Source: Promethearchaeota archaeon (GTDB lineage Archaea; Asgardarchaeota; Lokiarchaeia; Sigyniarchaeales; SOKP01). Taken from it: a stretch of 40,401 bases of DNA. The notes beneath the pieces are model-generated. The model was given only the letters and a program-made list of their open reading frames with translations, did not search any database and was not told the origin of the DNA. Position numbers and translations under genes: made by a program. This document shows, one piece after another, positions 1 to 40,401 of this stretch. The first letter of the stretch is position 1. Each line of letters starts with the position of its first letter. The stretch lies in assembly GCA_030667705.1 (NCBI GenBank), contig DAOUVJ010000009.1, positions 1 to 40,401 on the forward strand, written 5' to 3'.

Positions 1-1
1 A

Positions 2-2764
2 GATGCGTTTCTTTTTGATTCACCTCAAAATACTTTTCGAGTTAATGGAATAGCGAACTTCATTTCAGATTCGATTAATGATGGAGGTTGGGGATTTAAA
101 GGAAATCCATTATTAAACGACTCAGATATTATTACTACTTATAATGCGATTTATTTAGCAAATAGATTCTCGAAAAACTTTCTAATCAACGATACTAACA
201 TCGGAAAGTTCATTAATTCAACTTTTCTTCCCACAGGGGGGGGAATAGGCTATTTCCTAACAAATAATTCATTCTCCATAACTTTAGAATCAAATTATTA
301 TGGAATTAGAGCGTTTCAAGATTTAGGCATGAACTATAGTATTTCAGAAACTTTACCAATTTGGACGTTCATATTTTCATCATTTAACAGTACTGATGGA
401 GGATATAGAGACCCTCTTAGCTTGAGATCTGATGTCCAATCTACATATTTTGCGTTAGCAGCATTAGAAACTCTTGGGTACTCATTTCATAATGAGACTA
501 AAACATTGGAATTTCTAATCCAAAGCCAGAATGTTGATGGTGGATTTAGTTCAGCTCCCAATAGTGAATCTGATTTTAAATCAGGATGGGCAGCTATAAA
601 AGCAATCGATCTATTAAAATCTGAGATGGTTCTTTCTATTGCTCAAAAAGATTCAATAAACCAAACTACAATTGACTATTATAATTGGTTGCATTACTTT
701 CAAGCCTTCAATACACTTTTTGGGTCAATTACATTACAATCAAATTATGATGGTGTGTTAGCACTAAAGAATTATGCTCCTGAAACGTTTATTAATTCCT
801 TATTTGAAGATTATCAAATTATTTCCATATTGAACTATGTAAATGCTTGTTTTAACCTTTTTGATTATGGGTTTGGTCCACGACCTAACCAAAATTCAAC
901 CTTATTTTCTACTTATTGTGCTTTAAATATAATAGAAATGTTTTTGCCTTTCAATTATGAGGATCTTGGGGAAACAATTAGAATCTTATCTCTTACAACA
1001 TCCAATTATTTAATTGAACTTCAAAATAATGACGGAGGATTTCGAGCAGGAGGTGATATTGATTATATTTTATCATTATATATTCCATATAATGATGTAT
1101 TTCTCAATTTAATTGATACAAATATTTCAGTTGTACAATCCACATATTGGGCATTAGATTCGTTAGTATTCTTAGATTCACTTGATAAAATTGATAATGT
1201 GAATCTTACTCATTGGGTTAGGTCTTGTCAGAATGCTGATGGTGGTTTCTCCATATACATCGGATTTCACAGCGATACCATATCTACGTATTATGGATTA
1301 GAGATATTTAATGAGCTTTTATATCAAGAACCAATGTCAATAATAAGCGTGATAGAATTTCTGAAAAGCGCTCAAAACACTGATGGGAGCTTTTCTTTAC
1401 TTCCAGCATTAGGAACATATTTAGACTTACCTTCGAACTTTTTAGTGACTTATCTTGCTTCAAAAGCATTATATGACTATAACTACCAGCCTGAGGAGAT
1501 CGAAAAAACTCTGATTTGGTACGCAGGATGTATTAGTCAAACAACTGGAGGAGTAGGAGATTCTCCCGGATTTGGAGGAGATCTTAGGAATGTTCCATAT
1601 GGTATATTAATAATTGATGAGTTAAAAATAGATCAAAGTTTTAACTCGAAGCCGTGGAACCAGATGCTGTTTTATATTTTACTAACAGAAGCGGGTTTAA
1701 TCATTTTATATATACTTCTTAAAGTTTATCAAAAACTCTCCATTCCTCAAAAGATTAAGCTGAGGCTAGGAATTGGAGAAAAATTTACTCCAAATTACTT
1801 GAAACAATTTTCTGCTATTGACTGTGAGAATTTGAGTGTATTTGTGGGGAAAAAATTAATAGTAGATTCAGTATCATTGAACTTGCAACACGGAAAAATT
1901 TTAGGGATTCTTGGTGAAAGTGGTGCTGGTAAGTCAACATTCATTAAAGGATTACTTGGAATGCGTAAACTCACCGGTTTTTGTCGAATTTACGGATTGG
2001 ATATTAATAAACGGAATGCTCGGAGAATAAGGCCGATTTATGGATATGTTCCTCAAGATTTAGCTAAATTGTATCTTGATTTTACAGTACTTGAAAATAT
2101 TTTTTATTTTGGAAATCAATATGGATTGACGGAAAAAGAAATCTATAGTAGGTCGAAAAGAATCTTAAGAAATTTGGAAATCGAAGATAAAACAAATGAA
2201 TATGTCCGAAATTTATCCGGGGGTCAAAAACGAAGAGTAAGCATTGCAATTGGATTAATTCATAATCCCATTTTTCTCATTTTAGATGAGCCTACTTCAG
2301 GACTTGACCCAATAATTCGAGAGAGTTTATGGTTAACTTTAACCAGGATAAATGAACAATTTGGAACAACATTAATAGTCATAACTCATTATCCCGAGGA
2401 ATCAAGATTTTGTAATTATGTAGCAATTTTTGGTAGAAATCGTGGGATGATAGATTATGGAAAACCAAAAAATTTATTATCCCAATTACCTGGGAAAGGG
2501 CGATCAATTGAAATTACCTTCAAAGAAGTAATACATGAAGCAATAGAAAAGTTAGAAGCCATCGATGGCATCGATAAAGTCCTTGAAAATAAAGCAGGTA
2601 CTGATTTTTCACTTTTCACAGAATTAAATATAAAGAAGCTTACCGAAGGAGTAGAAAAAATCTTTGGAGGTTTTATCATACAGCAGATTAAGCAAACGGA
2701 TGCCAGGATGGAGCAATTTTTCAGATATAAAGCAATGGAGGTACCAACTATTGAAGAATTCTAA
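2..2764 (+). CDS. Alpha/alpha-toroid repeat - membrane helix - ABC ATPase fusion protein (5' partial)
   Basis: The reading frame is open to the first base of the window, so the true start lies upstream; the first internal ATG is at 329. Residue numbers below count from that Met. Up to about residue 440 the protein is built of roughly eight repeats of the prenyltransferase/squalene-cyclase type, with motifs such as QNVDGGF, QNNDGGF, QNADGGF and QNTDGSF, each followed by a (S)TYxAL helix. I see no DxDD cyclase motif or clear zinc-ligand set, so binding rather than catalysis is likely. One hydrophobic helix (about 445-467) follows, then a complete ABC ATPase: Walker A GESGAGKST (529-537), signature LSGGQ (629-633), Walker B with D653-E654, and the H-loop in VITHY. 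By topology the toroid should lie outside the cell and the ATPase inside. The gene overlaps its downstream partner by 14 nt. The domain assignments are strong; the function is unknown. Confidence 0.85.
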   Translation, partial: DAFLFDSPQNTFRVNGIANFISDSINDGGWGFKGNPLLNDSDIITTYNAIYLANRFSKNFLINDTNIGKFINSTFLPTGGGIGYFLTNNSFSITLESNYYGIRAFQDLGMNYSISETLPIWTFIFSSFNSTDGGYRDPLSLRSDVQSTYFALAALETLGYSFHNETKTLEFLIQSQNVDGGFSSAPNSESDFKSGWAAIKAIDLLKSEMVLSIAQKDSINQTTIDYYNWLHYFQAFNTLFGSITLQSNYDGVLALKNYAPETFINSLFEDYQIISILNYVNACFNLFDYGFGPRPNQNSTLFSTYCALNIIEMFLPFNYEDLGETIRILSLTTSNYLIELQNNDGGFRAGGDIDYILSLYIPYNDVFLNLIDTNISVVQSTYWALDSLVFLDSLDKIDNVNLTHWVRSCQNADGGFSIYIGFHSDTISTYYGLEIFNELLYQEPMSIISVIEFLKSAQNTDGSFSLLPALGTYLDLPSNFLVTYLASKALYDYNYQPEEIEKTLIWYAGCISQTTGGVGDSPGFGGDLRNVPYGILIIDELKIDQSFNSKPWNQMLFYILLTEAGLIILYILLKVYQKLSIPQKIKLRLGIGEKFTPNYLKQFSAIDCENLSVFVGKKLIVDSVSLNLQHGKILGILGESGAGKSTFIKGLLGMRKLTGFCRIYGLDINKRNARRIRPIYGYVPQDLAKLYLDFTVLENIFYFGNQYGLTEKEIYSRSKRILRNLEIEDKTNEYVRNLSGGQKRRVSIAIGLIHNPIFLILDEPTSGLDPIIRESLWLTLTRINEQFGTTLIVITHYPEESRFCNYVAIFGRNRGMIDYGKPKNLLSQLPGKGRSIEITFKEVIHEAIEKLEAIDGIDKVLENKAGTDFSLFTELNIKKLTEGVEKIFGGFIIQQIKQTDARMEQFFRYKAMEVPTIEEF
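2737..2742 (+). promoter_or_regulatory. Shine-Dalgarno GGAGGT deciding a TTG start
   Basis: A perfect GGAGGT lies inside the end of the upstream gene, 8 nt before the TTG at 2751. The in-frame ATGs at 2664 and 2700 lack such a site and would force an overlap of 65-100 nt, so the TTG is the better start for the second ABC-like protein. Confidence 0.65.
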
Positions 2765-4484
2765 AAATACCGAGCTTGAACGTATAAGAGAAAAGATCGT
2801 TGATGCTATCCGTTCTTCTCGTCGCTTTTGGATAACTTTTCGAGAAGGTACTTTTGGTATTGCTTCAATAGTCAATCTAATATATAAAAAATCGTTTGTG
2901 GAAGTATTATTTTTTACTAACTCAGATGTTATGGAAAAAGGAGTTCCCTTACTAAAAATTTACACTCCTCTTGAAGATGAGATCGATTTTGACGAAATTC
3001 TCATAGAACCAGATTTTGATGAAGATGGTCTCATTAGCCCCAAAAAAATTATAAGTCGCATGAGAAGACTCATTCTTAGAGAGTTTCAAAACCATCTTGG
3101 GATATTAGATCAAGAAATAAGGTTAATTGATGATCATTATGAGAATTACGCAATTGATAATATCCCATATCATAGAGAAATTAGGATTTCATATTCCAAT
3201 TTTATTATTTCAGTAGATATTAATTTTGAAAGATATCCTCTCCCCCCAATCATATCTTTTTCAACTACATTAGCAAAAATTATATCTGAAAGGGATTTTC
3301 ATGAACAAGATATATTTTCAATTTGGGAGGTGAATAAATCTCCTCACATAATAGAATTAGTAGATTTATTAAGCGAACTCGTTGCTGATAAGTTGAAAAT
3401 AAATCGTTTACCCCAAAATTCTCAATTTTTGCGTCTTAATAACGTATCAATAGGGGATACCATTAGGAGCATCTCACTTAAAATTCATAGAGGAAAATCA
3501 ATTGGAACCATTTATGGGGGTTCTGAAGGAGGTGAGGAAACATACCAATTTGATCTATTAAACCTATTTGAATCAATTATGGGTTCTAATAAAGATTTTT
3601 CGGGAGTTATCCAACTTTTTGGAACTTCAGTTCAACTCATACCAAAAGAGAATTTGAAACATTACTTTATCATTCCCGAAGCATATGATGCAAAAATACA
3701 AAATATAAAACTCAGAAAAGCCATTAAATACCAGATCAATTTAAAAGAAGCATTTAAATCACAAAAAAGTGAATTAAATCATATTCTAAAAAATGCGGGA
3801 TTTACTCCAAGCTTGGATAATGTCATGGGAGATTTCTTAGTAGCAGGAACTTATCACTTGAATAGAGGAAAAAAATTCATAAATAAAGCTTTAGAAGTAA
3901 CTGGATTATTAAATAAGAAAAATAAAAGATTTAATGAATTAACTCCCTTAGAATTCTTCCAATTCTCTATTGCTCGAACTTTATTACAATCTCCAAAAAT
4001 AATCATGTTTTCAATTCCTCCAGATCTCCTCGGAAAGCTTGATTTTGATAAATTTAATAATTATATTAATAGCATTAAGAAAAAATTTCATCTTGTTCTA
4101 ATAATTCATGGTCCTGAGGAGGTTATTTCAGAATGTGATGAAATTCTCACAATTAACAAAACTGAATCAAAAATTGGAACATATAATCAATATATTAATG
4201 AATTACCTAGTTCTGGAGAGGTCATTACAGTAGAATTAGATAATCCAAGTGAGGATTTAATGGAATCCTTTTTGAATTTGAAAAGAATATCATTAATTTT
4301 AGAAGAACGTCAAAATGAGAAATATAAACTGTTTATAAAAGAGAATCCAAATGAAGTTCTTGTCGACTTGACAGAACTTTTTGGTTCAAAGTTATTTAGC
4401 TTTAGAAGAACAAGAGCCACATTATTGGATTATATAAATTTTAAGTGTAATATAGATGAATTAAAGGTGGAAAAAAATGTTTAA
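2751..4484 (+). CDS. UBC/RWD-like domain fused to a degenerate ABC ATPase
   Basis: I start this 577-residue protein at TTG 2751 because of the GGAGGT 8 nt upstream. The second half aligns by layout with the ABC ATPase of the preceding gene, but every catalytic motif is eroded. The Walker A position reads GGSEGGEETYQF with no GKST, the signature region is LTPLEFFQFSIA, and the Walker B position ends IIMFSIPP instead of a DE pair. It is therefore probably a non-hydrolysing pseudo-ATPase partner. The N-terminal half contains beta-strands, then FERYPLPPIISF, then IWEVNKSPHIIELVDLLSEL. This recalls the YPxxPP-to-helix layout of UBC/RWD folds, and there is no Cys at the expected active site. The UBC/RWD reading is inference from pattern only. 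The stop overlaps the next gene's ATG by 8 nt, implying translational coupling. Confidence 0.7.
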   Translation: MKNSKNTELERIREKIVDAIRSSRRFWITFREGTFGIASIVNLIYKKSFVEVLFFTNSDVMEKGVPLLKIYTPLEDEIDFDEILIEPDFDEDGLISPKKIISRMRRLILREFQNHLGILDQEIRLIDDHYENYAIDNIPYHREIRISYSNFIISVDINFERYPLPPIISFSTTLAKIISERDFHEQDIFSIWEVNKSPHIIELVDLLSELVADKLKINRLPQNSQFLRLNNVSIGDTIRSISLKIHRGKSIGTIYGGSEGGEETYQFDLLNLFESIMGSNKDFSGVIQLFGTSVQLIPKENLKHYFIIPEAYDAKIQNIKLRKAIKYQINLKEAFKSQKSELNHILKNAGFTPSLDNVMGDFLVAGTYHLNRGKKFINKALEVTGLLNKKNKRFNELTPLEFFQFSIARTLLQSPKIIMFSIPPDLLGKLDFDKFNNYINSIKKKFHLVLIIHGPEEVISECDEILTINKTESKIGTYNQYINELPSSGEVITVELDNPSEDLMESFLNLKRISLILEERQNEKYKLFIKENPNEVLVDLTELFGSKLFSFRRTRATLLDYINFKCNIDELKVEKNV

Positions 4485-5280
4485 AAGTTTGTATATCATG
4501 GATGAAAATGGACATTTATTGTATTCAAAGAATTTCATGAAGCAGCAATATGATGAAAATATTTTAATCGGTTTCTTCACGTCTATAGCTAATTTTAGCA
4601 GAGAAGCTTTAGGGGGCGTGGTAAAGAATTTAAATTTAGGACAAAATAATAAGCTCATATTATTACCAAATGCGGAAGAAAGATTATTAGGTGCAGCTAT
4701 AGTAAGTGATAATGATAATGAAGAGCTAATTTCTCGAATTTTAAAAAATGTCTTGCAGGATTTTATAGATACTTATTCTCCCGATTATGAGATTGAAAAA
4801 ATTCTCGAGGAAGAAATGCAACATATTGTTAATTCCAATTTAAGCGATAATATCCTTCATTCTCCCTTAAAACGATTGATATTATCTTGGATAATTGTTG
4901 GTCCTTTAACATATCCCTTGATTTTATTGAGCATTTACGCAACTAATTTTATATATCTCATTTTAGATTTGAATCGATTTCTCTCCCTAGAATTCCTCTT
5001 TACTCGATTCCTCCCAGCTTTAATCTTGTTATCAATATTTAATATAATTATTCTGTTCTTAATACCGAATTTCGTCCTGGGTTATCTTTCTCCAAATAGG
5101 AAAATAGCTTTTCTTAATTCAATAATATATGTAGGAGTATCTATTACCTTATACTTTTATTCTTCTGAGCCAAATTTCGCGTATATCGTTATTAGTAATT
5201 TGCCTTTAGCGTTAATATTTTCATTATTTTTCCTATTTGTAGGTACACGGTACTCTTCAAGGAAATTTCTGAAGAAGTAA
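4477..5280 (+). CDS. Longin-like domain protein with about four membrane helices
   Basis: This 267-residue protein starts at an ATG 6 nt after AGGTGG, overlapping the previous stop. Residues 1-105 look like the longin/roadblock-type alpha-beta domains abundant in Asgard genomes: it opens MFKSLYIMDENGHLLYSKNF, then has a helix through GFFTSIANFSREALG, further beta-strands, and a C-terminal helix ISRILKNVLQDFIDTY. After a short acidic linker come about four hydrophobic segments (roughly 130-165, 172-205, 210-228 and 235-260), and the protein ends in a basic tail. It could be the membrane subunit of the complex formed with the two ABC-type proteins, with the longin domain facing the cytoplasm. 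The membrane region resembles no transporter family I recognise. The longin call is by pattern, not by search. Confidence 0.65.
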   Translation: MFKSLYIMDENGHLLYSKNFMKQQYDENILIGFFTSIANFSREALGGVVKNLNLGQNNKLILLPNAEERLLGAAIVSDNDNEELISRILKNVLQDFIDTYSPDYEIEKILEEEMQHIVNSNLSDNILHSPLKRLILSWIIVGPLTYPLILLSIYATNFIYLILDLNRFLSLEFLFTRFLPALILLSIFNIIILFLIPNFVLGYLSPNRKIAFLNSIIYVGVSITLYFYSSEPNFAYIVISNLPLALIFSLFFLFVGTRYSSRKFLKK

Positions 5281-5591
5281 TTTATTTATTTATTTATTTT
5301 TATTAAAAAAAAAATTACTTCCACTATTTAAATATTTGAGAAAGCGAATAATTAAATATTGAAAATATAATAACATTTTCAAAAGATATGGATCAATTTT
5401 AATAAAAGATAATATTCATCGAAGAAATTTTGCATAATTGGAATTGATGAGGATCTTAGATGAAAGGAAAGATTATATCTTTCAAAATTGCCACCATTAT
5501 TACAAAGATGTTAGGGTTTGGGTTTTGAATTAACATTGGTAAAAAAAGGTTTCAAGTTGATTTCATAATATCAACTTAAGAGGTATATAAT
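5281..5591. other. 311-bp intergenic region
   Basis: It begins with a T-rich stretch containing tandem TTTA units (5281-5301), a plausible archaeal terminator for the ABC/longin operon. The middle has no credible ORF or RNA gene. Near its end lies a 7-bp inverted repeat (5554-5560 and 5571-5577), directly before the AAGAGG ribosome-binding site of the response regulator. Confidence 0.5.
5554..5577 (+). promoter_or_regulatory. Inverted repeat before the response regulator
   Basis: AAGTTGA and TCAACTT form a perfect 7-bp inverted repeat with a 10-nt spacer, ending just before the AAGAGG Shine-Dalgarno at 5578-5583. It could be an operator or a small 5'-UTR hairpin hiding the ribosome site. In such AT-rich DNA chance is possible. 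Confidence 0.3.
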
Positions 5592-5957
5592 ATGATTTCT
5601 GTTTTAATTGTAGAAGATGATTTGTCCTTACAGCGACTTTATGAAATGATGTTAAAAACATTTGGATTTAATGTTTTAGCGAAAGCTAGTAATGGAAAGG
5701 ACGCGATTGATGTTTTCATATCTTTGGATATTAAACCAGATGTAATCCTAATGGATCATAGAATGCCCGTAAAAAATGGAATTGATACAACAATAGAAAT
5801 TCTTAAATGCAATTCGCATTCAAAAATCATCTTCGTTAGCGCTGATAAATCAATTAAGAAAGAAGCTTTATCTATAGGTGCGTCTCGTTTCATCGAAAAA
5901 CCATTTAGTGTAACAAAATTACACGAGGAAATTAATAAAGTAGTACAAAACCCTTAA
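5592..5957 (+). CDS. Stand-alone CheY-like response regulator
   Basis: This is a single receiver domain of 121 residues with no output domain. All expected residues are present: the acidic pair D9/D10, phospho-acceptor D55 in LMDHRMP, S83 in VSADK and K103 in EKPF. AAGAGG 8 nt upstream of the ATG fixes the start. No histidine kinase is encoded in the window, so its partner must be elsewhere. It would act by phosphorylation-dependent binding to another protein in the cytoplasm. It lies between the ABC/longin operon and the flavoprotein operon, with about 220-310 bp on either side, so it is probably transcribed alone. Confidence 0.9.
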   Translation: MISVLIVEDDLSLQRLYEMMLKTFGFNVLAKASNGKDAIDVFISLDIKPDVILMDHRMPVKNGIDTTIEILKCNSHSKIIFVSADKSIKKEALSIGASRFIEKPFSVTKLHEEINKVVQNP

Positions 5958-6182
5958 ACAAACATAATAATACAAATCTCAAGGTCAATTTTATCACTCA
6001 AGCTCATTTCTTAACAAAACTCTTATTTAAATGTCATCTACAATAAAATTATAAATGACAATAATACTATTACTATTTTTGGACAAAGTAAATTTAAAAT
6101 TTAGTCATTAATTTATCAATTCAATACATCACTTATGTAAAAAAATCAAAAAATATTAAGATAATTTAAGAGGTTACTAGAA

Positions 6183-7664
6183 ATGAGCTATAAATTACCT
6201 ACAGAAAAAGACCTCGGAGCAATGATCGGTATTGTCGGAAAAGAATATGCTTCCAACAATAAAGCGATCACGGCTTCATACCTGACAAAAGCTGTCATGG
6301 GTTTAGAGGCTCAAATTCCAGACATCATCGTGCGACCAAAATACGTCGAGGAAATCCGAAAAATTCTGGTATACTGCTCTCAAGAAAAAATAGCTGTCAG
6401 CCCTTTATCTGGTGGATTATCTGGGGGATTTGCTTGCCCCACAATTAAACCTGGAGGGGTATTGATTGATCTCGCTCGAATGGACCGCATCATCGAGATC
6501 GATGAGAAGAATCGCTATGTTATAGTAGAACCAGGAGTCACAAATGGTCAACTCTGGGCATACATGGAGAAATACCATCCTAATTGGGCACCTCCGATTG
6601 CTGATGGTGCACCACCTGCAGCAACTGTAATGGGTGATGCAATCGATCGTGGATTTTCACTATATACGTCCAGTGTTGGGCCCCAAGGTGATAATTTTAT
6701 GGCAGGTGAAATCGTATTCCCTAATGGTGACGTTCTGCGGACAGGTTCCTGGGCACTTCCAACCGCTAAACCTTTCTATAAGTATGGAATAGGACCAGAT
6801 ATGTGGAGTTTTCTCATGGGTTCTCAGGGAACAATGGGAGTCATGACTAAAGTCGCAGTTAAGATTTTTCCACATCCTAAATTCAAAACGGTAATCGCTT
6901 GGGGCATGAGTAATCCCCAAGACATGCAAGATTTAACCCTTGAAGTCGGAATGCAAGAATTCGGAGTTGCGCATAATACAGTAATGGTTCAAGGCGGTAA
7001 TTACCCACTCGTAATGACGAGATGGCCCAAGGACAAGATTCCACATGATTATGCTTTTTACAAGGAAATGGGAATTCCAGAATGGTGGATGAACTGGGAA
7101 TGCTGGGCTCAGAGTCAAGAAGAACTCGATTTTGCAGTTAAAAAAATTAATAGCATGGCAGAGGATTTCAAAGCCAATCGAGCGAAAGATGGCGATGCCA
7201 TGAAACCATGGGTACTCCATCCCAAGCAAATTGCTAGCAGACTTAAAAAACCAAACAAGATAGCTGTTCCATATTCATTATGGGAAGCAGGATTCCTCTT
7301 TATTACGTGGTACACGCCATGGAATGAATGTGCGCATTTTGCTGAAATGTATAACGCAGCAATGGAGAAATATGGTTTCCCACCAGTAATGTGGATTGCT
7401 AGCATCGAACGATGCCGCCAAGCAATATGCATGCCGATTGTGTGCTTCGATTCCCAGAAACAGGAGGATTTCGAGCGAGTTCAAGCATTGAATCTCGAAA
7501 CTACGGAATATGGTTTGAAACAAGGTTGGTTAAATTATCGACCAGACCCATACATCCACGTTCAAGCCTATTACCAAGCGGGAATGTACTGGAAATACTT
7601 ACGCGCGTTTAAAAAGCTTGTAGACCCGAATGGTATAATGCATCCAGGAAGATTAACTCTCTAA
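6183..7664 (+). CDS. GlcD-like FAD-linked oxidoreductase
   Basis: The 493 residues fit the FAD-binding PCMH-type oxidase family (GlcD, D-lactate dehydrogenase, vanillyl-alcohol oxidase). The N-terminal FAD-binding half contains RPKYVEEIRKIL, the glycine-rich PLSGGLSGG (74-82) and VEPGVTNGQLW, and SQGTMGVMTKVAVKIFPHP. The C-terminal half is the cap domain, ending in LVDPNGIMHPGRL, the usual family terminus. The protein should oxidise a 2-hydroxy acid or related substrate and pass electrons to the iron-sulfur protein encoded 19 nt downstream. The substrate cannot be told from the sequence. The gene is noticeably richer in GC than its neighbours, which suggests high expression or transfer. An AAGAGG-like site precedes the ATG. 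Confidence 0.88.
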   Translation: MSYKLPTEKDLGAMIGIVGKEYASNNKAITASYLTKAVMGLEAQIPDIIVRPKYVEEIRKILVYCSQEKIAVSPLSGGLSGGFACPTIKPGGVLIDLARMDRIIEIDEKNRYVIVEPGVTNGQLWAYMEKYHPNWAPPIADGAPPAATVMGDAIDRGFSLYTSSVGPQGDNFMAGEIVFPNGDVLRTGSWALPTAKPFYKYGIGPDMWSFLMGSQGTMGVMTKVAVKIFPHPKFKTVIAWGMSNPQDMQDLTLEVGMQEFGVAHNTVMVQGGNYPLVMTRWPKDKIPHDYAFYKEMGIPEWWMNWECWAQSQEELDFAVKKINSMAEDFKANRAKDGDAMKPWVLHPKQIASRLKKPNKIAVPYSLWEAGFLFITWYTPWNECAHFAEMYNAAMEKYGFPPVMWIASIERCRQAICMPIVCFDSQKQEDFERVQALNLETTEYGLKQGWLNYRPDPYIHVQAYYQAGMYWKYLRAFKKLVDPNGIMHPGRLTL

Positions 7665-7683
7665 ACTAAGGAGGTAAAAAAAA

Positions 7684-9186
7684 ATGGCAAAAACAGGAAT
7701 GGAAAGGTTAGAAGAATTAAAACCAGAAATTTTTAAGTGTATTCATTGTAAAGCATGTCGGTTCGCTTATTCAGGAGAACCTAGTAGAAAAGGTATCGGC
7801 GAACATAAGGGGAAGACGGGAAAAACAATATTATACGAAGGAATGGTAGATGCATGCCCTGCAGGAATAGAATATGGCTGGGAAGCTTTCTGGAATGCGG
7901 GAAAAATATGGATCGCACGCTCAATCCTTACGGGGGACTTAGAGTTTACAGAAGAAGTTAGAGATGTTCTCATGCCCTGCATTACTTGCGGACAATGTTC
8001 TGCTCAATGTGAAAATAAGATTCCTACTGTTGACATCATTGAAGCACTGCGAGCGGCATTGGTTGAGTCCGGAGTTCCCATGATAGAAAAACATCAATTA
8101 GTAGATAGGTTGGTAAAGGAACTTAACAATCCCTACGGAGGCAAGGCAGATGAACGATTTAAATGGGCTAAAGATGCGGGTTTAGGAAAATACGTGGGAA
8201 ATAAAGATGCAAAGATCGGATATTACGTTGGATGTACTGCTAGTTATCGACAAGTTGAAGTAGCAATAGCAACAGCTAAACTTTTCGATCAATTAGGGAT
8301 GAATTTTACGCTAATTGAAGAAGAAGTTTGTTGTGGAAGCCCATTTTTCAGAGTAGGCGCTGTTGATACTGCACAAGAGTTGATGAACAAGAACCTTGAA
8401 GGTTTCAAGCATTTAGATATGGTGTATTTCTCATGTGCGGGATGTTATAGAACTTTTACAATAGATTATCCAAAATGGATGGCTGAAGGAGAAAATCTCC
8501 CCTTTAAAACGCAACATGCTTTTGAATTAATCTCAAGCTTGATAGCAATTCCAAAGAAGAAAAAAGAAATACCTGCAGAAATCGATGCTCTAAAGAAAAA
8601 GCTAAAAGATAAACCTGATAAAAGAGTAGAAGCTCAGTTAAAACGCTTAGAAGCAGAATTAGATAAACTAAAAGATTTTCATGGCGAGATCAAATTTAAA
8701 CCTAATAAAGAATTAAAGGGTAAAGTGGTCACGTATCATGATCCCTGTCATACCGGCCGTCACTTCGCTACTGATATGGAGCAAGAAATGATCAAGAAAT
8801 CAGAGAATTTAATGTTTGACATGCGCAAGATCAATCAGAAAATTGAAGATTGGTTTGATATTCCACGTGTAATTCTTAGAAAACTCGAAGAGGATGTCGG
8901 TATTAAGTTTACAGAGATGTACAGGATCAAAATAAATAGCATGTGCTGCGGAGCAGGAGGCGGCGTGAGAGCTGGTTATCCTGAATTTTCATTGCGCACA
9001 GCTAGTCTTCGGTGCGATGAGGCTAATGCAGTAAAGGCAGATATTTTGACTACGGAATGCCCATTTTGTTGGAGAAACTTAAGCGATGCAAATGAGCAAT
9101 ATGGTCATGGAATGACAGTCATGGGCGTTCTCGAAATGATCTCAAATTACGATATATTGGATATTGTCGAGAATCCAGAATTTTAA
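7684..9186 (+). CDS. HdrD/GlcF-like iron-sulfur protein with two CCG domains
   Basis: The 500 residues contain two N-terminal cluster-binding sets, C19-C22-C25 with C58, and C99-C102-C105-C109 (CITCGQCSAQC). Two CCG (DUF224-type) domains follow: GCTASYRQ, EVCCGSPF and SCAGC (C184, C216, C217, C251, C254), then YHDPCHTGRH, NSMCCGAGGG and TECPFC. A lysine-rich helical insert (about 293-340) separates them. This is the architecture of heterodisulfide reductase subunit D and glycolate oxidase GlcF. The ATG has an ideal GGAGG 19 nt after the flavoprotein stop, so the two are one operon and presumably one electron-transfer complex. The first cluster motif is irregular, with a long gap before its fourth Cys. 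The electron acceptor is unknown; no cytochrome b subunit is encoded nearby. Confidence 0.88.
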   Translation: MAKTGMERLEELKPEIFKCIHCKACRFAYSGEPSRKGIGEHKGKTGKTILYEGMVDACPAGIEYGWEAFWNAGKIWIARSILTGDLEFTEEVRDVLMPCITCGQCSAQCENKIPTVDIIEALRAALVESGVPMIEKHQLVDRLVKELNNPYGGKADERFKWAKDAGLGKYVGNKDAKIGYYVGCTASYRQVEVAIATAKLFDQLGMNFTLIEEEVCCGSPFFRVGAVDTAQELMNKNLEGFKHLDMVYFSCAGCYRTFTIDYPKWMAEGENLPFKTQHAFELISSLIAIPKKKKEIPAEIDALKKKLKDKPDKRVEAQLKRLEAELDKLKDFHGEIKFKPNKELKGKVVTYHDPCHTGRHFATDMEQEMIKKSENLMFDMRKINQKIEDWFDIPRVILRKLEEDVGIKFTEMYRIKINSMCCGAGGGVRAGYPEFSLRTASLRCDEANAVKADILTTECPFCWRNLSDANEQYGHGMTVMGVLEMISNYDILDIVENPEF

Positions 9187-9196
9187 TTCATTCAAA

Positions 9197-9218
9197 TTTT
9201 TTTATCTTTATTTTTTTT
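9197..9218 (+). terminator. Poly-T terminator after the flavoprotein/iron-sulfur operon
   Basis: Two runs of 7 and 8 T follow the stop codon within about 30 nt, without a stable hairpin. This is the usual archaeal T-tract terminator. Confidence 0.5.
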
Positions 9219-9283
9219 ATCTTGAGTTATGCCCTTTTTGCTGGCGAAATCAATATTATGGTTTATTAACATAATTGTAAAGA

Positions 9284-9291
9284 TTTAAATA
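9284..9291 (+). promoter_or_regulatory. Archaeal TATA box
   Basis: TTTAAATA lies about 70 nt before the ATG of the small membrane protein, with a purine-rich stretch ahead of it as a possible BRE. It matches the histone promoter box elsewhere in the window. Confidence 0.4.
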
Positions 9292-9355
9292 ATCACTGAG
9301 CATTATTTCATAATTACAACTAATGTTGTTATAATCCAATTAATTGTGATAAAAA

Positions 9356-9754
9356 ATGGCAGAATTAAGTAAATTCATGAAGATCGTGTTATTTATTAAT
9401 ATTATCGCGGCTTTTATTTATGGCATACTCTACCTATTCGTTCCAGATCTTTTCGCTGGTTTAATAGATTCTCCCGCATATGATCCTCATTTTTGGCGGC
9501 TTTGGGGTGGCACTTGCCTTTCCTTAGGCATCATTGGAATCCTAGGGTTCGTACGAAATGACTGGCCTCAATTCAAGGTAATAATGGAGTTCGCGATACT
9601 TTGGCTTTTGATTGCAAATATTCTAAATCTTGCGTCTTTTGTCTATTTAACTCGTTCACCAACCAATATGGTTTCTGAGGTAATAGATATCATAGTGATC
9701 TTCTTTATTATAGGTCTGGATATTTACGCCGTTTTACAAGAAAATAAAAGATGA
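9356..9754 (+). CDS. Small four-helix membrane protein of unknown function
   Basis: The 132 residues contain four hydrophobic segments (about 9-30, 44-64, 73-96 and 104-126) and a conserved-looking WRLWGGTCLSLGIIGILG between helices 1 and 2. I do not recognise a named family; similar four-helix proteins of about 130 residues are widespread hypotheticals. There is no clear Shine-Dalgarno, and a TATA box at 9284 suggests its own promoter with a short leader. It converges with the flavodoxin gene, whose end is 11 nt away. Confidence 0.75.
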   Translation: MAELSKFMKIVLFINIIAAFIYGILYLFVPDLFAGLIDSPAYDPHFWRLWGGTCLSLGIIGILGFVRNDWPQFKVIMEFAILWLLIANILNLASFVYLTRSPTNMVSEVIDIIVIFFIIGLDIYAVLQENKR

Positions 9755-9765
9755 ACTAAACACTT

Positions 9766-10203
9766 CTAATTTTTCTTTTTTTTTAAATTTAATTTACTGA
9801 ACTCTTGCAGGGTATTAGTGCTATTTCGGTTGGAACATCCAAAATTACCTAAATGTTCAAGATTAGGGAAACGCCTTTTGATATTTTTGCAAGTGTCTTT
9901 CCAGGCCGTGGAACTGGCGGATGTAGCGAAACATATGAGTTTCTTACCCGATAATTCATGTTTTTTCACGATATTCAAAAAGGAGCTAAATGAAAGTGCT
10001 GGTGCCCAAGCGTGAGTACAAGATCCGAAACACAGTAAGTCATATGATTCAAAAAATGTTTTTGATGTTCGGACTTTGTTTTTTATTTTATTATCGGGAT
10101 AGATATCAGCCTCAATATCGAATTTTTCAAGCACATTTTTCATTTTGGAAGCAAGGTCCCTTGTATTTCCAGTCATGGTATTATATACAATAATAGCACG
10201 CAT
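9766..10203 (-). CDS. Flavodoxin family protein
   Basis: I start at the fourth codon of the open frame, because MRAIIVYNTMTGNT is the standard flavodoxin opening, giving about 145 residues. The TMTGNT loop binds the FMN phosphate. FGSCTHAWAPALSFSSF and KKLICFATSASSTAW match the later strands of the fold that contact the isoalloxazine ring. Small proteins of this sort shuttle low-potential electrons or act as NAD(P)H quinone reductases. The gene ends with TAG, direct evidence that TAG is an ordinary stop here. The lysine-rich C-terminal tail is unusual but short. Confidence 0.8.
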   Translation of the reverse strand: MRAIIVYNTMTGNTRDLASKMKNVLEKFDIEADIYPDNKIKNKVRTSKTFFESYDLLCFGSCTHAWAPALSFSSFLNIVKKHELSGKKLICFATSASSTAWKDTCKNIKRRFPNLEHLGNFGCSNRNSTNTLQEFSKLNLKKKKN

Positions 10204-10367
10204 GAGAATCATAACATTTTATCGCATAAAGGGATTAAGTAGTAATAAAAATGATATTGATAACTTTTCTATTCGCAAATACTATCTTATAACCTAATGA
10301 TAAGAAATAAATGTTAATATTTTCACTAGTATTAAAAACATGTCGCGGGTTTCGTTAATTGACAAAT

Positions 10368-13300
10368 ATGGAAGATAAAACTGCGTATCCATACATAACG
10401 GAGTTTAAAAAAGAGCCTTATAAATCGTATGCTCTGATTCAGAATAGGAAAATAAGAAGTTTTTACCTCAAGGAATATGATAAGATTAAAGAGTTATTTC
10501 AGAAAATTCCGATTCAAGAGCCTGATCTGAATTTAGAGTATTTGTATTGGTTTCTATTAGGAAGGAAATTTTTAAAAGAACGTCAGGATGATCAAAAAGA
10601 AGAATTTTACAATTTCATCAAAAAATGTGAAGTTGAGATCTTAGAAAAAGATCAAATTGGTTTTAAGATGGCCCCCAGTTCAGAAAAATTACCCGATTTG
10701 TGGTCAACTTACTATGCAATATCTTGTTTAAATCTGTTAGGATTTTTAAGCGAAAGATTAATTTCAGAGAAAGGAGAACCAGATTTCTTAAGAAAAATTA
10801 AGAATTTTGTGTTTGAGCATAAAAAACAAGATAAATTCTTTCATTGCCTTGAAAAAGAGTGTAAATTCAGAAAACAACCTCTTTCTTCCATGACATTATA
10901 TTTTGTACTTGAGATGTTCATCATGCTCGGAATTGATGTGAGAGTTTACAAAGAACAATTCCGGAATTATTTATCTGATAGACATAAGAATTTCCCAATT
11001 GTTTTTAAATTACTTAGCATGAAATATTTAGATCTTGAATATGATGCAAAAGACAAAGAAATTCAATTTCTTCATCAAAATCAAAAAGGTGATGGGGGAT
11101 TTGGTTTTAAAGATGATGTTAGTGATATTAATGATACTTTTTGGGTTGTTAATGCATTAGAAAGTTATTCATGGTTAATGGATTATAACCCTGTTGGTAT
11201 TTTTTCATTCATTAACCTACAATTGAATCAGATTCTAGATCCAAATAATCTTATTGATATCGAGCATTTATCTGACCTATCAAAATTAATCATTTTATTA
11301 TGCTTGATTTGGAAAAAATTTATTGAACACATTGAACGCGTTCTATTCAGGCAACTTGAAAGGCATAAATATATTGATATGCATCAAATTGAGAAAACAT
11401 TTGGTCTTTTTCATGGAATTGATGAAATTGTTTTGTACATTAATCTTAGTTATTCATTTAATCTGAAAATTATTGATAATAAAAAAGAATTTAAATCCTT
11501 CCTATCTGAGCTTGATAATAAACAAGTTTTCTTCTTACAGGAATTTTATACACAATTAGGGGAAAAAAGTATTATTTCATTATCGGAAATTCTTAAAAAA
11601 CAAAAGAGTAAATTTCCCAATAATTCTTTAAAAATAAGGGAAGAAATTTTCCCATTAATTAATCAAATGATAGAGAGGAATTTTTTTAAGGGAAATATAA
11701 GAAGTAAAAGAGGATTCTCCCTTAAAACCAAGCATTATTTCTTTTTAGAATTTCTCCTGGAGAAAATCATCGTTACAGATACAGAAATAAATACTGAACG
11801 AATTTTTGAAGAAAAGGTTAGATTAGAAGAAATAAAAAACGATATTTTTAACATGACTTTAAATTTGAAAAACGCTACGAAGCAAATTAAAGCTGAAATA
11901 GAATCTTATCTTCTAATAGACGAAATTAATTATGCGAAAGAGAGATTAAGATATTTATTAAGGAATTCTTTAATGGAAGCCGATTTTCTAAATGAAAATA
12001 TTGAAAATTCGTTTAATGAGGATTTATTATATATTAATATTCAAGCAACATTAAAGAATGAAATATTGGTTTGGAACAAACTCTATTCTGCCCTTCAAAA
12101 ACGGTTGATAGAAATTGAAAAATATCTATTGGGGAAAATTCAAGAAAAAGAAGAATTAAGAAATTTTACCTTATTATTGGATAAATTAGAAGATAAAATC
12201 TTCGAATTGCATGACCATATTAATATGGATATAAACTCATTTAGAATCAGTATACCAGAACTTTTTGAAGAAGGATATGATGATGAAAAGTTCAATCTTG
12301 TTACCGCCCATTTGAGTAAATTATCTCAAAATATCAATAAGTATGACCAAGTAATCTATAAAACATCTCAACAGATTACTTCAAAAGATAAGAAAACCGT
12401 AAAGAAACATAAAAATGTAATTGATAAATGGATTGAAATTAAGACCGAATTTGATTCTCAATTTTCATATTATACGACTGGTTTTCAATTTTTTAATGAA
12501 ACTCGAGCTATAATTGAAGGAGTCATCAAAGAAATTCAAGTTGGGATTCAACATATTGAAGATGATGTTGTTAATTTAGTAAAAAACAACCAGTTTAAGG
12601 AAGCTTTTGAAATCATTAAGCGACAGTCAGACTTACTTCTCGCACAAAAAAGGGCAGAGATTAAATCTATTGGAATAAATCTTAAAAATGAAATAAAAAA
12701 TAAACAAAAGCTTTTTGCACTTTACAAACACCTTCAAGAGAGTTTAGAAAAGGCGGATGAAAATATTATAGATCTAATCGCAAAACAAGGGCAATCAATT
12801 AAAAATAAAGTTGTGGAGGAACGCAATCGGGCCAAAAGTGAGGATTTGGATAATTTTGTCACCAAGCAAATACAGGAATATAAAACAAGATTAGATACAG
12901 ATAAAGTAACATTAGATCAGATGAAAAAGAAGAAAATTTCAGACGTTTCAAACGGATTTGATAATATATTATCAGATTTTGATATTACAGATAAAAAATT
13001 TAAAAGAAAACATGATGCTCTTCTAAGTATCGTTGATGATTTTGATGAGAAATCAATAACAATTATTCAATGGAATCAATTCAAAGAATTTTTATCAAAT
13101 GAAATTACTAAATTGAAAGAGGAATATATAGATGAAATAATTTCAGATGAGGTAAATTTACTTACAAAAGAAACTGGCTCTGATAAAATAGATATTAAGA
13201 GATTAGCAGATAATTTGAATCTTAAATGTAAGACTGTTATTCCCCGAATTAAAGATCTTATAGAAATTTCTAAATTACAAGGAGAACTTTTTGAAGATAA

Positions 13301-14765
13301 AAAAGAGTTAGTGGTTCATACCAAGGATTATTATAAAAATAAAGAACTTTCAAATTTTGTAGAGAATAAGTTATTAAAACAAATTCAAGAGACTATTGGA
13401 AAGTTTTTGGCATTATATGATTCTTGCATGAAAAATAAAACACTCGGTGTAAATATTCTAGAAATACAAAATAGAATTGATGATCTAAGGGATTTTAATG
13501 TGAAATTCAGTAATGAATATGAGATTAAAGCAAAGGAATTGACATTAAATGAAGAAAGAATGGAAAATATCGACATTAAAAAACGTTTAATAGATATTAT
13601 TGAGGTATATAAACAATCCATATCAAATATTGAGAGTAACTTAAAATTTTTCATTGATATGCAACAATTTATTGATCGTGAATATCAATCTCTCAAGTTT
13701 AATCTAGATAAACATTTTTCTAATTTTTTTGAGGAATCGGAAAAAAGAGAATCTTATGTTAAAGCATTTGAGTTCCTAAAGAATAAAATTGTGAAATTTG
13801 AAGAATATAATAAAAATATACACGAGAAAATTGAACAAACCCTACAAGGAACTCTAAATAATTCATCTGAAATACTAAAATTCGAAACTGAAATAAGAGA
13901 ATATAATGTTAAGAAAAAAAATGAATTTAGAGCACTCTATGATAAGAAGATATTAAAAATCCAAGAAGGAATTGAAATGATTAAATTTGAAACTTATCGT
14001 ACTGAACTATCAGAATCTATCAATAAAACTAAAATTCATTTAAGCCAACTATTAGGAATGTTGCTAGCAAGGGTAGAAGATTATATTGAAACAGAACAAT
14101 TCAAAAAAGCTTATACCAAGATTAAATTAAGAGAGAAAGATATTGAATCTGAAATTAAAGAAAATCATAAGAAAATCAAATACTTAGTAAGAGAATATGA
14201 TAAGTTATCAAATAATTTTGAAACGAAAAATAAGCATCTGATAAAGGATTTTGATAGTTTCATCAACGAATTCCAAGATATTTTAATTGAAAAGGTAAAA
14301 TCTTCTGAGGAACAAATTCTTAAAGCATATGTCAACATGGCAATTAAAGCAGTGGCTCGTGAAGTGTTAACCTTGAGCTTCCTCCAAAATGAGTTAAAAA
14401 TAAAAAAACAAGTAATTCAGAAGCATTTAATATCACTAATTAGTGCTGATCAATTATCTGGTAAATATGATCCTCTTTTAGGGATTTATTATGAAAATCC
14501 CGAAGCTCTTAAAGATTTGGATGAAAAAGAACTTGAGGTAATGACCAAAATGAACTTTCGGGTCCATAGAATAATTAAACGTTTAAAAGTGTTTGGTAAC
14601 CAATATGGGAGTATTTTCGCAATATTTTCTCCATTACTCGCCGTAGTTTACTACTTATTCATGTTGACAGGTCAAAATCCAGGGACAATCCTCATTTCCG
14701 GTTTTTTTGTAGGTGTATTACTATTATACATTCTTTTCAAAAAAAGAAAAGAGGATAAATTGTAG
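10368..14765 (+). CDS. Giant toroid - coiled coil - winged-helix-like - membrane hairpin protein
   Basis: I take ATG 10368 over an in-frame TTG at 10359, giving 1465-1466 residues. The N-terminal 320 residues contain alpha/alpha-toroid (prenyltransferase-like) repeats, seen in LPDLWSTYYAISCLNLLG and QNQKGDGGFGFKDD followed by a helix with DTFWVVNALES. About residues 480-1310 are almost pure Lys/Glu-rich coiled coil. Near 1325-1385 is a compact segment (LSFLQNELKIKKQVIQKHL ... SGKYDPLLGIYYEN) resembling the winged helix of PCI or UFL1-like proteins. Two hydrophobic helices (about 1410-1432 and 1438-1460) and a KKRKEDKL tail finish it. The layout suggests a membrane-anchored tether or scaffold projecting a binding head into the cytoplasm. 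It ends with TAG, about 20 nt from the convergent helicase gene. The winged-helix and tether readings are inferences. Confidence 0.8.
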   Translation: MEDKTAYPYITEFKKEPYKSYALIQNRKIRSFYLKEYDKIKELFQKIPIQEPDLNLEYLYWFLLGRKFLKERQDDQKEEFYNFIKKCEVEILEKDQIGFKMAPSSEKLPDLWSTYYAISCLNLLGFLSERLISEKGEPDFLRKIKNFVFEHKKQDKFFHCLEKECKFRKQPLSSMTLYFVLEMFIMLGIDVRVYKEQFRNYLSDRHKNFPIVFKLLSMKYLDLEYDAKDKEIQFLHQNQKGDGGFGFKDDVSDINDTFWVVNALESYSWLMDYNPVGIFSFINLQLNQILDPNNLIDIEHLSDLSKLIILLCLIWKKFIEHIERVLFRQLERHKYIDMHQIEKTFGLFHGIDEIVLYINLSYSFNLKIIDNKKEFKSFLSELDNKQVFFLQEFYTQLGEKSIISLSEILKKQKSKFPNNSLKIREEIFPLINQMIERNFFKGNIRSKRGFSLKTKHYFFLEFLLEKIIVTDTEINTERIFEEKVRLEEIKNDIFNMTLNLKNATKQIKAEIESYLLIDEINYAKERLRYLLRNSLMEADFLNENIENSFNEDLLYINIQATLKNEILVWNKLYSALQKRLIEIEKYLLGKIQEKEELRNFTLLLDKLEDKIFELHDHINMDINSFRISIPELFEEGYDDEKFNLVTAHLSKLSQNINKYDQVIYKTSQQITSKDKKTVKKHKNVIDKWIEIKTEFDSQFSYYTTGFQFFNETRAIIEGVIKEIQVGIQHIEDDVVNLVKNNQFKEAFEIIKRQSDLLLAQKRAEIKSIGINLKNEIKNKQKLFALYKHLQESLEKADENIIDLIAKQGQSIKNKVVEERNRAKSEDLDNFVTKQIQEYKTRLDTDKVTLDQMKKKKISDVSNGFDNILSDFDITDKKFKRKHDALLSIVDDFDEKSITIIQWNQFKEFLSNEITKLKEEYIDEIISDEVNLLTKETGSDKIDIKRLADNLNLKCKTVIPRIKDLIEISKLQGELFEDKKELVVHTKDYYKNKELSNFVENKLLKQIQETIGKFLALYDSCMKNKTLGVNILEIQNRIDDLRDFNVKFSNEYEIKAKELTLNEERMENIDIKKRLIDIIEVYKQSISNIESNLKFFIDMQQFIDREYQSLKFNLDKHFSNFFEESEKRESYVKAFEFLKNKIVKFEEYNKNIHEKIEQTLQGTLNNSSEILKFETEIREYNVKKKNEFRALYDKKILKIQEGIEMIKFETYRTELSESINKTKIHLSQLLGMLLARVEDYIETEQFKKAYTKIKLREKDIESEIKENHKKIKYLVREYDKLSNNFETKNKHLIKDFDSFINEFQDILIEKVKSSEEQILKAYVNMAIKAVAREVLTLSFLQNELKIKKQVIQKHLISLISADQLSGKYDPLLGIYYENPEALKDLDEKELEVMTKMNFRVHRIIKRLKVFGNQYGSIFAIFSPLLAVVYYLFMLTGQNPGTILISGFFVGVLLLYILFKKRKEDKL

Positions 14766-14786
14766 TTTTTTTACTTTTTAATCATT

Positions 14787-16946
14787 TTAATCACATTCCA
14801 TTAAAAAAATGACTTGATCTTCTTCTTTCTTTATGAATCCTAACCGGCATGCTTGATAAAAATGAGTATAAAATTTTTGTTCTGTTATTTCTTCTTCTTT
14901 AGCTAATTCTTGGAATTCAGCGTATTTAATTCTGCCCTTTACATTATGAAACTTAGCTAAATTTACGAGAGTTTTTAAATTTTTATTAAGATAACTCTTT
15001 CTTTTTTTCGTTTCTTGCATCTCTATCTTATTTCCTTTCAATTTTGATACAGATTTTTTTAGCTTAGTTCTATCTAATTTAACTAAATCTGAATAAAAAG
15101 TAACTCCATATTTCTTATATTTTCTGTACAAATCACTTCTTTCAAAATTATCTATTTCATTAATAATTTCCTCGATAGTTTTATTCGCTAAAACAGCTTT
15201 TTCTTTTTCTCTTCTCTCCTTGTAATCTGTTAAAGAAAATCTTTTAGATTTCTCTGTTAAGAGTTGGCTGAAATCAATAGGTTTTCTCTTAAGATCTGTC
15301 CAGAGTTCTAATTGTTCAGGATCTAATAATATCCTATTCATGGTACTTTCTTTGCGTAGTGCGACCTTATGATATGGTATATCAACAGTACTTCGAGTAA
15401 GCATGATATAGCATCTACCTGAGGAATGTCTACCAGTACGTCCTCTCCTTTGTATTAATCTAATTTCTGATGGAACAGGTTCATAAAAAATAATTGCATC
15501 GACATTAGGAATGTCAAGTCCTTCTTCTGCCACACTCGTTGCAACTAATACATTTATTAATCCATCTCGAAACTGATCGATTATATCTATTTGTTTATTT
15601 TGTGAAAATCCATAATCATCTATTTTCGACGATTGACCAATAAATTTTTCGACTCTCAACTTTCCTTCAAATTTTTCATTCAATACTTGCTTAAGTTTTT
15701 CAGCCATTTCTCGATATTGAGTAAAAATTATGATCTTATCATTCTTGTATTCTCCAAATTCCTCATCTACTATTGAAATGACTTTATCTATTTTAGGATG
15801 TTCAAGAAATTCATGTGAATCTCGATTAAGCTTTTCTACAATAAATTTACAATGATCCGAGTTTATGATTCTTTTTGCTGATCGAACTTCTTGTTCAGCT
15901 TTCCAGTTTAATCTATCTAAGAACGATTTGAATAGAGAAATATTCTGGGTTTCAAGTAAATCTTTTCCATGAAGTATTGAAATGCAACTTGAGCAATAAG
16001 AAAAAATACTTTGAATATTCAAGTCATTTTCTTTCACAATATCAATTATTCTTGGCGATTTATAATATAACGCCTCAATATAATCTTCCTCGCTCAATTC
16101 GAATGCATTTCCGTTTTCAAATTTTAATGAAATTGTTATATCTCTTGAGATTGCTAAGAATTCAAGTTTTGAATAATATGGTTTATTTGGAGGAATTAAT
16201 TTACGTTCAATGAAAAATTTAAGATAATTTTCAAATAAGTTATACCACACCGCACTGAGTTCAAGAAATTTTATTGGTAGATCAACGTATTCAAGGAACA
16301 TATCGATGTCATGCGTATATTTCATTACATCCTCATCGGTATATGTTTTAAAAACAACATTCTCAATGAATAGATTATCACATAATTGTTGAATATGTTC
16401 ATAATCTTTTCCAGGTGAAGCTGTCAATCCCAGAATTAAAGGATCTTGACATGTATTGAGATATTCAGGAGCAAGGTAATTATATGCATAGTTTCCTTTA
16501 GTGCGATGGGCTTCATCGAATATCAACAAAGACACGTGTTCTAAATTATATCTTCCTCTTTCTACATCGTTTTTTATCACTTGTGGAGTGGAGATGATGA
16601 TTTGTGAGTTTAGAAACAGGTTAATACGTCGCTCAGGGCTGATTTTACCAGTAAAGAATACCACATCTTGTTCATTAACTGCCAAAAATCTTAAACATGA
16701 TTTAAAATGCTGTGCTACTAAAGGCCTAGTAGGAGCAAGAATAACAACACGTGCTTTAGGATATTTTTCAAGGGCTTTTTTTATCAATAATATAGCTATT
16801 ATCGTTTTCCCTAACCCAGTAGGTAATACTACTAAGGAATTTTTATTGTTACATTGATTTACGATATTTTCTTGATATTGCCGGTAGAGTAACCGGTTCT
16901 CTTTTAAAAATGCTCCATTGAAATACTCTACAGTTTCAGAGGTCAT
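14787..16946 (-). CDS. Hef/FANCM-type superfamily 2 DNA helicase without a nuclease domain
   Basis: The 719 residues carry the helicase motifs in order: Q-motif-like YRQYQENIV, Walker A LPTGLGKT (41-48), APTRPL (71-76), DEAH (144-147), LTASPG (174-179), a thumb-like helical insert (about 210-380), ATSVAEEGLDIP (469-480) and QRRGRTGR (499-506). This matches the archaeal Hef/FANCM/Mph1 branch, which remodels stalled replication forks. The ERCC4 nuclease and helix-hairpin-helix domains of full-length euryarchaeal Hef are absent. The last 60 residues instead look like a winged helix (KGRIKYAEFQELA). The gene is convergent with the giant coiled-coil gene. Confidence in helicase class is high; the exact orthology is less sure. 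Confidence 0.88.
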   Translation of the reverse strand: MTSETVEYFNGAFLKENRLLYRQYQENIVNQCNNKNSLVVLPTGLGKTIIAILLIKKALEKYPKARVVILAPTRPLVAQHFKSCLRFLAVNEQDVVFFTGKISPERRINLFLNSQIIISTPQVIKNDVERGRYNLEHVSLLIFDEAHRTKGNYAYNYLAPEYLNTCQDPLILGLTASPGKDYEHIQQLCDNLFIENVVFKTYTDEDVMKYTHDIDMFLEYVDLPIKFLELSAVWYNLFENYLKFFIERKLIPPNKPYYSKLEFLAISRDITISLKFENGNAFELSEEDYIEALYYKSPRIIDIVKENDLNIQSIFSYCSSCISILHGKDLLETQNISLFKSFLDRLNWKAEQEVRSAKRIINSDHCKFIVEKLNRDSHEFLEHPKIDKVISIVDEEFGEYKNDKIIIFTQYREMAEKLKQVLNEKFEGKLRVEKFIGQSSKIDDYGFSQNKQIDIIDQFRDGLINVLVATSVAEEGLDIPNVDAIIFYEPVPSEIRLIQRRGRTGRHSSGRCYIMLTRSTVDIPYHKVALRKESTMNRILLDPEQLELWTDLKRKPIDFSQLLTEKSKRFSLTDYKERREKEKAVLANKTIEEIINEIDNFERSDLYRKYKKYGVTFYSDLVKLDRTKLKKSVSKLKGNKIEMQETKKRKSYLNKNLKTLVNLAKFHNVKGRIKYAEFQELAKEEEITEQKFYTHFYQACRLGFIKKEEDQVIFLMECD

Positions 16947-17007
16947 GTATAAGATATTATTTCATGGTTAGCCTTTTAAATTCTATATCTCTAAAGATTT
17001 TTAAAAT

Positions 17008-18012
17008 TTAAGAAGGAAAAAATTTAATGACATTATCTTCTTCAATACGACTCACTTGATTGCCTTTTTCTAGCATTTTAAGAGTCAAACATACCCATCC
17101 ACGAGCGATCTCGTGTAACATTCGCTTTTCATTTGGATAAATAATTTGAACAATATCAGATGGAGAAACCCCCATTTTTGAATGCTCCTGAACAATTTCT
17201 ATTACCTGCTTTGTTCTATTCTCCCGATGATTCAAGATCTCTTCAATTCTTTCTTTCGGATTTTCGATCAAATCACCATGAGCAGGCAATATCACCTTGA
17301 GGTTTGGTAATGAATGAATATACTCAATAGATCTTATGTATTCTTTGATATCGCAATTAGGCGGTCCAAGCCAAGTAGTAATAGATTTCAAGATGTTATC
17401 TCCAGATAATAAAATGCCTTTCTCTTCATTGTATAATGAAACATGATCAATGGCATGACCAGGTGTAGGGAATAATTTCCATTGTTCACCATTAATTTCA
17501 ATGATAGAATCTTCTTCAATAATTTCATCAGGATTGCTAACGTATGAAAGACCATATATTCGTTTGTAGAAAAAACGAGTGAAAAACATCTCAAGAAAAT
17601 CTCTAAATTTACTTTTAAAACCTTTTTTTAAGATTAAATAATCCGTATAGCCATCAGCGTTGAAAGAATTCATGAAACTTTTCTTATCTTTAATAATATC
17701 AGCCATCCTTTCAGTAAGAAGAACTCTCACACCTGTCTTTTTTCTGATTTTCATTAGACCAGAAAAATGATCTGGATGACAATGACTAGGAATGATTCGA
17801 GTAATTGAAAATCCTTTATCTTTTAGTAAATGATCATTTTCTATTTGCTCCAATTCTCTTAAAAAATGCTTGATTGCTTTTTTATTACCAAATCCGGCAT
17901 CATAAACCAACCCATCTTCGCCAGCAATAATGTATATGTTTTCAGTGGGTTTTAAATTTCCAAAAGAACCCTTTTCTTTTATGAGGAATATTCCTTGATG
18001 TACTTCTTTCAT
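17008..18012 (-). CDS. Metallo-beta-lactamase-fold hydrolase, LACTB2-like
   Basis: The start is ATG 18012; a TTG two codons upstream is also in frame. The metal-binding motif HCHPDH sits at H77-H82 in this numbering, with later ligands in PTPGHAIDH, SGDNIL and LPAHGD, so two zinc ions are expected. The C-terminal 80 residues (RIEEILNHRENRTKQVIEIV to LTLKMLEKGNQVSR) fit the winged-helix appendix of LACTB2-type proteins, some of which are endoribonucleases. A general thioester-hydrolase role (glyoxalase II-like) is the alternative. A 40-residue loop between the two parts of the fold (FKSKFRDFLEMFFTRFFYKR) is hydrophobic and basic and could touch a membrane. Confidence 0.82.
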   Translation of the reverse strand: MKEVHQGIFLIKEKGSFGNLKPTENIYIIAGEDGLVYDAGFGNKKAIKHFLRELEQIENDHLLKDKGFSITRIIPSHCHPDHFSGLMKIRKKTGVRVLLTERMADIIKDKKSFMNSFNADGYTDYLILKKGFKSKFRDFLEMFFTRFFYKRIYGLSYVSNPDEIIEEDSIIEINGEQWKLFPTPGHAIDHVSLYNEEKGILLSGDNILKSITTWLGPPNCDIKEYIRSIEYIHSLPNLKVILPAHGDLIENPKERIEEILNHRENRTKQVIEIVQEHSKMGVSPSDIVQIIYPNEKRMLHEIARGWVCLTLKMLEKGNQVSRIEEDNVIKFFPS

Positions 18013-18039
18013 GATCAATTAACTTAAGATCAATTAACT

Positions 18040-18141
18040 TTAATCTACTTTGGTAAATTGCCAATCATACCTAAATTTTATTAAAAATAGAAAAATGTCG
18101 TCTTTGGTGATCTTCTTTTTCCTAAGATATTCAAAATAATT
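18040..18141 (-). pseudogene. Remnant of a second histone gene (C-terminal part only)
   Basis: On the minus strand, the frame ending with TAA at 18040-18042 contains RKKKITKDDIFLFLIKF. This matches the end of the intact histone next door (KRKKITKNDILMAIKYFK) in both sequence and relative position. The match covers about 17 codons. No start codon or upstream histone sequence remains; upstream the frame runs into low-complexity Phe/Leu codons. The tail extends about 11 residues beyond the normal histone end. It is most simply a decayed tandem duplicate. The match is short, so I am only moderately sure. Confidence 0.5.
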
Positions 18142-18205
18142 TAAAACAGAAAAAATAGATAAAAATAAAAAAAAATATTTTATACTCTTCTTAAACCTTG
18201 ATGGT

Positions 18206-18418
18206 CTATTTGAAGTATTTTATAGCCATTAAGATGTCATTCTTGGTTATTTTCTTGCGCTTTGCGTGTTTCGTGAGCTTTAATGCGGATTTTGTGATTG
18301 TTTCAGCTGATTGACTCATCCAATCAACTAATTCATTAACTGCATCTCGAGCTACGATTACTGCACCATTATGTTTCATGAGCCTTCTAATAGGGCTCCA
18401 GGATATATATTCTGCCAT
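18206..18418 (-). CDS. Archaeal histone
   Basis: The 70-residue protein is a single histone fold without tails. It has the expected helix-loop-helix order: SPIRRLMKHNGAVIVARDAV, then the long middle helix with LTKHAKRKKITKNDI and the C-terminal helix LMAIKYFK. The RKKITKNDI loop carries the DNA-contacting basic residues. It should dimerise and wrap DNA as in HMf. It has its own promoter (TATA at 18483-18491) and a Shine-Dalgarno (GGAG at 18427-18430, minus strand) 8 nt before the ATG. It ends with TAG. The residue before the histone loop varies from euryarchaeal forms, but all core hydrophobic positions look normal. Confidence 0.93.
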   Translation of the reverse strand: MAEYISWSPIRRLMKHNGAVIVARDAVNELVDWMSQSAETITKSALKLTKHAKRKKITKNDILMAIKYFK

Positions 18419-18879
18419 AATTTTTTCTCCACAATTTTAATTTTTAATAATTTTGTTGTTATATAATCAATGATCAAACATGTATTTAAAGATTTTGGTA
18501 ATTTCAGAAAATTTGGGGGTAAATAAGTGAAAAGAATTTACGACAAAATTCCGATCCACATAAATGATCAATCTAGTGTAAGTTAGGGATTTTTAACTGA
18601 AATCTTAATTCTATCAAGATTTGAATCTGAATTAATAAAAAGTAGAAACAAATTATCCAAAAAACTGAATTATAAATAAATTTATGGAAATAGAGATTTT
18701 TTAATCAAAATCTGAAGTGTTGAAAAGAGAAATTTCGTACCGAGTAAACCAAAAAAATATTGGTTAATACTCCCATTTTAACGTTTAAATATTTAAATAC
18801 AATAAGATGGTATAAGATCTTTGATAATTTAAGGGAACTATAGAAAATAACTTATAGAGCAATAAATTTAAGCATTAAT
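18419..18879. other. 461-bp gene-free region upstream of the histone
   Basis: It holds the histone promoter at its left end. At 18784-18799 two overlapping TATA-like boxes form TTTAAATATTTAAATA, readable on both strands, with no ORF longer than about 22 codons downstream on either strand. A small hairpin (AACCAA 18747-18752 with TTGGTT 18760-18765) lies nearby. I find no tRNA-like T-loop or convincing C/D box. An untranslated RNA is possible but unsupported. Confidence 0.4.
18483..18491 (-). promoter_or_regulatory. TATA box of the histone gene
   Basis: On the minus strand CTTTAAATA stands about 65 nt before the histone ATG, preceded by the AT-rich and purine bases expected for a BRE. Transcription should start near 18460. 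Confidence 0.55.
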
Positions 18880-19875
18880 TTAGTTCCATACAACTTGTGA
18901 GTTGTTACATTTGAGACAAGTTATTGCATCTCCTTTTTTTGGTATGTAGGATAATGGAGAACCACAATATTTACATTCTAGATCATAAATTTGGTCGATT
19001 GATTCAATTGTCTCATTAATTATCAATGTTATTCCAAATCCATTTGATATTTTAAATAGTAGAGATATAAGGAGATGGGGATTTTTCCCGACTGCGATCC
19101 ATTCTATTTTGTTTTGGTTTACTTGTCCAATTATTAGTATATCTTCCCCTGAAACTAGATCAACACCAAAATACCAAGCGATTCGATTTTCTTCATTTCT
19201 CGTGATTAGTTGAAAGTTTTGATCTTGGATGGCTTGACATAAGCGTTTAAAATAAAAGTCAGGATCAAATTGACCATCTACCCCGACCCCAATACTCTTA
19301 ATTGCTCTTGTATTCTCGGTTGATTTGGAGAAGGGAGCTATATGAGAGCTTGGCACTATACTTCTTTCTATGGAAATAGGAGTAAACAAGATTAGTATTG
19401 GTTTTGAATCCAATGCTCTGACAAAATCTTTATTATTTATAAAAGTTACATAAGATCTGATTTCTCCCTCACCCTCAAGATCTAGTGGAGATAAAAATAC
19501 ATTGACTTGATAATGGGATTCTGGAGCGATTTCCTTAAATTGAATCCTTACCTGGTTTTCTTCATCTTCTCCTAAGTTAAGGGGATCTAATATCATGTTA
19601 GGAGGATCACTCCTAATAAGATCTAGAAACTCTGGAAATCTAATTTTAATTTTTACTTCTTTTATTGGTGCTTGACTTTGATTGGCGATTAATGAGGAAT
19701 AACGATACATGCTTCCAAATGGTTTTAATTCATGTATTATTTTAATTTTGTCTTCTTGATCTATTTGCTCAAGAGAGATAACTTCTTTATGCAATCCTTT
19801 TGGGGCAGGTTCATCCCGAAAAGATACAAGATCACTGATTTTATTATCATCAGTGTGCTTTTTCTTATCGTTCAT
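18880..19875 (-). CDS. Ig-like plus platform-like protein with C-terminal zinc ribbon
   Basis: I do not recognise a named family for these 331 residues. The layout is a charged N-terminal tail (1-40); a beta-rich domain (about 45-170) with the hydrophobic alternation of an Ig-like sandwich (YRYSSLIANQSQAPIKEVKI, VRIQFKEIAPESHYQVNVFL); an alpha/beta domain (about 190-290) containing FDPDFYFKRLCQAIQ and IEWIAVGKNPHLLISLLFKI; and a zinc ribbon CxxC...CxxC (ECKYCGS, TCLKCNN). A sandwich followed by a small alpha/beta platform is also the plan of adaptin and coatomer appendage domains, and an appendage-like adaptor is a reasonable but unproven idea. No membrane segments are seen. It is transcribed alone, divergent from the DUF4443-like gene. 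Confidence 0.6.
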   Translation of the reverse strand: MNDKKKHTDDNKISDLVSFRDEPAPKGLHKEVISLEQIDQEDKIKIIHELKPFGSMYRYSSLIANQSQAPIKEVKIKIRFPEFLDLIRSDPPNMILDPLNLGEDEENQVRIQFKEIAPESHYQVNVFLSPLDLEGEGEIRSYVTFINNKDFVRALDSKPILILFTPISIERSIVPSSHIAPFSKSTENTRAIKSIGVGVDGQFDPDFYFKRLCQAIQDQNFQLITRNEENRIAWYFGVDLVSGEDILIIGQVNQNKIEWIAVGKNPHLLISLLFKISNGFGITLIINETIESIDQIYDLECKYCGSPLSYIPKKGDAITCLKCNNSQVVWN

Positions 19876-20018
19876 ATCATTTCTCGCTATTCTCGCTATT
19901 TAAGCTAATAATCGATTTTTATCATTATAATACTATTGATATGAATGTTTTGACTTTTAATTTTTTATTTTTATATTTTATATCATATTTTTTTATAAAT
20001 GATCACTAATAATATGTG

Positions 20019-20723
20019 ATGGAAATGGAAATTTTGAAAGATTTGGATGCGATGTTTAAAAGTGATACAATAAAACCCACTTTCAATCATGCTCATATCT
20101 TACTTTCTTTATTTATATTTGAAAATCATCCAAAAGGAATTGGTCGATATCGGTTAAAAGAAGAATTACTCATAGGTAAGGGGACAGCAAGATCATTAAT
20201 CACGCGATTGAAGGATAAAGTTGATTTTGTTAAAGTCTCGGGAGGAAAAGATCAAAATGGTCAGCCTAAAAATCGCTTAGGGCATATCTTGACAGAAAAG
20301 GGAATGAAATTTCTTGAAAGGGTTAAGATGAAAATACCCTTATTAATAAGGGGTGATTTAGAAGTATTAAAAGAAATTATTATTGAAGCAGAGAGGAATT
20401 ACCCCTTTATATGTGTTGTTAAACAAGGAGAATCTAAAATCAAGTATGGCATGGAGCAACGCGATGCTGCAATTAAGGTTGATGGTTCAGGAGCTACTTG
20501 CCTTGTCTTTAATGGGGACCATTTTGTATTTCCTGCATCTACAAGTGTAAAAAATCAAAATCTGAAGGAGAAAACAAATAAAAATATTGAGGATTATTTT
20601 AAAAATCTAATCCCTTCAACGAACAGCACTTTAGAAAAAGGAGACGTGTTCATTATCGGTTTAGGAGATGAACCTAATAAAGCGAGATTAGCTTCTTTAA
20701 ATGCTGCTTTAACATTGATTTGA
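20019..20723 (+). CDS. Winged-helix protein with DUF4443-like domain
   Basis: ATG 20019 is preferred to a GTG one codon upstream. The first 100 residues form a helix-turn-helix or winged helix (GIGRYRLKEELLIGKGTARSLI, then wing and LTEKGMKFLERV). The remaining 130 residues resemble the archaeal DUF4443 domain, with QRDAAIKVDGSGATCLVFNG and HFVFP. Such proteins are thought to be regulators sensing an unknown ligand. The JAMM-protease gene follows 20 nt downstream in the same direction, so they form a likely operon. The DUF4443 assignment is from memory of the family pattern. Confidence 0.65.
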   Translation: MEMEILKDLDAMFKSDTIKPTFNHAHILLSLFIFENHPKGIGRYRLKEELLIGKGTARSLITRLKDKVDFVKVSGGKDQNGQPKNRLGHILTEKGMKFLERVKMKIPLLIRGDLEVLKEIIIEAERNYPFICVVKQGESKIKYGMEQRDAAIKVDGSGATCLVFNGDHFVFPASTSVKNQNLKEKTNKNIEDYFKNLIPSTNSTLEKGDVFIIGLGDEPNKARLASLNAALTLI

Positions 20724-20743
20724 TGATTTAAAGAGATAAAAGC

Positions 20744-21268
20744 ATGAAGGTACAGAACGACATAAAATTGGTATTAAATCCCGAGATCTTTTTAAACCTA
20801 ATAAAGTGCGTAGAGAATGCCTTTCCAAATGAGGCGTGTGGTTTAATTTTTGGAGATATTTTAGAAGTACCAAATGAACAACAAGAAGATGATTATTTTT
20901 ACCATTATATTAGCAGAAAATTTCATTGTATTCCTCCTGATAAGAGTTCTTCGGTGTCATTTTTGATCGAAAATGAGGAACTTTTGCATGATATAATCAA
21001 AAAAGAAACACATGAAAGCCATAACAATAAAAAGATGAGACTTATCAGCGTTTTTCATTCTCATCCAAAAGGTACATTTCCTAGTTTTACTGATATGGAC
21101 CAAATGAAATATCTGGATTATTTCAGTTCGATAAATCATGAATTTGGAAATAAAGCATTTAAAAATTTAATATGGGCTATCATGGATGCTATTAATCATG
21201 AGATTAATGGATTTATTTATTTTGAAAGGGAATTCCAGCAAGTGAAGATTTTAAGGAGAAAAAATTAA
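20744..21268 (+). CDS. JAB1/MPN/JAMM-family metalloprotease
   Basis: The 174-residue protein has the JAMM zinc-site elements: the glutamate in FPNEACGLIFG and HSHPKGTFPSFTD, with two His and an Asp as ligands. Proteins of this family remove ubiquitin-like modifiers or cleave C-terminal extensions from sulfur-carrier proteins. The spacing after the second His is six residues before the Ser, where eukaryotic Rpn11-type and most prokaryotic JAMM motifs have seven. A charged insert (HESHNNKK) separates two strands. It lies in an apparent operon with the DUF4443-like regulator and is convergent with the proteasome beta gene 8 nt away. No ubiquitin-like, E1 or RING gene is present in this window. 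Confidence 0.85.
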   Translation: MKVQNDIKLVLNPEIFLNLIKCVENAFPNEACGLIFGDILEVPNEQQEDDYFYHYISRKFHCIPPDKSSSVSFLIENEELLHDIIKKETHESHNNKKMRLISVFHSHPKGTFPSFTDMDQMKYLDYFSSINHEFGNKAFKNLIWAIMDAINHEINGFIYFEREFQQVKILRRKN

Positions 21269-21276
21269 GATAAATT

Positions 21277-21918
21277 TTATTGAACTTGCGTATATCCGTT
21301 TTTATCAATCGTACAGATTTGAATTTTGTGCCCGGAAGCAGCATCTCTTTCTTTTGAACTTGATATAGCTGTCTTAATTAAGTCAATTCCTTGGGCTTTT
21401 GTAAGATTAGGCTTCCAATCTGCTTCCAAAACTCCAAGAGAAAACGGAGAACCGCTTCCAAATGACATGAATTTGTCCTCCTCATAAAAAGTACCGAGTA
21501 AATCAATCCCATATAATTCACCTTTATTCTCCTTCAAAGAGAATCCCCCAACTATCATCATTGCAAGGTAAAATGACCGACCACTAAATAATATATTTCG
21601 GGTCACGTTGGCAATATATCTGGGTTCTGGTACTTTTTCGTCTTCTACTTCTTTTAACGTGGAATATGATTTTAATTGATTAACAATGTATTGGCAGTCT
21701 GCAACTCCACCAGAAATTGTAGCACACGTGAAATTATTTATTTGGAATAATTTTTGAGCATTTTTAGTAGCTACTGTATATCCTGCTGTGGCTTGGCTTT
21801 CTGTTCCAACAACAACGGCATCTTTAACTATAATTCCAACTGTGGTTGTTCCGGTTTTAATTACATTTTGTATGGTTTCTTCATCAATCTTTAGTTTCTT
21901 TGAAATTTTTTCCATCAT
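21277..21918 (-). CDS. psmB: Proteasome subunit beta
   Basis: The 213 residues begin with a 23-residue propeptide ending in KTG, after which T24 becomes the N-terminal nucleophile (TTTVGI). Numbering from T1, K33 is present (K56, TKNAQKLF), as are the GSGSP motif and ERDAASG near the C-terminus. The Asp expected at mature position 17 is Glu here (E40 in TESQATAG). The protein would form the inner rings of the 20S core. The gene stands alone, facing the JAMM-protease gene and divergent from S8e. A second ATG codon at the start is equally possible. Confidence 0.9.
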   Translation of the reverse strand: MMEKISKKLKIDEETIQNVIKTGTTTVGIIVKDAVVVGTESQATAGYTVATKNAQKLFQINNFTCATISGGVADCQYIVNQLKSYSTLKEVEDEKVPEPRYIANVTRNILFSGRSFYLAMMIVGGFSLKENKGELYGIDLLGTFYEEDKFMSFGSGSPFSLGVLEADWKPNLTKAQGIDLIKTAISSSKERDAASGHKIQICTIDKNGYTQVQ

Positions 21919-22108
21919 CCCAAACAGACCTTTATCATGTAAATAGATATCAATAATTAAGATAATAAATTAAGTTCTCTATATTTATTTTTCTTTTAAA
22001 AATTATAAATAAATAGCTATTTCATTAATTTTCATTAAACAGCAAAATTTTAAAGAAATCATAAATTATCATTTGTATATTATTAGAACACATTAGTGTC
22101 TTTTTATC

Positions 22109-22486
22109 ATGGCAAGAAGTCAAAAAAAATCACGTAGAAAATATACGGGAAAGAAATACAAGAATTCTAGTAAAAAAAGGAAGAGAGAACTCGAAAGACC
22201 TTCGATTGAGACTGAAATTGGAAAAGACAAGAAGAAAAAACAGAGAACTATGGGAGGAAATAATAAACTCAAGTTATTCTCAACTTCATTTATTAATGTC
22301 ACGGATTTAAAATCGAATAAAACCTCAAAAGTCAAGATCTTGAAATTTGATAGTAATGAATCTTCAAAAGATTTAAATCGGCGCCATATTATTACCAAGG
22401 GAGCAATAGTGGAAACTGAACTCGGCAAAGCTAAGGTAACCAGTCGTCCAGGGCAACACGGTGTGATGAATGGAGTATTAATTTAA
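22109..22486 (+). CDS. rps8e: 30S ribosomal protein S8e
   Basis: The 125 residues match S8e: a basic start, KKRKRELERPSIETEIG, RTMGGNNKLKL, NVTDLKSNKTSKVKIL, RRHIITKGAIVETELGKAKV and the terminal TSRPGQHGVMNGVLI. It binds rRNA in the small subunit. No Shine-Dalgarno is seen before the ATG, so the transcript may be leaderless or nearly so. It is flanked by divergent and convergent genes and is therefore monocistronic. Confidence 0.95.
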   Translation: MARSQKKSRRKYTGKKYKNSSKKRKRELERPSIETEIGKDKKKKQRTMGGNNKLKLFSTSFINVTDLKSNKTSKVKILKFDSNESSKDLNRRHIITKGAIVETELGKAKVTSRPGQHGVMNGVLI

Positions 22487-22546
22487 TAAATAATCTCATT
22501 CTTTCTCTATTTGTCCAAGTTCATGGTTAGAGTTTTATTAATTAAT

Positions 22547-23257
22547 CTAAATCTTTGATCTATAATAGATCAAGCCATCTAAAATGTTTTCGATTGGATA
22601 CTCTTTTAGTTTTTGGATCGAAAGCCACCACAGGTCATTTTCCCATTCAAATTTATCACACTCTATCATCTTTTTATGATCAAATCTTGTGGAATCATCC
22701 ATTACTACTGATAGTAAAAAAGTAACTGATATATCGTTCCAACCTGTCAAAATTGCTAATAGATTGTGATTTTTTCGATAATTCAGTAGAGCTTCTTCGT
22801 AAACTTCTCTCATTAATGAGATTTTGGGAGGTGTAGTTAAATCTTCTTTTTCTAGCATTCCTCCTGGAAATGTTAATGCCCCCGGATAATATTCTTGAGC
22901 CAAAGCTCTTTCTCCTACTAAAATATAATCTTTTCTTGGAGAAAAAATTAAACTTTGAATGCCTAACATCCCAATACCTTTATCAACGGGTATTTTATTT
23001 TGCACCATGTACATGACAGTTGAGAATTTTATCGTTCCCACATTCAATATCAATCTATCATTCTCAAACTTAAAATCATAGAGATATATTAAAGTTCCAT
23101 CATAATCCTTTGGATATTTCTTGATATGATTATCCCAATATTCTTTTCTCTTCTCATCCAAACCTGATTTTAGCTTATACTCTGGATAATTTGTGGAACC
23201 CCAAGATATTAAATCAAGATTAAGAAGACCTTCCCAGATAATTTTAATTTCTCTCAT
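22547..23257 (-). CDS. NUDIX-family hydrolase
   Basis: The start is taken as ATG 23257, with a TTG two codons earlier. The NUDIX helix is visible as FPGGMLEKED followed, after a few extra residues, by SLMREVYEEA, so the glutamates that bind metal are present. The N-terminal 90 residues form an added domain with WGSTNYPEYKLKSG. NUDIX enzymes cleave nucleoside diphosphates linked to other groups; the substrate here is unknown. The gene lies about 55 nt downstream of hypA and reads in the same direction. Confidence 0.78.
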   Translation of the reverse strand: MREIKIIWEGLLNLDLISWGSTNYPEYKLKSGLDEKRKEYWDNHIKKYPKDYDGTLIYLYDFKFENDRLILNVGTIKFSTVMYMVQNKIPVDKGIGMLGIQSLIFSPRKDYILVGERALAQEYYPGALTFPGGMLEKEDLTTPPKISLMREVYEEALLNYRKNHNLLAILTGWNDISVTFLLSVVMDDSTRFDHKKMIECDKFEWENDLWWLSIQKLKEYPIENILDGLIYYRSKI

Positions 23258-23316
23258 TATCAATTATGTTGATATTTTTATTTGAATCATGAGAATTAAC
23301 AATACAAATGAAATGT

Positions 23317-23688
23317 TCATTCTTGTATTTTTATATTTCGAACGTTAGCTTTCTTTCCATCAATTATCTCTGTATTTTTGCTTTCACAATGTTTGCATTG
23401 AAATAATTGGAGTCCAGTCAACTGTGATTCCTCACTAAGAGAAACAGCGGAGATTTTTCCACATTCTCTACATTTTATATGTCCGGGGATGACTTCAATG
23501 ATTAATTCTGCGCCCTCAGCTATTGACCCACTCGTTGCCATTTTAAAAGATTGTTTCAATAACTCAGGAACTATTAAGGTTAGTTCACCAATTTCGAGGT
23601 AAACTTCGGTAATTTTATTCGAATTATGTTTTAATGCTGTAGCTTCAGCTACTTTAAAGATTTGATAAGCAAATGAGAATTCGTGCAT
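23317..23688 (-). CDS. hypA: Hydrogenase nickel-insertion protein HypA
   Basis: The 123-residue protein starts MHEFSFAYQIF; His2 and the N-terminal amine bind nickel in this family. It also has the structural zinc site CRECGK ... CKHCES, two CxxC pairs. HypA delivers nickel to [NiFe]-hydrogenase together with HypB. Neither hydrogenase nor hypB is in this window, but the gene implies a [NiFe]-hydrogenase in the genome. It begins 9 nt after the SRP19 gene and is probably cotranscribed with it. Confidence 0.92.
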   Translation of the reverse strand: MHEFSFAYQIFKVAEATALKHNSNKITEVYLEIGELTLIVPELLKQSFKMATSGSIAEGAELIIEVIPGHIKCRECGKISAVSLSEESQLTGLQLFQCKHCESKNTEIIDGKKANVRNIKIQE

Positions 23689-23697
23689 AATTAATTA

Positions 23698-23994
23698 TCA
23701 TTTTTTTGATTGGGTTTTTTTTAGTTCTTTTGCGATTTCTATCAAAACATGTGATTTTTTTTTCCCTTTTGTATCTACTACAATTCTTCCAGGATCATCC
23801 CACCACGTTCTAGGATAATTGTAATTATTTTCTAATTGAACTTTATATCCTAATTTACGTGCGGAATTATGTAAATCTTTTACATTCACACGATCAATTG
23901 CATATTTTACCGGTACGCGCCTTCCTTGAGCTCGCGTTCTTTTGGCATCAAAATATTGTGGCCAAAAGATAATAAAAGGTTTTCGAGCACGCAT
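23698..23994 (-). CDS. srp19: Signal recognition particle subunit SRP19
   Basis: The 98 residues contain the family core IIFWPQYFDAKRTRAQGRRV and the later NYPRTWWDDPGRIVV. SRP19 binds the tips of helices 6 and 8 of 7S RNA and allows SRP54 to assemble, for co-translational targeting to the membrane. The length is normal for archaea. It is first in a minus-strand run srp19-hypA-NUDIX. The lysine-rich C-terminus is usual. Confidence 0.94.
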   Translation of the reverse strand: MRARKPFIIFWPQYFDAKRTRAQGRRVPVKYAIDRVNVKDLHNSARKLGYKVQLENNYNYPRTWWDDPGRIVVDTKGKKKSHVLIEIAKELKKTQSKK

Positions 23995-24129
23995 AAATTT
24001 GAACCTACATTACTTAAATATAATAAGAATAAAAACCCTTGAACTAATTTAAAAATTATTAGAATGATTAATAAGATAATTAAAAATAAATACAATTTAG
24101 AATTTCATAAAACACCACCGTTATAATGC

Positions 24130-24159
24130 AAGATAAATTAGTTTAAAATGAATTATCTT
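24130..24159 (+). promoter_or_regulatory. Putative tRNA-Pro promoter within an imperfect inverted repeat
   Basis: A TATA-like AGTTTAAAAT (24140-24149) lies about 40 nt before the mature tRNA end, as expected for an archaeal tRNA promoter. It is flanked by AAGATAAATT and AATTATCTT, an imperfect inverted repeat. Confidence 0.35.
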
Positions 24160-24181
24160 GACCCCTTTTTCTACATCTATT

Positions 24182-24285
24182 GGGAGGGTGGTCTAGCATG
24201 GTATGATACAATAGCTTAAGCATCTTGAGCTTTGTTAAATCGGCTGGGGGCCGAGTGGCCGGGGGTTCGAATCCCTCCCCTCCCA
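24182..24285 (+). tRNA. tRNA-Pro(GGG) with a 30-nt non-canonical intron
   Basis: The acceptor stem GGGAGGG (24182-24188) pairs perfectly with CCCTCCC (24278-24284), followed by discriminator A. The T-arm is GGGGG-TTCGAAT-CCCTC. Anticodon loop CTGGGGG (24244-24250) gives anticodon GGG at 24246-24248, and the variable loop is TGGCC. Removing 24210-24239 joins C27 to TCGG and restores a five-pair anticodon stem with CCGAG, giving a normal 74-nt tRNA. The D-stem is weak (G10-U25 wobble, U13-U22 mismatch), and no CCA is encoded. Identity Pro is supported by the anticodon and A73. Confidence 0.85.
24210..24239 (+). other. Non-canonical tRNA intron (between positions 27 and 28)
   Basis: The 30-nt insert is placed so that the exons restore the anticodon stem. 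It forms a bulge-helix-bulge: four central pairs between 24204-24207 and 24234-24237 (U-A, G-U, A-U, U-G), flanked by 3-nt bulges 24208-24210 and 24238-24240, each cut after its second base. The intron itself continues as an 8-bp hairpin, 24213-24220 with 24224-24231. The outer helix is missing, the relaxed form known for non-canonical archaeal introns. Confidence 0.75.
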
Positions 24286-24295
24286 TTTAATGATT

Positions 24296-24636
24296 ATTGT
24301 TAACTGCTTTCAAATTTCAATAAGATTGACAAATAATCAGAAAAAGTTATTTGTAAAATGAATTTTCAGTCACTAAATGAACTAGTTTAACATAATAGTA
24401 GTTTAATTTGGATTCATACAAGGTAAATCTTGCGGAAACACTAATAATCATGAAAAAATTTAATAATATTACTATATTCTTCAATGAATAAAAAATGAAT
24501 AATAATAATAAACATCATTATTACTAATTATCAAAATCTTTTGTTATATAATGTGGAAAAAATTATTGTAAATCACTTAAATTAATTATTCGATAACTTT
24601 TTTGAAAATAATAAAAACAAAAATGATTGGTTAAAT
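24296..24636. other. 341-bp intergenic region before the P-type ATPase
   Basis: It is very AT-rich. I see no ORF, RNA gene or strong hairpin. TAGTTTAA occurs twice about 15 nt apart near 24383 and 24399. The ATPase promoter presumably lies near its right end, but no single TATA box stands out. Confidence 0.4.
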
Positions 24637-27462
24637 ATGGAAAATATTAATGCACATTCAATAGAGATTGAAGAAGTAGTAAAATTAATGAATTCTTCAA
24701 TAGAAAAAGGATTAACAAACACCGAAGTACTATCAAGAATCGAAAAATATGGTAAAAATGAATTAGTCAAAGAAAAAGGGAAAACCGCTTTTCAAATATT
24801 TATTGGTCAATTTAAAAGTTTTCTTGTCTACTTGTTAATTTTTGCTATTGTAATTTCTATTATTATAGGAGCGTGGGAAGCTTCTAAACATGGTGATGCT
24901 TGGTCTTCAGAATTTACCGATGCTATTGTAATAATAATAATTTTAATTGCAAATGCTTTTTTAGGATTTCATCAAGAATATTCTGCAGAAAAATCACTAG
25001 AAAGCCTTAAAAAATTAGCCCCTCATTTTGCTAAAGTAAGAAGAGACGGTATAGTTGAGGAAATTCGCGCAGAAGACCTTGTTCCTGGAGATATAGTATT
25101 AATTGAAGATGGTAATAAGTTTCCTGCTGATATAAGGCTTTACAAGGAATTTTCACTATATGTTGACGAGGCTCTTTTAACGGGAGAATCCAAACCAGTT
25201 AAAAAGCAAATAAAACTTGTGGGCGAAAAAGAAATACTTGGAGATAGAATTAATCTTGGATACATGAACACGATAATCACGAGAGGAAATGGAGAAGGAA
25301 TTGTAATTGGGACGGGGATGAATACCGAAATAGGAAAAATAGCCGAAAGTTTGCAACAAGAGATAGCAGAGCCTAGTCCTTTTCAAGTAGAAGTTAATAA
25401 ATTTGGTAAATTTCTAGGGATTCTGGTCATTTTAATATGTTTGTTTGTTTTTATTACTGAATTTGTACTTATTTCGGTTAGTGAAGGTCTTACGTTTTCT
25501 GCTTCACAAATTGACGATATTATGGAAGCATTTAAAATTTCAATAAGTTTTGCAGTGTCTGCAGTTCCCGAAGGACTTGTGGTTGTAATTACGGTAGTAA
25601 TGAGCATTGGCATGAAGAGAATGGCAGACCGGAATGCATTAGTAAGGAAATTGACAGCAGTCGAAACTTTAGGAAGGGTAAATATAATTTGCTCTGATAA
25701 GACAGGAACTTTAACCAAAAATGAAATGACTGTAACAAAAATGTTTCTAAACAATAAAATATTAGATGTGGAGGGCGTTGGATATAATCTTAAAGGATCG
25801 CTTATTGAAGATGGAAAACCTGTCGCTAAAAATGATGATGTAAAAAGGTTTTGTGAAATTTGTTTATTTTGTAATAATTCTATTGTGAATATAAAGGATG
25901 AGATAACTGGAGATACCTCAGTTGTAGGTGATCCTACTGAGATTTCTATGAATGTGTTAGCATTAAAATCTAAAATAGATCCAACCTTTGACAAATTAGA
26001 CGAGATACCTTTTGATTCTGATAGGAAAATGATGACTGTTATTGGAAAGAGAGATGGAATAACTATTGCCTATATAAAAGGAGCTCCTGATATATTAATG
26101 AGGAAAACTTCCAAAGTTTTATTAAATGGGCAAGTAAAACCAATTTTAGAAGCAAAAGAGACTATTTTAAAACAAAGTGAAGATTTCGCGAAAAATGCCT
26201 TAAGAGTACTTGGTGTTGCGTATAAAGAATTAAATGAAGATTATGATGTTAATACAGTGGAAAAAGACTTTATATTTGTAGGATTAGTGGGAATTATTGA
26301 TCCTGCAAGAGATGAGGTAAAGGCTGCTATAGCAAATGCTCGAAGTGCTGGAATTAGAACAATAATGATTACAGGAGATCATAAAATTACGGCTATAGCA
26401 ATTGCTCAGCAAATTGGATTAACTGAATCAAGCGAAGCTATTACTGGAATAGAATTAGAAGAAATGAGCGATGATGAGCTAAGAGAGAAAGTTAAAACAG
26501 TTGATATTTATGCAAGAGTTACTTCAGAACATAAGTTAAGAATATTAAAGAAATTAAAAGAATTAGATAAAATCGTCGCAATGACGGGTGATGGAGTAAA
26601 TGATGCACCAGCCGTTAAAGGAGCACATGTAGGCGTTGCTATGGGATTAAAAGGTACTGAAGTCACTCAAGAGGCCTCAGATATGATATTAATTGACGAT
26701 AACTATGCAACAATCATTAGTGCTATAGAGGAAGGTAGAGGAATCTTTGAAACAACAAAAGGCTTCTTTCGATACATGTTAAGTACGAATTTTGATGGAA
26801 TCGTTATGTTACTCATAGCATATATAGTCATGACTATATTTCCATTAATGTTTATAGCCCTCCCCGTTAAGCCTATTCAAATCCTGTGGCTAAACGTTGC
26901 TACAGATGGTATCCCCGCAATGGTTTTAGGATTAACACCCACGGATCCTGATGTAATGAAAAATAAACCGCGCGAAGGATTTACATTAATTAAAGAGATT
27001 AAAGGTCCTGTTCTTCTCCTTGGACTATATACCGCTTTTACTGATGTTATGCTCTATTTACTTCTATGGAGTGCTTTAATCCCTGCTTGGGCTCAAGCTG
27101 GAATAGATCCTCGATTAGGGCTTGATTTTGCTACCAGCGGTACAGCGTCAAATTTATATGCCATTTCTTTAACTCAAACCATAATATTTTCAAATTTGGT
27201 TATTTGTGAATTACTGTTTGTTTACACATGTACTTCTAATTTAAAACCGTTTTACAAGTTTCCTAATAAACATTTATTCTGGGCTACAGGGCTCTCTCTT
27301 GGATTACAATTGATAATATTATATACCCCCTTAGGACTTGTTTTTCACGTTGTTCCTTTGTTTCATCCATATTATTGGTTGGCACTTTTTCTTGGAGCTT
27401 TTAGTGTGTTTATAATGGACGAATTAAGAAAATGGAGACTTAGAATGAAAAGAGGATTATAA
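24637..27462 (+). CDS. P2-type cation-transporting ATPase, calcium-pump-like
   Basis: The 941 residues show a full P-type ATPase: N-terminal cation-ATPase segment, TGES (182-185) in the actuator domain, PEGL in M4 (311-314), phosphorylated D354 in SDKTGTLT, KGAPD in the nucleotide domain, TGDGVNDAPAV in the hinge, and six C-terminal helices. In M6, N753, T756 and D757 match the calcium ligands of SERCA, and the M4 Glu is kept. In M5 the Asn is kept (N718), but the Glu three residues on is Gly (G721), with Asp at 720. Site II therefore looks intact and site I altered, so one-ion transport of Ca2+ or Mn2+ as in PMR1-type pumps is plausible. No partner subunit is seen. Confidence 0.88.
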   Translation: MENINAHSIEIEEVVKLMNSSIEKGLTNTEVLSRIEKYGKNELVKEKGKTAFQIFIGQFKSFLVYLLIFAIVISIIIGAWEASKHGDAWSSEFTDAIVIIIILIANAFLGFHQEYSAEKSLESLKKLAPHFAKVRRDGIVEEIRAEDLVPGDIVLIEDGNKFPADIRLYKEFSLYVDEALLTGESKPVKKQIKLVGEKEILGDRINLGYMNTIITRGNGEGIVIGTGMNTEIGKIAESLQQEIAEPSPFQVEVNKFGKFLGILVILICLFVFITEFVLISVSEGLTFSASQIDDIMEAFKISISFAVSAVPEGLVVVITVVMSIGMKRMADRNALVRKLTAVETLGRVNIICSDKTGTLTKNEMTVTKMFLNNKILDVEGVGYNLKGSLIEDGKPVAKNDDVKRFCEICLFCNNSIVNIKDEITGDTSVVGDPTEISMNVLALKSKIDPTFDKLDEIPFDSDRKMMTVIGKRDGITIAYIKGAPDILMRKTSKVLLNGQVKPILEAKETILKQSEDFAKNALRVLGVAYKELNEDYDVNTVEKDFIFVGLVGIIDPARDEVKAAIANARSAGIRTIMITGDHKITAIAIAQQIGLTESSEAITGIELEEMSDDELREKVKTVDIYARVTSEHKLRILKKLKELDKIVAMTGDGVNDAPAVKGAHVGVAMGLKGTEVTQEASDMILIDDNYATIISAIEEGRGIFETTKGFFRYMLSTNFDGIVMLLIAYIVMTIFPLMFIALPVKPIQILWLNVATDGIPAMVLGLTPTDPDVMKNKPREGFTLIKEIKGPVLLLGLYTAFTDVMLYLLLWSALIPAWAQAGIDPRLGLDFATSGTASNLYAISLTQTIIFSNLVICELLFVYTCTSNLKPFYKFPNKHLFWATGLSLGLQLIILYTPLGLVFHVVPLFHPYYWLALFLGAFSVFIMDELRKWRLRMKRGL

Positions 27463-27644
27463 ATCCTCTAATTTTTATTTAATTATTATTTAAATCTAAA
27501 AAGGCTTATTATACATTCTCTCATTTAGGATGCCATGAGCAAATGGGTATAGTATACTTTCACAATTATATATTGAATTATTGAGAGACCTTCGATATAT
27601 TTATATTCTCAATTTGTAATATTATTTGTGGTGTAATAGAGAAA

Positions 27645-28112
27645 ATGAAAATAAATACTGCAGTGTTTTTATGTGCCATAAATGGTATTCTAATGATCTT
27701 ATATCCATTAATTGGGGGATTATTATTTTGTGAACAATTATATCATATTATAATTATCTTTTTATACATAGGTCCTTTTACTGGCGTTTTTATAATACTT
27801 GGTGCATATCTGGCAAAAGTAGATTATACTCTTCTTGGCTTGGATTATATTAAAATTGGTATAAATTCCATTAGGGTTGGAATTATATTGGGATTTACTA
27901 GTATAATGGTCTTTATAACTATATGCATGTTTAATGTAGTTTTAATTGGTGAGCCACTCATTTTTACTCTGATTTTTTTAGTTTTATATACAAGCTTGAT
28001 TTTAGTAGGTATTTTTCTTGGTATCTTATCGTTAAGGAACTTTAAAAAATTTCGTCAAAATAACCCAATAAGTTTTGAACAAAATCAAAATATTATACAT
28101 GTAGCAAATTAA
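27645..28112 (+). CDS. Four-helix membrane protein of unknown function
   Basis: The 155 residues hold four hydrophobic segments (about 5-27, 33-55, 75-98 and 103-128) and a polar C-terminal tail starting LRNFKKFRQNN. I recognise no family. It lies between the cation pump and another small membrane protein, all on the plus strand but with gaps above 100 nt, so cotranscription is uncertain. Confidence 0.65.
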   Translation: MKINTAVFLCAINGILMILYPLIGGLLFCEQLYHIIIIFLYIGPFTGVFIILGAYLAKVDYTLLGLDYIKIGINSIRVGIILGFTSIMVFITICMFNVVLIGEPLIFTLIFLVLYTSLILVGIFLGILSLRNFKKFRQNNPISFEQNQNIIHVAN

Positions 28113-28200
28113 TTTTGGTAGGTATTTCTGTTTACATATCGATGGTAGGATAATTTTTTATATGTGAATGAACTATTTTTATATGATAATTACCAAGAAA

Positions 28201-28206
28201 GGAGAT
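28201..28206 (+). promoter_or_regulatory. Shine-Dalgarno deciding a GTG start
   Basis: GGAGAT lies 9 nt before the GTG at 28216 and no upstream in-frame ATG competes, so the GTG is the start of the 99-residue membrane protein. Confidence 0.55.
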
Positions 28207-28215
28207 TGATCCAAC

Positions 28216-28515
28216 GTGAGCGAAACTCAAGCAGCAGATAAAGGAATGCGTGTAATGGCGGTTGTAGGTGGATTTGTGGTCATAATAGAAGGAATAATGA
28301 TGTTTATGGGTGCAGGTTTAATGCCTTATGGTTTTGGTATAATAGGAGCTGTTTTTTCAATAATAATTGCTATTATAGCTATTACGTTAGGTATTAAGCC
28401 AATACATTATACCCCTTTCATTCTAGCACTAGCAGGTATACTTTTAATAGTATTTGCGAGTTTGATTGGAGGGATTATTATATTACTCGCCACATTTATA
28501 GGTTTTATTAGCTAA
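28216..28515 (+). CDS. Small membrane protein with three hydrophobic segments
   Basis: The 99-residue protein starts at GTG after a good ribosome site. A short hydrophilic start (SETQAADKGMRV) is followed by three Gly/Ile-rich hydrophobic helices (about 14-36, 39-58 and 66-96). No family is recognised. It has a T-rich region after the stop. Confidence 0.65.
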   Translation: MSETQAADKGMRVMAVVGGFVVIIEGIMMFMGAGLMPYGFGIIGAVFSIIIAIIAITLGIKPIHYTPFILALAGILLIVFASLIGGIIILLATFIGFIS

Positions 28516-28520
28516 ATTAA

Positions 28521-28557
28521 ATTTTTATATTTTTTTTATTTTCTCTTATATTTTTTT
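28521..28557 (+). terminator. T-rich terminator
   Basis: Several T runs of 5-8 nt follow the stop of the small membrane protein and run up to the end of the convergent gene. Confidence 0.4.
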
Positions 28558-29404
28558 ACACTAACGAGAGAGCTATCATTATCGCCCCTATTATCTCAGA
28601 TACATTACATGCTCTTGAAGTATCAATTATAATCTTTTCCAAACCTAAATATACAGCACCATGAGCTTTTCCGCCTCCCAGATGTACTAATGTTCGATAA
28701 ATTAGATTTCCTGAGATCCCATCTGGAGCAAAAATCAGATTTGATTGATTCTCAATCGCTTTTTCAATAAGAATCTCATCATGAAAAACTTGAATAGTAG
28801 AGTCTTTATTTTTAAAATATGCCACTATTTTTTCGGCAACTTCAAGCGATTTATCAACAATATAATCACGTCCCATATCACCCTTTCTCCCTCCACTTAA
28901 GATGCTAATTTTTGGTTTTATTCCAATAAAATGGAAGAATTTTAACGCACTTTCGATGAAATCAACCTTACTTTGGTAATCCCTATATTCATCAATTCCT
29001 ACGGGGGCAAAGAAAAACTGATATCCATTAAAGGTTTCCAGTAAGGCCAATCGATTCACATTTTTTATTTTGAAAAGACTTTTTATATTTTCAAGGAATC
29101 TATTGGAACTTAAACTTCCCCGTATAGCAGCATCAATCAAACCATCTTTTAGATATTTTAGTATTTCATTATCAGGCAGATCACTCTTTATAAAATGAAT
29201 TATCGTTTTAAAATTATCCAGTTCAATATTTTGAGAGATTATGTTAAAATTTTCATCACTTATAAACAAATATATAATAGTATCATGTTCCTTTTGAAAA
29301 TTTTTAATTGCAGATATAATTTTGAGGTTTTGATCTATAGAATTCCCTATTCCAATCCCAATCTTTGTTTTCCTATTTGGTACCTTAGAGTTAAAGTATT
29401 CCAT
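28556..29404 (-). CDS. MtxX-like protein (methanogenesis marker protein 4)
   Basis: The 282 residues follow the pattern I know for MtxX/methanogenesis marker 4, related to phosphate acetyl/butyryltransferases: AAIRGSLSSNRFLENIK, LALLETFNGYQFFFAPVGID, ISILSGGRKGDMGRDYIVD, LIFAPDGISGNLIYRTL, GGGKAHGAVYLG and IIIDTSRA. The biochemical role is not established; in methanogens the gene neighbours methyltransferase genes. No methyl-coenzyme M reductase or methyltransferase gene is present in this window, and the neighbours are a membrane protease and small membrane proteins. The family call is from memory of the motif order. Confidence 0.7.
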   Translation of the reverse strand: MEYFNSKVPNRKTKIGIGIGNSIDQNLKIISAIKNFQKEHDTIIYLFISDENFNIISQNIELDNFKTIIHFIKSDLPDNEILKYLKDGLIDAAIRGSLSSNRFLENIKSLFKIKNVNRLALLETFNGYQFFFAPVGIDEYRDYQSKVDFIESALKFFHFIGIKPKISILSGGRKGDMGRDYIVDKSLEVAEKIVAYFKNKDSTIQVFHDEILIEKAIENQSNLIFAPDGISGNLIYRTLVHLGGGKAHGAVYLGLEKIIIDTSRACNVSEIIGAIMIALSLV

Positions 29405-29426
29405 AATAATACACTATTTTGAGAGT

Positions 29427-30512
29427 TTAGAAACCCATGTTATAAAGAATAAATACTATCAAGATTGTCAGAGCGTTGTATAAACCATGTGTTACCATGA
29501 CTGCAATTATATTCTCTTTTCTCCAATGATATAACATACCAAGTAACAATGATATCGCGATATAAGGAACGAAGGAAATAAAAAATGCAACAACAAAAGA
29601 TAGTGAAAATATTGGGTACACCAAGAAGATTGTTATTAAATGGATAAAGGTAAAGATTATAGCTGTAATAATTATTCCCCATTTTACACCTAAGCGCCTA
29701 ACTAATCCTTTTTGCATGAAACCTCTAAATAATATTTCTTCAGTTGTACCAACTATCAATACCATGGTAATCATTAATAATACTAAACTAAGTAAATCAG
29801 AAGATAAATCAATTTCAGCACCCGCACTTGTAATGTCCCTGATAATTTCTATGCCATAAATCAATTCAAGAACGATTTCCATAAAAGCTGAAACTAAGAA
29901 AACTAAAAGGACTCCAATAATGGAAAATATTATGCCAATTATAATTTCCTTCCAGTAGTTAACTCCTTTAGTTGTAAAACCCATTAATGCAAACCTATTT
30001 TTTGTTGATGGATTTCTCAAATATTTCTTGACTACTATAAATGGAAGAAAAATTAAAATCAACTCCGCAAATGATGTTATAACTATAAAGTAAGGGTTCG
30101 TTAGGTTGTTCATGAATTCTTCTATTGATGGAGAGAATAAAAGATAAAAAATCATTATTCCTGCGGCCATGATATTCATTATGAAAATACTCGCAATGGG
30201 TATCCCTATGGAAGTAAGTGTACTCCAAAGTTTTTTATCTTTAGTGTTTAAAATATCCTCATCAGATATTTTATCAATGCCATACATCAGCATCTGATCG
30301 GGGTATGGATACTGTTGAATTATAGGTTTTTTGTTTATCAATTTTTTATAATATTCTGGTGGTAGTTTCTTATGTTCTTTTAAATATACCAAATCTAAAC
30401 CACAAGATGTACAAAACCTCAATTGCTTTAAAATTGGGAGTTTTTCACCGCAAAATGGGCAAAAAGTCCATTCTAATTTGATATTATTAGAATCACTATT
30501 GTTATCGTTCAT
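29427..30512 (-). CDS. CPBP (CAAX/Abi) intramembrane protease with N-terminal zinc ribbon
   Basis: The 361 residues start with a zinc ribbon (FCPFCGEKLPILKQLRFCTSCG), then a linker and about eight membrane helices. The CPBP motifs are present: TEEILFRGFMQ (EExxxR), FIHLITIF with its His, and HGLYNAL. Family members include Rce1-type prenyl-protein proteases and bacteriocin-immunity proteins. With prenylation-toroid-like proteins elsewhere in the window, a CAAX role is tempting, but nothing direct links them. Confidence 0.88.
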   Translation of the reverse strand: MNDNNSDSNNIKLEWTFCPFCGEKLPILKQLRFCTSCGLDLVYLKEHKKLPPEYYKKLINKKPIIQQYPYPDQMLMYGIDKISDEDILNTKDKKLWSTLTSIGIPIASIFIMNIMAAGIMIFYLLFSPSIEEFMNNLTNPYFIVITSFAELILIFLPFIVVKKYLRNPSTKNRFALMGFTTKGVNYWKEIIIGIIFSIIGVLLVFLVSAFMEIVLELIYGIEIIRDITSAGAEIDLSSDLLSLVLLMITMVLIVGTTEEILFRGFMQKGLVRRLGVKWGIIITAIIFTFIHLITIFLVYPIFSLSFVVAFFISFVPYIAISLLLGMLYHWRKENIIAVMVTHGLYNALTILIVFILYNMGF

Positions 30513-30587
30513 GGAAATCTCACGGAATAAAAAATAATTATTATGAATGTAAAGATAACGAGATTTTTAGTATTATCTAAAAAAAAA

Positions 30588-32366
30588 TTAATGTGTAAAA
30601 TAACAAAATAGGGAGTTTTTATCTTTTCTAACCGGGTTTACAAATCCATATCGTTCGAATTGTATTGTTTTATATAACTCTATATCTTTCAAGTTAATTT
30701 CTCCAACCCCTTTTGATATTGATCCATCAGGTTTTAAGATTGTAATTTCTATATTTTCATCAATTGATACCCATTGAATAATCGAATATTCCCTATTTAA
30801 TTCCGTACTATGATATGTAGCAATTATTTTGTTATCAGTCTTGTCTATTTTTTCAATCTTAATATTCATTAGATCTTTTAAACGAAGTACTTGATTAATC
30901 TCCAGTTTATCCTTGTCAGATTTGGAAATATATATATTCAAGATCCTGTTTTCAACGTTCACTTTAATAATTCTCTTTCCTTTTTCTGGTTTTGAAGGTA
31001 AGAGTAAAGGTTCAGCTATATATTGCTCTTCTGGAACCTCAATTATTTCTAACTGTATTGGATCTTCGACATAAAAATACCTATCTGATAGTTCATCAAT
31101 AATGTTTTTATTTTTTGAATATAACCAGTTTACCGAAAAATTTATTGCATTAATAGATAATCCTAAATCTAATAGGGAATCTTTTAAAGCTTGTGGTTCA
31201 ATTCCTCTCATCTTTAACGATTGAAGGCTCCACGTACGAGGATCATCCCACCCGCTATAGGTGCCATTATCTATATTATTTCGAGCATTAGTTTTACTTA
31301 ATAGATTTTCTTTGTTTTTACTCAAACCCGAAAAGTTCAAGCGTCCGTAATGTAAGAATTCTGCTTTTGGCCAATTGAAATGTTCCCAAATAAAATTTTC
31401 AATAAAATCTTCCTTAACTAAATCAGATCCTCTAAGTATGTGAGTTACACCAATAAGATGATCATCGATCGCCCAAGAAAATTCTAACATTGGCCACACG
31501 ATATACTTCGTTCCAACTTTTGGGTGTTCGGCCTCAGAAATTCTCATTATTATATGATCGCGCAAAGCAGGATCTTTTTGATCCATTCCAGTTTTTAATC
31601 TTACGACTGCTGTAGTTTCAGGATATGTCCCTTGAAGCATGTTGTTCCATTCAAGTAAATTAGTTTCAATTTCATTATTCCTATGAGGACAATCTTTTTG
31701 TGTTAGTTTATATTTATCTTTGAATTCTTTAGCTTCACAAAAACAAACATAAGCAATCCCATCTTCAATTAGTTTTTTACAATACTCATAGAAAATTTCA
31801 AGCCTCTCGCTCTTATAATATATCTTTGAATAGTTCACGCCTAACCATTTCAATCCCTCTTCAATCAGATCAAATGATTCTGGAAGCACATATTTAGCTC
31901 TTGGACTAGATCGCTGAGATTTAGAACTTCCAATTGTATCATCAAAAAATAAGATTAATTCACCTTGGTAGCGCCTTACATATTCATCATTTAAGATTAC
32001 CATTCTTGCATTACCGATATGTAAAGCTCCACTAGGATAAGGTGCTAATCTCATTACGATTTTTTCACCTTGCTTAATATTGGGTAATGGGGGTAAGATT
32101 TTCTTTTCCTTATTTGAATCTTTCTTCTTTAACGCATCTGGATCAAGTTCTAATAATTTTTTTCTTTGTTCTTCAATATTTAATTGTTTTATTGCTTCCA
32201 TAACTTCTTCCAATAATGGAGCTATGGTTGATGCTTGTGATCTTAAATCTTTTCGGTCTCGCATTATTTTACCCATTATTGCCTTTTTATTTGGCGTTCC
32301 CCCGAATTTTACGGCATTATTTAACGTAAGTTTCCAAATGAGTTGCTTTAGTTTATCTTCCTCCAT
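30588..32366 (-). CDS. gltX: Glutamyl-tRNA synthetase, archaeal type
   Basis: The 592 residues match the archaeal/eukaryotic GluRS/GlnRS branch. An N-terminal helical extension (1-100) precedes the class I catalytic core with PSGALHIGNAR (111-121, HIGH equivalent). LSKNK (348-352) stands for KMSKS, followed by GWDDPRTWSLQSLKMRGI and a C-terminal beta-barrel anticodon-binding region. LVKEDFIENF is also conserved. Compared with the family consensus, FEDTDP reads FDDTIG, a modest divergence. It charges tRNA-Glu, and in archaea also tRNA-Gln before amidation. It is divergent from the RAM-like gene. Confidence 0.92.
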   Translation of the reverse strand: MEEDKLKQLIWKLTLNNAVKFGGTPNKKAIMGKIMRDRKDLRSQASTIAPLLEEVMEAIKQLNIEEQRKKLLELDPDALKKKDSNKEKKILPPLPNIKQGEKIVMRLAPYPSGALHIGNARMVILNDEYVRRYQGELILFFDDTIGSSKSQRSSPRAKYVLPESFDLIEEGLKWLGVNYSKIYYKSERLEIFYEYCKKLIEDGIAYVCFCEAKEFKDKYKLTQKDCPHRNNEIETNLLEWNNMLQGTYPETTAVVRLKTGMDQKDPALRDHIIMRISEAEHPKVGTKYIVWPMLEFSWAIDDHLIGVTHILRGSDLVKEDFIENFIWEHFNWPKAEFLHYGRLNFSGLSKNKENLLSKTNARNNIDNGTYSGWDDPRTWSLQSLKMRGIEPQALKDSLLDLGLSINAINFSVNWLYSKNKNIIDELSDRYFYVEDPIQLEIIEVPEEQYIAEPLLLPSKPEKGKRIIKVNVENRILNIYISKSDKDKLEINQVLRLKDLMNIKIEKIDKTDNKIIATYHSTELNREYSIIQWVSIDENIEITILKPDGSISKGVGEINLKDIELYKTIQFERYGFVNPVRKDKNSLFCYFTH

Positions 32367-32465
32367 AATGCAAAACCACTGTTATGTTATGAATTTAATA
32401 AATATGTTTATTAATTAAATTCTCTAATTTCCCATATTAGTAATATCTTTCTAATGCAATTAATT

Positions 32466-32759
32466 ATGAGTTCTAATTATTATCGTGGTTATATTTTAAT
32501 AAGATTGAAGCAAATAGGGAAGGAATGGAATGTCGTGGACAAATTAAATAATTTATCCGCTACAGAACCCGATGAAGATTGGAAGGTTGGTTACGTGATT
32601 CCTGTATATGGAGGATGGGACTTGGTTGTTGAATGTAAATTTCGGAAATTGCATGAGTTAGATAAAATTGTCGCATACCTTAGTACTGAAAAAGACTTGA
32701 GTTCTTGGATTGAAGAAACAACGACTTTAGTATCGAGTAAACCAGAGGTTATATCTTAA
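32466..32759 (+). CDS. Small RAM/Lrp-AsnC-like ligand-binding domain protein
   Basis: The start is taken at ATG 32466; an ATG four codons earlier is also in frame. About 97 residues form one alpha/beta domain (YILIRLKQIGKEWNVVDKL, WDLVVECKF, LHELDKIVAYLSTEKDLSSW) typical of the stand-alone RAM domains related to Lrp/AsnC, without a DNA-binding part. It probably binds an amino acid or assembles into oligomers. A TATA-like region lies about 50-60 nt upstream. Confidence 0.6.
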   Translation: MSSNYYRGYILIRLKQIGKEWNVVDKLNNLSATEPDEDWKVGYVIPVYGGWDLVVECKFRKLHELDKIVAYLSTEKDLSSWIEETTTLVSSKPEVIS

Positions 32760-32818
32760 GACAATGTCCTAATTCTGTTATTTAAAATTCTTGGTTTTGT
32801 AAATTAAATCTGAAAGTC

Positions 32819-33487
32819 CTATTGAGTTTTAATATTTAATAGATCGTGAATATGTTTGACACTAACAAATGATAAATCTTGAACAATCATATCAGCACTG
32901 CGGAGTTCAACAATGTCATGAGTTGTAGTTAAGGCAATACATTTCATATTTGCTCGTTTTGCTGCTTCTATGCCGACAGTTGCATCTTCAATCACCAAAC
33001 AATTTTGCGGTTTTACATTAATATTTTGAGCAGCCATTAGAAATACATCGGGAGAAGGTTTTCCGTCTTGGACTTCTGCAGCAGTTATTATGGTGTCAAA
33101 GAAAAGTTCAATTTTAAGAGATGTTAAGAGCAATTTTACGTTTTGTGGAGGCCCACTGGATCCTACTGCTAATTTGAAATTTGTTGATTTTAGATCCTCT
33201 ATTAATTCTATAACACCAGGTAAGGGTTCGATTTTATCTTTTACCATTTCTCTGTAATATTTTTCCTTTAACTGAGCCCATTTTTCAACAAGATTCTGAT
33301 CCACTTTTCTACCGACTAATTGTCGAGTAATAGGTACGCTTTGTTGGCCAAAAGTAGCTTCAAAAAAACTCTTTTTGAACGTTTTTCCAATTTCATTTGC
33401 CATCTTCACCCAACTTTCATAATGGATTGGTCCTGTATCTGCCAACACTCCATCCATATCGAATATTACAGCATAATCTTGATACAT
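32819..33487 (-). CDS. HAD-family phosphatase, beta-phosphoglucomutase-like
   Basis: The 222 residues have the complete HAD set: DMDGV (nucleophile and acid/base Asp near residue 10), the GSSG threonine/serine motif, the Lys in DGKPSPDVF and the acidic pair in VIEDATVGIEAA. A helical cap sits between motifs I and II. This is the subgroup of beta-phosphoglucomutase and small sugar-phosphate phosphatases. The substrate is not predictable. It is a single gene convergent with the RAM-like gene. Confidence 0.88.
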   Translation of the reverse strand: MYQDYAVIFDMDGVLADTGPIHYESWVKMANEIGKTFKKSFFEATFGQQSVPITRQLVGRKVDQNLVEKWAQLKEKYYREMVKDKIEPLPGVIELIEDLKSTNFKLAVGSSGPPQNVKLLLTSLKIELFFDTIITAAEVQDGKPSPDVFLMAAQNINVKPQNCLVIEDATVGIEAAKRANMKCIALTTTHDIVELRSADMIVQDLSFVSVKHIHDLLNIKTQ

Positions 33488-33605
33488 CTTTATCTTCCTT
33501 GTTAATTATTGATTTATTCAAGAGGAATAAAATATTTTAACCATGCGACAATAAATTACTAGTAAGACTCCGTGCTAAATAATAAATATTTTCATTTGAT
33601 AATTT

Positions 33606-33715
33606 GGTCCTGTGATCTAGCCTGGATTTATCCTTTTCACGTCTTTCCGAAATGGATGCCAAGGGGTGCCCGCTTGCGAAGCGGGAGTTCGAGGGTTCGA
33701 ATCCCCCCAGGGCCA
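33606..33715 (+). tRNA. tRNA-Arg(GCG) with a non-canonical D-arm intron
   Basis: GGTCCTG (33606-33612) pairs with CAGGGCC (33708-33714), with one U-G wobble, followed by discriminator A. The anticodon arm CCCGC-TTGCGAA-GCGGG is perfect, with anticodon GCG at 33676-33678. The variable loop is AGTTC and the T-loop TTCGAAT. About 37 nt in excess lie between the D-loop and the 3' D-stem. Removing 33628-33664 leaves a normal 73-nt tRNA with D-stem AUCU/UGGU. The T-stem has one A-C mismatch (second pair). Confidence 0.82.
33628..33664 (+). other. Non-canonical tRNA intron in the D-arm (near positions 22/23)
   Basis: The insert folds as a hairpin: 33629-33633 with 33654-33658, one U-U mismatch, then 33635-33638 with 33649-33652. 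Next to it 33622-33625 and 33659-33662 make a central helix with three pairs and one C-A mismatch, flanked by 3-nt bulges (33626-33628 and 33663-33665). The boundary could shift by a base; the existence of an insert in the D-arm is more certain than its exact ends. Confidence 0.62.
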
Positions 33716-33735
33716 CTATCAATGAAATAATGAAT

Positions 33736-34485
33736 CTAATCAATGTAATCCATTATTTCTGAGATGTTGTTTATTGTTATATATTCTGGTCCTACTATTT
33801 CTTTTTCATAAGGAAATTCATATTTTCTTTTAATGAGGATTGTCTTGAGGCCAGCTCGATAACCTCCCATTATATCAGCATACTCATCTCCACAAATCAT
33901 GCAAGAATCAGGGCCTTCTAAACCCATTTTTTTTAATGTATAATGAAAAATCTCTGGATCTGGTTTTCTCTTTCCAAATTCTGCAGAAGTAACTACTGCA
34001 TGAAAAAATTTTCGTAAATCATATTTTATTAACAGTTTTTCTATAGTAGCGTGGTGAGGATGGTTAGAAAGCACTGCTAATTTAATTTCCTTATTTTTAT
34101 TTAATTTTTTCAGAGTTTCAGCTGTTTTTTCAAAGGGATACCATTCTTCTTCTTCACATGAATGATAAACATCTCCGAGTTCTTCATACTTTTTTGAGTT
34201 TAAGTTTTTTATATTAAGCATTTCGAGAATTTCTTTAAAAATTTCTGTTGTTTGATGTTCAGTTTTTGTCTTAAAGCTCTCTTTAAAGTATTTTGCTCGC
34301 TTTCTATTAAATGTTTTAATGATGAATTCAGCATCTTGTTCATTTTTAATGATATTAGATCTTTTTAATTCATCCACGGATTTGATTAATCCTTCTTTAT
34401 AGCAATTAAGATATTTTTCAACGGATGCATCTTTGAATTCAAATAATGTAAAGCCAAAATCAAAGATTAGCCCCTTTATTTTCAT
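33736..34485 (-). CDS. HAD-superfamily protein lacking the usual second Asp
   Basis: The 249 residues show a HAD fold with cap: motif I FDFGFTLF, motif II AVLSNHPHH, the Lys in GKRKPDPEIF and the acidic ICGDEYADIMGGYRAG. The nucleophile Asp is present, but the acid/base Asp two residues later is Gly. Enzymes with such a change are often not ordinary phosphatases. A binding or altered catalytic role is possible. Its 3' end lies 20 nt beyond tRNA-Arg, on the opposite strand. Confidence 0.78.
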   Translation of the reverse strand: MKIKGLIFDFGFTLFEFKDASVEKYLNCYKEGLIKSVDELKRSNIIKNEQDAEFIIKTFNRKRAKYFKESFKTKTEHQTTEIFKEILEMLNIKNLNSKKYEELGDVYHSCEEEEWYPFEKTAETLKKLNKNKEIKLAVLSNHPHHATIEKLLIKYDLRKFFHAVVTSAEFGKRKPDPEIFHYTLKKMGLEGPDSCMICGDEYADIMGGYRAGLKTILIKRKYEFPYEKEIVGPEYITINNISEIMDYID

Positions 34486-34598
34486 TATATGGTTATAATT
34501 AAATACTTCAAATTTTAATTTATCTCTGAGTAGATATGTTTATTAATTAAGTAACAAGAATAGAATATTTATTGTGAATCCTATTTTATAATAGAATC

Positions 34599-35123
34599 AT
34601 GGCACTTAATAAATGGCTCTCAGATCCAGAAATAGAAGAAAGAAGAAAAAAGAAGGAAGATATGTATAATTCTTTACCAGAAGAACAAATCCAAGAATTA
34701 AAAAAAGAGTCAATTCGGAAAATTAAAAGAGTCCAATCGGAGAAGGAAGAAGTTTCAACTGAAGATTTTTCGGATAACATTTTGAAAGATGTCATTGAAT
34801 TTAAGAATTGGGTTGATTCTCGAACATATATAAAAGGGGATATAGAAAAGATTGAGACTTGGATTAAAGTTTTATATAAAAAAATGGTTTCTATAAACAA
34901 GGTATTAAATAAAGATAATTATGATCAGGATCTAGTTGAGGAATTCAGAAAGATACCAGTTGATTTTTTAGAGGAACAAACTAGATTTGCTGTAATAAAG
35001 AAGCTGCGAAATACAAAAAGAACCAATTCTGATAATTATTTCTTGCGAAAGTTAAAAATGGTTGTAGAAATGAAATTAATTGAGGCAAAATATTACAAGA
35101 TTTTGAAGAATATACTAGATTAA
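34599..35123 (+). CDS. Unknown highly charged helical protein
   Basis: I do not recognise these 174 residues. The first 60 are Glu/Lys/Arg-rich and probably one helix (NKWLSDPEIEERRKKKEDMY, EEQIQELKKESIRKIKRV); the rest is also predicted helical, with a few hydrophobic positions (DVIEFKNWVDS, FAVIKKLRN). No Cys or membrane segment is seen. It is followed 90 nt later by the nucleotidyltransferase gene on the same strand. Confidence 0.6.
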   Translation: MALNKWLSDPEIEERRKKKEDMYNSLPEEQIQELKKESIRKIKRVQSEKEEVSTEDFSDNILKDVIEFKNWVDSRTYIKGDIEKIETWIKVLYKKMVSINKVLNKDNYDQDLVEEFRKIPVDFLEEQTRFAVIKKLRNTKRTNSDNYFLRKLKMVVEMKLIEAKYYKILKNILD

Positions 35124-35213
35124 TTAATATGATTAATTTCCATAACATTTTTTATAATAGTTTGATTAATGTAAAGTACCATCGATAAAACCATTTACAA
35201 ATTTGCGTTAATC

Positions 35214-36296
35214 ATGCGTATAATATGTCCTTTAGCGGGAGTAGGAAAAGGTTTACAACCATTTACATACTCTAAACCAAAAGCATTTTTAAAAGTGGCA
35301 GGTAAACGATTAATTGATTTTAATTTAATAAAACTCATGAAGAGCTTCCCAAAAGGGACTAAAATTTGTTTTATAATAGGATATAAAAAAAGACAAATTC
35401 AAGAATACCTAAACCAGAAGTATTCAGAGTATTTTGAGTTAGAATTTATTGAACAACAGCCTTTAGGTTATACTGCCGAAGAACCTTTTTTTCCAGGTCT
35501 TGGAGATGCTATTTTGTATGCTAAAGAATTCGCTTTCAATGAAGATATATTTATTTTTTTAAGTGATAGAGTACCATTGGAAGATTATTCTTCAATATTA
35601 ATAAATTTCCATCAATGCGATTGCGATGGAATCGTAAACGTTAAAAAAGTAGAGGAACCGCAACATTATGGTGTCGTTAAACTCGACAATGATGATTTTT
35701 TAACTCAAATTGTTGAAAAGCCAGCAATCCCTGAATCAAATATTGCAGTATCAGGAGCCTACATCATTGCTAAATCGATAATTAATCGATTATTCGAACT
35801 CTTAGAAGTTCAAAGAAAAAAGACTCTTGAGAATGGAGAAGTATATCAAATCACACCTATCATTGATAAATTAATCCAAGAAGGCGCGAGAATTAAATCG
35901 AATGAAATGATAGAAGAAGTTTTGGATTTTGGGAGACCTAAAAGCCTTTTAAATGGAAATCGATTGCTCTTATCAGAAATAAAGAATCATGATCCAATAT
36001 ATGAAGATCTCACTAAGAAGGGCATGATTATTGACACAAAAATTATTCCGCCTGTTTATATTGGAAAGAATGTAAAAATAATTGATTCTGTAATAGGACC
36101 AAATGTTTCAATGGGGGATGATCTCGACCTTGAAAAATGCATTCTTTCAGAATCTGTAATAGGAGATGGAGTACGATTAAAAAAGATTATATCCTCAGAA
36201 AGCATAATAGGAGACTATTCCATACTAGAAGATCTAATAAAAAATGGAATAACCATAGGAGATGCTTCATTCATTACAACAAGTAATAATAAATAA
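35214..36296 (+). CDS. Sugar-phosphate nucleotidyltransferase-like protein with beta-helix tail
   Basis: The 360 residues fit the NDP-sugar synthase family. An N-terminal nucleotidyltransferase fold (about 1-240) carries AGVGKGLQPFTYSKPKAFLK, then LSDRVPLED in the metal/sugar region, YGVVKLD and VEKP. A C-terminal left-handed beta-helix-like segment with PPVYIGKNVKI, DSVIGPNVSMG and ESVIGDGV follows. In the signature GTRLxP the Arg is replaced by Gly (GKGLQP), while the KPK lysine remains. Catalysis may be altered. It probably makes an activated sugar for surface glycans or is a regulatory relative. Confidence 0.78.
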   Translation: MRIICPLAGVGKGLQPFTYSKPKAFLKVAGKRLIDFNLIKLMKSFPKGTKICFIIGYKKRQIQEYLNQKYSEYFELEFIEQQPLGYTAEEPFFPGLGDAILYAKEFAFNEDIFIFLSDRVPLEDYSSILINFHQCDCDGIVNVKKVEEPQHYGVVKLDNDDFLTQIVEKPAIPESNIAVSGAYIIAKSIINRLFELLEVQRKKTLENGEVYQITPIIDKLIQEGARIKSNEMIEEVLDFGRPKSLLNGNRLLLSEIKNHDPIYEDLTKKGMIIDTKIIPPVYIGKNVKIIDSVIGPNVSMGDDLDLEKCILSESVIGDGVRLKKIISSESIIGDYSILEDLIKNGITIGDASFITTSNNK

Positions 36297-36312
36297 ATAA
36301 AAATTGAATATT

Positions 36313-37743
36313 TTAGGCTATTTTTGGCTTTTTATCTTGCCAAGGAGCGATTTCTTCGAAAGCGCTCGAAACTTGAAGAACTGTTCTTTCATCATAGCGC
36401 TTACCAACAATTTGCATTCCAATTGGTAAACCAGATTTAGTCCAACCACATGGAATTGAAGCAGCCGGCAATCCTGTCATGTTAAAAGGATATGTATATG
36501 TCATCCAACTCGTAATACTTAAAGATTTTTTACCGATTGTTGGAAATGTTGTCCCTGATTCTAACCATCCCGGTTTGAAGGCAGGGCAGGGAAGCGTTGG
36601 TGTAATCAAGACATCGAAATTCCTAAAATATTGATACATGACTTCGTAAACTCGCTTTCTTTGTTCTCTAGCTTTTCCAATATTCATAGAACTATTATCT
36701 AGACCTAGTCTTATTGAAGCAGTTAAATCTGGGCTAAGGTCTTCAAATCTTTCTTTATAATCTTTTTGTAAATCATAAGCATACCCTATACTAACCAAGG
36801 TTTTAAATGCTAATTCGGGGTTTCTTATTTTTAATTTTGCTTCTTCCACATCCCAATCATATTGTTCAAACTTTTGAATAGCATTAAGAACGTTCTCTTC
36901 AACTTCTTCTTCAAGAGCTTTCCCAAAGCCTAAGGTCATTGAATAACCAATCTTTAATTTTTTTGGTTTATCTTCAAGTATTTTAACATAATCTATGTCA
37001 TCGTCAGGGAAAGAATTACTATCAGCGGGATGATGTCCTTTCATCACATTCAACATTAAAGCAGCATCTCTCACGTATCGAACAATCGGTCCATAATGAT
37101 CCATTGACCAAAATGCAATCCCATCGTGCGGGTATCGAGGAATGCGTCCAAATGTTGGTTTTAACCCATAAACGCCACAACAACTACTGGGAACCCTAAT
37201 TGAACCGCCTCCATCTGATCCTAAAGCTAAAGGCCCCATTCCCGCTGCAACTGAAGCTGCTGCTCCTCCACTTGATCCTCCGGAATTTGTTTCTATATCC
37301 CATGGATTCATAGTTTCTCCAAAAAGCTTATTTTTTGTAAGAGCGATATGTCCGAATTCAGGTGTATTCGTTTTACCTAGTATAACACATCCTGCCTTTT
37401 TCAATCGTTTTACAACAATCTCATCATCCTCAGGAATAAAATTCTCGTGCAATTTTGAACCATAAGTAGTTCTAATGCCTTTTGTTTGCATTAAGTCTTT
37501 AATTGAAGTGGGAATTCCTGTTAAAGATCCAAGATTTTGTCCATTTTTAATAGAGTCATCAGCTTTTTTAGCCATTTCCCTTGCCATTTCAAAAGAAGGA
37601 GTACAATATGCATTGATTATTGGATTAAACTTTTTGATTCTTTCTATAAAAACCTCTAAAATCTCACTCGAGGTTTCTTCTCCATTCTTTATTGCTTCTG
37701 CCATATCTACAGCAGACATATAGTAAATTTCTTCCTTATTCAT
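36313..37743 (-). CDS. Amidase-signature-family amidase
   Basis: The 476 residues contain the amidase signature. The catalytic triad is K82 (TSIKDLMQTKG), cis-Ser S157 (NSGGSSGGAAAS) and nucleophile S181 (GSDGGGSIRVPSS), with the same 75- and 24-residue spacings as in FAAH. The C-terminus has the usual GLPIGMQIVGKRYDE. It hydrolyses an amide; the substrate is not clear. It is not next to gatB or gatC genes, and archaeal Gln-tRNA formation normally relies on GatDE, so I do not call it GatA. It is a single gene on the minus strand. Confidence 0.9.
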   Translation of the reverse strand: MNKEEIYYMSAVDMAEAIKNGEETSSEILEVFIERIKKFNPIINAYCTPSFEMAREMAKKADDSIKNGQNLGSLTGIPTSIKDLMQTKGIRTTYGSKLHENFIPEDDEIVVKRLKKAGCVILGKTNTPEFGHIALTKNKLFGETMNPWDIETNSGGSSGGAAASVAAGMGPLALGSDGGGSIRVPSSCCGVYGLKPTFGRIPRYPHDGIAFWSMDHYGPIVRYVRDAALMLNVMKGHHPADSNSFPDDDIDYVKILEDKPKKLKIGYSMTLGFGKALEEEVEENVLNAIQKFEQYDWDVEEAKLKIRNPELAFKTLVSIGYAYDLQKDYKERFEDLSPDLTASIRLGLDNSSMNIGKAREQRKRVYEVMYQYFRNFDVLITPTLPCPAFKPGWLESGTTFPTIGKKSLSITSWMTYTYPFNMTGLPAASIPCGWTKSGLPIGMQIVGKRYDERTVLQVSSAFEEIAPWQDKKPKIA

Positions 37744-37961
37744 TAATAAATCTCACAAAGTTTGATTTTTTATTATATATATAGATGTAATTTATTGATG
37801 TTAAACAACTATATATTGATTGTGTCTAGTTATTCATGCAAAATATGTTAGTATTTACAAAATCTTAGATTTAAGGTAAATAAAATATTTATTTATCAAT
37901 ATATTATAAAGAATTATTATTGATCGAAAATTGATCAAAATTAAGCTCCTATTGATGACCT

Positions 37962-38642
37962 TTGAATAAAAATCACAAAAAAGTATTGGGTGTCGTTTTT
38001 TTAAATCTCCTCATTATTTGCTTTTTTTTCAGCGTTAATGTAAATGCCCAAGAGTATACTTTACAACTAAGTATGAATGATGAATTTATATGGGAAGTAA
38101 AAGAATTAAATAAAGATAAATTTGAATACACATTCAATGCAGAACCCAATTTTGATGTTGGAGATCAAATAAAATTGGTTGTAAGAGAGGTCACGGATAT
38201 AGAAGGAATTAGATGGTCAATTGTTGTTGCATTTTGGGATTTCGGAACTGATTGGAATGTTGATGGAGAGATTGAATACTTGAGTATAGATAAAAATCCT
38301 ATGTTTTATGATGATTATCTCTTTGTTCCGACTCCTGTAGATGACTATCTTGAACTTGCCATTCTAGGTTTACCAACAGATTATTATTACAGCCCTCCAT
38401 TAACTATTGGAAGACAAGCAAGGAGCGATATAGATATTAGTTACAGGGTAGAGAAGTCCTTCGATATTAATGGGATTATAACTTCTGAAACTTACTTCGA
38501 TGAAGGAGATTCGGTTATCGTTAAAATGGAAGCAACATTTTTCTTAGTGCCCTTAGGATTCTCTTTTATAGGATTTATGGCGATAGGGATAATTTCGATG
38601 ATAGCAATATTCCTTAAAAAGAATAAAATAAGATTTGGTTAG
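37962..38642 (+). CDS. Exported, C-terminally membrane-anchored protein
   Basis: The frame opens at TTG 37962 with a typical signal peptide: NKNHKK, hydrophobic VLGVVFLNLLIICFFFSV, then NVNAQ as a likely cleavage site. The mature part (about 30-195) is beta-rich and acidic (FDVGDQIKLVVREV, WDFGTDWNVDGEIEYL). It ends with one hydrophobic helix (LGFSFIGFMAIGIISMIAIF) and a KKNKIRFG cytoplasmic tail. It should be on the outer cell surface. No family is recognised. A TTG start with no clear ribosome site leaves the exact start uncertain. Confidence 0.65.
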   Translation: MNKNHKKVLGVVFLNLLIICFFFSVNVNAQEYTLQLSMNDEFIWEVKELNKDKFEYTFNAEPNFDVGDQIKLVVREVTDIEGIRWSIVVAFWDFGTDWNVDGEIEYLSIDKNPMFYDDYLFVPTPVDDYLELAILGLPTDYYYSPPLTIGRQARSDIDISYRVEKSFDINGIITSETYFDEGDSVIVKMEATFFLVPLGFSFIGFMAIGIISMIAIFLKKNKIRFG

Positions 38643-38650
38643 CTAGACAT

Positions 38651-39058
38651 TTAGAATTTAAAATCTCTTTGATATGCGCGATATCCCAACTTTAAAAGCT
38701 TTAAACTTGACTTGTTAAGTTTATTATCCACCTCAATTCCAGAGCGTGGATTGTTCATCATGTCATGATAAAGAGCATAATATTCATCTGCGGATGGATT
38801 TTCTTGAATTAAGTCAAGAACAGCCTTTTCTGTGAAATATAGAATTAAATCAGGTTTGAAACCGGGGTTTTCTTCAGTCATTTCTAAAGTCTTAACATCT
38901 TTTTTAAATAAATAATAATGTAATTTAGCATATTCTTCATGTGTAGATTCTTCAGTAATAATATATTCCCAACAAGCGTTAATACTAAGATGTCTCATCA
39001 AATCAGAGTTCTTTGAAAAATAAGCTTTTAATTCCTCGTATAATTCTTTAGCTTCCAT
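38651..39058 (-). CDS. SCP2-like lipid-binding domain protein
   Basis: The 135 residues end in a pattern typical of SCP2 sterol-carrier folds: PDLILYFTEKAVLDLIQEN, then an EYYALYHDMM helix, then LKLLKLGYRAYQRDFKF. The N-terminal 50 residues are helical. SCP2 domains bind fatty acids or other lipids. The gene begins 20 nt after the aldehyde dehydrogenase on the same strand, so the two probably form an operon, possibly acting on fatty aldehydes. The family call is tentative. Confidence 0.55.
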   Translation of the reverse strand: MEAKELYEELKAYFSKNSDLMRHLSINACWEYIITEESTHEEYAKLHYYLFKKDVKTLEMTEENPGFKPDLILYFTEKAVLDLIQENPSADEYYALYHDMMNNPRSGIEVDNKLNKSSLKLLKLGYRAYQRDFKF

Positions 39059-39078
39059 ATTTATAAAATGGTAGTAGG

Positions 39079-40401
39079 TTATTTGATATCCTTAAGATTT
39101 GTCGGAGTTCCATCATAAATATATTTTTGATATACTAACTCTTGGGGATAATATTTACATCCAGAGGGATAAGCGGAATCTTTGATCCCACCTAATGCAA
39201 CGGTTATATCTGTTAACATGGGTCTAGCATTAATATATATATTCGCTGCTTCTAAATCTCTCTTGAAAATTTCGATGTCATTCAAATTAGAAGTGTACAC
39301 TACCGCTCTCATACCATAGTTACTAGCATTTGCGAGTCTAATAGCATCTTTTAAACTGTCTGCCTTAGTAATTGAGCGTACGGGTCCAAAAGCTTCTTCG
39401 CGCCATAAGAACGGTGCTTTGCTTAAATCTTCGCATAGTTCAGGTTTGATTTCTACTAGTGTGGGTTTATAAAATAATCCATAATCTTCACCAGTATCAA
39501 TTTTATCGCCACCAGTATATATTTTGACACCATAATCTTTAGCGTCAGCCACCATGACCTCCATCATCATTAGTATTCGGCGACTTCCTAATGGTCCAAT
39601 ATCAACAGTGGGATCTGTGGGATCACCGTATCTCAATTTTTCAATTTCTTTTATTAAACACTCCACATAATCATCATAAATATCCTGGTGCACTATAATT
39701 CTCTTCATGCTAAAACATTGCTGTCCACTGTTAGTATATGAGGCCATGGCATTCCACTTTGCTACTTTCTCTAAATTAACATCATCCATTACTATTCCAG
39801 CATCATTTCCGGCGCACTCAAAGAAGAATTGTTTAAAGGGTTCGGTGTACATCGCGACACCCATTGATTTATCTGCTGTTTTTTTCAGCAGCCGTCCATA
39901 TCTCACAAGAATGTCTTTTGCCGTGTGCGAGGAGGTAACCGTCATGATAATCTTGATTAAATGAGATTTAAGAAATTCATCCACGGCCCATTCTCCTGGC
40001 GCGATTACCAAATCTAATGCATCTAACCCCTGCAAATCAATATCCTACATGTTTGAATATGATTCTAACATGGTTAATTGGCATGCGGTAGATGGTTTAA
40101 CAAGCGCACCATTTCCTACTAAATAATTAGCACCCATCTGATAAAGGGGAAGGCTAATTGGAGTGTTTCGAGGAGAAATACACGCAGATAATCCGTGTGG
40201 AATGTATTTTAGTATTACATTTTGCTCTCCTTCAATACCCGTTAATGGCTTGTCTTTTATAAATTGATAATACCAATCACAGAAACGGAAGCCCGTAAGC
40301 ACAATATTCAATTCCCATTCCGAATATTTGATCGGTAAACCTCCTTCTGCTACAACTAAATCTTTTAGTTTTTTCTTTTTAAATCGCATTTTACTTGCAT
40401 A
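39079..40401 (-). pseudogene. Aldehyde dehydrogenase interrupted by an in-frame TAG (5' partial)
   Basis: Two segments in the same frame are separated only by one TAG (40045-40047). The frame is open from the window end through ALVKPST to SNM, then TAG, then DIDLQGLDALDLVIAPGEW to the end. Together they form an aldehyde dehydrogenase: the cofactor-binding KPS, SS (TVTSSHT), general-base Glu in FFECAGNDAG, catalytic Cys in NSGQQCFSMKR and EEAFGPV. The N-terminal 60-80 residues lie outside the window. The catalytic residues are intact, so the break is recent, a sequencing error, or recoded. TAG ends other normal genes here, which argues against routine readthrough. Confidence 0.75.

Follow-up and report, generated by a model that had tools for sequence, protein, structure and literature searches.

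The three overlapping genes at the beginning of a 40,401-nucleotide stretch of a Promethearchaeota genome (contig C179 of genome G000, which comprises 3.1 Mb in 228 contigs; hereafter, the window) are the 3' half of a six-gene unit, in which three further genes precede the gene encoding a toroid-bearing ATPase. The order of the complete unit is permease 1 (p1), permease 2 (p2), ATPase A, toroid-TM-ATPase B, pseudo-ATPase C, and longin-4TM protein. The initial annotation had depicted a pair of ATPases, one live and the other dead, together with a small membrane subunit. That plan does not hold, since the actual unit combines two live ATPases, two ABC-2 permeases, a pseudo-ATPase, and a longin protein. 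The components that it named (a toroid-ABC ATPase, a dead ABC ATPase with a UBC/RWD-like domain, and a longin membrane protein) are all present but constitute only half of the system. Sequence comparisons place the core of the unit among the type V (ABC-2) exporters, with lipid exporters as its closest relatives. Taken as a whole, the locus is probably best explained as one six-gene type V exporter with toroid coupling, to which a regulatory or docking arm and a lipid-type substrate are tentatively added.

Completion and conservation of the locus

The 5' edge of the window falls inside gene 1, which is open at the contig start (Table 1). The overlaps claimed for genes 1 and 2 (14 nt) and for genes 2 and 3 (8 nt) are exact. 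The longest open reading frame of gene 2 begins at 2664, so that the TTG start at 2751 is a matter of choice, but a 14-nt overlap recurs in the loci of five relatives (L075, L076, L080, L083, and L084). In a Pfam scan, gene 1 matched Prenyltrans (5.2e-35) and ABC_tran (9.7e-27), whereas genes 2 and 3 of the window gave no usable match.

The permease genes of G000 are located on a second contig of the same genome, C171, which encodes p1 (5203-6357), p2 (to 7581), ATPase A (7585-8619), and the 5' part of gene B. The first 141 bases of the window are identical to the last 141 of C171, indicating that the toroid gene spans both contigs; exact end overlaps of this type arise where an assembly graph branches. 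Contiguity of the two contigs is also supported by the identical gene order in relatives. When joined, gene B spans 1071 codons between stops and encodes hydrophobic helices at 24-42 and 706-724.

Table 1. Features of the six-gene unit and its surroundings that lie in the window
Feature	Position	Strand	Remark
ATPase B (gene 1): outer alpha/alpha toroid, TM helix, ABC ATPase, C-terminal domain	2..2764	+	~150 5' codons on C171
Extracytoplasmic toroid, Prenyltrans family, repeated DGGF units	2..1650	+	
Second TM helix of ATPase B (first on C171)	1664..1720	+	Hydropathy
Intact ABC ATPase domain of B: GESGAGKST, LSGGQ, ILDEPTSGLD, VITHYP	1814..2491	+	
Pseudo-ATPase C (gene 2): two UBC/RWD-like domains, dead ABC domain, C-terminal regulatory domain	2751..4484	+	TTG start
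UBC/RWD-like domain 1 of C, residues 1-120	2751..3110	+	AF2 topology; sequence homology through L152
UBC/RWD-like domain 2 of C, residues 113-222; YPxxP, invariant Trp192	3087..3416	+	
Degenerate ABC domain of C: Walker A, signature, Walker B lost	3426..4205	+	
Longin-TM protein (gene 3)	4477..5280	+	ATG start
Longin domain, residues 1-125	4477..4851	+	
Hydrophobic C-terminal helices of longin protein, four long helical stretches in model	4864..5265	+	
Response regulator, associated rather than core	5592..5957	+	

Upstream of the toroid gene, relatives encode a further ABC ATPase and two membrane proteins that are paralogs of each other, and in most loci the order p1-p2-A-B-C-longin is retained, with neighboring genes overlapping or separated by short gaps (median B-C gap, -12.5 nt; median C-longin gap, 25 nt, and <=100 nt in 30 of 30 loci). 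The named relatives, whose identity is 85% or lower, all belong to Candidatus Lokiarchaeota/Lokiarchaeia. The complete six-gene order recurs in genera of the Lokiarchaeia and, outside the family, in two further Asgard families (L156 and L158). Another locus, L160, encodes p1-p2-A-B followed by the start of a further open reading frame at the contig end. The short gaps or overlaps and the conserved order uphold the proposal that the three window genes belong to one operon, and their order is conserved as had been claimed.

The gene for pseudo-ATPase C was identified in about 38 of the 61-63 genomes of the family, representing 8 of its 9 genera, and as a rule the longin gene adjoins it. Counted by genome, the toroid ATPase and C occur together in 38 genomes, C only in none, the toroid only in one, and neither in 24 (p = 2e-16), while among 63 genomes the permeases and C occur together in 34, C only in four, a permease only in one, and neither in 24 (Fisher, 3e-12); both p-values are descriptive, with genomes that share ancestry as the units. 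Where the neighborhood contains no permease, the permeases may be located on another contig, as in G041; in G001 none was detected at E <= 1e-60. Some nearly complete genomes (e.g., G035, G043, and G034) have no part of the operon, which has therefore been gained or lost as a block.

In some loci, the second half of the unit is set apart from the first. Two reverse genes stand between B and C in L065 and L089, and the set is rearranged in L152, where C is transcribed away from A-B-p1-p2. Such arrangements would be in keeping with an ordinary ABC-2 exporter core that shared its operon with C and the longin protein, which together formed a separate signaling unit that does not touch the pump. 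We consider this unlikely, since C has an ABC fold, ends in the regulatory tail that characterizes this group of ATPases, and nearly always accompanies the toroid ATPase (38 of the 39 genomes that carry it).

Several genomes of the window's genus encode a PAS histidine kinase and a response regulator after the longin gene, and the window itself contains the response regulator. Together with the SagH- and DrrAB-like similarity of the permeases, this could point to a BceAB-like sensing or resistance module, in which the toroid would bind an antibiotic or peptide outside the cell and signal to the two-component system, with net transport being secondary. However, the kinase/regulator pair is confined to few genomes whereas the six genes extend over families, and the PAS kinase has no obvious link to the transporter. 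Moreover, the permeases are of the ABC-2 type, whereas the BceB permease has an FtsX/MacB fold. A sensing module is therefore improbable.

A Zn-ribbon neighbor (family F8) also often adjoins the operon. It was not counted as core because it has many paralogs and occurs in genomes without the operon.

Permeases, live ATPases, and the toroid

The two permeases of relatives belong to ABC2_membrane_3 (PF12698; 2e-26 and 6e-29), and the hydropathy pattern of p1 from the window's own genome fits an ABC-2 permease domain. p1 and p2 are related to each other and have outer domains with a long outer loop. The best PDB match of the permease profile was to 8yzp/8z01/9ju6 (6e-28; titled 'ABC transporter G family member 23-like'), which we take to be insect ABCH-type transporters that export lipids. 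The best PDB matches of ATPase A were to the phospholipid transporters ABCA3 and ABCA1. Both A and B keep the Walker A, Q-loop, signature, Walker B, and H-loop motifs in all sequences compared. Such retention, combined with the Prenyltrans and ABC_tran matches, agrees with the earlier description of gene 1 as an active ABC ATPase with an outer toroid.

Given the permeases and the two live ATPases, the six-gene system very probably acts as an exporter. Its resemblance to NCBIfam models is spread over DrrAB, RbbA, SagH, NodIJ, and GldA, which include drug, bacteriocin, and nodulation-factor exporters, and this spread over unlike exporters indicates no single substrate. Similarity among ABC ATPases is likewise too general for fixing the substrate. 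The longin protein had been a candidate for the permease and was dropped from this role once p1 and p2 were found. A defense system was also rejected, as the PADLOC matches were to generic ABC domains.

Hydropathy places the toroid, an outer domain, between the two membrane helices of B. Its closest relative in the PDB is the beta subunit of Rab geranylgeranyl transferase (4e-16), which relates the toroid to isoprenoid-binding enzymes. The strength of the Prenyltrans match and the residues that are invariant across distant homologs (those around GxGDxPxFGxDLRN and two cysteines) might suggest a cell-surface enzyme, catalyzing cyclization or prenyl or glycan transfer, that the ABC parts anchor and power. 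However, the zinc ligands of prenyltransferase beta, which we take to be Asp, Cys, and His, are replaced in the aligned repeat (Asp by Thr, Cys by Glu, and His by Ser), and the DxDD motif of SHC was not seen in the toroid alignment. The domain thus shares the toroid of the protein prenyltransferase beta subunits but not their zinc-binding residues, which assigns it a role in binding or structure and not in prenyl transfer. We give the surface enzyme only a slim chance.

In seven relatives from five genera (loci L067, L070, L074, L076, L077, L086, and L089), the ATPase A gene carries an insertion of 31-34 nt at Walker B. The insertions lie exactly between DEPTT and GVDA and contain stop codons. 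Each can be fitted to a 3-bp outer helix and a 4-bp central helix that are separated by a 3-nt bulge (ACA) and followed by a second 3-nt bulge with A as its last base; 48 of the 49 pairs are formed across the seven insertions, five pairs have changes on both sides, and no shuffle attains the covariation score. Excision by the standard rule for bulge-helix-bulge (BHB) introns restores an open frame in all seven. When applied to 224 genomes, the intron model recovered the same seven sites and one chance match, in G102, which was discarded as lying outside any ABC gene. A reading of these loci as broken ATPase A genes was replaced by that of BHB introns. The 4-bp helix at the center, the bulges of 3 nt, and the compensatory changes also favor such introns over translational bypass. 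The insertions are therefore probable mRNA introns of the BHB type. ATPase A on C171, in the window's own genome, does not have this intron. As of 2020, cbf5 mRNA was the only known protein-coding BHB case (PMC7714728; PMC2738675), and a Haloferax 5'UTR substrate was found in the 2020 paper (PMC7714728). Located as they are in the Walker B motif of an ABC ATPase, the BHB mini-introns would be a rare example of such introns in a protein-coding gene.

Pseudo-ATPase C and the longin protein

Pseudo-ATPase C is without Walker A, signature, and Walker B motifs in 30 of 30 homologs; all that is left is a histidine near the H-loop. Its profile nevertheless identifies it as an ABC protein (1e-13 to 1vpl), and its fold is nearest to TM_1403, ABCA4, and ABCA7, with NosF and PmtC also among the matches listed. 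Its AF2 model (mean pLDDT, 85.6) has two successive alpha-beta4-alpha units ahead of the ABC domain, the second of which has the YPxxP turn between strands 3 and 4 that accompanies this topology in the UBC/RWD superfamily, along with an invariant Trp. Direct Pfam scans of these N-terminal domains gave no match, and the best PDB sequence match, RPB8 (E = 0.005), was taken as chance.

The profile of domain 2 matches three repeats of a 581-583-residue protein (L194 in G000 and L197 in G008), a four-repeat UBC/RWD protein encoded in genomes that carry C. L197 passes the Pfam cut-off for UQ_con and L194 that for RWD, and the G008 homolog was also matched in a whole-genome search (5e-9). In L152, a divergent C homolog, both domains match the first two repeats of this protein in order, with E-values computed for a two-sequence database. 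Both C domains are thus assigned to the UBC/RWD superfamily transitively, through the L194/L197 repeats. Gene 2 had been described as a degenerate ABC ATPase with a likely UBC/RWD-like domain; both parts of this description stand, except that such domains number two rather than one. Domain 2 has no conserved cysteine to serve as the catalytic residue of an active E2, and E2 activity is therefore not expected. A dead ABC ATPase joined to UBC/RWD-like repeats is an architecture that we found nowhere else.

The predicted fold of gene 3 is ββ-α-βββ-αα followed by long C-terminal hydrophobic helices (mean pLDDT, 80.9; the model is weak at 43-47). Among PDB structures, the best Foldseek matches were AP-2 sigma (1.5e-4), AP-3 mu (TM 0.73 by target), delta/zeta-COP, and TRAPP subunits; a sequence-profile search with the longin protein gave no Pfam or PDB longin match, so that the assignment comes from the fold search only. 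The modeled topology and its adaptin and COPI matches favor the longin fold previously proposed for this protein. Related longin domains occur in many copies in these genomes, in line with the 41 counted in the first Loki genome (PMC4917890, PMC10933270). For strain MK-D1, it has been reported that genes of small GTPases do not generally share operons with longin or roadblock genes (PMC10933270).

Proposed mechanism and comparison with known systems

In the exporter that we propose, p1 and p2 would pair in the membrane, with A and B forming a heterodimeric motor beneath them. The B-linked toroid would sit outside, above the outer domains of the permeases, where it could take or hand over the substrate; tied to B, it would mechanically couple ATP binding to substrate handling. 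C and the longin protein may form a cytoplasmic regulatory or docking arm, in which C would be a non-hydrolyzing ABC partner that displays UBC/RWD modules and the longin domain would be a dock for a small GTPase, or for another longin or roadblock partner, that places or gates the pump. We put forward the docking of a GTPase or ubiquitin-like partner tentatively. The substrate is the weakest step: by analogy with related exporters, a lipid or isoprenoid-linked surface compound is conceivable, and we suggest it with similar reserve. It is rather doubtful that the system is a lipid or surface-polymer exporter controlled by both a longin-bound small GTPase and UBC/RWD-mediated contacts. If true, modules of the trafficking and ubiquitin types would be connected directly to a membrane transporter in an archaeal, pre-eukaryotic setting.

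Elsewhere, longin domains and UBC/RWD repeats are characteristic of the trafficking and ubiquitin systems of eukaryotes. In the present case, the association of a longin gene with one particular membrane machine holds across genera and families and provides a concrete set of partners, and a fold of the ubiquitin system is joined to a dead ABC ATPase. In the literature searched, the coverage of which was partial, no paper combined Asgard archaea with a longin domain and an ABC transporter or with an RWD domain, and no system of this composition was described, as the initial annotation had supposed. Published work on Asgard longin and roadblock proteins, which share the longin fold and are present in many copies in Loki genomes, concerns links to GTPases and traffic rather than a transporter operon (PMC10933270, PMC4917890).

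Several known transporters resemble parts of the unit. Homologous ATPases and permease are found in GldAFG-type systems and in a three-gene Asgard relative that is present in much of the phylum and encodes an ATPase with an extra N-terminus, one permease, a second ATPase, and a giant subtilase/DUF4350 protein. In the loci read, these have no toroid, no C, and no adjoining longin gene, and their outer partner is a different one. NosDFY is also an ABC-2 transporter with a partner protein outside the membrane, and NosF is among the fold matches of C; however, NosD is a separate protein, whereas the Asgard toroid is covalently tied to an ATPase. The insect ABCH-type exporters, the best structural-database match of the permeases, are single-chain half transporters and to our knowledge are without accessory subunits of the kind encoded in the Asgard operon. 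The ABCA phospholipid exporters (ABCA1/3/4/7) and the type V (ABC-2) exporters share with the unit permeases that have a long outer loop; ABCA3/ABCA1 are the PDB entries most similar to ATPase A, and ABCA4/7, along with TM_1403, NosF, and PmtC, share the fold of the dead ATPase C and its C-terminal regulatory domain. The Asgard system differs from these in being composed of separate chains with two live ATPases and a dead third, and it adds a toroid fused to one ATPase as well as UBC/RWD and longin parts.

Probable introns in ATPase A genes of the operon

The ATPase A gene of the operon carries a 31-34 nt insertion in seven relatives (loci L067, L070, L074, L076, L077, L086, and L089), in each case at a single shared site in the Walker B region (LDEPTT|GVDA). 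Because the insertions form a canonical bulge-helix-bulge structure with compensatory changes, and because their removal restores the frame, they are probably archaeal mRNA introns. A different interruption affects an aldehyde dehydrogenase, where the halves on either side of a single in-frame TAG match successive parts of the Pfam profile. This codon may reflect recoding, mutation, or an assembly error.

Genes neighboring the operon

The response regulator is separated from the longin gene in sister genomes by an intervening PAS histidine kinase. The second toroid protein, whose gene is retained close to the operon in several relatives, comprises an N-terminal Prenyltrans match, a long, probable coiled coil, and C-terminal hydrophobic helices. 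A small Zn-ribbon-like protein (CPxC...HHFQxFxDKxFxxRGYxKxDF), with many paralogues in each genome, is encoded adjacent to the operon, upstream at some loci and downstream at others.

Features identified in the window and at loci (L) of its genome and related Asgard genomes
Feature	Position	Strand	Further loci
In-frame TAG, aldehyde dehydrogenase	window 40045-40047	-	
Response regulator, downstream of operon	window 5592-5957		L074, L075, L076, L082
Second toroid protein (1468 aa)	window 10359-14765		
Zn-ribbon-like protein	L214:4751-5098		14 relatives
Four-repeat UBC/RWD-like protein	L194:262-2007 (window's genome, contig C201)		L197:475-2226
Three-gene ABC system related to operon	L159:572-8716		L153-L155, L157, L161-L164, L166, L167

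Related proteins and a related ABC system

The N-terminus of the pseudo-ATPase is homologous to repeats 1 and 2 of the four-repeat protein, in which four UBC/RWD-like repeats precede a terminal Cys/His-rich, RING-like tail. The related three-gene ABC system, widely distributed within the phylum, comprises a first ATPase, a single ABC-2 permease, and a second ATPase. The first ATPase carries an additional N-terminal stretch, which is TrmB-C-like in L161 and L159. The system is often adjoined by a giant protein that, in L159, has subtilase, GIFT/DUF4350, and GldG-like parts.

Follow-up and report, generated by a model that had tools for sequence, protein, structure and literature searches.

The window, by which the whole analysed stretch of DNA (40,401 nucleotides) is meant, is a single contig from G000, a Lokiarchaeial assembly of 3.1 Mb that is 92.5% complete and 5.4% contaminated. 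Positions 24182-24285 of its forward strand hold a gene for tRNA-Pro(GGG), interrupted after tRNA position 27 by an insert of 30 nt. The 5' exon (24182-24209) supplies tRNA positions 1-27, the insert occupies 24210-24239, and the 3' exon (24240-24285) supplies positions 28-73, including the anticodon GGG at 24246-24248; the terminal CCA is not encoded. In tRNA numbering, the insert therefore lies between C27 and U28, within the anticodon stem, which is an uncommon position. The Rfam tRNA model matches 24182-24285 exactly, with 37.4 bits.

The limits of the insert were sought by a scan of single excisions, with any start and a length of 0-59 nt, ranked by a rule-based cloverleaf score. Removal of 24210-24239 gave the highest score, 31, compared to 30 for the runners-up and 20 for the best excision found in 60 shuffled genes. 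Once the insert is excised, the exons are intact and all arms are paired, so that the insert behaves as an archaeal tRNA intron whose removal leaves an intact tRNA. It sits before position 28 and is thus not a canonical 37/38 intron. Nor is it a self-splicing group I or group II intron, given that the Rfam cut-off is reached in the window by the tRNA family only, and 30 nt is far too short for an intron of either group. That this is a real Pro(GGG) gene with a 27/28 insert is confirmed. A promoter and terminator scan gave nothing informative.

An earlier note on this DNA had warned that a tRNA scanner might miss the gene or misread its anticodon, and both occur with ARAGORN. Under default settings ARAGORN reports no tRNAs in the window; with introns allowed (-i), it calls the unspliced gene Leu(taa) with a false intron, such that the anticodon would be miscalled. 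The spliced form is read as Pro(ggg). A common scanner thus overlooks or misnames interrupted tRNA genes of this kind.

Other tRNA genes of the assembly are also disrupted. The window holds a second one, for Arg(GCG), at 33606-33715 on the forward strand, with a D-arm insert of about 35-37 nt (best excision 33628-33664). It falls below the Rfam cut-off, is missed by default ARAGORN and is called Gly(gcc) when introns are allowed; the copy in G005 is 94% identical. Elsewhere in G000, a rule-based parse places non-canonical introns at 30/31 in Thr(UGU) and at 45/46 in Arg(UCG), each with four central pairs, and in the D arm of Thr(GGU); this parse models one intron only, left 3 of 24 candidate stretches unparsed, and is doubtful for the serine genes, L048 and L058. 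A selenocysteine-type tRNA with anticodon TCA was seen in G000 at L055 (G000:C82). A tRNA-Pro(CGG) gene was not found in G000 and is present in relatives, probably reflecting a gap in the assembly.

Orthologues of the gene across the genus

The genus is represented by 24 genomes, and a readable Pro(GGG) gene was obtained from 20 of them; the gene of G008 is cut by a contig end, and none was recovered in G012, G016 or G022. Site 27/28 fits 11 of the 20 genes and site 25/26 fits six, while three, those of G003, G013 and G020, are intron-less. Across the joint, the intron-less genes read ...GATAC|T(C/T)GG..., and their scores against the Rfam model are 56.7-58.5 bits, compared to 37.4 bits for the gene of G000. 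They agree with the isotype, Pro(GGG), and have the same joint as that left by the best excision; both the identity of the tRNA and the 30-nt insert at 27/28, as put forward in the earlier note, are thereby upheld.

A DNA pattern for the gene with its insert matches 25 stretches among the named genomes, every one of them from Lokiarchaeota or Lokiarchaeia. The placement of the window is based on near relatives such as L156, where the neighbouring proteins are 89-99% identical to those of the window. Two genes on the reverse strand are conserved upstream neighbours: that for SRP19 (23698-23994), which marks the orthologous locus, and a HypA-like gene (23317-23688). The SRP19 gene adjoins the tRNA gene in 23 of the 25 named loci and also in the intron-less G020, and in the intron-less G003 and G013 it is genes flanking the opposite side of the locus that are shared. 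Judged by these neighbours, the locus is orthologous across the named loci and the intron-less genes. The loci L009-L031 and L144-L168 represent one syntenic Pro(GGG) gene, within a single genus, that carries a 27/28 intron, a 25/26 intron or none. Genes at L147, L152, L158, L164, L165, L167 and L168 were added from the named collection, outside the set of G genomes; L161 could not be parsed and was dropped.

Further arrangements were also observed. Two-intron Pro(GGG) genes occur at L037, L065, L066, L030 and L168. One two-intron type, in G018, G033 and G034, combines the 27/28 site with the anticodon loop; another, in G026 and L168, combines 25/26 with a second site downstream, within or close to the variable region. 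In other genera (L033, L034, L036, L068, L086 and L092), the Pro(GGG) intron occupies either the D arm or a site near 43/44.

Intron fold, splicing genes and competing readings

The earlier note had drawn a relaxed bulge-helix-bulge at the joints, with four central pairs and 3-nt bulges. In this drawing, U22-U25 of the 5' exon (24204-24207) pair with GUUA at the 3' end of the intron (24234-24237), giving four pairs of which two are G-U, and 24211-24233 form a hairpin (24211-24220 with 24224-24233, nine of ten positions paired, loop CAU). The putative splice sites would lie in a 5' bulge, A26 C27^A (24208-24210), and a 3' bulge, AA^U28 (24238-24240). The four of four central and nine hairpin pairs are equalled by only 2 of 5000 intron shuffles; the outer exon-exon helix in the 27/28 register has two of four pairs. 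Among genes with a 27/28 insert, 12 of 13 have a motif that is equalled in fewer than 100 shuffles out of 5000. In G005 the motif is not distinguishable, since 862 of 5000 shuffles reach the same.

The hairpin covaries. In an alignment of 12 sequences, from which G005 with its 29-nt intron was left out, two-sided changes are found in eight of the nine hairpin pairs, and RNAalifold recovers the same hairpin unaided, indicating that the structure of the intron is kept by selection. When both helices, hairpin and central, are counted, 85.3% of cells in these 12 sequences are paired, as opposed to 68.0% after shuffling and no more than 49.4% when the register is slid. The central helix was not recovered by RNAalifold from the same alignment; 81.3% of its cells are paired, and it has one-sided changes only and no two-sided ones, because its exon side never varies.

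Folded freely, the precursor has its D and anticodon arms paired with each other, and the minimum-energy fold of the G000 precursor uses a pairing other than the drawn one, with a cost of 0.4 kcal/mol for enforcing the central helix. At least part of this helix is present in the free minimum-energy fold of eight of ten genes, the exceptions being G000 and G007, but when the acceptor, T and anticodon arms are enforced the central pairs are kept in none of the ten. Therefore the motif is best called relaxed on the basis of these models, and the splice site is rested mainly on the intron-less orthologues. As for the earlier drawing, its four central pairs can be reproduced, and so can a 3-nt stretch at each joint, but it is not the minimum-energy fold in G000.

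Genes for the splicing machinery are encoded. The splicing endonuclease family PF01974 is present in all 58 genomes, with at least two matches in 51. The best match of the catalytic-type protein is PDB 3p1z, and most of the G001 copy aligns with this chain, the places of Tyr, His and Lys included. These three residues presumably have their usual roles in the catalytic copy, and we take its GISKPR segment, as in G001, to be the loop tied to broad specificity. The other type of copy has no His at that place, and is the sole copy found in G000; the catalytic subunit, present in relatives such as G001, was not found in the G000 assembly, probably due to its incompleteness. The gene for the RtcB ligase is present in G000, such that the structural subunit and ligase are encoded in G000 itself and the catalytic subunit in relatives only. 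With a Tyr-His-Lys subunit (alpha, G001) and a subunit that lacks the His (beta, G000), the endonuclease pair fits the (alpha beta)2 class as far as sequence can tell. Typing of the endonuclease, which the earlier note had suggested as a check, thus yields a catalytic and a structural subunit in relatives.

Very probably, then, this is a functional, single-copy tRNA-Pro(GGG) gene with a non-canonical archaeal intron that is predicted to be spliced by enzymes. In the pre-tRNA, the last bases of the intron would form pairs with U22-U25 of the exon, while the remaining intron would fold into a hairpin, resulting in a relaxed bulge-helix-bulge. A splicing endonuclease of the two-subunit type would cut after C27 and before U28, and RtcB would join the halves to give a normal 74-nt tRNA. 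We infer this folding, cutting and joining, as well as the quaternary structure of the enzyme; the 27/28 joint itself is established by comparison with the intron-less orthologues.

Three other readings were weighed. Cuts displaced by one or two bases, to 25/26 or 26/27, would give a slightly different tRNA, and related genes do carry 25/26 introns, while the 27/28 motif is relaxed and departs from the minimum-energy fold in G000. However, only excision at 27/28 restores the C27-G43 pair and the sequence of the intron-less orthologues, and the motif decays in the displaced registers, where the central helix keeps one of four (25/26) and two of four (26/27) pairs and the hairpin zero and two; displaced cuts are improbable. 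It is more improbable still that the gene is a pseudogene, a decayed tRNA-Pro with a random insert. The failure of default ARAGORN to call the gene, and its place on a single contig of a metagenome-assembled genome, would suit such decay, but the exons are intact with all arms paired, the genus has the same intron site in 11 of its 20 readable genes, and the insert covaries internally. The earlier note had named a second intact Pro(GGG) gene as grounds for considering this one a pseudogene; a degenerate 5'-half search of the 92.5% complete assembly found none, returning this gene and an intron-less Pro(UGG) only. Least credible is a tRNA-Leu(UAA) with a canonical intron, as the ARAGORN -i output would have it. 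That identity is already refuted by the intron-less orthologues, which read Pro(GGG), as does the excised form.

Possible replacement or sliding of introns at the locus

Close relatives carry the same Pro(GGG) gene either intron-less or with another intron at a site two bases off, and intron turnover can therefore be traced at one locus. In the 25/26 genes, U20-G23 form the central helix with CGUA or CUUA, and the hairpin begins at C27. Most of the Pro(GGG) introns fit one register clearly, while those of G001, G002 and G005 are weak at 27/28 by a strict hairpin count. On a GltX tree, which has 24 rows, represents one gene and has some weak forks, the three intron states need at least five changes, compared to a shuffled mean of 8.4 and with a value as low in none of 200 shuffles; the 25/26 state needs at least two.

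Introns of the two types are unalike even between sister taxa. In comparisons where the pairs were hand-picked, the p values were left uncorrected for number and shared-site constraints may cause some of the likeness, 27/28 and 25/26 introns of four sister-taxon pairs (G007/G021, G007/G009, G006/G014 and G006/G010) resemble each other no more than shuffles do (p 0.47-0.88); 25/26 GGG introns resemble 25/26 UGG introns in five of five pairs (p 0.001-0.013, after removal of the 3' tail and against shuffles that preserve pairing); and 25/26 GGG introns give mixed results against CGG introns (p 0.025 and 0.67). Under the same provisos, the hairpins alone are weakly alike within the 25/26 GGG class (p 0.066 and 0.107), as are G000 and L158 within the 27/28 class (p 0.090).

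Another course considered was that the intron slid from 25/26 to 27/28 by way of a 2-nt repeat at its two ends. In 25/26 genes such as that of G014, both cuts yield an identical product, and G019 combines the repeat with the 27/28 motif, both of which would suit sliding. The idea is nonetheless disfavoured, given that the sister-taxon introns are unlike; the phrase "intron sliding" was not found for archaeal tRNA introns in the open-licence papers searched. Replacement is therefore the likelier course at the Pro(GGG) locus, and the likeness of 25/26 GGG introns to Pro(UGG) introns, together with their unlikeness to 27/28 introns, favours transfer between isoacceptor genes over sliding. Very fast divergence of the introns could also account for the pattern. 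With slightly less than even confidence, we suggest that a GGG-specific 27/28 family and a UGG-like 25/26 family alternate at the locus, having been replaced at least twice and lost cleanly. If true, this would imply that introns are still being transferred between isoacceptor genes of Asgard archaea. Close relatives with intron-plus, intron-minus and shifted-intron alleles provide a natural test bed for the gain, swap and loss of archaeal tRNA introns.

Relation to known archaeal tRNA introns

Archaea are well known to carry non-canonical tRNA introns (PMC4090602, PMC3218864, PMC3293823), and Asgard archaea of the Atabeyarchaeia and Freyarchaeia are reported to have abundant tRNA introns, often at non-canonical positions (PMC11291895). 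Introns of the present kind have thus already been described from archaea, other Asgard lineages included; what this one adds is a well-supported case at 27/28 from an Asgard archaeon, a member of the group nearest to eukaryotes. No paper on this Pro(GGG) locus was found among open-licence papers on Asgard or Lokiarchaeial tRNA introns.

Like the bulge-helix-bulge introns of Crenarchaeota, Thermoproteales and Nanoarchaeota covered in PMC4090602, the Pro(GGG) intron is short and lies outside 37/38, and bulge-helix-bulge-like joints can be drawn for it. The same source describes a 25/26 intron in tRNA-Pro(UGG) of Pyrobaculum, whereas 27/28 is not named in its list of sites, which ends in "etc.", and the host here is an Asgard archaeon. 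The introns of Atabeyarchaeia and Freyarchaeia (PMC11291895) share the Asgard host and the non-canonical sites, but belong to classes other than that of this Lokiarchaeon. The (alpha beta)2 class of endonuclease is linked to non-canonical introns in PMC4090602, PMC6379350 and PMC12397907, and, as in the enzyme that the latter two describe, one catalytic-type and one His-less PF01974 protein are seen here; the difference is that the complex is putative in the present case, with the catalytic subunit missing in G000. Likeness of introns is known in the form of similar introns common to different tRNAs of one group, whereas here the likeness is among the proline isoacceptors of Lokiarchaeota, and different introns occupy one syntenic locus.
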